From the NCBI GenBank assembly GCA_946699065.1, contig CAMPDV010000143.1, positions 558,001 through 622,000 on the forward strand: a stretch of 64,000 bases of DNA, given 5' to 3'. This DNA is from Loxodes magnus. Taxonomy: Eukaryota > Ciliophora > Karyorelictea > Loxodida > Loxodidae. Position 1 is the stretch's first letter. Every line of letters begins with the position of its first letter. A program made the translations under genes and the position numbers. This document shows, piece by piece, positions 1 through 64,000 of the stretch. The notes under the pieces were generated by a model. That model was not told the DNA's origin. It ran no database searches and saw only the letters and a list, made by a program, of their open reading frames with translations.

Positions 1-1472
1 TAAGCATTAACTTCAGCTGAAATACTACTTAAAATTAAGTAAGTTCTGAGTTGCCTAGACTAGGATTAGCTTGGATTATTGAGACATGGAATATTCAGAC
101 ACTGTTTTCGTACACTATTTGGAACTCATCTGCTAGCTAAAAGTTCGCATTCATTTCTTAAATTTAAAATTCAGCGTTAATTTAAGAAAATTTAACGAGA
201 CCTTAAGAAACTTAAAATTCAAATAATTTGAATAGGTTACTTTTCATTACCTTCTACTCGTTTTAAACTAGTTTCTTATTCAGCTATTCAATTAGTTAAC
301 TTCCTTTTAATTAGAGATATAAACTTAATCTCTGTGTGGTTATTGAAACTGCAGCTAATACCTTTGCTTGTACCTACTTTATTATAGTAAACTTAAATCA
401 CTTTAGATTTATACAAATAGCTTAGTTTTTAGCAGTTTAGGTATTTAGTTCTAGATTTTAGGTAAAAGGACTTTCACCTTGCTTTAATAAAGATCTCATC
501 TATTGAGATAAAATTACAAAAGAGAATTCATTTGTTTACTTACATGCTTAGTAGTATATCAAGAAGCCTTTCCTTCTTAGTATCCCAATTCTAACTTTTA
601 TAATAAAAGCAACCTTTGCATATAGCAAAGAAAAGGGAAGGTTATGGAAAATAAGTGAATAGAGCCTTATATATTAGATTATTTAATAAAGATCGCACTC
701 AGTAATTTAGAGTCCTGGCTATTAAATATTGTTCTCTAGTCCTTCTATAAAACTGCTAGCATAGCCTTCTGTCTTTTTACTATTTTCTAATCTTATTACT
801 TCCACTTTGCTATTTTTTATAGACTTTGATTGTAGAAAGTAGATGAGTAGAGATATAAAGCAATTATGATTGCTAGAATAGTTAGATTGTAGAGATAGTT
901 AGATAGTAAAGCTAAATATATCTTTATTAGATATCATACTGTTAGGTATTAATTGAGATGCTAATAGAACTTTACGCTGTCTAGAGAATAAGCAGAACTG
1001 AATAAACTGCTCTAGCTAAATAAGGAAGAACAGGACTGGGTATTAAAAGGAGGTTGCTAGTAACAAGCTAAAGAAGTTAGAATTGTTGGTTAAATTTAAA
1101 TTAGCTAGAAAAAAGGTTTCGGCAAAAGCTAAAGCAGTATATCAAAAAAGAAGAAGACTCTTATCTTTAAAAAGGCAAAAGAATTAAAAAACTGAATTAA
1201 TTACAATAGAATAAATATCTTCCTTTACTATTTTACCAACACTAGAATTGATAGTTCAATCATACAAAAACTCTAGATTATTTATATTTCACAATATCAT
1301 AAGAATCCCTTCTAAGACTTTTAATTTATTGGAAAAAAAGAAAATTCAAAAAAGACACTGAAATATAGAAAGCCTTCAAAGAACTTACAGCAATAAGCTA
1401 ATTGAAAATAATTTTTATCCAGGATTCTCATTATTGATCTAGTGCTATTTCTAAAGATTTATATAGTCATGA
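1..1472 (+). CDS. Partial unknown protein, C-terminal part of a possible membrane protein
   Basis: A frame read with TAA/TAG as Gln runs in from the left edge and reaches a TGA at 1470-1472, so any start lies outside the window. Support is compositional: from about 300 to 1250 guanine is concentrated at first codon positions of this frame, with acidic and basic stretches and hydrophobic segments around 540-600 and 720-830. A strongly basic Lys/Arg/Ala-rich stretch follows near 1060-1150. I recognise no family. In-frame TGA codons (near 502, 867, 954, 999, 1357) would have to be Trp, and that density is not clearly below chance. The first 300 bases are equally open in another frame. This could be wrong. 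Confidence 0.3.
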
Positions 1473-2424
1473 TATATAGTTCTTTATACAATTAAAGCTG
1501 TATTTAATACAGTTAATAACCAATTCATTTTTTTAGTTTTTATTTACTTTTTCTATCTAAAAGTTTAGCTATAATTTGCCTTTAATTTAACTTAAACTTC
1601 TTATAAATAGAATACTTTATGAAAATTACCTTTTTATGTTTAGCTTATTAGGTGAAATATATTTATTGCACCATAATATTTATTAATTAAATATAGTTCT
1701 AAAAAGAGAGAACCATTGACAAATAATCCTAGTCATGCTTCTTAGCTATAATTCTTAACTATTTCTCTTATTTTTTCTTTTGTTTAATTGATATTAAACT
1801 AGCTAAAGTTTCTTAGTCAATGATAACCCTTAAGATAAGCAAGGCATTTAAGTAAATAGACTTAGTTATACTTAAAGGCATTTTTGGGTTATTATTAGAT
1901 TAAGTTTCAAAAGTATGAGCCTATTTATTATTTATATAGCTAGTTACAACATTCCCTTTAACTTTGCTAGAATGTTACAAGATGGACGAGCTAGATTTAA
2001 TTAAGATATAAGGCAATAATCTATAACTGACAAGGCATAAATAGCCTAGTAGCTCATTAAATGCTAATCTCCTTTGTAGATATTAATTAGCTAGCAAGTA
2101 TCAAATCTATGCTATTAATATAAGAAATATGAATAGATAATAAATACAGCTATATTTAGTTGATTAAACTAGCTTTTAAATAGACTTAAGTTTAATAAAA
2201 TGCCTGGCTATTTAGGTAAAGTTAAGCATTATGGAATACAAAGCTTTTAATAAATTGAAGAATGGTTACTTAAGTAACTCTTGCTTATAAATATTAAGAA
2301 GAAGCTTAAATAGCTAAGCTTAGTAGCCTACTATATTTAAATAAGGCTTTACTTCGAGATGCTTAGTTACCTATTTTTATACTTTATTTCAAATTGAATA
2401 ATTAAGTTTATAAGTCTGTTGGCT
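1473..2424. other. Intergenic stretch without a supportable gene
   Basis: Frames are open on both strands because only TGA can close them, but none shows coding-type codon-position bias or a motif. The minus-strand frame of the neighbouring leucine-rich repeat gene stays open here to a TGA at 2101, so that protein could be longer at its C-terminus. Confidence 0.3.
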
Positions 2425-4299
2425 TCAGTCAAATGCCTCTACTTTTAAGTTGAACTTTAAATTTTGGCATAGTTGTACTTCTTTATAAAAACCTGTTCTT
2501 ATCTTTATTTTTTTGAATTAACGTTGTAGATTTAAAGCTCATTCTTTAGAGACTTAAGTAGCATGGCATATGTCTAAGTTCTTTAGAGAGAGGTAAATAG
2601 GATATATTCTATTATGCTAATCAAAAATGGGTAAGGATTATTGCTTAATATCTAAGCAACTCAATTCCAAATGTCTTAAGTTATTGCAGTTCATTATTAT
2701 TTAAGTAGCTTCTTTGCTTGCGAAGCTTTAACAACTTATAATGCTAAGCTTTTTCAGTTATTTTAAGCTTGTTATTCCTTGAATTCAATTGGGACCAGAA
2801 ATTTCGCACTCTCATAATTTCAAACTTTCAAGCTTTTAGCAGCATTAGTTCATAATTTAGAGAGTGCTCGCTTTAATATGAGACACTGATTTAAGCTCTA
2901 TTAACTTAAGATTTTTACATTTGAAGAAGATAATTTGCAAGGTCTCATCTGCAACGTTCTTAATCTCATAGAGTTAGAGAGACTCTAATTTTTCTTCGTA
3001 ATTACTTATCTACCACAAGCTAGAATATTGAATTGAAGCAAGTTTATTAATGTGGATAGATTTTAAATTGGGGATGTTATTAAGAAGAAGTATAAAATGT
3101 TCGTTAGTGAAATTCTAGCAGTTATCTATATTAATATACTCCAAGCTGGGATATTTCTATGATAAAAACTGAGTAAATACTTGCTATGAAAAACCTCCTT
3201 CCCTTATTTGTAGATGACTGAGACTGTATTATTTGATTTTATTTAAAAAATCATCTGGTAAATTTTAAGCTTCTTATAGATATAGTTTTTTTAGCCTGCT
3301 GCAGAGGTCTATAAACTAATGTATTTGGTTGTTATTATTTATACTTATTTCTTCAATTTAAATTCCTTTATACTGTAAATAATTTCTGATATATGGATAT
3401 TATATATTGGTACTTTCAATCTTCAGCTCTCTTAGTTACATATTCTAGCAGTAGTCACATAAAAATTGTCCAGTCACTTAAAAGTTCAAGTCTAATTGTA
3501 GCGATTCTAGATTATTCATCTTTTCCAAGAAAAACAGTTAACTGTCTTTCAATTGGGCGATTTGACTTAGACGAAGTTTTCTTAAATTAACGAAAACCGA
3601 AAAATTCGGTATGTTAATTTGGTTTTTTGTAGGTTTATACTGTAACGACAATTCCTATAACTTTGATTTATTATAGATCTATTAAGTCTGTTTCAGTTAA
3701 ACTCAATGATCTAGGATTTTTTTGATTTACTCCCACATATTATCAGCCAAATTTTGCCAAACAATCGAAAGTTTTTTAACATCTGATTGCATTAATTGCC
3801 TTAAAGTTCAATTTATCTTACTCTTTATGAACGAAGCATCTCCTTAGAACTTCATTATCTTTAATTAGTTGTATTTATACTTGTAGGTTTTCAAGAATTT
3901 GTTTAATTTTTGTAAGTTGCATATATCTTAATTTTTTAAAAAAGCGAATATCTGGTCCAGAATATACTGGTTTTGTCATAAAATCGAAGTAGGATTTCTA
4001 TGCAAGCGCTTACTTTCAAACTTGTTTACCTCCTAAATTGGAATTAAATGTTTCTCTTTTAGCCTAAAAAGTTAATCTTCTTAAGGTTTTTTATCTGCAT
4101 TGTTTAATTTAGAGCTTACCCGCTAACCTTTTTTTAAGTCCTTGCTACAACCTCTCCGTCTCTATTACATAGAACTAATCTCTTAGTTTCCAGATTTAAT
4201 TCTGTGCCCATACGACTTTGACTAATAAATTTCCTCCTTCAACTAGCTTCTCGTTTTACTCCTTTAAATTTCACAGGGAACTCTTTCGATCTCGTCCAT
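2425..4299 (-). CDS. Leucine-rich repeat protein with F-box-like N-terminal segment
   Basis: About 624 residues, translated without introns from ATG at 4299 to TGA at 2427-2425. After a basic N-terminus of about 120 residues, a segment around 125-170 (ILDQIFAFLKNQDICNLQKL) resembles an F-box-type helical motif. From about residue 240 onward there are at least ten irregular leucine-rich repeats of the form NLRKLRLSQI, NLESLQLDL, RLKKLYLQEA, KLESLQLYEI, NLRHLELSCL. Such proteins commonly serve as scaffolds or as substrate receptors of SCF ubiquitin ligases; that role is inference. Several internal Trp codons are TGA (for example near 2812, 2787 and 2558). The stop is uncertain: if the TGA at 2427 is Trp, the frame runs to 2101, but the repeat pattern ends at 2425. 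The gene is divergent from the B-box/RING gene at 5803. Confidence 0.75.
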
Positions 4300-5802
4300 T
4301 ATATAAATGTTTAAATTAAAAATTTGAAAAAGATAAATCAATAACCTTCTTTTAATCCTTTCAATCCTAAACACTTTTTTGATAATTGATTTCTATCTAA
4401 TTTCTAAATAATAATGATAACTATAAAATGCGTAGCAAATAACGTAGAAAGAAAGTGTCTTTCATATATTTAAATAAATGAGATATTTTTGAGAGTTATT
4501 TACAGATTTTATATCAAACTTCATTAGGATGATCAAATCTATTATTTTGATAAGCTTTAAACTATATTAGAGAATCAGAGAGCTAGTAATTTAGTGATAT
4601 GATGTATTTAAATAAAGCAAAAAAGGGAGATTTATAGATGTAAGTGGTTTATATGGTTCAAATATTAAGAAAAAGATACTTTAGATTAGGAGTATTTTCT
4701 CATTAGTGCTAATATCTCTAAAATATAATGGTTTAGTATATGTTCTGTTTGCTTTTTAAAATATAGAGGCTTTATTACTGGATGAACTAACATGCTTAGA
4801 GATATTTTTCTTCGAAGTTTTCGCTTTAATATCTTAAAATTGAAGTGATTTGATAATAGTTAGTTAGTTAACTATTGATAAGATATAAATCTTAAGAATT
4901 AAGATTTTAAATGTTGAACACTGGAATAAATTATCGTAACTAACAATCATTATCAAGAGATGCTTTATACTAATACCCTTTGACTGGCTAAACTAAAGCA
5001 GCAATAAGTCTTTTGAAGATACTTAAGTTTATATTTGGTTCGGTGAAATAAAGTTATTTAGGTAGTTTAAATTATAGAAAGAACTTATACCATACATTTA
5101 GAAAAAAGACTATAAAATAGACAATTGTTACATAATAAAATCTCAACTTTAAACTAGTAACTTACTAAATTAATGCTTATTTAACCTTAAGAGATAGAAA
5201 AATACTTACCTCAAAGTAATACTCTAATTAAGGTATACTTAAACTTTATTTTTAGCTAGACTTCATTTAAAAAAAAAGTCTCTTACTTGTTTAACTAAAA
5301 ATGTAGTTACGTTTCTAACTAACTATTAGAGTAGAGTAATAAGTATGAAGCATAAATGATATAAGAACGAGTAACTTAAAGCTTTAGAGTTCAGTTCTGA
5401 ATAGCTTATCTATTATCAATTCATCCTTCAGTTTTATAAACTTCTCATTGAAGCTAAACCCATCATTTTATCAAACATAAGACTAGCTTTAGGTTTCGTA
5501 GCGCTAGAATAATAACTAACTCTTGAATTTATATCAGTCAAGCTGCTATTTGTGATATTAAATAAATGAGCTAAAATAATAAAAAGCTTAGTTAACTAGC
5601 AGGTTAAACTTTCTACTATAATAAGTTTAATAGTTCGACTGAAATAAATGAAGAGTAGAGTTTATCAAGCGATTGAATTATAAAATAATTTATTTATTTT
5701 ATAAAGGGATATTATAACTAAAGCTACTGAGCCATTTAAATTTAGTGAGCGATTCTAGTTTAAATAGTAATTAAGCATAAAGCTTGTCTTCATAATTTTA
5801 TA
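4300..5802. promoter_or_regulatory. 1.5-kb divergent intergenic region
   Basis: This lies between two divergently transcribed genes, the leucine-rich repeat gene (-) and the B-box/RING gene (+), so it should contain both promoters. One plus-strand frame (4561-5400) is long, but it contains about eight TGA codons in 280 and has guanine mostly at second codon positions, which argues against coding. No repeat or RNA gene was recognised. Confidence 0.35.
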
Positions 5803-8148
5803 ATGGAATATTAACTTTAGTGTTAAGTTCACAATCTCAACCATGAATTTTTATGCGTCTAGTGCTTTAACCAATCAACCAAAAAAGGAGAAAATACGTT
5901 TTTGTTTTGTAAGAACTGTCTTCCTTCTCATTATCATCATGGAACTAAAACTTTCGTTGAATGCTTTAACTAATTCAAGTTGAATATTCAAAACTTCGAA
6001 AGCGATATAATAAACTACTAGTAGAACTTGCAGGAAATCTTGAAAATATTTCAATCTAATTTGACTTTTCTAGAGAAACTTAGCAACTAATAATCCTAGT
6101 AGGCTTAAAATTAATCCTTTGTTTAATCCTAAATCCTGTAAGTTAAACAATGCTAGTAAAACCTACAAAAGTTAGAAGAATAAATTTAGGAATGCTTGAG
6201 TAAATAAATCCCCTCAGCTTATAGCGACTTTCCTGAATTCATGCAATTTGCTTGGCTATACAAAGAAGTTAGCAACTTGTCAAATCGTCTTGCTTTCCTT
6301 CCCTAAAAATAAAACTTTTTGATTTATTTTTAATCTTCTAGTGCTGAACAGAATCAGAAATACATTCCTGAAGTTTTCAAAATGAAATTCAATAGTGAAG
6401 AAGCATAAATCCCACTTAGCAATAATGAGCAACTCTTTATATAATAACAAGAGTAAGAATTGAAGAGAGTAAGTGAAGAATGCGAAAAGCAGAAAAAGTA
6501 GTTAGTCGATAGCATTGATTAGCAATTTTTCGAAGATTAGAAAAAAATCTAAGACTTATAGTAGGAAAATGAGTAACTCTTATAACAAATAAAAGATCTA
6601 CAGAATAAGGTCTAGGAAAAAAATATATAGACCTTTGAAAATAATCTACAATAAATTTAGTAAAATAGGAATGAAGAAATGTCAAAAGAGATAGAAAAAA
6701 TTCTCCCTTAGATTTAAAAGAAAAATCAATATAAATATAAAATATATGATTTTAAAGAAAAAAAAAGTAAACGGGAATGAGTCAAAGATACAAAAAAAAT
6801 GATAGCTGATTAAAAGATCTTTGAACTTCGTGATGAAAATTGTGAATATTGCACTCTATAAGGAGTATTACTACTTCCATGCAAGAGCAAACTTTGTATA
6901 AAGTGCTTAAGTGCTTCATCAAGATCCTAATTTAATTCAAATTTATTTTCAGATTATTATAAAAGCTTTACTAAGCCTAATAGCTAGAAAAAGATAGATG
7001 ATTTTTAAATCTTATGCCCTATTTGCTCAAATTTGATCAATTACTAAATTGTGAAATAAACTTTATATCAATATTGGGTTTTATAGACAAAAGAGTAGAC
7101 TATTGAAGCAATAAAATTACTATAAGAAACAAGTAACGATTTATCAAATTCCTTTGAAGAGTAAAACGAAGAACAAAATGAAGAATAGAATGAAGAGTAA
7201 AGTCCACTTGAAATCGAAAATAAGTAAAAAGTTTATGGAGAAAGTTTATTGAATAAACTTTAAAATTTGTTAGCATGCTAATTATGCAAAAAGCCAGACT
7301 TTTATAAAATTGACCTAGAATGCCGTCATTCATTGTGTATTTATTGTTTAATCAACACTTTAAACTAGTATTAAGCGAATTAAAAGAAGTAGCCATTTTA
7401 CTTTTCACAAAATTAGGGTTAAAATTAGGAATAAAATGAATAAACAAATAAAGTTTTAAAATGTCCAGTATGCTAAAAAGAAAGTGATATATCCACTATT
7501 AAGAATCAAATGATCAATTAGAGGGATAAAAACTATGAAGACTAGGACCAGAGTGCAAGTTATGATGAAACATCGACATGCATTTTATTTTGATACTTTT
7601 TTCCTAGAAACTTATATAATGAATCTTTTGTTTAAAATTTGCTAACTAAAAATGGAATATCAATTTCTAATGTATCTCTATAACCGTTTTACAATCCTCT
7701 TTTTATTTTATCCAAAACTAGCTAAAAATAAGCAACTCAAAGAGTATTTATTTTAATAATATTTTAAACTAAATACATTTAACTCTTACAATATCCGGCT
7801 TGCTCTCTACATATTTTAAGCTTACTTTTTAATTAAATTAATAATTATCTATAAACTGTGAAATTACGTTTATAAGTTCAGATTTACAAGATTTTTAAGA
7901 AGAAGATATCTTTAAAGACTATCCAACATTCATTCTTTAGTATGATGTACTCTAGTTAAATTAAAATATATTAAATGATGTTCAGTTTTCTATTTCCAGT
8001 TTCATGCACTAATCTTAATCTATACACAGGAATGTCTTGGTTTATTATTGATATTTAGTTTTTTCATTTTGATGTTTGGCTTTCCAAAATTATTTAATAT
8101 ATTAAAAAAATTAAAATAGCTAGAGAACATATCAACTAGTATAAATGA
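5803..8148 (+). CDS. TRIM-like protein: B-box zinc finger, coiled coil, two RING-type fingers
   Basis: About 781 residues, one uninterrupted frame from ATG 5803 to TGA 8146-8148. Residues 6-50 form a B-box-like zinc site (Cys-x2-His-x7-Cys-x2-Cys followed by FCKNCLPSHYHHGTKTF). A Gln/Glu-rich coiled coil follows (about 60-330). A first RING-like finger starts at Cys347 (CEYCTLQGVLLLPCKSKLCI) and closes with CPIC near 405. A tandem Glu-Glu-Gln-Asn repeat lies at 7165-7200. A second C3HC4 finger starts at Cys492 (CQLCKKPDFYKIDLECRHSL) and ends with CPVC near 549. The C-terminal 200 residues are hydrophobic and unassigned. RING fingers usually recruit E2 enzymes, so ubiquitin ligase activity is likely. 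TGA encodes Trp at least twice, in KREW (6778-6780) and LFWYF. Two widely spaced RING fingers are unusual for a TRIM protein. Confidence 0.85.
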
Positions 8149-8329
8149 TTAAGGATAAATAGGTTAACAGGTTTTTTGGGTACTTTTATACTTTAATTCT
8201 TCCTGGCTTATTAAATTTATTAGATTTCTTTTGCTAGCCAAAGCCTTAAAATATTAACCAAAGTATGATATATAAAGATTTGCTAAAATGGTACTGGAAT
8301 ATTATTATTATCAACTAAACTCTTAAGAA

Positions 8330-8935
8330 ATATTTGCTTTCCAAGGGTTTTTAACAGTTCTTTCTGAATGTGTTTGTATTCTTCTATCATTTTTTAGGTA
8401 GATAGTTACCACTCCTCCTCCATTTGACTAAAATATCTTCAGAATCCATTTTTTTTGTAGATAATTTTGCTTTTTATTCATATCCTGCTGATTCTCTTTA
8501 AGTTCTTTAATCCTCTTGTCTCTTAATTATGTTGAAATCAAAAAAGTGTTTTATAAGATGCTGGGAAGAATAAAAATATCAGCATCTCTTTATATTCAAT
8601 TTCTGCTTTTAATTCTGGAGAATAAAATTTTCAAGTTCTTCCAATTTTTTAGTATTTCAACTCCTTAAATTTTTTAAAATTATTTATTTTATCAATTAGC
8701 ATATCATTCCAAGTTTCTTCAGTATTCATTGGAACTTCTTCATGTTAGTTGGATTAGAATTAACATCACAGTTATTCTATTATTTAAACTTTATTTTGAA
8801 CAAGTTGCTTCCTGGATTATGTAAATTTCTAAATTTAGATCTCAATAGCATTACATGTTCTCTTATTTTCTCTTAAAGTTCGGAAATTAGCTCATCCTGC
8901 TTGGTAAACTCTTCTTTATTTGCTGCTTCAGACAT
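8330..8935 (-). pseudogene. Coiled-coil protein gene with three frame breaks
   Basis: A Met start at 8935 opens a coding-like frame beginning MSEAANKEEFTKQDELISEL. The coding signal then moves between all three frames: a switch near AACATGAAG (as if one C of a CC pair were lost), a second in a run of six A, a third near AAAGAGATGC. The pieces read as one helical, charged protein of about 200 residues, for example MNTEETWNDMLIDKINNF and RIKELKENQQDMNKKQNYLQ. No GT-AG interval repairs these breaks. Either the gene is decayed or the sequence has homopolymer length errors. I do not recognise the family. It is convergent with the RING gene that ends at 8148. Confidence 0.4.
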
Positions 8936-9892
8936 TCACAACCTCATTTCTTATCCCATATTTGAAATGCCTATTAATTTTCCTTGCAGCTACTTATCCA
9001 TATAAGTTGGCAATCATCCTGACTCTTTTACTTACTTTCTTCCCATTTAATTATCTCCTTACCTTTCTTTCAATGTTTGATACTTTTAATCCCCAAACTC
9101 CTCTCTTCTTACTTAGTAAAATAAAAGTCTATAGAATTATTTATGCAACTAGATTCTCATAAACAAGCATAAAATATAAATAGCTTTTATATAAATAAGA
9201 TTATAGCCTATAACCAAGCGTATTATACTCTATAGCTTCAAGCATTCTTTTAGCTATTACTCTAAATATCCCTTTTGCTTCTAAATGTATTTTTATTTAG
9301 CTCTCTTGCTTATTAAATAGACAAAGCTCAAGTGAGTGCTTATAATCTCTTTGTAATGGTTTTTGCTGAAATGTAGAGTCGTGCATTTAAAGCTTCTTTT
9401 TTCAAGACTAATTAAACTAAAGTAGAACACTCTTGGTATTTATAAGAGTTAGTTAGATATTTAGCTTTAACTTAATAAATCTATATGCAAGCAAAAAGAG
9501 ATAATTGAGGAGTATAGCGAAAGGATAGAAGCTAATATGCTGATTTATAGTTCTTATTTGGTTATATAAGCAAAAGGGATAAAGCTTAGCAACCGAAAAT
9601 CACTTTTCATCTACATCGAATTTTTATTCTTCCAACCTGCATAGTTTCCACTTAGAAATAGTTTAGGTTTTAAGATGATTAAAAACTGATGGGGTGATGG
9701 ATTTCAGTTCAAAATAATAATTAACTTAAGCTAAAAAATGAATTGAAGGTTTAAGTGATTTAACTATGGTACTAGAGAGAAACTTAAAGTAACTAAGAGA
9801 TAAATAAGGGACTAAAGATGTTAATATGTTGAGATATCTTTAAGTTATAAGATTAAGTTTATAAGATTTAGAAAGTTTGATTATTTTTAGTT
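8936..9892. other. Intergenic, nothing recognised
   Basis: Lies between the start of the frame-broken coiled-coil gene and the 3' end of the transporter gene. The first 230 bases are pyrimidine-rich on the plus strand. I see no domain, repeat or RNA gene. Confidence 0.3.
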
Positions 9893-10993
9893 TCAGTGAG
9901 AAGTCAGAGAAAGACCATATGCTATCAAAACAAAACTAACAAGCTTTATCTTGATTCCTTGCATTGACTCGTCTTTTCCTAATTTAAAAAGCTTCATAGC
10001 GCTAAAGGCTAACACTAGGTTAAAAATCTGCATTAAGGACATTTCAGCGGCATGAACTACAGAGACTTAATAGTAGCAAGTGTAAGCATAGATAGCAACA
10101 AAAAAAGCAATTTGAACTAAGGTTTCAGAGAGGACCGATGTACAGTAGTAAAATTTATTGACTTTATTTATTGTTTTGACTTCTAAAAACATTCTTTTGT
10201 TAAAAGCTACGTTTACTACAAACGTTATTACGAACATAATTCTAGTAATGAACAAAAACTCAATGATTCTTATGACAGGGGCTTCTTATTCTGAATCTTC
10301 TGTCTTTGAAACTAGAATTTCATAGAACCCATATGAAAGCTCACTAAAAAGAGTGTAGACTACAAATCTTTACTTCCAGAAACTTAAACTAAATGCTTGT
10401 TTAATATTTCCCTTGGTGGCTGGTAGTAGTCCACCAATTAGAAGCATAGCATATGCAAACAAATGACGCCAATCTTTAATCCAGTCAGTACCTTCACCAA
10501 TCGCTACTAGTCCAGTTGTTATTAATGTAAGCACACTGCAAACTTAATTTAGCGGTAAGATAATTGTACTACTTGATAGTTCATATGTACGCTATAAAAG
10601 AAAGTAGCTATAAAATAGAAAAAAGCCAGCCATAATAGCTAGAACTAATCTAAAGTCAGCGTTATATATAATAGAGTTGTTTAGAAGTAAATCTTCTTTA
10701 TATATGATAACACAGACACCAGTAACTAAGATTGTGATTACAGATATTATTGTAGATATGAAAGCATCTTGTGTTGCTGTTAGTTATATCGGTTCTTTAT
10801 CTATTTCTTCGTGCTTTTCCTTTCTAATAGACAAGTTTTATTCATGATGTCCTATCATAATATCGCAGAGCACTTCCGAAAAGGCAAAGCAGAATGAGGA
10901 GCATAAAATGTATGGAATTCATTAGCATGATTGTTACGCTTGCTCTTCCGAAGCTTGAGGAGGTATTTATAATTGGCTTTCAGCTGGGTCCAT
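9893..10993 (-). CDS. Multi-TM transporter resembling EamA/DMT family
   Basis: 366 residues, no intron, ATG at 10993 and TGA at 9895-9893. The protein has about ten hydrophobic segments separated by short loops. These include WIPYILCSSFCFAFSEVLCD (with Trp as TGA), FISTIISVITILVTGVCVII, LVLAIMAGFFLFYSYFLL, SVLTLITTGLVAI, LFAYAMLLIGGLLPA, IMFVITFVVNVAF, TLVQIAFFVAIYAYTCYY and a final IKLVSFVLIAYGLSLTSH. Length, topology and Gly/Pro placement fit the drug/metabolite transporter (EamA-like) fold, which moves small metabolites or nucleotide-sugars across membranes. The substrate cannot be told. The soluble loop after TM1 (HEQNLSIRKEKHEEIDKE) is charged. Upstream is a short region shared with the divergent gene at 11260. 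Confidence 0.8.
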
Positions 10994-11259
10994 TTCAATT
11001 AAGATAATAAAAATGTAAAATAATTGTTTAACATTTAAATATGAAAAGCCCCTTCCATTCCTCTCACTTTTAATGGCTTCATTTATTCACAACCACCAAT
11101 ATCCTGCATCCTGTTTATTTTTATTCCTTATTTCTATCAATCAACCTTGCTTATTAAGCCTTATTTTCTGAATTATTGTCCTAGCAATAATTCTTAACTA
11201 AATTCCAATATAAGAACTGAATCTTAAAATAAATATGAAAACTAAGTTTAAGCAGGATA
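10994..11259. promoter_or_regulatory. Short bidirectional promoter region
   Basis: 266 bases separate the start codons of two divergent genes (transporter - and unknown protein +). The strand is pyrimidine-rich around 11050-11160 and AT-rich elsewhere. No specific motif was identified. Confidence 0.35.
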
Positions 11260-12846
11260 ATGAAATTTAGATTTAAGGGGTATTAAGATACTGGTCTATA
11301 TAAACTACTACCTTAGATGCTATACTAAGAATCAAGTCTTTTCTAAAAGAAACTAAAAAAGGAGATAGTAGGCTAAATAAATTTACGGTATTACTATGAA
11401 GAGATTAATAATAGCTGCTATAGTTTAATTAGGAAGTCTTCTTAATATAATAACTCTCCTTTAATTATTATTACTAAATAGCTTTAAACAACTATGCTCT
11501 ATTTAGAGGAAAACTAAAATAGCTATTTAGTCAGATTTTAAAATAGTTAATTAGATTAGAGTGCAGAATGCTTTATGCACTAGTTAAAGAATTAAAGGCT
11601 TCGATAAAGATAGCAATGAACAGGACTAGATAAAGCTTAGATTATGAATGCCTTCGATATTATGGCTAGTGTGGAGGTTATTTATAGAGGCAACTTTATC
11701 TAGTTCCTACTCTATACACTAAACTATTCCTACTTTCTTAAAAATTGGTTAATCACTTTCATAAGCGAGTTATAAGTTCCCAGTCTATTCTAAATTTAAA
11801 AGTGGGATAGAGTTAAAGATTAGCAAAGAAGACTTATGTGATGTTTAAAAGTAAAAGGAAAAGCAAAAGGTAAATTATCTAGAAATGCTCAATGTAGTAA
11901 GGAAAGCTTAATCGTTTTTCATCAGAGCTTTGGCTCTAATAATCTAAACATTCTTAACAAAATAAGCTAAATAGACTATAAATAGCATAAGAAAGGGAAG
12001 ATGCTAGATAAACTAAACTGCTTTTAGTTAATTTTAAAATTAAGTAATTAACTTAAAGAGGTACAATCTCAAAGGAATAAGCTCAATTCTAAATTGAACT
12101 ATACAAGTATTTCCTTAATTACTAAATCTCCAATCTACACAAAAACAAAAGAGCTACTATTTTTACTTCTCACAATGATTTTCGTTACTTCGCTAGATCT
12201 TTTAGAACTTATATGAATAATATATAATAAAGTAATATGCTTTGAGGTATCTACAAGTAATTAGCTCTTAAATTAATAGAAAGCTTTAGATTATAAAATA
12301 ATTAGATAGGCTTAATATAAAAATAGGATAAAGATACTAAAGTGCTATTAAACTAAAGTATATCAAACTGAGAAATTATAGCACTTTAATAGGAAAGTGT
12401 AAGGATAAAAGAACTAAGGTTGGGAGGAGTTTATAAAGATTGTAAGGCTTAATGATAAACTAGCAAGAGATGATAGAGGGAATGCTTGAAGGGAATTATT
12501 AGAATCAATTATAAAATTTATTTTAACTGCAAATACTCAAAAGAAGTTATAAAGGTTAAATAAAAAAGACAAATCTTAGAGAAATAATTAATTACAATTA
12601 TAGCCTTTAATGGTGCTTTACTTTCAATAGGATATAAATATAGAAGGAAAAGAGGAAAGCTTGATAAAATCATTACGACAATGACCTAGAAATATAAAGT
12701 TAGTCAAGGTTAAAATTTAGTTGTTTCATAAAACTATAAAATGGAATAACTTAAATAAGCATCATAGATCTTAATATACAAATCTAATTACCTTTATATA
12801 TTTCTATTTTAATAAGCTTAATGGTTTTACCTAGTCTTTTATTTGA
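11260..12846 (+). CDS. Unknown protein, possibly membrane-associated
   Basis: Frame from ATG 11260 (beginning MKFRFKGYQDTGLYKLLPQM) with a TGA upstream. Guanine is strongly enriched at first codon positions, for example at 11641-11690 (NAFDIMASVEVIYRGNFI) and 12421-12500 (WEEFIKIVRLNDKLARDDRG). Five in-frame TGA codons before the end is about half of chance expectation. Hydrophobic segments occur around 11690-11760 and 12150-12225. The 3' end is unclear. The TGA at 12844-12846 is chosen, but coding-like sequence continues to about 13200, and a 17-nt GT-AG interval at 13113-13129 would lead to a TGA at 13161. I do not recognise the family. It is followed in the same orientation by the receptor-like gene at 13283. 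Confidence 0.5.
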
Positions 12847-13282
12847 AAAATATATAGCTGGGCAGCAAATAATGAATTTTAATAAACAGCTAACTAACTT
12901 TAATTAATTCCAATGATGATTATCATCAAAGTTTTTAAGCTATAAATAGGTTAATTGTAATAGATAGAACTACCACGATACATTTATAAACTACAGCTTC
13001 CCAGGAAAAATAATTTGAAGGCTTTAATTTATCTATTTTTACATTAGGAAACTGAATACTATTTTCAAACTTCATCCAATCTAATATATAAGCAATATGA
13101 CTTTCAATCTCAGTTTAAAAAGTTAATAGCGAGATTATATTAAAAGCCGTTATATAAATATGAGCGAAGATAGCTAAACAAGGTGGGTTTAAGTATTAAC
13201 CCTGCAAATACTAGATCAAATTAGATAGCAAATTAAGTTAATACTGCTTAATTTTAAAATTTAAAGCTATTTTCTTAGATAA

Positions 13283-16200
13283 ATGTATACCTTAAGGTGC
13301 TTTATTTGATTCTATCTGCTTACTCTTTGTTCCAGTTATTAAGTAGGAATTTTAAGCTCTAAGCATACACCTTCCGATTTGGAGGATTTTTTATCTCTTT
13401 AAATAAGTAAACTGCAGTTTGGCAATGTATCTTTAATACCTATTATCCATGAATTGAATAGCTATTACGAAGTTGAAGATATACTTAGCAAATGAAGCAG
13501 GATAAGAGTGAACTTAGTTATAGATATAACTTATAACGAAATTTATACCAGACTAATATCAAGGTCTAACCCTTATTTTATCATAATAGTAGCTTATAGG
13601 AACAATTATCCTAAATTTGGTTCAACTATCTTCAATGCTTTGCCTAGTTTTAAGTAAGAAGGAAAAGCTCTAATAGCCTTATATGAATATCTGGGGTTTA
13701 ACAAAATTGCTTTGATTTCATAAAATGAATAAAGATTTTATAAGCCACTAGAAGAACTCAGCTACTAGAATAGAATAAAGGTAAGTGCGAATATCAATAT
13801 TCCTATTAATTCTTTTTATGAGAAGGACATAGAAAGCTGTAATAATTTTTATTTGATAGAAAGACTTTAAAAGGAATTTCCTAAAGCTATAAGACTAACT
13901 GGTAGTCCTATTATATCCCTAGCAAGTGATATCTGCTGATAAATTTATATTCTTAGATTAGCAACTTTAAACGGATTTACTTCAGCAAAATTTGCTTGAT
14001 TCTTAACCTTATAATCCTCAAATTTACTACATCCTGAGATTATGAATGTCGTTTCAAGTGAGTAGATAAATAAGTTTCCTCTTGATATTTTAAATAATGG
14101 ACTTATAGCTTTAGCTCCCTTAGGATATGTCTTTAAAAACCAACTAGATTTCACTTACCATTACGTTTCTAAAGCCCTTCTTCTTGCAGATTCCATTTTC
14201 TATATTAGCCATTCTGACTCTTTTATTAATGCTTATCTAAAGGCTAGTAAATCTCTATTTAGGGATAACTAGCTAGTACCTGATTTTTCTGTTTATAATA
14301 TGTAAGAAAGTTAGCTGATTGAAGTGCTATAAATAAGGGATTTGGATAGAGTAGTTTAGATAAGAAGAATAGTATGGTGTGAAGGATCTTAAATACCTCC
14401 GTCAAATAAATTACAGATAGAATTTAGCTTCTCCACTAATAAAAATGAACCCTATGGAGAACCTGATTACTAAGCAACTGTAGCTCAAAGTGCTTTCATT
14501 CCTTGCTTAGCTAATTATATTAACCAGAGTGATGAAATATTACCCAATTATATGTTCAAAGCCAATCCTATTTCATATGGATGCTTAACTTTTGATCCTG
14601 CTCATGTTTATGGTGTTTTAAACTAAAATTCTGAGAATTTAGGTGTAGCTCATTTTGGATCATTAGCCATATACACATGAGCTAAAGTCTACTACGTTTT
14701 CTAGAGTATGAACTTAGATCTTCCTTATATTTTATCCACACGAGAAGACTTACTAAGCAATTAAAAATAGTTCAGCAATGTGCTAATAAACTACGCCTCA
14801 TATAAGCAATGAGCCAATATAATCACACAATTCATTCAAAGGAAAGGATGATAATAGTTCGGGCTATTGGTATAAATAACAGAAAACGCTTAGAAGTATA
14901 TTCATGATGATATAGTAAAATGAGCCAATCAAACAGGGAAAACAATATTGAATTCTCAAACTGAATACTTATTAACGTATTAAGGGGATCATGATATAAA
15001 TATAACCTAAAGTATAGGTAGGGAATTGATAGAAAGAGAAATCAAAATAATAGTTCTTATTTATAATGACATCCTTATCTATATTGCTGATTTGCTGTTC
15101 GATTTAGGATATAAGTAAGGAGACTTTAACTTTATTACAATGTATCCTAGTGATTTACTTTTTGGCTAAAATCTTGATGATGATAAAACATAAAAAATTA
15201 AGAAGTTGATATTTGGAGCAGTTTTAGTCTCTTTAGAGGAGTGGGTAGGAGAAGAAGGACAGAAGTTATATTAGCTTTAAAAATAATGCTTTCCTTATAT
15301 AAATGTCATTTGCTAAATATTTGAAGTACCTTTAATTATAGCTAGAGGCATAGAAAATGCAATAAATGCTGGGTTAGACTACTATGATACTACTAATCTG
15401 ATGAGAAGTATAAGAAAAGGAGGATATTATGGCTGTTCAGGTAATATAAAATATAATTTGGATGATAACTTTAGAGATATTAATAGCATGATTCTTAAAA
15501 ATGAAGTTTAGAACTCTTAAGGAATGCCTTAGCAAGTGGGTAGAGTAATTTACTGTGTAACTTGCTCTATAGTCTGGCAAAAGATTGAAGATGATTTTAT
15601 TTGAAATGATAATACAACAAATGTACCTAAAGACTCTTTTGATAAATTTAACGACTAATGTGATTTTACTGATAGAAGAGTCTATGAATTTAAACCTGGA
15701 TAATACATAATAATAATCACATCTCTATCACTTCTACTAATCGCTCTTATTTCTGCCGTTATCAGCTTAAAACTTTGGAAAAATGTAAGATTTAACGATA
15801 TAAAAGAAAAGGATTTGCTTTCAGACGAAGATCAATTATTTATATTGATTTTATTAATCCAAGCTTTATAGTATTTAGCTTTAGGGCCAGATTTAGAATT
15901 AGTCAGTTAATATATTAATACACCAATCAAATTTTTTACTATAGATATAATGGAAATAATTAGTTACTAGAATGGTAGTGCTTTTTGGATTCTAACTAAG
16001 ATTCTTATAGCAATTGCTTTCATAAGCCTTTTATTGTTCGTATTCTTTATCTGCAAATTCGAAATAAGATTCAAAAATAAGGTTCTGTAATGTCTTGGAA
16101 TGATTTCCTTCAATTTTTCTTTACTTCTTAATGAAGTATTTTTCATTCCTATCATTTATAATCTAATGCTCGTATTTGAATGCTATTATGGAAGGGATAT

Positions 16201-17842
16201 CAACTTAGATGGGAAAATTAAATTGGAAGAAAGCTTTACAGCATAGGATTGCTAAACTAAATGTCTTTCATCCAATCACTTAACTATCTTCATTTTATCC
16301 TTGATAGTTTTATTCTTCTATGTTCCTTTAACCATTTTTGCAAAGCCTCACTGATAATGTATTTCTGAAAGCTAGCATATAAAGGAACAGCCTTGATTCA
16401 TTATAGCAAAATCTTTTTTGTAGGTTTTGATAATTTTGAACAATATAACCCTAAAGAAGCATTACTCTACTACTTATAGCTTCCTCCACTCTAGTTTGAT
16501 TTTACTGTTTTTGGTAATAATCAGCAAAGGAAAGCCTTTAACCTACAAGAGGTTTAATTTCATATACTAAGTAGTGCTATGATGCCTCTTTATTACTTCC
16601 TTAGTAGTTTCTATTTACATTAGCATATCAGAATAGAAAAGAAAGATACTCCTACTCCTGCTATGCCTAATCATATCAGCCATCTTAATTTTTGGTATTT
16701 TCAGACTTAGAAAATATTTAGCTTATTTAGAAGAAATTACTCCTGATACTGTTAATCTATTCCGCTTTGCTTTTAGAATAAATGCGAGAGTGGAGTTATT
16801 GTAAGAGCATATAAGGATACAAAAGAGAAGAATAGATCTAGGACTGTAAAAGATAAAATAGAACCTAAGAAAGAATTCCCTTTTTATAGACAGCAATGAT
16901 GTGCTATAGCTATAATTACAGAAATACAAAAATACTAACTTAACTAGCATCTAATAAAAACTCGATCTTAGTATGTCTTCTCTTGACTAATCTCTAGATA
17001 ATGCAGAAAATAAACTGGGCTAGTCTATGAATAAAACGATTCTTGGGGATAGTATTGATAGAAAATAAACTGAGGAAAAGATTAATGAAGGACAAGTTTT
17101 ACGATAGCAAGAGGAAATCATCTAAAGTTAGCTTGACATTAATTAAGTTGCTTCTTGTAATTTATCCGAGAGCTAAAGCATCAATCTTTTAGAAGATTCT
17201 TCAGATCATATAGAATAAAAGGGTTTAAAGGAAATATAGAAAGAAAGTGAGTAAGGAAGTTTAGAAGAATAAGAAGAGGAAGAATATTAATTAAAAGCAA
17301 AACCTGGTAACATCTCTTTAGAAAACAAAGTTATATAATACAAAAAAGAGACTTAAAAGTAAGGCCAAACAAATAAAACTAAAAAAGACGAGCAAGAAAG
17401 TAGCAGATAATACTAGATTAAAGAAAACAAGAAGCGCATGAAAATTTTAAAGAGAAGCTTTAAAAACAAACCTTAACTGAACACTTAATCAAAATATTTA
17501 ATCCATTCATTAAAACTAAAAGTAGAGCGAAGTTCCAAATTCCTCAAAAATTAAGAAAGCGTGCTCTCCAAATTTCTTTTAAAGGCTCATTATTTTCCAA
17601 TCTTATTAGAAAAAACAATAAAACAAGGTAAAAGGATTAAGGCATCTTTTCTTCATTGCTTATATGATAATTTCTTATATAAAGTTATTTTTAATTTACT
17701 AAGCTAATCCTTTATTCTAGCTCAAAAGCAGCATCAAATAGCTCTTTTGTAAATTTAATTTTACTAGTTTTTTAAATAAAACTTACTTAAATTGGAATGC
17801 TATAGAATTACTATACCTTCAAAGAAAAATAGAGCATAATGA
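13283..17842 (+). CDS. Receptor-like protein: signal peptide, periplasmic-binding-type ectodomain, polytopic membrane domain, acidic tail
   Basis: At least about 1,500 residues. The start is set by a clear signal peptide, MYTLRCFIWFYLLTLCSSYQ. Two lobes resembling ANF/GABA-B-type ligand-binding domains follow: YEYLGFNKIALISQNEQRF near 145 and FIQRKGWQQFGLLVQITENA near 520 match the strand-turn before each Rossmann lobe. From about residue 810 there are eight or nine membrane segments (first LSLLLIALISAVISLKLW). Between the fourth and fifth lies DINLDGKIKLEE, a perfect EF-hand-like calcium loop, inside a Cys-containing loop. The tail is Glu/Gln-rich. About twelve Trp are TGA. Role by family inference: ligand sensing at the surface, possibly calcium-modulated. 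The frame closes at TGA 17840-17842, but a 19-nt intron at 17749-17767 probably joins it to further coding sequence. Confidence 0.82.
17749..17767 (+). other. Candidate 19-nt intron
   Basis: The sequence GTAAATTTAATTTTACTAG has GT and AG ends and removes one base of frame (19 = 1 mod 3). Splicing it joins the receptor frame (ending IALF) to a downstream frame with coding-type composition (FLNKTYLNWNAIELLYLQ). Its size matches the other candidate introns in the window. Confidence 0.5.
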
Positions 17843-19319
17843 TTGAAAGGAATTTAGACTATTTAGCTTGATAATTAGAAACTGTTCTTTAATAGATTAA
17901 ACACAACCTTTGTGTTTGTAAACGTTTAATGAGATCAGCTTCTCATTAGATTAAGATACATTTGATAAGGCTTTTCAAAGCGAAGTATATAAGCTTAGTG
18001 TGATAAATAAAAAGGCTTATCTTTATAAAGCAAATTTACGTCTATTATTAGTTGAGTTCTCTTCTTAGTATAATTTAAGAAAAGGATGAATAAATTAGAA
18101 ATCTAAATAGAGTAAACTTAAAAGGGTTATATATGAAACTAGCTTTACTCGTATTAAGAAAAGAATCTACATTGGAGCAATAAAATGAATACAAGCTATT
18201 TCAGATAAAAAAATACTTTATCAGAATGTAAAATAAAACTAGCTAAATAGCTTTTATAGGAGACTTAGAAGTAGAAAGCTAAGAATAAGGCTATTAAAGG
18301 TATTAAATTAAAAAGGAGTGAAGTAAACTGGATAATACAATAACTCTTAAGAAAATAGTAAGCAAATAGTTTAAGAAAATAGAGTAGATAAATGAAACTT
18401 ATAGTACAACTTACTTACCACTTTTCTACTTTTTAATAGCGAGCATTTAAAATATGAAAGATAGGCTAAAATTATCTATAGACAAGGAAAGTTTTCCATA
18501 TCATTTAAATAAAAATATTTAAGAAGGATAATTCCTCTATTTAGTTTAAATAGATAGAGGTTAGATTTAGAGCTATAGCAAATTAAGAAATTAAATCAGT
18601 TTAAAATAATCCTTCAAATGTAGGCATTTCCTTATCAATTGGAGTAAAGGAATAAATTGTCACTAGTTACTGATAAAGAAAGCATAAGGAAAGTAAAAGG
18701 GAAATATAAGGTTTAAAGCATTTGCAAAGGCTATAACGTCGTTACTCTTTTAAATTTTCGGATTTTTAGTTAACAGAAAGAAGCAGCAATAAGTATTATA
18801 ACGTAAAGCTATCTAAAAGCAGTATATTTAGTTAATATCAGAAAGAAGATGCTATAGATAGTGAGCTATGCTAGAGTGCTAATGGTTTTATAATAATGAA
18901 GCTGAATTTTAAAGTGCTTCACTTATATAAGTTCTGACTTATTAGTTTATTAAAACTTAGAGTCAAAATTATTTGAAGTTTGAATATAAATAAAAGAGCT
19001 AGTAGCCTATTTATCTTTTTATATAATGGATCTAAGTGATAACAAAGCAATAATATAACTATTGCAAAAAAGATAGAAAGAAGGAATATTTATCCAATAG
19101 AAATAATTTAGACTGAATAAGGATATAAATTGGATCTTTTAGAAGCTCCTTAAAGGTTAGGGATAAAGCACAGGCAAATAAAAAAGTTCTCAATAAAGTA
19201 TTTCAGAAAAAGAGAATTGGGTGAGTGTAGAAAAAAGCGAATAATAAGACAGAAATTCTTCTCTGAGTCCATAATAGCAAGAAGTTTTGAAGCTATTTCA
19301 AAAAAACTCTTTTGGTTGA
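17768..19319 (+). CDS. Probable cytoplasmic continuation of the receptor-like gene
   Basis: The frame entered by splicing 17749-17767 runs to TGA 19317-19319. Stretches with strong first-position G include SLDQDTFDKAFQSEVYKL (about 17943), LVTDKESIRKVKGKYKVQSI (18663) and SEKENWVSVEKSEQQDRN (19203). In-frame TGA density is close to chance, about ten in 517 codons, so the true stop may be earlier and parts may be non-coding. A rival frame opening at ATG 17839 overlaps and is about equally open in places. No domain was recognised. The TGA at 19317 lies only 15 bases before the next gene's start. Confidence 0.4.
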
Positions 19320-19334
19320 ATTAAGAAATTAGAA

Positions 19335-20729
19335 ATGAAAAAATGCTAAAGGAATTATTAACAATGCAAAAAGCATTACGAGCAGATAATAAGTTTTTGT
19401 CCATAAGAATAAGTTTCCTTATGCAAAGAATGCGAAGAAGCTTAAGATATAAATCACCCTTTAAAGAGCATATTGTAATAAAAATCGGAAATAAAGGCAA
19501 TTCTTTATTAAACATTTGCTCAGTTGAATTCTCAAGGTCAAGATATTGAATAAATAGTAAATCAATTCAAAGTAACCCAATAAACTATTAAGGAGATTTA
19601 AAGTAGCTTCTAAAAGTTCTTGAAGCATCTGATTGAGAATAAAATAAAAGATATAATCTAAAAGTAAAACCAATACTAGTTAATTGTCTAAAGCTTATTG
19701 AACGAAATCTATTAAAACTTAGATGAAGTTTCCAATACTTGATAGAAGCTAAAGAATGAATATCAGTCAAATGATGTTTATGAAAACGCTATGATGCTTG
19801 AAAATCTTAAAAATCTATAGAACTAGAATTAGATTTGAAACTAAGCATTCGAAAATTATTCTAATTTCCTATTTTTAGAAAACAACAACTCGTTTGACGA
19901 TTTTGAGATTACTATTAACAATGAAATAAGACTAATAAAATTAAAGCTGGCAAGTATAGTTTCTTAGCAAGATAAGCTAAAAGAATTATTGCTTACTAAA
20001 CTAAACACTAGTAAATTGATGATTCTAGAGCTTAATCAAATGAAGCTAACTGACTATAAAATTATAACTAAACCTTATGCCAATTAATACTGAGCTTTGC
20101 AAATAGACGCTGAAAATTTAATTATCTCAGGAGGGAAATAAAGTGAAAACAGACTAACATTGATAAAGAATCTTAACGCTTAAGAATATTTTTCGCTATT
20201 TGGAAGAATAAATCATGGAATAACTCATTATTAAAGTAATTTCGTATTTCTGATAGCTGGTATCTATTCTAACTAAAAGTGCGAGTTTTTTAATATACAA
20301 AGCACTAATAAAAAAGAAATTGCCTGCTATCCAGTTTAATCTGAAAACCATGGATGTGAGTTCTTTTAAAACTATCTCTATAGCTTTGGAGGTATGTATG
20401 AAGGGGAACTAAAGAATAAAGTTTGATTTTATTCAGTAGAAAAGAACGTTTGAAACTAGCATTCGAAAACTCTACCTAGAGGATCAACAACACTTTGTAC
20501 AAAACTTCCACATTCAGAAATTTTCGTCTTTCAAAATTACAACTAAGAGTTAAAGAACATCTGCTTATTTGATGGAAAAATAGTCCTTGAATTCTCGGAT
20601 GATTTTGATAAGTATATATGTAGAAATATCCCTATTTACGCTAGAGAAAAAGTCTACTTCTACAATTAGCATGATGAAATGTTTATATTCGATATACGCG
20701 AAAAAAAGTGGAACTAGCAAACTTTCTGA
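19335..20729 (+). CDS. B-box, coiled-coil, kelch-repeat protein
   Basis: 464 residues, ATG 19335 to TGA 20727-20729, no intron. Residues 10-50 form a B-box-like zinc site: CKKHYEQIISFCPQEQVSLC followed by KEC and a His. A coiled coil follows, about 60-230. The C-terminal half carries kelch-type blades: LIISGGKQSE, FLIAGIYSNQKCEFFNI, YLYSFGGMYEGELKNKVWFY, and VEKNVWNQHSKTLPRGS. Two diagnostic kelch Trp codons are TGA (20424-20426 and 20451-20453), direct evidence that TGA is read as Trp here. Kelch blades bind partner proteins and B-box proteins are often ubiquitin ligases or scaffolds. There is no RING finger, so any ligase activity would need a partner. Only about four blades are evident; the frame stays open to about 20956 if the TGA is Trp. 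Confidence 0.85.
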
Positions 20730-20911
20730 AAGCTTTATTAACTAAAAATTTTTATTTAAAATGCCCAATTAAATAATTAAAAGCCCATGCCTTTCATAAT
20801 ACTTTAGGTCCTTTAATTATACTTTTCCCATATATCTTAAAAGGATTTTCGTATCTTACATTTTAGCTTTTTGCAAGTAATTAAAATAATAGCTATTGAC
20901 TTAAACTAGCA

Positions 20912-23539
20912 ATGTAGTCTACTATTAAGACTTAATTTTATCTAAATACCTCATTGAAAAATGTATAAATAGAGCAATAAAAAGAGACTAGTTTAGTACT
21001 GCTAATAGATAGCAGTTTTATTGATACATTTTGGCTAGTCAAACAAAGATAAAGCAAAGACTATCAAGGGATGTAATATTATCCAAGGCTTAAACTTTAG
21101 AGCTTTAGACTTAAAAACAAAGCCTTAAATCTAGCATTCATTCAGTCTTTAAAACCTTAGCTTACCATGCTTTACAACTATCTTAGTATCTACTTTGTTA
21201 TGATTTTCATATCTCATTATTTAATTAAATTGTATTGAAATAAAGAAATAAACTCTAATAAATCTAGTTTTAGTCTTAGAAAGCTATCACAAGAGATTTA
21301 AAACTTATATCTAAACATAGCATTAAATAGATAATTAGAGCTAGACACTTTCATAACTATATACCTTGGGATTTATTACTATGGATATAACTATCAACTA
21401 TATACTTTAAATTGGGTTTGAAAAAGCGCTTTTATATTCTCTGTATTAGCTAACTAAAGCAAAGAGAAAAATGAAATTAATAAGCAGACTTATATTAAAT
21501 AGTATTAAGAGTAGCCATAAGATAGTAGCCTATTTAAATATGCAAAAGCTATTGCAAAAAGCTAGAAGTGATTATATAAGATGGAAAGGCTAATTATACT
21601 AGCATGTAATAAAGAGTATATAAAAGAATTAGGCTATTAATATTAGGAAATCATTGAGCTAATTATAAAGCAACTATGTGAATAGCTCTAATAGCATAGC
21701 TACTTTCTCAGTACTTATGATAATAAAGCATTTATTCTATAAAGATAATAAACCTATTTGTTAGATTTATTAGTCATGTCTGAGTTTATACATCAAGTAC
21801 TTAAATAAGCGTAAATTAATAATTAATAGGCATATATCCAATTTCTTGAAGGAAAGATAGTAAGGTTGAATAAATGCTCTATCCTTAAAGATGGAAATTC
21901 AAAAGGGTGCTGAAAAAATAGCTTGGGATTCCAAGCCTAATTTATATAGATTATATAATCTATTGCCTCTTTTTTAGGTTGCTAAAAAACTGTTAATATA
22001 TACTTAAATAGCCTTACAAAAATGATAAAGTTCTTCTAAAAATAAAAAGAAACAACCATTATAAGCAAATTGAATATACTAGAGACTGACGACTAGAAGA
22101 TATATACTGCTTTAGTAAATATCCATGACTTAATTAAATAATAAAGGCAAAGATAAAAATTGGTTATTCTAGCATACTTTAATTATCTTAATACTCTATC
22201 TGTTGATTCTAAAATTATAAAACCTTCTGAAAATATTGGAATTAAGAGTTATAACCTACTTTTAGCTATAATTGATGATTCTATATCCGCTTATTTTTAG
22301 GTAATATATACCTTTTATACCAGACCTAAGCAAAAGGAAACTAATAATAGTATCTTATGCAGTTTCAGATCTTTATTTATTATATAAGATGGAATAGATT
22401 ATTTTTATTAATAAATAGAAGAATGAAAAGCTTATATTAGCTACTTAATATAAGTCTACTAGAGCATACTTTAAGTAAAATAAGAGGAATATTAAAAGAA
22501 GCATTGCAAGGAATACCATACATGCTAGCAATTCTTAATACTAATGGTTAATTAAACAAATATAAGGAAATTGTAAACTTTAGTTCCAGCTTGCTCTTTT
22601 TACTTTTTATGATATCTAAAGTTATTAAATCTGATATTAAACAAGCTTCTCATTTAATAGACAGAAGAAGTTTCAATTGTCTAAGGATTTAGCTTTAAGT
22701 TAATTAAACTAAATAGTTTTAAACCAGAAGAAGTCTATAAAAGACTTAGAATGGCTCGAATAATAAATTTGAGATTGGAAACTGAAAAAGCAAGCATTTA
22801 AGTTAAGTCACATGCTTGTATTTGCTCTAGTTATAGTTTATATAGCAATTGTTACTGAATTCTATAAAAGATTACTAAGAAAGAGTTTCATAATTAACGA
22901 ATTTAAATTATCTAGTATAGCTTCATTATTAGAGCTAGAATATAAGTATTTTTGGAATTGAGTAATAAAGGGAAGTTTAGCTTTGCTATGTTTAGTGGTC
23001 ATATTCTTGCAGAGCTATATAATAGTTTTGTTAAACATAAACATGAAGACTCTTACTTCACAAAAAGCATACTAAGTAGAAGGGAAAAAATATCATAGAT
23101 AACGTATAAATAGACTTAGAGAACTAGCTATGATTATCGTATAAGGATATATCAAATGAAGCAAATAGCTAATATATAAATAATCTTCTAAAAAGGATTC
23201 GAAAGAGGAAGAAAAGAAGGAATAAAAGAAATGATAAAGGAGATTAACTAGATAAAGTAAGCTCTTAACTAGACTTATTTTAATCTACTAAGAATTGAAG
23301 AGAATTAGCTTGAATAAATATTTAAACTTTAGCCTATTCGCTTATATCTACAATTAAGTAAGAGAATCTTACTTTTTTATAATTATAAGTTTTCATTAAT
23401 TAGGAGGTTGCTAGAATTAATTTAGGAAGCTATTGAATAGTTAAAATTATAGAGATACTTTGATTATGCAAAATAAAATACGAAGATGAAAAGTAAGTGT
23501 AGTGCTATTGTAAGAATAAGGTTAAAAAATGGACTTTGA
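20912..23539 (+). CDS. Large unknown protein with hydrophobic and coiled-coil segments
   Basis: Frame of about 875 codons with only about eight TGA, half of chance, and consistent first-position G bias. The start is uncertain; ATG 20912 is the first Met in frame. Hydrophobic stretches include YLSIYFVMIFISHYLIKLYW (near 21190) and LVPACSFYFLWYLKLLNLIL (near 22580). Charged, helical parts include FKPEEVYKRLRMARIINLRL (22726) and FERGRKEGIKEMIKEINQ (23200). The architecture of alternating membrane helices and long helical loops recalls large ciliate-specific receptor-like membrane proteins, but no catalytic motif was seen. The TGA at 23537-23539 is taken as stop; plausible coding continues to about 24030, with TGA density rising. 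Confidence 0.55.
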
Positions 23540-25799
23540 TAAGCAAGTTAGAATGAAAATAAGGAGATATGAAAGAAATACTTAGATATGAAATATTTCA
23601 TTTGCTTATATATAATAAATTTCTTAGTTTATAAGCATAACGTTTTACTGACTGCTACCACGCTTTTAATTTTATTAATTAAAAATGGGATGCTCCTGCA
23701 CTTAAACTTCTTAACGAGATTTTATTAGAGTTTACCACAAACCTACCGAGCTGTAAGTAAGAAAAGATCTGTAGGGAAACTAGCAAATATTGATTTCAGA
23801 AGATATATCAGTACCAATGCTTAGGATATCTGAATCAAAAATGTATTAAAAAAGGAAAAAGAAATGATAAAAGAAAAAGCTTAAATCTAAATCAAATGAT
23901 AGATGGGATCTTTCAGATTAAGGTAGTATATTTAGTTCTTAGACTGTTATGTCAGATGAATCTTAAAATAATTGAAACTCAACTTAGATCAAAGTAAAAT
24001 CAAAAGGCTAAAGATAGTCTCAAAGGATAAGTGAAATAAATAATACATTCAAATGGAGAAGATTTTCAAAAAAATGAGTAATGAAGGCTTTTCTTGGGTC
24101 TAATATTTATCTTTATCGTTATTAATTTTTATAAATTTACCGTCATTAGAATATAAATAATCGATGATTATTAACTAGTTAAATAAAAAAATCCTAAATT
24201 ATTTATTAAAGTCGAAACTATTTTAAATAGTTCATGCTATAAGAAAACAATTTAAATTAAGAAGGATAAATAAAAATTAAAGCTAGAACTTTCTTTTGGT
24301 TCATTTAAAATTTCCCTTCTATAAAGATATTAAAAACGTTTTTAGTTTAATATAGAATATTTCGAAAGAGGATATTAGAGTTATACGTAATAATGAAATA
24401 AATGTATTTTAGCCTTCTTTTAATGTAATCATTTCTAGTATAATTAAAAAAAAATTTAAATAGAATATAACTCTAAAAGATTGATATAGGTTTCATTTAA
24501 TATGTTTTAAATATATTAGGTAGACAAAATTTTATAGTGTATGTATTGGTTTTAGACATTATTAACAAAATATGACCAAGAAAATAGTAATTGATTTATA
24601 AAGTTGAAGGTATCTTAGCTACTATGATTTGACTAGCTTTCTTAAATAATTTCTAATATTCAACAGTTTTATTTTTCTCTTAGTGAGACTTTATAAGCTT
24701 TCCAAATATTCCTATCTTCTGATTGATCTGCTTTTCACTAAAATAGCTATCTTTTAATATAATTAATTACAAGGTCTTTCTAAGTTTGTTTTTAGTTCTG
24801 GAAAAAAGAAGAATAGCTATCTTCTAATAAAGCTAATTAAATAGTAAAATGATTGAACATAAAATCCCGCATTCCATTTCCCTTTTAGCTTTCAATTAAA
24901 TTTAACCACAAATCTATCTTTTTTCATTAATCTCTAATTCATATAATAAATCCTATGATTTTAAGCTTAAAATATCAAAATTCTTATTTTTTAATCAAAA
25001 TGAATTAATTTCAAAAAAAGAAACAAATTTGAAGCAATAGAATTGTAGATTTAATTAAAGCTTTTGCGATCTCTCAGAAATATCTAAAAATTACTTTTTT
25101 AATCCTTATAGAAAATCATTGCTATTATATATAAAAAGTGTAAGACAACTTATATAGATGAAACTAAAAGCAACAGTACAAGAAAGAGACTAATAAAGGA
25201 TAGAATTTGCAAAACCTATGATTCAAAATGATATTTATAGCTTTATTTCTCAAGCATAAGGATATTAAAAAAGATAAGCTAAAACGTAAAGTAATCATAA
25301 GAAATTAAAAAATCTAGATATTAGCTGTATCTTTAAAAGAATAATAATTGGTATATATTAAATCTCTTTTTTAGTGTATAGTCTGGGAGTATTTCACTAA
25401 ATAAAAAATAATCAAATCTTAGAGTAAAAATGTGAAGTAAGCAAACATTTTTTAAATAAGCATATTAAAATGAAGTTATAAGGAAAACAATGAAAGAGAA
25501 AAATAATAATTTATGATGCTTATAAGTTCAATTTTTTAATAAAGAAATGAAGTGTAAAATATGATCTTAGGAAAGTAACTTTTAAATAGTGAGATTAAAG
25601 TTTACGGAGAAATATTTAAATATTGCAAAAACGAAGAATTAAGGATAATATTAATATTGATAGAAATAGATGAAAAAGAGTATTCCAAGTATCTATTTAA
25701 GATTTATTAAGCTGATAGACTTTTATGAGCAAATAACAGCAAACAGGGCAAGTTTTTGAATCTAATCACTGTGAGTAAATAAGAAAATCTGGTTTTCAA
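23540..25799. other. AT-rich region; possible C-terminal extension, then non-coding
   Basis: The first 500 bases may extend the upstream gene, for example LLTATTLLILLIKNG near 23645. From about 24100 the sequence becomes more AT-rich, with long A and T runs and no motif that I can support. It leads into a block of retroelement remnants. Confidence 0.3.
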
Positions 25800-26800
25800 A
25801 AATTCTCAATTTGCAGAGAAAAACAGTTAATTAAAGAAATTTCCGAAACTGAACTAAATTATTTATCAAGAATTATAAAAAAATGAAAAAAAATCGAGAC
25901 TCTAAACTTAAATTTCTAACCTTATAGATCAATTTTAAGTCTCAGTTAACTAAAAAAAATCCAAGAATTCAAAAAAGAAAAACTACTCTTGTTAGGATTG
26001 GGAAATACTGAATTTCATAGCAAACTAAAAAAGCCAGAGAAACTCCATAACCAAGACATTATTCAGCTTTATTAGTAATTGAGAAAATGAATACATAAAA
26101 ACAGATTCTAAGGCAGAAAACTTAATATCTTCGGCAACTTTTGTAAGGTATAAAAAAGAAGATCAAGGCATGGTAAGTTAAGTTTAGTTTAAAATGAAGC
26201 TTTAATTTTCAAATATGGTCTAATAGTAAAAAACCTAGCAACAAATCCATTGAAAATTAAAGAATAAGTTCATTTACCAATTAGAAAAACTAACCTCAAA
26301 CAGATAAAATGGAAATTTAACAAGAAAATGTAAATACAATAAAAAATTTACTTAAAGGCCTTAATAAAACGTTGTTATTGCTGTCAAAAAGCTGGAAATT
26401 TATGAAGGTAATTTCTGAAGTGAAAAAGAGTATTTTAGCAACACCGAAAAAATTTGGAACATCGAGAAGGTTATTCTGTAAATGCTTTGAAGCATTTTAC
26501 TGAAAGAAGCAAGTATTAATTGATTCAAGCTTGACACTACTCCAACAGAATCTTGGTAATTAATGGTGAAAAAATAAACAACTTCAAAAGGACAATGACG
26601 ACCTTAGAATTTATTTAGAGAACCAGGAGAAAAATTAAAAGAAGATGGAAGAACAATTTTATTAACTTATAGAAGAGAAAGAAGAATTATCTCAGTTTGA
26701 AATTGATTCAGATGAAGACATGCATATTTGAGTTATGGATATAAAAACTTTTATTGTCTTTAATTTTAGAAAGCATTTCCTCTAATTAAAGATGAATCAA
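25800..26800 (+). mobile_element. Decayed gag-like ORF1 retroelement, copy A
   Basis: A basic, helical frame ends in a knuckle-like motif at about 26373: CYCCQKAGNLWRQF. Its spacing matches the CCHC knuckles of better-preserved copies, but His and the last Cys are replaced. Acidic helical sequence (EEKEELSQFEIDSDED near 26660) follows. The frame is broken in several places. The limits are approximate. Confidence 0.35.
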
Positions 26801-27865
26801 AAAAATACCATAAATTAAAATTCTCTACAAATTAAGATACCTACATCATTAAATTGAAAAAAGAAAAGTTAGTTAAAATTCTAAAAAATGAAAATTCGTA
26901 AATTATTATAAATAATGAAAGTATATTAATATAAAAACATTATATAATAAAAAATAAATTAGAAAAAATAAATCCAACATTCAATAGCAATAAAATAAAA
27001 ATAAGACTTTAGACATTTTTGAAAATTAGAAATACAAAAACAAAAATTCTCAGAGATAAATAAACAGAAAATACTTGTGTAATTTAAAATACTATAGTGA
27101 TATTTATTAACTATTGATAACTTATAAATTAAAAAATTTTGAAAATTCAAGTTAATTAAAAAGCAAATATTTTTAGATGAAAAAAATGGATTTTATTTAT
27201 ATCTTGAAAATATTTTAAAAGATAGATAACAATTTTCTTTTTATTTACCCTGCCAATAAATCATCTTTAGTTATTTGTTTATTTTTAAATTAATAAATTT
27301 TGCCTGTTTTAATATTTACCACTATAGTCTGCTTTTATCAAATATAGCATAGTCAAAACCATAATGCATATAATATCTTTGAATATTTTAATTTTTTAGG
27401 AATATAATTTTACTAAAATACATAAAAATAGTAAAATAATGAAGTTTTTTAAATTTAGATAAATAGATAAATGGATTAAATTCAAGTTAGATTAGAAAAT
27501 TTTAGAAGCATAAAATCAAATTTTTTTGAAAAATTTGAAGGAAGACTAAATAGAAAAGAACAATTAGACAAGTAATGATAATTGAATAATTAAGCATTTA
27601 TAAAAAATAAAATATAATAAAGTTTGTATATCTGCTCTTTATATACTAAACCCAAGATTTCTTTATCTTTGACATTTTGCTTTTAAAAATGTGAAATTTA
27701 GCAAGCTTTCATACTCCTTGATAATATGTTTTAGGTCACTTGATCTGCCAATTTGATATAGATCATTTCTAGCTTATGTTCTAAAGGCTTTAAAGTTTAT
27801 TTTATCTTCTTTCGTTTTTCGTTAAAAAGATTATTCTAATTAGGTTATTTTAATAATTAAAAAAA

Positions 27866-28726
27866 TGAACCCTGGTTTTTCTACCAAATAAAATTAGAAA
27901 GGTAAAAATTAATAAGAATCTGAAGAGAAAAAGTAGAAACAATCAAAACCAAGGAAGAGAATGTCCACACCTCCAAAGTAATAAGAAACTCCTGTTGACT
28001 AAGATCTTTCAGAAATTAATCATAGTGAGGATCAAAATAGCATCGAATAACTTAAGAATTAGTAAATATTTTGTTTAGTGAGGTTAAAAAACTTAAGGAG
28101 TAAAATCAAATATTGATAGAGAATCATGAAAACGTTTAATTAAATAAGAAAGAGAAATGGATGCCTATTGAAATATTCAAAATGACTGCTCTTAGCAAAT
28201 ATAGCAAATGAAATTAGACTCATAATCATAATTAATTAAATAAGCAGAACGTACATAATAGCCAGAATCAATTGCGATATTGGGGCAAAATCAAATTTAA
28301 GAATAGTTTTAAAGCAATTAACAAGGTTGTCAAATGGAAATTGAAAAAAGACCAAAAATTTATCAGAATACAATGAAGAGTAGAAAGTGCTATTACTGCA
28401 AAAAATATGAATTATTACAAAAAGTGTAGAAATTTCTATGTATTCAAGAATGAATTTAATTAGAGAGTTAAGAGACTGGAAGAAAGAATTTATATTACAG
28501 AGAGAATCTATTCATCAAATTAAAGAGATAAACCCAAAAAGAATAGTAGCAAGGTAGATGGATGAAAGATGGAGAGAGAAGAGAAATACAAGATTTAAGA
28601 CAAGAAAAAATAGAAATTAAACAATAAAATTTTCTTTTATCTACCAGATTATTCTGGCTGGAAAGAGGGAAATTGGTGAAAATCCAAGAAAACCCCTAAA
28701 CAAATTTATCTATTATTATTATTATT
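27866..28726 (+). mobile_element. Gag-like ORF1-only retroelement, copy B
   Basis: Starts at ATG 27866 (MNPGFSTKQNQKGKNQQESE), a start shared with copy G at 51453. A basic N-terminus and helical middle are followed by a degenerate zinc knuckle at 28388-28426 (CYYCKKYELLQKC). The element ends in five ATT triplets near 28711-28726, a simple-repeat tail typical of non-LTR retroposons. The flanks share an imperfect match (ATTAGGTTATTTTA before the start, ATTAGGTAGTTTTA after the tail) that may be an aged target-site duplication. No reverse transcriptase lies inside. The ORF contains frame breaks. Confidence 0.55.
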
Positions 28727-28929
28727 AGGTAGTTTTATTCTAGTTATTGTTTTACTTAAATCCAGGTAATTCTCTCGGATAGAATCTTTCAAATGAACTA
28801 ATTTTTTACTTAATAAGAGAATTTAATTTTTAATGATATATAAAGACACAATAATAAACTAAATGTTTTAAGTTTTTTGAGGTATTTCAATCTCTTTCTC
28901 ACCAGTCTCTAGAGACTAAATATAGAAGT

Positions 28930-29800
28930 TAATAAATTTTACAGCTCTTCTCCTCTCTATGCATATGGCTATTAAATTATTCTTCTCCTAGAAATTGCTT
29001 GATAATTTTTTTATTGTCTATTTTTCCGAATTTGTTGCCGTTTAATCTTTTTCTTTCTCTTTTTAGTTTTATCTTATGTGGTCTTTTCTTATTTCTCCAA
29101 CTTCTTCTAATATTTTCATTATTCTTATTGGAGTTGGGAAATTTCTAGCTTCTTTTCCAAAGATGTGTTCGATAGTTACATTTACACCATCTTTTTGTTA
29201 CTCTTTTGGTTTTTATTTTGGGCTTTTTCTCCTTCGATTACAGCTTGGTTATTTACTTATTCTCTTAGTTCCATTTACATAGCAATTTTTCCTGGTTTTC
29301 TTTTATTCTTTTATCTTGCTACCCAGTTCTTTCTGTTTCCATTGCTAATTTTATATTAACTGTTCTGATCTTTTGAAATATTTCAATAGACATTAAGGTC
29401 TCTTTTTTAGACAATGGATCTAAATGCTGTTTCCTCAGCAATTTAAATTTTTTCTACTTTTTTCTTATTATTTTTCTTCAATTTTTTTACTTCTTCTTGG
29501 AGATTCAGCACCATTTTATTCAACTAATTAGCTTATTTACTGCTTTGTGGTGAAATCAGAAACTTCGAATTGCATTATATTTTTAGTTATTTTCTAGGAT
29601 TTTCTTCAGAGGAGATAATCTAAATCTTATTAGTTGACTTTTTGGTAGCCTTTTTCTGGTCTAGCCTCTAAAGAATATCGCTAACTCCTGCTTTTTCGGA
29701 GCAGTCAAATATCTAAATTTGAATCCTGACTTCGTTTGCTAATGATATAAAACAGAAAAAATATTAAGTTTCTCAAGGTAAATATTACGCTGGTAAATCT
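28930..29800 (-). mobile_element. Gag-like ORF1-only retroelement, copy C (decayed)
   Basis: Read on the minus strand from about 29800, it encodes an acidic and basic helical protein. The conserved block MVLNLQEEVKKLKKNNKK near 29500 is nearly the same as in copies E and G. A broken knuckle (WCKCNYRTHLWKRSQKF near 29170) lies further on. One frameshift separates the block from its N-terminal motif EVSDFTTK. The limits are approximate. Confidence 0.45.
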
Positions 29801-30789
29801 AAGGCTTTTAAATAGAAAGCTAATGTACATCTTGTTCTGCTATATTCTTCATTTGATTAAGGTTAAGCACTCATTACCAAAGCATAATTTTATTTAATTT
29901 GTAAACAAAAAAGTTAATATTCATTCTAAATCTAAATATTATATTTAAATAATCCATCATGAGTGTGAAAGTAGATATATTTGAGAATATGATATAATAA
30001 GCAAGTTATTTTGAGTGTAAATATATTTATAATAAGTAAGATAATTAAGGAAACTATCTGAGTTTAAAGTGTTTGTTTATTATTATTTAATAGATGGATT
30101 TTAAATCTAATTAATTTGAATCTTTCTTTTTACATTTTTACTATTTTTTAATAACTTTTTTCCTCGCTTTTTTTAATTTTTTTCAGGTTAAAATAACTAG
30201 AGTCATATAAAAGAAGGACTCACACTTATTTATAATTGCTATTTTTATATTTTGAATTTATCCATGCTTATGATAATAATTTTTTATACTATATCTGCTT
30301 TTTTTATTTTTTGGCAAATTGATTAAAGCAACTGCCAATGTTTTAAAAACCCTTAGAATTATTAAAGGAGATACCAAAGATACTTCCTTGTATCTGTGTA
30401 TTTTGTTTCTAATGTATCAACACAATAATTGATTTCGAGGATCAGTTTTCTTGCAAAACTCATTAGTATATTTTCAGTGGTCAGGTATCATATTTACTTG
30501 ATTATAAACCATGAAAAGATTATAGTAGAAAATTTTGATTTTAAGCAAAAGACAAAGTTTAATGAAAGTTTATTAGAATTCCTACAGTTTTTAACTTCGT
30601 AGTGATTGAAATATTTAAATCTAAAGAAAGCTATCTTGACAGTTTAAAACCTTTTTTGGTAATATCATCTCATTAGTTTGCAATATGAAACTGGAATCAT
30701 TTATGATCAATAATAAAATAGTATTAAGGAATGCTTTGATCGTTTATAATCTTAAGAGTTAGACTTAAATTTTAGAAAGTACTTTTGAT

Positions 30790-31460
30790 ATAAAATGGAA
30801 AAATTCTTGTGAAGTTTCTCTTTTTTAAAGGTTTCATTCAGTCAAATTAAGATTAATAGATAATACTTCAAGAACTCAAAGTTATTCAGCAAGAAAATTT
30901 TAAATTATTAAGAAAGTTTAAGAACTTGAAAGAAAAACCGAATTCCTGATGATTAATATATAAGAACGAAAAATTGGAAATAAATGGCCAGAAAATTTTA
31001 AAATAGACTTATTAGAAATAAAATTTAACTAATTCACAGTGATGATGGAAAGAATACCCCAATCAAAGCTTTTGATGATTAATTAGATGGATGTAGAATA
31101 GCAAATTCCAGCAATCTGTGTTCCCTATAGGAAAATAATGAGTGTTGGTACTGCAAGAGACCTGGACATAAATTAAGAAATTGCTAGCAATACCTATAAA
31201 GATAAAAGAGAATTATAGAAAATTAATGAAAAAATATTTTTAAGATCTATTACCTTCAAGAAGGCAAAATTTACAGGAAAAAAAATACTTCAACTAAATA
31301 ATAAAGCTCCAATATTTAACATGCAAAATAATGCATTAAATAAGAAAGGGATGAGAATCAACCTATAGGAAACCGTTAGAAAAACAAATTAAAAATCATA
31401 AGGATTTCCGACGGATACGATCCAAATATATTTGAAGTTACTTTTATTTAGCAATAAACT
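30790..31460 (+). mobile_element. Gag-like ORF1 retroelement remnant, copy D, with intact CCHC knuckle
   Basis: Contains a textbook zinc knuckle at 31143-31184, CWYCKRPGHKLRNC (C-x2-C-x4-H-x4-C), as in retroviral nucleocapsid and many non-LTR ORF1 proteins. It is followed by a Gln/Lys-rich tail. The upstream helical part is frame-broken, so the start is uncertain. No reverse transcriptase or integrase follows; the next recognisable sequence is the WD40 gene. Confidence 0.5.
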
Positions 31461-31589
31461 TTTAAAAAGTGATGAACCAAATAAAGGTGAAGTCACTTTA
31501 ATTGATAATAATTATTATTAATTTATCATTAGAGAATACAAAAAAACATGAGTTGAGAGAAGATTTACTAAAATACGTACACTATCAGT

Positions 31590-32919
31590 ATGAACAAAAC
31601 GAAATGATTGATGATTAATTAGAGTCATTATGAAATTGAAGAAGTAAATTAAAATAGAATTATTGAGTAGTTAACTGAAACAATTTACAACACTTTGAAA
31701 GCCATTTAGACTTAAACGAATACTAAAATTCCTTTGAAATAAGAAATATTATATCTAGCAACTAATTATTTAAGCTAAAATGACTTGTATTATTTTTGAA
31801 AAAATATTAAATAATAATGTTCCTAAATTTGTCTAAAAATTCTAGAATTAAAAATTTTCAAACGAAAATTTTATAGAAAATTCTTGAATAAGTCAAACAA
31901 CTTCTAGGAACAAGAAATTTTAAAGTGCTTCAAGCAATATTAAAGCCAAAGTTTGGTATGCAATTTGAACGAAGTAAAAGAATTATCTAAAATATGTAAG
32001 GAAGTAGAACAAGCATCAGTTAATGCAATCAATATTTCGAAAGAACTTAATCTTAATTTCGAATAAAAGAATTTTAGGGAATTAAAATTAGAGAAACTGA
32101 CTTGAGTAATAAAATATTTTTATTGTAACTTTGAAAATTAAAATTTATAAGAAGCCAATCTAAGAAACGTGTAACTAACCAAATAAAATTTAAATGTAGC
32201 TAGATTAACTAACATCATACTACTATAAACTTAACCACTTGATATTTCGCAGGAACTAAGAGCTATGTATTCACTGTAACGATATCAAGTGACCAGAATT
32301 GAATTTTATCGAAAAGTTCCAATACTTATATAAAAATATGATATTTTGCAACTGATTAGTTAAAGAATATTTTATAGGGACATTCTAATTTTGTATGCAC
32401 TTTAACGATATCAAATGACCAGAAATGAATGATTTCAGGTTCTCAAGATTCTTGGATAAAAATTTGAAACTTTCCAACTGAATAATGTATTCAAACTCTT
32501 CAGGGTCCCTCATTTTATATATCAAGTGCTTAGATAAGTAATAATTCAAATTTCATATTTTCTGTATCTTGGAAAAAATCAATCAATATATGGAACTTTA
32601 ATAAATGTGAATGCATATATACTCTTCAAGACAATGAATTAGCCATAGAATCTATGGCACTTAGGAGAGATAATAAATGGAAAATATATGGAGCAGACGA
32701 CCAAACAGTGAAAAATTGGAATATGACATGTTCTAATAAAAATTTAGAGAATAATCAAATATAAAAGAAGGTAGGTTTATAATATTAAGGAATGGAATTA
32801 GAAAGAGTTGAACTAGATTTCTTCTATTCAAGCGGGAATTATAATTTTGAGAAAATAGTAGCAAGTGAGAGTGTGAAGAGTGCATTTAAAAACGAGTTAG
32901 TTAAAGAATATGCTCATTG
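31590..32919 (+). CDS. WD40 protein with helical N-terminus and a frame break
   Basis: ATG 31590 opens a coding frame (MNKTKWLMINQSHYEIEEVN) with a helical domain through about 32100 (KICKEVEQASVNAINISKEL). Next comes a pentapeptide-like stretch, NLQEANLRNVQLTKQNLNVA. Near 32240 the coding signal shifts frame into WD40 repeats: SSDQNWILSKSS...IKIW, GHSNFVCTLTISNDQKWMIS, GSQDSWIKIWNF, then weaker repeats. It ends at TGA 32917-32919. Two of the repeat-ending Trp are TGA. No GT-AG interval explains the frame break, so this is a pseudogene, a sequencing indel or a frameshift. Helix-pentapeptide-WD40 order is known from ciliate WD40 families, which act as scaffolds. It sits among retroelements. 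Confidence 0.65.
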
Positions 32920-33576
32920 AACTTTATTCATAAAATTTAAGAATTTAAATATAAAGTACTATCTAATAAAATATTAAGTTTCATCATACATAAATAAAGT
33001 TTTAATTAAATGAAAAAGTATTATCTAAAAAATAAAAAATAATATTTAACCATAAACATAAGCTATTTATAATTTACTATTTAAATTTTATTGAAAGAAA
33101 GTTTAAAAAAATTGTAAAAAAAATGTAAAGAAATGTTGCTGCTATTTTATATTAAAAGAGATTTTTAATATGGATTTTATATAAAATGAAGCAGAATTAT
33201 AATAATTGAAATTAAAGATAAAATAAAATATAAATTTCTGTTATAATGCTAAAGACAAATATAGTAAAATATTATTCCATTTTTTTATTGATTAGATGGA
33301 AAGAAAAATTGCTATTTTTTTAATTTTAAATGCTAATTTCTTCCTAAAAAGTAAATATTTTTATAATTTTGGGGATTATAATATTTAGAAATTTTTAGAA
33401 ATCCAATTATCTTTTTAATTAATAAAGGTTTAATAAAAGTTATTAAATTTAAATTTTACTTGGCTACTGAACATTTTTAAATGAATTAAATTTTTATATG
33501 TTAAATCTTTTAGTAAAAGAAAAATAAAAATAAACAAAAGAATTAAAATAAAATTTTCTATAAATATATAAATTGG
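32920..33576. other. Very AT-rich spacer
   Basis: About 650 bases of A/T-dominated sequence with homopolymer runs and no motif I can support. Confidence 0.4.
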
Positions 33577-33925
33577 ATTATAGAGCGCGTAGCACTCTCG
33601 TTGTTGCGCAGCTCTTTAAATTAATTTTATTTAATGTCAAAAATTTTTTATGTCTCTCTATCCTTGTTTTCTCTTCCTGCAGTATGTTCCTGTAATTTTT
33701 CCTTCCAAAGCATAGGATGCAATATGCGATTACGGGTACATTTCCCCGACCTATGATGAAGAAAGTTTCCTCCTGGCATTCAGAGTTCCCCAGCTTGTCA
33801 CATCCTCTTTCTCTTGTCATTGGCTTCTCTTCCTCCGATTTATTCTCCATCAGCGCTCATTTTTTGTTGCCTTGCTGGGCCTCCAAGCAGCATCCGAAGG
33901 AAAGGGCTTTCCACCCTATTTAAAT
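33577..33925 (-). mobile_element. Short interspersed element, copy S1
   Basis: About 350 bases, much richer in GC than its surroundings and nearly the same as S3 at 50598-50965 in the opposite orientation. On the minus strand it begins GGGTGGAAAGCCCTTTCC. It contains a structured core at 33711-33755 (stem CATAGG/CCTATG). It ends with AAAGAGCTGCGC ... GCGCTCTATAATC and an AT-rich simple tail. A 90-residue standard-code frame spans it, but the conserved stems point to RNA. It is probably a SINE-like or LINE-derived non-autonomous retroposon; no RNA polymerase III boxes were convincing. Confidence 0.65.
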
Positions 33926-34384
33926 TATATTATATATATTAAATAATACTCTTAAATAAAAACATTAAAAAAGGAGAATTTTTATGAAAATAAAAACATT
34001 TATGTTCTTTTCAGCGATTATGAGTATAAAAATTATACTGGTGGACTAAGCTTTTAAGTTTCAGAGTAATTAAACAAAAACTGTAAATAAACGAAAAAAA
34101 AAGTAGTGTGATAAGTTGAAATATTCTTTAGATTGAAAAATTTAAAGAAAATTTAATTTTAAAATTAAATTTAAAAATGTTTAATTTTTTTAATACAGAA
34201 AAAAAAAGTTGTAATATTAAATTCGTACAATGCTTTTAAAAGTCGTTTTATAATTAAAGCTTTTTTAAATAAAAAATTGTAATAGATAAATTTAAATTAA
34301 TGTTGTTTGTGACGCCAATTAAGATCACCATTTAAAATAAGTTCTTAAGTTAGTCTCTCCCTGTTTTTATGAAAAAAGAGTTAT
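33926..34384. other. AT-rich spacer
   Basis: No gene or repeat recognised; long A/T runs. Confidence 0.35.
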
Positions 34385-34460
34385 AAGTCTTTTTTTAATT
34401 CTGGAGCAATCTGGGACCGGCTTGAAGAGATGAAAATCCTCGATAATTCCAAATTTAACT
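34385..34460 (+). repeat. Isolated 3' end of an ORF1-only retroelement
   Basis: The sequence GGAGCAATCTGGGACCGG followed by AAGAGATGAAAATCCTC and an AT tail matches, in inverted orientation, the 3' end of element E at 34550-34613. It is a dead-end fragment lying tail-to-tail with E. Confidence 0.5.
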
Positions 34461-34534
34461 ATTTTAATAGTAATAATTCATAATATTCTCTTCTTGATAG
34501 AAATATCAAAATATTAGTATTACCATTTTTTATA

Positions 34535-35478
34535 TAATAATAATAAAATTAAGTTTGGCAATCTTGGAGGAATTTCACCTCTTCCTGCCGATCGCCGGAT
34601 TGCTCCGGGATTATATAAAAATGTTTAAAAATTTGATATCCTCTCTCTCAAACTTGGTCATATTATCTTTCATTCTGTTCTGATTTCTTTCTATAGATCT
34701 TGCCAAGCTCATTCATATAAAGTCTTTCTCTATCTCTTCTCTATTATAGTTGATGTTTTTTTCCTTTATTGCGCTTGTAATTTTCTTTGCTTTGTTCAGT
34801 ATTAATTCTTGAAACTTAGGAATTTCTTGCATCTTCTTCATAAATCTTTTCCCGAATTACAATAATAACATTTTTTCGGAATTCTTTTAGGTTTTTTTGT
34901 TTCTTCCTTCTCAATCACCATTAGATCACTTCTTTGCTCATTTTACTCTATTTTTCGTTGCAGTTTCTCTTCTATTTTTTCAAGTCTATAGTCCAGTTCT
35001 GTCTGTTTCTGAAGTTAATTTTGGATTAACCACTCTGATCTTGTGATATGTTCCAAAAAGCGCTTAGTTCACTTTTCTAGAACATAAGTCTTTATTCTAT
35101 TCCTTCTGCTAGGTTAAACTGTTGCATTAGCTTCTCATTGTCCTTCTTTAGCTTCTTAATCTCTTCCTGGAGATTTAGTACTACTTTGATGAGCTATTCT
35201 ATGCTCATTTGGTCAGAAGGATTAAATTCTGATACCTCCTAGTGCAAAGCAGACTTCGTCTGCTTTCTAGGTTTCTCCTGAGACGTTGGCGTGATTGCAT
35301 GGGTGATTTTCTTTGATTACTTCTGTTCTTCTTGAACCGATGTTCCGGATTATTAAGAAAAAGGCTAGGGTTAATTAAAAGAAGACTGGCTGAGAGTGGC
35401 TTCTGGTTTCCTCTCCTTCTTGAAGGTGAAGTAGAAACCTTTTTTGAAGCCTTCCATTTTTTAATTAATTTATTACCA
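34535..35478 (-). mobile_element. Gag-like ORF1-only retroelement, copy E, with target-site duplication
   Basis: Inserted in copy 1 of the duplicated block; copy 2 preserves the empty site at about 59707. It is flanked by a near-perfect duplication (TATTACCATTTTTTAT / TATTACCATTTTTATG). Read on the minus strand, ATG 35457 starts MEGFKKGFYFTFKKERKPEA. The conserved coiled-coil motif EVSEFNPSDQMSIEQLIKVV then LNLQEEIKKLKKDNEKL follows, then (after a frameshift) a knuckle at 34870-34829, CYYCNSGKDLWRRC, with Asp for His. The 3' end has a GC-rich hairpin (CCGGAGCAATCCGG) and an ATT tail. It is complete at both ends yet lacks any endonuclease or reverse transcriptase. Confidence 0.72.
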
Positions 35479-36405
35479 TTTTTATGTTAGAGAATTTATT
35501 AAGTTATTCTTAATCAGATAAAAGAATTAGAATAAGTCCAGTTGGTATTATTAGTATTTAATCTATATGTTATCCAAATTCTCTATATGTATCTGAATAG
35601 TTCCATTACTGCGGCACATAATTTTATTTTTATTAGGCTGAGTTGTATTTTTTAAAATGTCTCTCTATAGTTGATAGATTATTCTTATTTTTTAGATTGA
35701 GTTTTCTACTTTATTTTTTTTAAAGTTGCTTATTTTATAAAATTTTAATTTCTGCTAATTCTATTGATTCATCATATTTTCCTTACTTTTTTACCCCTTA
35801 GACATCCCTTCTAAAAGCTAGAAATGATCTTCTTAAATCTTATTGGCTTATCTTATTAATCTCGAAAATTTATTACGATTGAGTTTTTTATCTAGAGTAT
35901 AGTAGTTTTAATAGCTTTATTTTATTTTTGGCAATGGGGCATTTTTAAGTATATAATAGTTAGTTTTAATGATTAAAGGAAATAATATTAGACTTAAAGA
36001 TATTGACTTGATGATAGTAGTGATTACTTAATTAGTATTTAGATGTAGGTATAGCTTAATGATTATTTGATTATAGTTTTGATTTGATTAGATAAATAAT
36101 AGAGTAATCTAAGTAGTACTTGTATAATTTGAATATAAGAAGGTATTTAAAGATAGTTTTTTTGACTGTGTTAAATATGTTTTGGTATGCTATAAGCTGT
36201 ATGTTTTTATCTGAATAATGATAATATTTGAATAATAGATTTTTAAAGATGTTTAGATAAAATCTTATTCTTTATTTAATTCAGACTTTTAAATATTTTA
36301 ATAAGTAGTAACATATTTATCTAATTATGGATCTTTAAACTACTTCTTTACTTATGAGAATATATTTAAATAATATTAATAATATAGATATTATTATTAT
36401 GTTTA

Positions 36406-37800
36406 TCAGTTATGACTTCTAATACTTCTATAACTCAATTTTTTTAAATCAATCCTCATTATTGAAACTCTTGGCAATTCTACAGCAAAAACATATCCAA
36501 AGTTATTTCTTATTTTCATCTCCGCTAAAGCTAAAACATCTTTAAAAATTTAACTTTATTGCCATTGTTCTTTGCTTCTTTTATATATTCTTCTTGAAAA
36601 TTCTTTCGTAGAATAATTTTTAAAACCTCCAAATATGACAAAAGGCTCTAAACAAACTATAGGCCTAAGAACAGCTTCAGGAAGACTCAAATTTTACTTA
36701 CTCCATCTATCATTCTATATGTTATATTTTCATATATCTTTTAAAATTTATGCTTTCTAATTTAACCCTCCAAAAGAATAAATATTTTATTCTTCTTTAT
36801 CTACTACTAAAGTTTAATCCCCTATTTTAAATGGAAATTAAGAGCAATTTTATCATTTACTTTAGTTTTCTATCTTTAACTTTTCTACTGATTATAAAGC
36901 TTGATAATTACTAGTAGATCCTCCAACCACATAAAGATACTTTTAAGCAGCTGCTATTCCAAAGAAACTTCTTCCCTCATTTAGATCACTAAGTTTTATA
37001 CTTCTACCTTCATAATCAAACTACCAAGTTTCTTTTATTCCTTTATTTTAATTTCTGTTATATCCTCCAATTAAATATAACTTATTTTAATATTCTATAC
37101 TTTTACTATTATAAGGAATTATAATTTAAACTTAGACTTATCGTAATTACTCTGTTTAAATATTAAATAAACTTAATTTTTAAATTCCATAATTAAAAAA
37201 GTGAATATAGTTAGATTATATAAAGTGGTAGCTTAGTTTATCTTAATTAGTCTAAATCTTATTTGGTTACTTAGTATTGTATTATAGTTTTTATCTTATT
37301 AGATTGTAAGTTAATTTAGACTTTAGTATTGTAGGTGGTTATTCGTTATATTAGAGTATAGTTGGTTTTAGTGATTAGTAGAATTAGATAATATTTGAGT
37401 GTTATTTTTGGTAGATAAATGTTGGTTAATGATTGATGATGATATTAGTTAGTGGTATTATGAGAGTATTACTAATGTTTGATTATTTGGTTGTAATGGT
37501 TTTAGATTTTTCCATAATTTACCTCCTTATCTCTTTTAATTTCTATCTAGCATCTTAAATCTTTTATATGTATTATTAGTTTTAAAATATCACTCTTATT
37601 AAATCACTTTCTTAAGGTAAATCATCAAATCTAAAATGGAATCCTTTTTAACAAATAGGACATTACATTATGCCTTATAATCAGTACTGAGTATTCAAAC
37701 ACAAACCACAGTAAATATGTCCACAAGGTAAGACAGTTGGAAGAGCATTAGTTAAGTTGTAATCTTCTAAGCAGATTAAGCATTTTGGTAACGCTTACAT
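36406..37800 (-). CDS. RING-kelch protein, copy 1
   Basis: 464 residues, intact, ATG 37800 to TGA 36408-36406. The N-terminus is a canonical C3HC4 RING finger (residues 6-49: CLICLEDYNLTNALPTVLPC, GHIYCGLC, CPIC). A Gln/Asn/Thr-rich linker of about 170 residues follows. The C-terminal half has kelch blades: LYLIGGYNRNQNKGIKETWQ, YLYVVGGSTSNYQ, IYSFGGLNQKAQILKDIW, FVIFGGFKNYSTKEF. RING plus kelch suggests an E3 ubiquitin ligase whose propeller selects substrates; this is inference. A Trp in the first blade is TGG here (37026-37024) but TGA in the paralogue. The gene is divergent from the adjacent LINE ORF1. Confidence 0.87.
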
Positions 37801-38452
37801 TTTTATTATTATTTAGACTACAAAAGCTATAAAGCTAATTTATAACAGTTACCATCAAAAATTAGTATATAAATATCTAAAACTACATTATTACTTTATT
37901 TACATACATTAAATAATCCAATATTAAGCTCTAATATAAAGTAGCGATCATATATTCCACATGCAACCAATTTCGGATCGAGACTGCGTGGTTAATTTAA
38001 CAAAGGTATGAAAGAGCTTTCCAACCTATAGTATTTGTTATTTTATTTTTAAGAAAAACGACTCTGTCGTAAAATATTTAAACTACTAGAAGTAATGAAT
38101 TAAAAATAAGGAACAGAAATCTTAAAACTAAGCAACCTATCAAAAAAGGTAGGTAATTTAGAACATCGTATCAGACAACAGCTCTGTGCAAATCATTATA
38201 ATGGAAAAAGAAAAGAAATAATAAAGGCCATAAAATAAGGAAGAGAATTTTCCGCTCAAAACTGCTAAAAGAGTAGAAATTATCTATTTCAATAAATTTT
38301 TTGAAGAAAAATACTACAACCAAAGACTCATTCCAGAAGAAAGGCAAGAAAATGAAATCTTTCAAGCATTTCTCCGATATCTGAATTAAGAATATGGTAA
38401 AAATATCGAGAATGTGAAAATCTTTCAGACAGGAACAATTATTATATTATAT

Positions 38453-38985
38453 TTTTAAAACCGCCATAGTTGTTCGAAGGTGAACAGCAAGGTCATCTTC
38501 ATCAGAGGTTGGGGAAGTTAAGTACCCATAATCGACTTATGTCTTCCTCTGCTTTGGTTTGGCCTCGAGACATAAGATCCTTAGACCTTCGACGTTGGCT
38601 TGACTTGGTTCGTTTATTCTTAATACTGGAACAAAAAAGAAATAATATTGCGAGCTTCATCAGAGGTGGGGAATTTAAGTACCCATAATTGACACATGTC
38701 ATCCTCTGCTTTGGTGATGCAATGGGACACAATCCTACCATGTCCTTGGACCTCCAGCAAGTATTAAAGATTACGAGTATTCTAAAATTATATCAGTATT
38801 GAACATTTTTATCAGTACTGAATAATTATACCAGTATTGAACAAGGTTTATCAGTATCTGATAATTTTATCAGTAACAAACATTCTTGTCAGTATGAAAC
38901 ATTTTTTTTTAAAGAGCTGCGCACCAACGAGAGTGCTACGCGCTCTATAATCAAATTTATTTATTTATTATTTAATTATATGATT
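38453..38985 (+). mobile_element. Short interspersed element, divergent copy S2
   Basis: Absent from the matching position of copy 2 (about 62520), so it inserted after the duplication or was lost there. It shares only the 3' end with S1/S3 (AAAGAGCTGCGCACCAACGA and GCGCTCTATAATC, then ATTT repeats). It carries two tandem versions of the structured core, at 38503-38551 and 38661-38708, each with the stem CAGAGG/CCTCTG instead of CATAGG/CCTATG. A minisatellite lies before the 3' end. Confidence 0.6.
38785..38905 (+). repeat. Minisatellite, about six degenerate 19-20 bp units
   Basis: Units of the type TATCAGTATTGAACATTTT repeat six times with substitutions (TATCAGTACTGAATAATTA, TACCAGTATTGAACAAGGT, TTATCAGTATCTGATAATT and so on) immediately before the conserved 3' end of S2. 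Confidence 0.65.
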
Positions 38986-39957
38986 AAAAAATAAGGAAAT
39001 ATTTACGAAACTCGGAAATGGTTAAACATGGAAGTGTAGAAATTTTTTAGTACCAAAAGAGCAAAGAAACATAGAGGAATTCTACAACATTAAGAAATAT
39101 CAAATTTATTCAACACTTAACATCTATTCAATTTTAAACCCGGTAGAAATTTATATATAGAAGTAAGGAAAATAGTATGTATAGAGATCGGAACCGTAAA
39201 AGGTATAACGTGAGTTAATGGGAAAATGAAAATTTATTTAGAATTGAAATAGATCAAAGATCCAGAAAGTATACTAGATAAGTTAGACGAAGGAGGCATA
39301 AGCACTTACTTGAGTCATCCATCAATTTGAAAATGTATGAACTATAATAAATAAGGATATAACACAAATTAATACTTAAGATAAAAAGTTATAAAGGAAG
39401 GAATTAAAAATGCTAAGGAAGTAAAAACCAGGTTGATGCATTCGGAAATCAGGAATAAAATATCTTACTGTAAAGAGAAATAGATAGCGAAGGAAAAGAA
39501 AGTGAAGAAAACTGAAGAAATTTAACTTTCAATTACAATGCTACTTTGAACTTCTAGCAAAAGTAGCAAGCTTAAGCAATACTAAGTTACTTTAAAAGCG
39601 ATCGATTTTAAAGACTTAATTACAAAATTAAATAAATAAAACTGAGACGAAACAATCAATATCACAAAAAACAGAAAGTAAAATAGGAAATATGACAAAA
39701 AATCTGAAACAATTAGAAAACAGCGGCTTGAAGGAAATATGCATAAACACAACACTGTCTCAAAAAAGATAGAAACAAATATATAGAAAGATAGAATCGA
39801 GTAAAACATTTAAGAGATAAGTACAGGAAAAATAATAAGCATTAGAACGATTTGGTTTTCACGCTATTAAAGAAGAGAAAGCTAAAAATGCAGGGTAGGA
39901 GGATCAGAAAAATAGGAAATACAAGGAAATAATAATATAATAAAATAGACAGAATTA

Positions 39958-40610
39958 AACATAGGCACAGCAAATGTCAGAGGAATAAAATAAAACAAGA
40001 ATTAAACAATCTTATGTATGAAAAGAAGATAGAAATTATGGCTATTTAAGAAATATTAGCGGATCAAGCTGATGAAATGCCTTATATCTACGGATTCAGA
40101 GCAATAATAAGATTGAACACAAAAAATTGTAAAGGAGTATCATTTATATAAAAAGATGGAATTAATCGCAGAACCACTGTGTTGGATATAGCGGATCTCA
40201 ATCAAGCAGAATTATTTTAGAAATGAAGATTAATAGGTTTAATACTTGATGATCAACTAGCATTGATAAACGTATATAGCACTACAACATCTGACTCTGA
40301 TTAACTAATACCCTTTTACGAAGATCTATAATAATACATAATAGCAGCAAACAGCAAAGGATTATAAATTTTAATATTAGATATTTTAATGCCCATATTC
40401 CCCAATTTTTATCCTATGAGTAGAATAAGGCAAGGCTAATATTTATTTAATTTGATGAAAGATTATCTTTAGGAATGTAAAGATCCAAATAAAGATCCAA
40501 ACTTCATCAAAACGTAAGAGAAAGGAAAATTGAAAATAGAATACTTCTTAACGGATCAAAATATCACAACTAACATTATAAGAACAAAATTCTATCAATA
40601 GGAGATCATT
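39958..40610 (+). mobile_element. LINE endonuclease domain, decayed
   Basis: An apurinic-type (EEP family) endonuclease as found in LINE ORF2 proteins. Motifs in order: NIGTANVRG (first strand), a one-base frame break, EIMAIQEI (catalytic Glu motif), GVSFIQKDG, LALINVYSTTTSDSDQLIPF. The expected GDFN motif is degenerate (LILDILMP), and KIEYFLTD follows, matching KIDYFLTD in the copy at 58.1 kb. The enzyme would nick target DNA for target-primed reverse transcription, but this copy is dead. Helical sequence continues to about 41200 with no recognisable reverse transcriptase. Confidence 0.7.
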
Positions 40611-41083
40611 AGCCAGGTAAAACAAAAAAAAATTGAGGAAGAATATCGAAAAAATCATAAATTAAAAGGATAAGCTTTCGAATATTAAAGCAATAAAAGG
40701 TTCAAGAGATTCAAAGAATGATTCAAGAAAAAAGATCTTAGCGATTCCGCAAATTTAGATAGTGAAGTATAATATGAAAAATAATCAAAATACCTCCAAG
40801 AAGTGACCAAAGCTATATATGGCTTTGCAACAAATTAAACGAGAAAATATTAATATACAGCATTTAAAGAAACTCAAAAGATAACCGATTTAGTAGGGTC
40901 TAAACTAAAGTATTTATCTCCTATCTAAAAAATGAATTAAGGATAATTTAAAGTTCCAATTAACGACATTAATCAATGCTTTAAATGTCGAAGATGCTAC
41001 CTTGTATGTGTAGATGCTGGATATTCTGTTAATAATATTTAAAAATTCCTAAATTTTTCCTGAAATAGTCGAAAAGGACCGCA

Positions 41084-41209
41084 CCGAATGCTCTTTCGGC
41101 ATATTTGCATGTCCAGTAGAAAATGCATCTTAGATGGTACCAAGAACATTACTATATAAGTCGTGTCAGGGAACAGAAACTGGTCCTGATTATCCGAAAG
41201 AGCATTTGC
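41084..41209. repeat. Inverted repeat able to form a 13-15 bp hairpin
   Basis: AATGCTCTTTCGG (41087-41099) is the exact reverse complement of CCGAAAGAGCATT (41194-41206), with a G-T and a C-G pair extending the stem. The arms are about 95 bases apart and GC-rich for this window. It lies between the end of the LINE remnant and the simple-repeat tail of element F. Confidence 0.7.
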
Positions 41210-41289
41210 AGATTTACCTCCTTAGAACAAAAAATGAAGGAAAATAATTTAAATTTAATATTAGTTATAACAAAAATAATAACTTGCTA

Positions 41290-42122
41290 TAATAATAATA
41301 ATAATAATATACTTAAAGTTAGTAGAGTTTTGCATTCTCTGGAATTGCAACCAGTTCCTGCGGACAGTTTTTTTAACGTGGGTGTGATCCACGACCTTTT
41401 TATTAAGTGGAAGGTTACCACTGTAACCGTTCAAGTGGTCTTGCAAAAAGCTTTTATTTGTAGATCCCAGTTGGAGTTATTCATAGTTTATTGAGTTGTC
41501 TCCATGTTCTTTTCTGCTCTTATTCGTTTATTTTCTTTCATTATCAACAGTTTTTTAAAATATGTTGATTTGATTTGCAACATCAACAAAGTTTGTATTA
41601 TTGTCTTTATTTCGTTCTTTTTTATGATAATTTATTTTCTATATTTTCTAATCTTTTAATGAAACTTGTAGCAATCATTTCTTTTTCTGGATTCAATTCT
41701 GTTTTTAATTCTATTGGTATTTTTTCTATTTCCATTTTTGTGTCGTATTTAAAATTTTATTATGATTAAGTTCAGAGTTATTCTTCCGTTATTAATTTGC
41801 TACAAATAAGTTATCTTCTAAGTATTAGTAATTCGTTGTTCTAATCTTCTATGTTACTCATTAGTTCCCGTATTTTTTCGCCTAAGTTGTAAGTTGTTTC
41901 TTCATAATTTGAGATTACTTTTTACATTTGGTCTAATTAAATTTAAAGTTTTTTATTAGTTTCGTTTTTAGGTTAACTTATCTCTATTTATCCTACCATA
42001 ACTTTACCTTCTGAAGAAGAGCTTGACTCCTCCTATTGTTATTATTTTTTCTAAATTTCTTTTGCCGCTTTTCTCTTTAGGTTTCTAAGTTAATTTTTTG
42101 AGAGTCTAAGAGATTAATCCAT
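41290..42122 (-). mobile_element. Gag-like ORF1-only retroelement, copy F
   Basis: On the minus strand ATG 42122 starts MDQSLRLSKNQLRNLKRKAA. A Gln-rich basic region and a coiled coil follow (GEKIRELMSNIEDQNNELLI). After a frame switch there is an intact CCHC knuckle at 41588-41547, CWCCKSNQHILKNC; the Trp is TGA. The 3' part contains short palindromes, and the element ends in a run of seven TTA triplets (41310-41286). The size (about 830 bases) and organisation repeat those of B and E. No enzyme is encoded. Confidence 0.65.
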
Positions 42123-42310
42123 TTTTTTTTATATAATAACTTGCTATTTAGCATCTACTAATAGCTTCTTACACTGCCTTACCTTCTTAATTTTAGCATA
42201 AGCTAATAAAGAATTTATTGTATATGCAAGAAGATGCTTATTATTATTTAGGGATACTAAAATATAAAAATTTGCTACTTTTTAAATTAAATTAGCTTTA
42301 TTAGGTAGTT

Positions 42311-42375
42311 AGGCGGGAAATAGAATATAGTAAGTCTAATTTAAGCATTTAATAGATTTACCTCATATTAAACAT
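42311..42375 (-). promoter_or_regulatory. Repeated 65-bp motif with E2F-like site, copy 1
   Basis: On the minus strand it includes ATTAAATGCTT and, 20-25 bases later, ATTTCCCGCCTAA. The same arrangement recurs at 44994-45058. TTTCCCGCC matches the general E2F consensus. It lies about 190 bases upstream of the ATG of element F. A role as a promoter element is inference. Confidence 0.35.
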
Positions 42376-42551
42376 AAAATCCTAAGAAAAATTAATCTAT
42401 TATATTAAAAAGAACTTAGCTATTCTATCTTAGGGATATTGAATACTCTATTACATATCTTATTTTATATATAATCAAACCTTTACTGTCGCTTAGTATT
42501 AAATGATACTTACTTAATTTATTATGGGATATCTTTTAAAAATATTACTAA

Positions 42552-43736
42552 TCAAAGTTAGTATTGTGACTGACTGATTCCTTTCTGTTTCCTTGACTTG
42601 TTAACTTTCTAATTCCATTTTATCTTATAGCATTATTTAAGCTTTGTAAACTAAATTAATTTAAATCTTACCTTATAAGTGTGATGCAATTTTACTATTA
42701 TTAGAGTTTGCAGGTCTCGATTTTCTGGCTTGTTTTAAACTTCAGTTTAATCTTACAAAAATATTTTTGCTTCTGCTTAGATAATAAAATTTCCTTTTAG
42801 ACTTGAAAATCTTGATTTTATATTCGTAAATCAAAATCAAAGACTCAGTTTTACTTCAGTTTTAAAAATGTTTACTTGTATTATTAAGCTTTGTGCTAGC
42901 TCATAGATGGGAGATGTTAATAGTTTTTTAGATTTTTCTTTAGTTGAACTGCAACTTGGGATAAAATCGGTTTAACTAAATATCTCATTCTTATATGAGA
43001 AAAAGAAATAAGATATGGTTTCTTGCTTGAGCTGGAGTTTGAGAAGAACATGACTTCCCCAATAGAGAAATTAATATCAGTAATACATATCTTTTATGTG
43101 AAAAAAGTGACTCTTAAGCTTAACTGTGGACAAGACTTCTCATGTCGTTTAAAGCGGTTAGATAAATATTTTATTTTAAGACATCAGAGTCACAAGGAAG
43201 GATTAAATTATTTTTTCAGTTCTATTCTTATTGTCATGCTTTGTAGCTTCATCCTATAACATATGCTTTTAAATAATCTTAGACAGTGAATCTTCATTCT
43301 CTATATTCAACTCTAAAACTTCAATTTTATACCCCAACACGTTTGCTATCAAGTATTTTTCTAACAGCGATTATTAAACTTCCTTATTACAATTGACTAA
43401 TTAAACTATAAAAATAGTTACAAATACTAAAATCTCAATGACTAAGATCTTTAGTACCTTTTATATTTAACTAAATTATTAAATAAGATACTATATATTT
43501 CTATCCTTTATCTATAATCTCCCATTTTAAGGATATATAATTATTTAGCCTTTATATAGCTTATTAATTTTAGGTACTATAATAAAAATAACTTATATTC
43601 CTTTTAAAGTGAATTACTGTAAAGTTCGGAACTTTTTTTTAATATTTTTGGCTTTTGTAGTCGCTGGACTTGGTTGATTGGCTAGAAGGATCTGGTTAGT
43701 TAAGGTTTTTTATATTTAAAACTTTAACTTTTCCAT
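42552..43736 (-). CDS. Unknown protein
   Basis: 394 residues from ATG 43736 (MEKLKFQIQKTLTNQILLAN) to TGA 42554-42552, no intron. Guanine is concentrated at first codon positions throughout (for example VLELNIENEDSLSKIIQK and IIQAEAKIFLQDQTEVQNK), while the two other frames carry many TGA codons. A hydrophobic stretch (VIEILVFVTIFIVQLV) near residue 95 could be a membrane segment. Trp is TGA at four to five places. No family was recognised. It lies downstream of another minus-strand gene (44035-44862), with a 298-base gap. Confidence 0.55.
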
Positions 43737-44034
43737 GATTTATCAGCTTTCTTCATTATCATTTGATTCTATATATCTACTCTTTATAAAATTGCTATCT
43801 AAGTTACTTTTCTTTTATTAATTAATTTGGCTTCAAAGAGAAGCAAAAAGAATCGTAAAGATTTTACCTAGCACTTTGTAGAGTTTCATCTAACTTAAAA
43901 TAAATCCTAAAGACTACTAGCGATTTAAATCTTGCAAATCTACCTCTTAGATTCTCAAATTTTATCATACTTATTTATTGCTTACTTTCACATTTCACAA
44001 TTCAACTTTAAATCTTACTCTTGTAATCATTTTA

Positions 44035-44862
44035 TCACTAATCAATTTCACAGCTAAATATCTTAATAAATGTTTACCTATGTAGTGAATAATAATCTTT
44101 ATTTACTTTATTCAAGAACTAAGTTTTCTTACACTAACTTACTTGTTCAGTTATTTTTAACCTTGCTCTTCTAACATCTTATTTATAGATTATTTTATTT
44201 CCTTAAGCTTCAAATTTTATAATTTTCTTGTCTAAAATTATTTCCTTTAAGTATAGTAATATTCAGCCCAAATGTTTCATTAAGGCTTATAATATTTGGC
44301 TAAATTAATACCCCGCAACCATTCCTTGTATATCAAGATCTTTATTTTTTATTGTATACTACTTTCTAGATACTATTTCTGAGCTGATTAATAAATATAG
44401 CTTCTTTTTATAAAGATACTTGCTTAAGACTTTTTTCTTAACTTCAGTAGGAAGTTTAATTGAGTAACGCATAGATGCTGATAAAAGAACGCCTTTTGTT
44501 TGCTTAATTTACTTATGTCTGTTTATACAGTCTAGCTATTGTATTATAAAGAATCTTTTATTCTGCTACCATATATTCTTATGCTATTTCACTGCTGGAT
44601 TTATTACTTTTTTACCATTTTGTAGGATATTTCTAGATATCTGCTTTCTAGGTTTTTTGTCTTTAATGTTTTATCTAAATTTTTACCTCAGATCTTCACT
44701 GCCAGATGCTTGATTCCTTAGTTATACTTCAAGGTTTAAATTGCTCGCTTACTTGGAATAATTATCTTACTAGTAATTTTAATAAAATTTTTAGTCTTCA
44801 GCTTGCTTGGAATATCCTCTTATAGGGTCAAAAAAGATATATAAACATAAAAACCAAAACAT
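44035..44862 (-). CDS. Unknown protein with signal peptide or N-terminal anchor
   Basis: 275 residues from ATG 44862 to TGA 44037-44035. The N-terminus MFWFLCLYIFFDPIRGYS looks like a signal peptide or anchor. The remainder is basic and soluble (LRQKFRQNIKDKKPRKQISR, KLPTEVKKKVLSKYLYKKK, KDLDIQGMVAGYQFS). Only one internal TGA (Trp, in KHLGWILLYL) occurs, and TGA codons become frequent right after the chosen stop. Function unknown. A 65-bp motif with an E2F-like site lies about 130 bases upstream. Confidence 0.55.
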
Positions 44863-44993
44863 ACAGTAAAAATATCTTGTAATACTCTGCCAATTTCAAC
44901 GCTTAACTAGGATGCTACAGCTATCGTAACTTAACTAAAGCAAGATTGAACTTTAATACCTAGTTATTTAAAATTAATCTAATTGAAATAAAT

Positions 44994-45058
44994 TAGGCGG
45001 GAAATATAATTTAACAAGTATGGTTTCAAGCATTTAATAAATCTAGCTCATACTATTA
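44994..45058 (-). promoter_or_regulatory. Repeated 65-bp motif with E2F-like site, copy 2
   Basis: Matches 42311-42375: minus-strand ATTAAATGCTT followed by TATATTTCCCGCCTAATTT. A one-base length difference between copies within the block argues against coding. It is placed 130 bases upstream of the minus-strand ATG at 44862, consistent with a promoter element. Confidence 0.4.
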
Positions 45059-45535
45059 ATGAGGTTAGAAAGAAACTATTAATTATATGGTTTTTATTTA
45101 TTATTGTATAAACCTAAAGAATAATCAGTTTAGGGTGTTTAGTATTATACTTCTTGAACCTAAGCTTAAATGTGATACTATCTAAAGGTATTGTAATTTG
45201 ATTGATTTAATTTAGCTTTCTCTATTTTTTTCCTTTGACTAGATGTATTTCAATTCTTAAATTTTAATCCTAGTCTCTTTTAACTCTGTCAGTCTCACTT
45301 CTGTTTCAGTATAAAGTCCACTTACAAAGCAAATTTATCTAGCATAGATCTTTCCTTTTAAGTTAAAATTAGTTTACTTATTTTCATACTATACTTTTAG
45401 CTCTTTCATCCCTTGCTTCTGTTTGACTGTAGTAAAATCTTACAAAAATGCATATATCCCTAAATTGTAATATTGCCTATCCTTGATGCTGAAAGGTATA
45501 ACTGCAAGACTAAATTTAAGGGCTCTTTATACAAA

Positions 45536-48500
45536 ATGTTTAGATATTTTTGCATAATTTGGTTAGTTTTAAGTAATTTAGTCACAATCATGCATTAAGA
45601 AGCTAAATAGTTTTCCAAACTTTATTTGGAAGATATGAAATTGCAGATATAAGTCAATTAAAGCCAAAAGAATTACTTCATACAATAGGCTAAATTTAAA
45701 TTCGGGAAAGAGCTTAGAAACTATTTTTCTTATATGAGGGCAAACGATACTTATCTTACTTATAATAAGAAACATTATTTTAGCTAAGCTGAAGGAAAAG
45801 TTATTTACTATAAAGCTAGTTAAATATAATCATAAGCTGAGTTATTAGAGATACTAGAGGGATAAATATTTGCTTTTACTGATTCTTTTTCAAATTCTTA
45901 AATTGCAGCTCTAGTCCCAAACGCGCTCAAACATTTACAAATGTAAACAAGAGGTATTCATTCTCTAGACTTAAAGTCTAAATTATCAACTCATCCCTAC
46001 AACAGTCATATGATGATATTTTTCTCGAAGAGTGATTTTAAGATATTCTTTTAAAAATATACTAAATAGAAAGTTAAAACTAGTTAATAATACAAAAGAT
46101 ATTAATGAAAGATATCTTTTACATCTTTGAAATTAGCCAAATCATTATAATTAGATACCATTGTTTTTGTCTCCTGTTTAAGTATCTCTTTTAAAATCAA
46201 AAGCAAAATCTATATTATGCAAATCTATCCTAATTTTATTCTGGTTTTGAGCTTTAAGTAGCTTTATTATGAATAATGGTTTACTTATAGAAGCCATAGT
46301 ATAGATAAGTTTATTTCTGATTTTATGACGAAAAGTTTAAAAAAAACGATATTAAAAGATAATTAAAATTAAGCTGCGAGCAGACTTCAATAGCTTTATT
46401 TGAATAATTTTCCTGTAAGTTAGTATACTAATTAGAAGGAATTTGATTAGTGATTACTTTATATGATTCGATTTTAGTACTTTTAGACAACTGTGACATC
46501 ACTTATCTTATTTTAATTGAACCCTATTAATAACTCTTATAGATAGCTCAAACTCAGGACTAATTTAATTTATAGTTATCTTGCTTAAAAAAGGTTCCAT
46601 TTAGTGTATTTATAGTTAGATTGTTATATCTCATTTAAACTTTTAATGTTGGCTAGTTATAAGCAATAATATCTTTCTATCCAGATTTATAAATATCATT
46701 TTATGTATATCTTAGTTCTTGTGATGATGTTCGGAGTTTACTTATCAATTTTTTAGCAATTTCTTTCAAAATATATTAGGCTTATACTGCTAATTGATTC
46801 TAGTAGTTAGTTTACTTAGCCAATACTGTTAATAAAATAACGTACCCCATCTGCTTCAGTCATTAACGACTGTTTTTATATTTGATTATTGCAATATTTC
46901 TTAGTTGCTACTGACATATACTCTTTTGTTTCTTCATCACTAAACTCTTATTTATTTTAGTCTTCTGTACGTTATTTTAAATTTAGAAGTTTGAGTTATC
47001 TCTTTCACTTCAAAGTTGATATCAGTGACTTAAATAGAAAATATTATCAAATGTTTAATTAATGAGGAGCTTTCGTCTGCAGTTTGCTTGGGGTAATTTC
47101 TTATAATGTCATTTCAATTATTGCATTATTTATCTCTGAGCCTGTGGTAGGATTATTAGCCAACACCCTGCTAAACTTTAAAGTTTAGCTAAGATATTAC
47201 AGCTCTCAATCGCAAGACCCATTACAAACCTATAATCGTAATCTCTCTTTGACTATACCTGATTTGTCTATGAAGCTTAAGTTCACTAACAACTTAAGCA
47301 AAACAAGTATGCTATACCTTCTTTCATCTCAGAGTTAAATTATGTTCTAATTCTGGCTTTTTATAATCTCTAGAGGCATCATTTTCCAAACTAATCAGAA
47401 TATATAAATAATGAAAGTAGTTTATAAGCCTTTAGGTATCCTAGAGGTTTAAACAAGTAGCATTAGCCTATACTAAGCTTATATAATAAAAGCCTAGTTA
47501 ATTTAATTAAAGGTACTAGTATAAAGGTACTATACTAACTATCTCCTATTATAGAATTAAAGCACAAGCTTAAGAAGGTAATTTACTAATTAGCTTTAGT
47601 TTAGTTTATTAATCATTTAACTTTAAGCTATTTATCCTTAGTAAAGCTTAAAATGCTATTAAGAGAGGGGTTTACTATAAAGTTTAGTTATGAAGTGTAA
47701 GGGATATAAAGGACAGAAAAGACATAATTGGGAAAGGAAGAAATGGAAGAAGTTTCTAATAGGATAAGAATATCGGAAGTAAGGCTGAAACTTAAGAAGA
47801 AAGATGATAATTATCTTAATCTAGCTAAATGCTTCGCTATTTATAATTAGTTGCAACTTTGGAATAAGAGTCTAGGTTTATTTTATGTGGCTTAGAACTC
47901 TTCTAAGTATAAAGTACAGCTCCTATATAGAAAACTCTTGATTAATAAGAATTGGAATTTGGATATATTAAGACAGATTTAGTAAGATTCCACAAAGAAA
48001 CTAAGATATAAACTCTATAGAGTAAGGTAAAGCTACAGGATCTAAATTTGTAAGATCTAGTAATTTAAGCGATTCTAGCTGATCAATAATCATGCTTTAT
48101 TTAGCATAGACTAATATTCTGTCAATAGTTGTATTAAATAAGGAGAAAGATTAGCAAAAGAGACTTTTGAGCAAATCTTTCCAGATATTACAAGCATTAA
48201 AATTAAAATAATCTCTATTTCTGAATTAGAGTAAAGAAAAATGAGGAGCAAAAAGGTAAAACCATTTTAGAAAAATTTAACTTGCAAGATGTAAAGGGAT
48301 CGAGCTAATGAATAGAGGTAGAATAAAACTATATTTTAACCTCAAAGTGAAATAGATTGTGGAAAAGGATAGAAAGATTAAGCAAAAGAATGAAATAAAT
48401 AGTCCTTCTGAAAATTGAAGAAATATATAAATAACATAAATGATACCAACTCTAAGATTTAGGCTTAAAATCTAAAATAGAAATGAGAAACTTAAAAAGC

Positions 48501-48771
48501 TTCGTGAATTAAAGGTAGAAATATTTAGTATCAAGATTATGAGCCCTGAGAGATCTGATTTTGATTTCAAGAATGCTTATAATCAATTAGATAATAAAAA
48601 GCATTTTAGTCTTGTAAACTGGTAATTATAGAGCTCTCAAAAATAGGATATATAAGGAAATATTGCTAACTGCTTATACAGTGAACATTCAGAAGAATAA
48701 TTTTCCATTAGAGCTTATAAAAATCCTGTTAAATATTTTGTTTTAAGTAATTTGATGTTTTTTATATATGA
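45536..48771 (+). CDS. Large membrane protein of unknown function, interrupted by tiny introns
   Basis: ATG 45536 starts a signal peptide or anchor (MFRYFCIIWLVLSNLVTIMH). A long extracellular-type region follows, then membrane segments YILVLVMMFGVYLSIF and WGAFVCSLLGVISYNVISII, in which the Trp is TGA (47063-47065). The coding signal changes frame three times, and each change fits a GT-AG interval: 47447-47466 (20 nt), 48402-48420 (19 nt), 48728-48747 (20 nt). The spliced product is about 1,060 residues with a basic cytoplasmic tail (KEEMEEVSNRIRISEVRLKL, ERLAKETFEQIFPDITS) ending at TGA 48769-48771. The first exon is well supported; exon borders are predictions. No enzyme motif was seen. 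The architecture resembles the receptor-like gene at 13283 in general form only. Confidence 0.55.
47447..47466 (+). other. Candidate 20-nt intron
   Basis: GTTTAAACAAGTAGCATTAG has GT and AG ends. Removing it joins KPLGILE to PILSLYNKSLVNLIKG in phase 0, at the place where coding composition changes frame. Confidence 0.5.
48402..48420 (+). other. Candidate 19-nt intron
   Basis: GTCCTTCTGAAAATTGAAG; removal shifts the frame by one base, as required by the switch of coding signal near 48400. Confidence 0.35.
48728..48747 (+). other. Candidate 20-nt intron
   Basis: GTTAAATATTTTGTTTTAAG; removal leads within eight codons to a TGA stop, which the unspliced frame lacks for more than 500 bases. Confidence 0.35.
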
Positions 48772-49078
48772 TTTCTATTCAAACTAATTAATAAGAAGCT
48801 TATTTTATTTCATTCTTTTAATTAGTAAAAGTTTAAAGAAATCCTTTTTTGATTAAATGTAAGTGAAAAACAATAATTAATAACACTATTAGTTTTATAT
48901 ATTGTCTTGTTTTAAGATAAAAATAGAATTTTCAAATAAATGTTTAAGAAATAAGATACTTATAAGTATAATTAATAAATAAATAAATTGTTTAATTGTA
49001 TTGAAATAAAGTCAAGAAAATTATTAAGTGAAGTTATTTTAATTAAATAGTTATTAAAATAAGTTATAAAAATAAAAA

Positions 49079-50141
49079 TGGAGAAAAAAGAAAAGTAATT
49101 TACTAAAAGTATTTTTTTAAGAAAACTCCTAAGAGCGAGAAACCACATCCTAGGGAAAATATCTCTTCTTCATTTTAAGTATGAAATTCTACCCAACTTA
49201 TGCTACTAGAAACTAATAAATAGGATCAGTTATGACCAAAGTAAAGGTATTTCTTTAATATTTTTTAGATTAAGTCATTACTGACTCTTCAGCTATTAGA
49301 TCGGTAGCCATATCAAGTGACTTGAGTTGAATTGTATCAGGTTCATGAAATTCTGAAAATTCTATAAAAATCTGGAATTTCCAGACAGGTTCTCTCCTAA
49401 GAACTATAACAGGAAATACTTCTCATGTTTGATAGGTAGTAATCTCCCCAGACTCTAGCTTTATCAGCATCTGGTGATTACTCCATAAAAATCTGAAACT
49501 CCTAGACTGGTTCTCTCATTAGAACTTTAACTGGACATTCTTGGGCAGTTAGATCGGTAGTAATCTCCCCGGACTCTAGCTATATTGTATCAGCATCTTA
49601 CGATAACACCATAAAATTCTGAAATTTCCACAATGGTGCTCTCCAAAGAACTTTAACGGGGCATACTCACTGAGTTTACTCGGTAGTAATCTCCTATGAC
49701 TCTAGCTATATTATATCAGCATCTTACGATAAAACCATAAAGATCTGGGATTTTTAGACTGGTCAGCTTGTACGAACTCTTTTTGGGCATTCAGACTATG
49801 TTTCATCGGTAATAGTGTCTAAGGATAATAATTATATAATATCAGGTTCTGGTGACAAGACAATTAAGATATGGGACTTCTCAACTGGTTAGTGTATTCG
49901 TACTCTTCAAGGTCATACAGATGGTATACCAAGTATTCAGTTAAGTGTTGATTCAAGTGTTATCTTTTCTGGTTCTTATGATTCAGCAATCAAGATATGG
50001 AACTTTGATACGGGTGAGTGTATATAGACTTTATAAAGGCATACAGATGGAATATCTTCTATAGCATTGAGTGCTGATAATAAATGGTTAGTATCAGGAG
50101 CGAGTGAAAAAACGATTAGAAAGTGGAGAATTTCAAGTTGA
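49079..50141 (+). CDS. WD40-repeat protein
   Basis: ATG 49079 begins MEKKEKQFTKSIFLRKLLRA. A 22-nt intron (49247-49268) joins it to about eight WD40 repeats, ending with GASEKTIRKWRISS and TGA 50139-50141. Clear repeats: GHTHWVYSVVISYDSSYIIS, ASYDKTIKIWDFQTG, GHSDYVSSVIVSKDNNYIIS, GSGDKTIKIWDFSTG, GSYDSAIKIWNFDTG. In-frame TGA stands at the invariant repeat-ending Trp of IKFW (49620-49622) and in HTHW (49671-49673), so TGA must be Trp here, while the final TGA coincides with the domain end. One frame break of four bases lies near 49470, inside the third repeat. WD40 propellers act as scaffolds for complexes. A related, more decayed gene is at 31590. Confidence 0.8.
49247..49268 (+). other. 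Candidate 22-nt intron
   Basis: GTATTTCTTTAATATTTTTTAG has GT-AG ends and a T-rich interior. Removal joins SYDQSK to DQVITDSSAIRSVAIS in frame, linking an N-terminal leader to the WD40 domain. Confidence 0.6.
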
Positions 50142-50597
50142 GTAACTTATTATTTTAACTTAATTTAATTTTCATTTTAATGATTAATTATTGATTATTC
50201 ATTTAAATTAATGCTTAATGGTAACTATGTTTGTTGGTTTATGAAGTTTTTGCTAAATGCTTAAATAATTAAATAATTAAAAATACTTTTGCAATAGTTC
50301 ATGACCACTGCTCAAAGAAGTTTATAAATTTGTGAGAAGGTCGCTCTTGAATATCATAAAGTTTTCTTCTTTAAGGTCCTGTTTAATATAATCACAGCAG
50401 TTGTTAATTTTCTTTTCTTCTATAGATTTATCTTTCTTAATTGCAATAAAGTTGTTCTCTTTTTCTTTTTTCCTAGATTCAATAATGTTTTTTAGATTTT
50501 AAGAATTTTCAGCAATTTCTATATAAATGTTATTAGCTACTACAGTAGTAGCATCGTTTCCTTTTCCTTATTTTCATTTTTCACTATTATTATATAT
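50142..50597. other. AT-rich spacer after the WD40 gene
   Basis: Contains no supported gene. It should include the 3' end of the WD40 transcript. Confidence 0.35.
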
Positions 50598-50965
50598 AAT
50601 TTAAATAGGGTGGAAAGCCCTTTCCTTCGGCTGCTTGGAGGCACAGCAAGGCAACAAAAAAAAGAGCGCTGACGGAGGATAAATCAGAGGAAGAGATACC
50701 AATGACAAGAGAAAGAAGATGTGACAAGCAGGAGAACTCTGAATGCCAGGAGGAAACTTTCTTCATCATAGGTCGGGAAAATGTACCCGTAATCGCATAT
50801 TGCATCCTATGCTTTGGAAGGAAAAATTACAGGGAGGTACTGCAGGAAGAGAAAACAAGGATAGAGAGACCCATAAAAAAATTTCGACATTAAATAAAAT
50901 TAATTTAAAGAGCTGCGCACATACGAGAGTGCTAAGCGCTCTATAATCCAATTTATTTATTCATT
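50598..50965 (+). mobile_element. Short interspersed element, copy S3
   Basis: Nearly the same as S1 (33577-33925). It begins GGGTGGAAAGCCCTTTCCTT at 50608, carries the structured core at 50767-50811 (stem CATAGG/CCTATG), and ends AAAGAGCTGCGCACATACGA ... GCGCTCTATAATC with an ATTT-type tail. It abuts, and may have truncated, the ORF1 element on the opposite strand at 50970. Confidence 0.65.
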
Positions 50966-50969
50966 TTTT

Positions 50970-51453
50970 TCTTTTTCTATTTTCATGCTTTTAAGTTGGG
51001 AGTTAAGGTTTTAACTTTGAAGAATGCTTTCAAGCTGTTAATTTTAGTCCTTCATCCTTTAGATTGAGAGTTTGTCTGGCTGAACAGCTGTTCACGTTGA
51101 TAGTTTCAGAGTACGCTGATTTCTCTTTCCTGGTTGTTCAGTCTTAGGTCAATAGAATATTAGAGTCCTCCAGTCACTAATATGTAAGCTTGGTGTTCTC
51201 CTTTCGAAGCTTTTTAACCTCTTCTTGGAGGTTAAGCAACAATTTTATAAGCTGTTCATACCTTATCTATTGCTAGATATTGAATTCTGATACTTCTTGC
51301 TGTATAGTTTCTTAAAAGTCTTATTAAATTTTAGTTTCTTATTTTGAAGGAGAACTCATTCTTTTTCTAGGCTTTACTGATTTCTATTTGTTCCCTTCTG
51401 ATTCTTCTTGATTTTACCAATTTAAATTTATTTAGTAAAAAACTCGGATTCAT
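50970..51453 (-). mobile_element. Gag-like ORF1 retroelement, copy G, 3'-truncated
   Basis: ATG 51453 starts MNPSF, as in copy B. After one frameshift it encodes MSSPSKQETKIQQDFQET and the family's coiled-coil block, EVSEFNIQQQIRYEQLIKLL then LNLQEEVKKLRKENTKL. No knuckle follows, because the element stops at the S3 insertion boundary. Confidence 0.6.
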
Positions 51454-52439
51454 TTTTTTTGACTTTGCTAAATGTATATGTTTTTTTAGTAATTAAAAAT
51501 TTGTATATTATTTATTATTAAGGTTATTATGTAGGTTATATTTATAGGTTTTTGAAAATTTGTGTAAGTGTGTATGTGATTTAAAAAGTATTTATGTTAA
51601 ATATATTTTAAATATATTTTTTATTATATGAAGACACATATTAAACTTAAGTGTTTTTTATTTCATTAAATTTTTTATTTATTTATGGTTTTGTAAAAAT
51701 TTCAAGTTAAGCAAAAATTTTCAATTCTTTTTTTTTCGAAGTAAAAAAATTTATTTTTACTTGCAAATTTAGTTTAAAACTTGATTATTATTTAAAAAAT
51801 TTTATTAAGTGTTTCATTTTACTTTGGCAATTTTAATTTAATTATTAATAATAATAATTATTAATATTTATTAGTTCTTAATTTAAATTATTATTATTAT
51901 TTAAAATTTTTTACTATTATTTATTGTTTATTGTCTATTATTATTATAAATATTAAATATTAAATTTTATTTTTATGATTAACATGTTTCGTTTCCAATT
52001 AGAAAAAAATTTCTGATAGTAAGTTTTTTTATTTATAATAATCTTTCAATTTAAAAGTTAAAAATTCATAAAAATATAAAATTTTTAGTTTTTCTCAGCG
52101 TTTTACTATAGAGAAAATTTTCGGGACGGAATAAATTTTTTTATTTCGGGATGAAAAAAGTGAAAAAGGAGTAAAATTTAAAAAAAAATTCCAAATATAA
52201 AAGATTTTTGAAAAAAATAGGAATTTTAAAAAAATTACAGTTAATTTAGAATTAGTTAATCTTTTTTGCTAAAATGGTATTTTGTAAAAATGGAAAAACT
52301 TATTTTTGTTTTAATTAAAATTTTTTGATTTGAAAAATTTTGAACTAACTCTTTTTTGCTTTTTGATTTCAAAAAAAAATTGATAAGTATAATTTTTTTG
52401 AAAAGAATCTCAATTAAAAAGGAGAGAAAAGAAAGAAAG
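51454..52439. other. Extremely AT-rich spacer
   Basis: Dominated by A/T runs and TTA/ATT-type simple sequence (for example 51850-51960). No gene recognised. Confidence 0.4.
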
Positions 52440-54260
52440 AATGAAATTGTTAACAATTATTCTTTAATTTTTAACTCTGAGTCTTATACATCAGAAGATT
52501 TTAGGGATATATATAAAAAAGGTTAGGGTTTTGAAAGATTCGAAAATTTTTAGCTATGGTTTTTAAATTAAGATATCAAAGATTAAGCTTATGAACTTCT
52601 TAACACATTGCTAAATAAGTTTGATGAGAATCCACATATACTGACGGGAGATTTCAACACCCTTTTATAAGGTTTTGTAGACAATCCTGAAAATAACTTG
52701 ATAATACATATAGATTATGAGAATTTCTTCTACTAAATGATCTTAAAATAATGAATGATAGTAACGTTAATACATGTATACAAAAGAAACTGTATAATTG
52801 TATTGTAATGATTATATCATTATAAGCACCAATTTAATATTAATTAATTTGCAAACTCCACTGCTTATAATAATAGTTTATTTTCTGATCATATTCCAAT
52901 CACTGTCAATTTTATTTATAATCTATAATCTATTGGGGAAAGATAACTCAAAGGAAATACAAAATAAATAGGTTATAAGATGTAATAGATAGGAAAAATA
53001 TTAAGAATCTTTCCTGCAAATTTATCTAGAATTCTTTTAGATAGATTAAGATAATTTTTAAGATTAATATGAATTATCGAAAGTAACATCTAAGACAATG
53101 CTGATTAAACATTAAGAGTGCTTTTTTCAGATTTTATAATAGCAAACCTCCTAGATATTTTACTAGAAAAATATAGAAACTAAGAGGGCTATTTCAGTAT
53201 ATTAGAAAGCTCACATTAAATTTGGAAGAATAAACTAATAAGTAACTAATGTTCATTAGATAGCAAAACAACTTTGAAAAAACTAAAAGTATTATCTGTG
53301 AAATAAAAAAGATAAAGCAAAAAAGAAACTTTTACTTCTAAATGGAAATGCTAAAGAATTATTTTAGCATGCTAAAATAATTCTAAATTCTAATAAAAGA
53401 ATCTAAATTATCTTTAATTAATAAATCGAAAATAAATTAATTGCCTCATGGGAGAATTGCGTTTTTAATAAGTTTTCTAATCTAACTCAATAATAGATAA
53501 ATCATAGTAATTAAAAAATAAATGATAATATTCAAGAAATTAAGATTATCAAATATCTTATTTATAAGGATTTTAACTTGCTACCTATTTCTCTTATTAA
53601 TACTATTATAAATTATATGATAAGGCTTAAAAAAAAGACAATACTATCTAATTTATTAGAGAAATTTGATTCATCCTTTATAAATGGGCCTTATGAAAAA
53701 CAGATAAAAATTTAATAGATTTGAATAACATAAAAATATAATTGAAAACTTTTGGAAACGTGAAAAAGAAAAATATTAATTGATTGCATCATTGATAGAT
53801 GATGAAAAAATATTTGACTTATTAAAAAAATTTATTTTATAAACTAAAGAAAGTTAAACTACTACTTGAAATAATAATAGCATTAGAATCGTTTTAGAAA
53901 AATCAAAATTATTTATTTATTATATAAGGAAAGAACACAGAAACATTTATAAGACAACAATAGATCTATGTAGAGAAGTTAGCATATTCCAATTTTAGAA
54001 TTGTTGCTATGCTAAATAGTAATTTTATAATTTGAAAGTAAAATAACTATTTCGAATCAAAATGAAAGGTTTCGAGTATGAGATTTGCTTGCAAAAAATA
54101 CAAAGTGAATGTAGGAAGAAATAAATGAAAAAAGTAAGATTTTTGGACAAAATAACTTAAAGACTAATCTAACCAAATTAAATGTATCTAAATAAAAAAA
54201 AAAACTAAAAATAAGACTTAAGCTTACTATGAGCAAAACAAACATATTAGAGAATATAGA
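52440..54260 (+). mobile_element. Decayed LINE: C-terminal half of endonuclease and following region
   Basis: Motifs of the LINE endonuclease appear in order: HILTGDFNTLLQGFVD (GDFN motif, about 52634) and SLFSDHIPITVNFIYN (SDH motif, about 52880). The segment between them, which should carry the substrate-binding strand, is frame-broken. Helical sequence follows (LINTIINYMIRLKKKTILSN near 53600), as between endonuclease and reverse transcriptase in LINEs, but no reverse transcriptase motif was seen before the sequence dissolves near 54200. Confidence 0.6.
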
Positions 54261-54269
54261 CTAATATTA

Positions 54270-54560
54270 AGATTGGCAATCTTTGAGAAAATTAATTTCT
54301 CCTGCAAATCAAAGGATTTGCTCGGGTCTTGTCAAAAAGTTTAAAAGTTGTTTCTCACACTCCAATAATCTTGTCATGGCAAGTCAATCACCGTTCCGCG
54401 AAAGAATCTTCCCATAGAAGGTTCCAACTTACGTCATTTTGAAATCTTCCTTTTTAACTCCTCTGCTTCAATATTCCTGCCTTTCTTTTCTGTGCTTGAT
54501 GCTTTCCCTGATATTCAAGTATAGATTCTTGAAAACTAAGAAATTCTTGCATTTTCTTAA
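54270..54560 (-). mobile_element. 3' fragment of an ORF1-only retroelement, copy H
   Basis: Matches the 3' part of element E (34550-34860): the shared start TTGGCAATCTT, a hairpin, and on the minus strand the segment preceding the hairpin. The 5' part is not clearly preserved. Confidence 0.5.
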
Positions 54561-57500
54561 CGAGTGTGCTACGAAATGTAATAAAAGAATACTTTTTTTT
54601 AATTAAATTGTAAGTTAATCTCTATTTCTTGTCAAATTCCTAAGTCAGCATTTGTAATCTTTCTGCTTAAAAAGTTTCTTTTCTAGTCACGATAATTTTG
54701 AAAAAAAACAGTAGTCTTTGAATGAGAATTTGAGATAAGCTAGTAAAATACTTGGATATGTTGAGAAAAACTTAAGATCTCGTTCTTAAAACTTAATCTA
54801 GACACCTTCCTCTACGTCAATAAAGTATTTCTTTAATTTTTAGAAGTTTTTAATGAGTTTAATAACCCTGCTAGAACTAGAGCATATCTCAGAAGAGTCA
54901 ATCTATGCTCAATATGCAAAAAGAAATTGAACTTCTTCATCTGCAAGTGAAAAGAAAAAAACTTAATCTGATTGTACGGTTTCTATATGATTGCTTGAAA
55001 AGATAAGCGAAGAAGAAACGTTAGAAGTAAGAAAATCAGTTTTAGGGAAGTCTTAAAGCCTTGAGTTATCTAGTTGTATTAAGAAAGAGATAAAACATTT
55101 GCTTGAAAAAATAAGCGAAAAAGGATACTATTATCATATGCTAAATCAATTTTAATTATAATCAAACATATTCATTCATTACTTTAAATACTAAACTAAA
55201 TTACATCATTAATATCTAATTTTAATCCAGATTCAATATAAATAACGCTATTTACATTTACCCAATCCAAATACATTTTTATTATTAAGTCAACATATTC
55301 CATTCTTTATATTTTTACTTTATTTATAAGCAATCAATATTATTATATTCATATATACTCTATTATCACTTTCATATAACGATACCTTATTATTCTAAAA
55401 CTTTATATATATCAACTTCCATTTTACATTCTTTAGTATCTTAAAACTTACTTATTATCTTCATCTTTATTTAAGCCTTTTTTAAAGTCTTCATTCTTCT
55501 ATGGATCTTTAGCTTAAGTTTTTATAATATCTCAGAATAATCATCTTTGCTTTTTTAACCAGAAAAGCAATATCAGAGTCGCTATTTGTTTACGTTACTT
55601 TCATAGTTTTAAATAAAACTTTAAGTATTTCATAATTATATAGTATTAAAAAGCTATATAGATCAAATATATGAACCATGATTCTTTAAACATTTAGCTC
55701 GGACTTAAAAATGCACAATTTGCTACTTTTCTTTAACTAGTATGTGCATCTTTTTTGGTTTTCCGATGACCCATAAAATCGCTCATGAAATAATTTCTGA
55801 ATCAAATTCAGCTTTAGGGAGTAAAAAGATTTAAAAGGTCTTTTTAAAGTTTTAAGGAGTGTTGGTCTAATATTATGACAACTTTAATACGGATCCATTA
55901 ACAGAATTTTTACATCAATATTTCTTAGTGATAGACTTTATTATATTCGTTTTCATCTAAATACATCCAAAGTAAACTACCTTCTTAGGTCTTTTAATTT
56001 ATTAATCTTCAAACTATATTAGCATTAATGTTTTCTTGCTTTTAATTCTTAGTTTTAAAGCATATTTCTCACACTTCCTAACATTAATGTTAAATTTAGC
56101 TAATTAAAATAATTTTAATGTTGCTTTAACGAATAAATTAATATAATCTAGTTTAGAAAGCAGTAGCAAATAATCTGCATAGGTTTAGTATCAAATATAT
56201 ATCCAGAGATTTTAAGACCAAATAGTTTTAAATAAGTTTCTAAATATCTGACAACAATATTATAGAAGATAATAGCTAGGACCATGTGAACTTCCTTATA
56301 ATACTCCATTACTATGTTATAATTTGATAGAAAATATAGCATCTAAATAGTGTAATAAGTAAAAATGTAAATTAGATATATGGATAGTAAATTGAATGAT
56401 ATAGAAATAGTTATAGAAGTTGATTTAGAATATAATAAATTTAAATAGATAATAAATATCATAAGATTTATATTATACATTAGTATACTATTTACTATTT
56501 TATTCTAACTTAACACTTTTATTACTTTATATTACTAAATGCATCTATCATATTATATTCAGATTCATATGTTTAAATCTATCTATTATATACAAATCTT
56601 AGGCAGTAATAAACAATAGATTCTCTTTATTTATAAAATGCTTTTTAATATTTAACAGTATAATACTTCTTAAATTATAAATAAATACTTTATTTTAAAC
56701 CAAAAAAAAGGTATTCGCAAGTATATATAAAGATTATTTTAAAAGGAAGTAATTATTTAAATTCATAATAAAGTTATTTAATTATATAGCAAATTAATTA
56801 TTTTTACTTATATCTAATTTATAAAGCTAAATTAGACATAAAAATATCTATATCATTAACTTACTTATTTAAGCTTTTTCATTTTAATAGAAAGATAATT
56901 AAATATGTCACATAACACGTATTTAAGTATTATAATATTCTCTAATATAAATAAATTAAATAGAATATCTAAATCTATGCAAATTATACTAATTCATTAT
57001 TTCTCTATTCTTTAAAATATATCTTATGCATATTTTATTTATTTAATCAATTTTAAATTTGTATAAAAAGATATTCTCATTAAAATATAACAATAAGATA
57101 TCTTTAATCAGAGATGCTTAGATTAAAACTTAATTGTTTATTTTAGTTACTAGTAAAGACTAATTTTATTAAAGATAATTTAAAGCTAAATTTTAAATAT
57201 TATGCATTTTATTAATAATTTTATCAAATATTACTAAGTTACCAGCTTATAATTTTAAACTTTATTCTCACTTTTCGAAAGTAAATTTTACTTATTAGTT
57301 AGTATTTCTTCAATACTCATTTAACATTTTTTCATTTATAAATGCTATTTAGAATTAATAATTAATGTACATTTTAGTTAATTGCTATTTTAGCTGATTA
57401 TAAATATAAAGTTATTTTTATTTACTATTTTTCAAGTATTTCTAGTTAACTTTTTTATATTCTATCATAAAGTTTAATATAAGAAATAATTTTAAAAAAT

Positions 57501-58049
57501 GGGTAGATTTAATGTTTAATATACAGTGCATAAAATATTTTAAGTTTAATGAAATTATTTTATCCCTGGTACAGTTGTTTAAAATACCTTTTTATTAGAT
57601 ATTAAATAGTAAGATAATTAAAGTTAAATATAGAAAAAATATAATTTAAGTTTGCTATTCAATTATCTTTATTTATTTAATCCATGAAAATGTTAAATTT
57701 ATTTTTCTATCAATGCTCTCCCACTTCTTATATTTTATCTTTTCTTCCTATCTTATGTTTATATAGTATGCAATATTACTCTGAATTATCTTATTAAAAT
57801 TTTTTCTTTTTTTGATACTTTTTTTAATTATTTTCCTAAACTTTTTGCTTCTTTTATAGGCATGCATTTTCTTAAAGCATCAATAACGTTCCTCAAATTT
57901 ATTAAATCCCTTTTTAGAATAATTCTTATTATTTTTGGTAATATACTTCATTATTTAGTTTATCGAACTTCAAAGAATCTGTAAATGTAGCGTACTTTTT
58001 AAACTTTTCCTAAGTTTTTTCAATTTTTAATTTCTGGTAATATTACCTT
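54561..58049. other. Long AT-rich region, nothing supportable
   Basis: A/T-rich with scattered fragments. Frames are open by chance and none carries a motif. The 54.6-55.1 kb part may contain further ORF1-like helical remnants. Confidence 0.3.
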
Positions 58050-59600
58050 CTTACTTGTGATTTCTATCTGCTTTTTTCTGCTATTTTAACAATTAGTTAC
58101 CCAGATTAATGATCATCAAGTGTACTCTTAAAAATTAAAATGCTAACAATGCTTGAAGTGATTCATTAATCCGTTAAAAAATAGTCAATTTTAAACTTTC
58201 TTTTCCTGTTGTAGTAATGCATGTTGGGTCTTTTTCTGGGTTATTGTATTATAGTTTGAATTAATTAATTATTTTAATAGCTACTATCCTATTGGATTTA
58301 ATTAATTTGGTAGAATTTATGTATATATGCATTAAATCTCATACTATAGTATTCTATAAAATTAAACTGGTTGCTATTATTTGAATTATTTTAGGCTTTC
58401 ATAGAAAGGGATTAATTATTCCTGCTCAAGTGTTGTGGCACATATACATTGATCATTTTTAGCCTATCATCAAGATTCATACAAATTATTCTGAAACCTT
58501 CGAGTATTTCATTTTATTTTAACCCATTTACTTCATTCTCTTTAACTCTGCATAAGAATTATTCTTTAATATTTAAAGCCATTCTTTTACTAAGTTTAGT
58601 TCCATGCTTTATAATTACACAATATCCAATTATTTAGTGTTAATCTTTAATTGAATCTATAACAATTTCTTGAGTTGCCATAATATCTATATCTTTTTCA
58701 AACATGAAATTAAATAACTCTTCTTTGCTCGACTTGACTCGTCTTATGTTATCAGTTCTTATATTTAATTAGTTTTTCAAATAATTAAATTTTCTTGATC
58801 TTCATTGTTTGATTCTTCTCATTTAGTATCAACTATCAATTTAGGATTACTTGCTTAGTCTTTTTCAAAACCGAATTACTCTAATGTTTGTATTTATGTA
58901 CAGGTTCTATGTATACTATCTTTTCTGATATTATTTTTTTATTTATTATTGAAAATTATTGCATCTATTATTTGTGGAGGCAAGCAAGTAGCTTGTTGGA
59001 ACTTATTTTGCTAAATGGGTTTCGGTAATGCCACCTTCCTCATGGTGTTAAATTTTGGCTTTTTCATAGATCTAAAATTGCTTAGATGATTTTTTACCAA
59101 GTATTTATTCAGTTAAATGATCTTTATTATTTTATAAGTTTTTGCCTATCTCAGGTCTAATCTAAATAATTAGTTAAGCAATTTTATTCTTTAGAGTTCA
59201 AATTTTTGTTTTCTATTCATTTTTATAATTTCTTTAACATTTCTTTATTTTTCCTATTTTTATTTATGTATCTTTTATTTCAGTGTACTATTTCTTTTAC
59301 ATATTTTACCACTTTAATTGATGTTTAAGCACAATTTATTATTAACTTGATTGCTTTTTATCTTCTGCATTACTTGGAATTGTTTCCAATTTTTGGACGG
59401 ATTACATATCATCATATTGCCGAAAGACTTAACTTTACTCATAATTTTTTTATTTCTGTCAAGTAGGAATATTTTCTGGATTATTGGTTTTAATAATTCT
59501 AGATACATAGTTGTTCTGTCATAAAGTCATTTTATTCTTTTTATTGCATGCAAAACTGTTTGTTTGATATTTCCGAAGATCTTTAGCTATTTTTCTGTTG
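58050..59600 (-). mobile_element. Decayed LINE with endonuclease domain, minus strand
   Basis: Read on the minus strand, a basic upstream frame (MKKPKFNTMRKVALPKPIQQ near 59060) precedes an endonuclease domain. Motifs in order: NIRTDNIRRVKSSKEELFNF (about 58760), DIDIMATQEI (catalytic Glu motif), HQIIGYCVIIKHGTKLSKRM, RIICMNLDDRLKMINVYVPQ (about 58460), then after frame breaks KIDYFLTD and LDDHQSGQLIV, the degenerate SDH motif. It is the same lineage as 39958-40610. No reverse transcriptase was found downstream. Confidence 0.65.
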
Positions 59601-60489
59601 GAATTAAACAGTTTTCTATACCTAAAGAGTAGTTAATTAGGTGGCTATAATGGCTGAATATTCATTAATATTTCACTTCTTGATAGAAATATCATAAGAT
59701 TAATATTATCATTTTTTATGTTAGAGAATTTATTAAGTTATTCTTAATCAGATAAAAAATTAGAATGAGTCCAGTTGGAATTATTCGTGCTTAATCTATA
59801 TGTTATCCAAATTATCTCTAAATGTATCCGAAGAGTCATTAACGCGGCAGATTATTTCATTTTTATAATGCCTGATTTGTAATTTTTAAAATGTCTCTCT
59901 AAATAAAATTGATATAGATTATTCTTATTTCTTTGATGAAGTTTTCTACTTTATTTTTTAAATTTACTTATTTTAGAAAATTTTATTTTCTGTTAATTTT
60001 ATTAATTCATTATATTTTCCTTTCTTTACTTCATCATTTAACATCTCTCCTAAAATTTTTATTTGGATGTTGCTTAAATCTTACTATTTTATCATGTTAA
60101 TCTCTAAAAGTTATTATAATTGAATTTAGATATAGGTATAGCTTAATTATAATTTGATTATATTTTTGATTTTATTAGATAAATAATAGAGAATCTAAGT
60201 AGTACTTGTATAATTTGAATATAAGAATGAATTTAAAGATAGCTTGATTATGTTGCATATAAGTATACTATAAGCTTTATGTTTGTATCTGAATAATGAT
60301 AATGTTTGAATAATAGATTTTTAAAGATGTTTAGATAAAATATTATTCTTTATTTATTTCAGACGCTTTAAATATTTTAAAATATAGTAGTAAATTTACC
60401 TAATTATAGATCTTTAAACTACTTCTTTACATATTAAATTATATTTATAATAAATACTATTAATAATATAAATATTATTATTATGTTTA

Positions 60490-61884
60490 TCAGTTATTAC
60501 TTTTAATACTTCTATAACTCAATTTTTCTAAATCAATCCTCATTATTGAAACTCTTGGCTATTCTACAGCAAAAACATATCCATAGTTATTTCTTATTTT
60601 CATCTCCATCAAAGTTTCAACATCTTTAAAAATTTAACTTTATTGCCATTATTATTTGCTTCTTTTATATATTCTTCTTGAATATTCTTTCGTAGAACAA
60701 TTTTTACCACCTCCAAAAATTACAAGAGGCTCTAAAGAAACTATAGGCATAGAAACACTTTCAGGAAGATTTAAATTTTACTTACTCCATCTATCATTCT
60801 ATATTTTATATTTTCATATATCTTTTAAAGATTTTACTTTCTAATTTACGCCTCCAAAAGAATAAATATTTTATTCATCTTTATCTACTACTAAAGTTTA
60901 ACATGCTATTTAAAATGGAAACTAAGTACTGTTTTATCATTTACTTTAGTTTTCTATCTTTAACTTTTCTACTGATTATAAAGCTTGATAATTATTAGTA
61001 AATCCTCCAACCACATATAGATATTTTTAAGCAACTGCTATTCCAAAGTAACCTCTTCCCTCATTTAGATCACTAAGTTTTATACTATTACCTTCATAAT
61101 CAAACTATCAAGTTTCTTTTATTCCTTTCTTTTAATTTATGTTTAATCCTCCAATTAAATATAACTTATTTTAATGCTCTATACTTTTACTAGCGTCTGG
61201 AATTATAATTTAAACTTAGACTTATCGTATTTACTCTGTTTAAATATTAAATAAACTTAATTTTTAAATTCCATAATCAAAGAAGTGAATATAGTTAGAT
61301 TATATAAAGTGTTAGCTTAGTTTATCTTAATTAGTCTAAATCTTATTTGGTTACTTAGTGTTGTATTATAGTTTTTATCTTATTAGATTGTAAGTTAATT
61401 TAGACTTTAGTATTGTAGGTGGTTATTCGTTATATTAGAGTATAGTTGGTTTTAGTGATTAGTAGAATTAGATAATATTTGAGTGTTATTTTTGGTAGAT
61501 AAATGTTGGTTAATGATTGATGATGATATTAGTTAGTGGTATTATGAGAGTATTACTAATGTTTGATTATTTGGTTGTAATGGTTTTAGATTTTTCCATA
61601 ATTTACCTCCTTATCTCTTTTAATTTCTATCTAGCATCTTAAATCTTTTATATGTATTATTAGTTTTAAAATATCACTCTTATTAAATCACTTTCTTAAG
61701 GTAAATCATCAAATCTAAAATGGAATCCTTTTTAACAAATAGGACATTACATTATGCCTTATAATCAGTACTGAGTATTCAAACACAAACCACAGTAAAT
61801 ATGTCCACAAGGTAAGACAGTTGGAAGAGCATTAGTTAAGTTGTAATCTTCTAAGCAGATTAAGCATTTTGGTAACGCTTACAT
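60490..61884 (-). CDS. RING-kelch protein, copy 2
   Basis: 464 residues, ATG 61884 to TGA 60492-60490, the same length as copy 1 and fully open. The RING finger and linker are nearly the same as copy 1. The kelch half has mostly conservative changes (for example YLYVVGGFTNNYQ against YLYVVGGSTSNYQ, IYSFGGVNQ against IYSFGGLNQ). The Trp in KETWQ is TGA here (61110-61108) but TGG in copy 1 at the same offset. Both copies terminate at TGA in the same position, supporting TGA as the real stop. Probable ubiquitin ligase, as for copy 1. Conserved length and conservative substitutions suggest both copies are, or recently were, functional. Confidence 0.87.
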
Positions 61885-62179
61885 TTTTATTATTATTTAG
61901 ACTACAAAAGCTATAAAGCTAATTTATAACAGTTACCATCAAAAATACTGTCAATAGTATCTAAAACTACATTATTACTTTATTTACATACATTAAATAA
62001 TGCTAGCATATTATATCAAGTAGAAATATCATATTCTGCATGCCGCCAATCTTAGATTGAGACTACTTGGTAAATTTAATAAAGGTATGAAAAAGCTCTA
62101 TAACTTAATCAGATTTTTTTATTATTTTTAAGAAAAACGTTTCTGTCGCAAAGTCTTTATACTACTAGGAGGAATGCAC

Positions 62180-63440
62180 AAAAATAAGGGATAGAAATGT
62201 TAAAGCTAAGTAACCTATTAAAAAAAGTAGGTATTTCAGAACATCAAATCAGACAACAGCTCTTTGCAAATCATTGTAATGGAAGAAGAAAAGAACAAGT
62301 AAATTCCATAAAATGAGAATACGCATTTCAAAACTGCTAAAGATTAGGAGTTAATTATTTAATAAATTTTTAGAAGAAAAATATTACAACCAAAGACTCA
62401 GCCTCGCAGAAATCCAAGAAAATGAAATAGTTCAAGCATTTATCAGATATCTGAATTAAGAATATGGTAAAAATATTTAGAGTATGAAATTCCTTCGGAC
62501 AGGAATAATTATTATATTATTTGAAAATAAGTAAACACTCACACAATTCGGAAATAATTAAACATTGAAGTTTAGAAACTTTTTAATGCCAAAAGAGCAA
62601 AGGAACATAGAGGAATTCTATAACATTAAGAACTACCCGATTCATTTAAAAATTAGCATCTATTCAAGTTTGAAACAGGTAGAAACCCATCTATAGCAGT
62701 ACGGAAAAATAGTATACAGAGATCGGAACCGTAAAAGGTACAACGTGAGCCAATAGGAAACTGAAAACTTATTTAGAATTGAAGAAGATTAAAGATGCAG
62801 AAAATATATCAGATAAGTTAGACGAAGAAGGTATAAGTACTTACTTGAATCACCCATCAATTTTGAAAATGTATGAACTGTAACAAAAAGGGCATACTAC
62901 AAATTAATACTTAAGAAAAAAGTTATAAAGTTTAGCAATTAAAAATGCATTTGGAAATCAGGAATAAAATACCTTATTATAAAGAGAAACAGATCGTGAA
63001 GGAAAAGAAAGTGAAGAAAACTGAAGAGAATTAACCTTCAAATAGAATTCCACCCCTATTTTTATTAAAGACAACAAATTTAAGCCATACTAAAGTTACA
63101 TTAAAAGCGATCGACTTGAATAGATACTTAACTACAAAATTAAATAAATAAAACTATGACGAAACTATCAATTTCACAAAAAACAGAAGTAAAATAGGAA
63201 ATATGGCAAAATAACTGAAACAACTAGAAAGCAGTGACAGGAAGGAAATATACATAAACACAGCACTGTCTCAAAAAATATATATAATGGCAAGGAAGAT
63301 AATATCGAGTAAAAAGATGGAAGACATAAGTACAGGAAAAATAATAAACGTTAGAAAGATTTATTTTCACGCTTTTAAAGAAGAGGAAGCAAAAAATGCA
63401 GTTAGGAGAATCTAGAAAAATAGGAAGTACAAAAAAGATT
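62180..63440 (+). mobile_element. LINE ORF1 with RRM-like domain, copy 2
   Basis: The best-preserved ORF1 of the LINE. A helical segment (HQIRQQLFANHCNGRRKEQ near 62250) is followed by an unbroken frame at about 62483-62820. That frame reads MKFLRTGIIIILFENKQTLT, then FRNFLMPKEQRNIEEFYNIK, then YPIHLKISIYSSLKQVETHL and YGKIVYRDRNRKRYNVSQQE. The strand-helix-strand order with YPIHLKISIYSS and YGKIVYRDRNRKRY recalls RRM domains of L1-type ORF1 proteins, which coat the element RNA. The match to copy 1 stops near 63440 and no endonuclease follows, so this copy is truncated. It is divergent from the RING-kelch gene. Confidence 0.65.
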
Positions 63441-64000
63441 AATATAAATTAATCAATTAATTAAGTTAGCCTGGTACCACTATTGTTTAGTTCACCACGA
63501 AAAAATAAAGAAACCAAATTTAATTATTAATAATAGTTTAGAAATGTTTCTAGCTTCATCTGGTCTCTTTGATTCTTATCTTCTTCTCTCCGTTTTTATA
63601 ATCAAAATTGATTGTTTTCACTCTTTAAATTATTGTAATTCTTGCAAAGGCTGGAGTTAGAGAACATTCCACTATTTGTGTCAAATGACCCAATTAGGAT
63701 AAATTCTTCTAAAAATAGTTATTGTGATCTCAGTCATTTCTTCGTTATATTCTAAATTCCTGATTAGAATAGCGAGATGTAAAATCAGGATAACTCTGAG
63801 ATCTGGCTTTCGACTCCCTCTAGTCGAATTCTCGTACCGATAGAGAGAACCCTCAAACAAGTAAGGTTTGTCACACAATGGGCGTTCTTACTTGTTTATG
63901 GTGGCATTTTACAAGAGTACTTACAGTGCAGACATGATTGCGCCGGATCGCCTACTTGGTAGACTAGAAACCAGAATCCATTTAAAAATGAATATATAAT
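63441..64000. other. Unassigned, less AT-rich segment at the window edge
   Basis: After the LINE match ends, the sequence is unrelated to copy 1 and visibly richer in G and C from about 63740 to 63970. I searched by eye for tRNA, 5S rRNA and the repeats of this window and saw none. Confidence 0.3.

Follow-up and report, generated by a model that had tools for sequence, protein, structure and literature searches.

The code of the window

What does an in-frame TGA mean in a gene that itself ends at TGA? The question is raised by a WD40-repeat gene in the window, by which we mean the whole 64,000-nucleotide stretch of Loxodes magnus DNA analysed here; it is part of contig C143 of the genome that we searched (705,730,643 bases in 7843 contigs). 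A first-pass annotation, made from the letters alone, had read all three stop codons as sense and TGA as both Trp and stop. This main claim is correct, although two of the examples given for it, the TGAs at 49671 and 6778, do not support it. The dual use of UGA as Trp and stop, with UAA and UAG as sense codons, has already been described for L. magnus and is nothing new. The macronuclear assembly of this species is given as 706 Mbp, and karyorelicts, Loxodes included, are reported to use table 27, in which UGA is the sole stop and is also read as Trp where the poly(A) tail lies at a sufficient distance downstream (PMC11441545). A further published feature of table 27, in the account that we follow, is a depletion of sense UGA over the approximately 20 codons before the stop.

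From the sequence evidence, the window is almost certainly nuclear DNA of the karyorelict L. magnus, read with the ambiguous NCBI table 27, such that UAA and UAG would be Gln, an internal UGA Trp and the final UGA stop; the decoding mechanism proposed below is included in this reading. Table 27 karyorelicts (Loxodes, Parduczia) share with the window UAA and UAG as sense codons, UGA as Trp inside genes and stop at their ends, short introns and an AT-rich genome. We found no difference between the two, the source organism being itself an example in the published description (PMC11441545). The assignment to the karyorelicts, which had been flagged as an inference, gains the support of the code published for L. 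magnus and of our tests of the code on kinases, the release factor and the WD40 gene copies.

A WD40-repeat gene with in-frame stop codons

The WD40-repeat gene lies on the forward strand at 49078..50141, from an ATG at 49078 to a terminal TGA at 50139–50141, and its stretch 49464–50138 matches PF00400 at 193.4 bits. Its span had been given as 49079..50141; the end holds, while the start is one base further upstream. Sequence, frame logic and an alignment of nine copies predict a 28-nt GT..AG intron (49241..49268, forward strand); with it removed, the N-terminal and WD40 frames are continuous. Published L. magnus introns have a mean of 19.3 bp and a mode of 17 bp, and 93% of them are at or below 25 bp (PMC11441545); the predicted intron exceeds all of this 93% and would fall in the long tail. 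Further downstream, at the junction 49461..49462 on the same strand, the window copy lacks 5 nt that are present in all eight other copies read. The gene in the window is, by this deletion, a frame-broken copy, and a frameshifted member of a multi-copy family.

A DNA search of the genome returned 40 scored matches, namely the window copy itself, nine at 98% and 30 at 85–86%, which is a lower bound for the size of the family. We read eight of the 39 others (labelled L094–L101; three from the 98% class and five from the 85–86% class), which together with the window copy make the nine copies compared here. These members are dispersed in the genome and carry fast-changing codons within conserved repeats. 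Long arrays of near-identical WD40 repeats were also seen on contigs C1503, C119, C9, C272 and C620, many of them stepping by 126 bp (42 codons), the same period as in the window gene.

The internal TGAs were compared both among the nine copies and with 120 external homologs, for which the query carried X at all stop codons. The TGA at 49620..49622 (forward strand, as are all sites of this gene) had been read as a repeat-ending Trp, and this is borne out: it is invariant in 9/9 copies and faces W in 56 of the 66 homologs that cover it. Likewise, the TGA at 49494..49496, at another repeat-ending Trp, is found in 9/9 copies and faces W in six of eight covering homologs. At the repeat-ending Trp codon 49998..50000 the window has TGG and the homologs W in 95 of 97 cases; here seven copies have TGG and two (L094 and L097) have TGA, a direct interchange of the two codons. 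The TGA at 49671..49673, by contrast, had also been taken for Trp and sits at a variable position that does not define a Trp site. The five commonest residues there among 90 covering homologs are G, S, A, T and N, and only five of the nine copies have TGA, the remaining four having TCA, TAC, CCA and TAT. Because 49620 faces W and 49671 mixed residues, the former supports TGA as Trp and the latter does not. One more TGA, at 49328, is kept in eight copies and is TAA in the ninth.

Profile scores for this gene point in both directions. With PF00400, the Pfam WD40 family, Trp scored highest of the three readings tried (193.4 bits, against 186.0 with Arg and 184.6 with X), whereas PF24817, a WD40-type profile, goes against Trp (131.6 with Trp, 158.6 with X). 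A result against Trp is that single-base exchanges at TGA among the copies are mostly not to TGG (TCA 4, TTA 3, GGA 2, AGA 2, TGG 1, TAA 1), because many of the TGAs occupy fast-changing positions.

The codons TAA and TAG had been said to stand at Gln positions throughout, and for this gene that does not hold. The commonest residue at single UAR sites was P, E, K, R or T among the 120 homologs, with Q in 12% of the TAG cells, and so, as far as the alignment goes, the UAR codons of the WD40 gene are not diagnostic. Exchanges among the copies run between TAA and CAA at four codons and between TAA and GAA at three. The Gln reading itself stands on the release factor described below, with the TAA/CAA exchanges helping.

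The claim that the gene ends at a TGA proved sound. The TGA at 50139..50141 is invariant in 9/9 copies, and codon-type constraint stops there, as found by comparing codons 1–346 with the sequence after codon 347 in six copies (L094 and the five read from the 85–86% class). Before the terminal TGA, the rates of difference at codon positions 1, 2 and 3 were 0.118, 0.099 and 0.174; after it they were 0.129, 0.200 and 0.142. Synonymous to nonsynonymous codon differences numbered 633:974 in frame, as opposed to 347:1291 and 295:1379 in the two shifted frames, and 25:183 past the TGA. By these measures the sequence ceases to look coding at the terminal TGA. Measured in seven of the nine copies, all of one gene family, the nearest in-frame TGA upstream lies 30–173 codons from the stop; these distances are consistent with the published depletion over some 20 codons.

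Other genes of the window

A kelch gene on the forward strand (20103..20742) has TGAs at 20424 and 20451, both placed by the first-pass annotation at kelch Trp positions. The Kelch_4 profile agrees, scoring best with Trp (38.5 bits) and lower with the five other readings (Tyr 32.9, Cys 32.5, X 29.1, Arg 27.6, Gly 26.5). A second kelch gene, absent from that annotation, occupies 60301..61500 on the reverse strand, with TGAs at 61110, 60939 and 60816 at Trp-like positions and a candidate stop TGA at 60492. Three profiles behave differently on it. Kelch_4 again favours Trp (51.9, against Tyr 48.1, Cys 44.0, Leu 40.9, X 39.5, Ser 37.1, Arg 36.3 and Gly 35.5), and PF24681 hardly separates Trp from Tyr (78.2 and 78.0). 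With Kelch_6, Trp (31.0) ranks under six of the seven other readings (Cys 34.2, Tyr 34.0, Arg 32.5, Leu 32.4, X 31.7, Ser 31.2).

The receptor gene is one long forward-strand frame with a Pfam match to an ANF-receptor domain (13502..17500). About a dozen TGAs had been read as Trp in it; the frame, taken as approximately 13380–17700, holds 11 TGA, 5 TGG, 52 TAA and 25 TAG codons, and ANF_receptor scores 42.0 with Trp and 31.9–38.3 with seven other readings, in agreement with that claim. The so-called RING gene (6301..7300, forward strand) is a Cys-rich stretch, and its TGA (6778) is not within the cluster of Cys residues. A Pfam search of this region gave no match, and the TGA at 6778 therefore tests nothing.

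Across the window, ARAGORN and Rfam (at the gathering threshold) found no tRNA and no other RNA family, and a codon-usage gene finder with little training data recovered few of its genes. A GC-richer sequence is common to 33651–33893 (reverse strand) and 50608–50874 (forward strand), with a near-identical peptide in one frame on opposite strands, and is a dispersed repeat. In 34638–35346 on the reverse strand, a CYYCNSGKD stretch is reminiscent of a retroelement zinc knuckle.

Protein kinases and release factors across the genome

A genome-wide search for the kinase family gave 136 scored matches, 91 of which contain at least one TGA and just one of which contains no stop codon; together they hold 157 TGA, 323 TAG and 603 TAA. 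We analysed five kinases (search scores 232–249 bits) from ten chosen for high TGA counts, three to four each. X replaced all of their stop codons, and each was aligned to the best solved kinase. Ten of their 17 TGAs fall at W, one each at I, L, G and a gap, and three outside the alignment, while both TGG codons fall at W. For 10 of 14 aligned TGAs to be at W has a probability of about 1e-16 under a background Trp rate of 1.3%, which is our chosen value. Their TAA codons face mixed residues, K being the commonest (6) and Q accounting for three, and so the kinases leave the meaning of UAR unsettled.

The release factor, unlike the kinases, settles UAR as Gln, to judge from its alignment. One eRF1 copy, L061, matches the eRF1 chain 4d5n_A, which we take to be the human sequence, at 532.6 bits, and its 19 aligned UAR codons stand at Gln (9), Lys (3), Ser (3), Glu (2), Val (1) and Thr (1). 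Both this copy and L062 end in DEDFL followed by TGA, which is the expected C-terminus, and neither has an internal TGA. The GTS and NIKS motifs are kept, and relative to the mammalian protein Glu55 is replaced by Ala, Ser60 by Gln, Ser70 by Ala and Tyr125 by Phe (numbering by offset to 1dt9_A). The two copies lie 35 kb apart on one contig, C196. The best match to the eRF1_1 profile, L060, is presumably Pelota.

On this sequence evidence UGA is read as Trp inside the WD40 copies, the kinases, the first kelch gene and the receptor gene, as well as by comparison with external homologs, and as stop at the ends of eRF1 and of the WD40 copies. That UAA and UAG are Gln follows from eRF1; neither the kinases nor the WD40 gene decide it.

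Alternative readings of the in-frame stops

Could the in-frame stops be meaningless, the product of pseudogene decay? The window is rich in repeats, its WD40 copy carries a frame-breaking 5-nt deletion, and 40 or more matches to the family of this copy occur in the genome; these points would suit decay. As against this, the two TGAs at Trp positions are invariant in the eight copies without the deletion, third-position differences dominate in frame with the synonymous to nonsynonymous counts given above, and five well-scoring kinases have TGA at Trp positions of the kinase domain, as eRF1 has its 19 aligned UAR codons. The kinase and eRF1 results refute decay as a general account, to which we give very little credence; it is true only of the window's own WD40 copy. 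Among other codes, that of Condylostoma (table 28), in which UAA and UAG are stops as well, makes identical sense readings, which are those found in the kinases and in eRF1 and the WD40 gene. In Condylostoma magnum all 64 codons can be sense and the stop depends on context, as in the window, and UAA and UAG are described as stops too (PMC4967479), whereas here the few gene ends that we examined (both eRF1 copies, the WD40 copies and, as a candidate, the second kelch gene) all have TGA at the expected place. Given also that UGA is the sole stop published for Loxodes (PMC11441545), table 28 is highly improbable.

The code of Blastocrithidia (table 31), with UGA as Trp, UAR as Glu and UAA as stop, agrees with some of the observations. 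If UAR is taken as Glu, the second kelch gene loses little with Kelch_4 (50.9, against 51.9) and gains with Kelch_1 (48.1, against 46.6), and the TAA/GAA exchanges among the WD40 copies, set beside those between TAA and CAA, do not decide. There is a likeness in the decoding apparatus too, since Blastocrithidia is described with a tRNA-Trp whose anticodon stem has 4 bp and with an eRF1 changed at Ser70 in human numbering (PMC12153298). In eRF1, however, UAR stands at Glu in two of 19 cases and at Gln in nine, and the gene ends that we saw are TGA, not TAA. Blastocrithidia is moreover reported with Ser70Gly alongside UAR as Glu and UAA as stop (PMC12153298), where residue 70 is Ala here, and the unpaired bases of the anticodon stem are A27.C43 here but 26C.42U in Blastocrithidia (PMC13092985). 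We regard table 31 as extremely improbable and retain table 27.

tRNAs and a proposed decoding mechanism

A tRNA-Trp pattern matched at 140 places in the genome and its control at seven. Among the 100 matches listed of these 140, 96 share an identical 30-base stretch, 48 of them on contig C67 and 48 on C148. We read 36 of the C67 copies whole; 35 are identical and one is missing a base near the D stem. All 36 are tRNA-Trp(CCA) with an anticodon stem of four pairs, A27.C43 being unpaired. A lone tRNA-Trp(CCA) at C110:470000-470240, one among the 100 matches listed, has instead a normal 5-bp anticodon stem, together with a mismatch in the T stem, and counts against the reading given here. The 4-bp stem of the Loxodes tRNA-Trp is already in print, in two papers that both refer to a critique for it (PMC13092985; PMC12005148). 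A pattern for the UCA anticodon, built on one tRNA shape, gave 22 matches and its control 26, a background level, and ARAGORN found no tRNA in the loci of 11 of the 22.

Anticodon loops with UUA or CUA were matched 68 times, with 136 in the control. Of four matches fetched, L110 is a UUA tRNA and L109 a near copy with an anticodon loop of eight bases. The latter (C1668:14600-14720), on a different contig from L110, has TTAA in this loop, is otherwise similar to the UUA tRNA and could be a pseudogene or an odd decoder. The other two, CUA-loop matches on C245, were rejected as tRNAs, being recognized by neither ARAGORN nor Rfam. Also set aside was a first tRNA pattern that proved too narrow at positions 37–38 (21 matches, 44 in the control, no tRNA by ARAGORN). 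Searching with the Rfam tRNA family gave 63 matches, and the 30 loci cut out held Lys and Ala tRNAs only, according to ARAGORN. In several of these (L009–L038, on C64, C78, C93 and others) tRNA-Lys adjoins tRNA-Ala genes. On C78, C103 and C158 the tRNA matches are regularly spaced.

These parts fit the published picture of decoding, and we propose the following mechanism, whose components are supported, in descending order, by the tRNA-Trp(CCA), the UUA tRNA and eRF1. By analogy with published work on other species, the tRNA-Trp(CCA) with the 4-bp stem, encoded in large tandem arrays, would read UGA as a near-cognate codon. The tRNA with the UUA anticodon would carry Gln. The changed eRF1 would accept only UGA and, away from the poly(A) tail, would lose out to tRNA-Trp; proximity to this tail is the published switch that may likewise set UGA between sense and stop here. 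A more speculative idea, which we think unlikely at present, is that tRNA dosage tunes the dual UGA, the amplified 4-bp form of tRNA-Trp, as opposed to the seemingly rare 5-bp form, outcompeting an eRF1 changed at Glu55, Ser60, Ser70 and Tyr125 except beside the poly(A) tail.

Concluding remarks

As discovery this analysis adds little. It tests independently a code that is already in print, and it sets together in one genome the forms of tRNA-Trp, the UUA tRNA and eRF1. The case of L. magnus also means that a rare and real genetic code can be recovered by reading raw sequence without tools.
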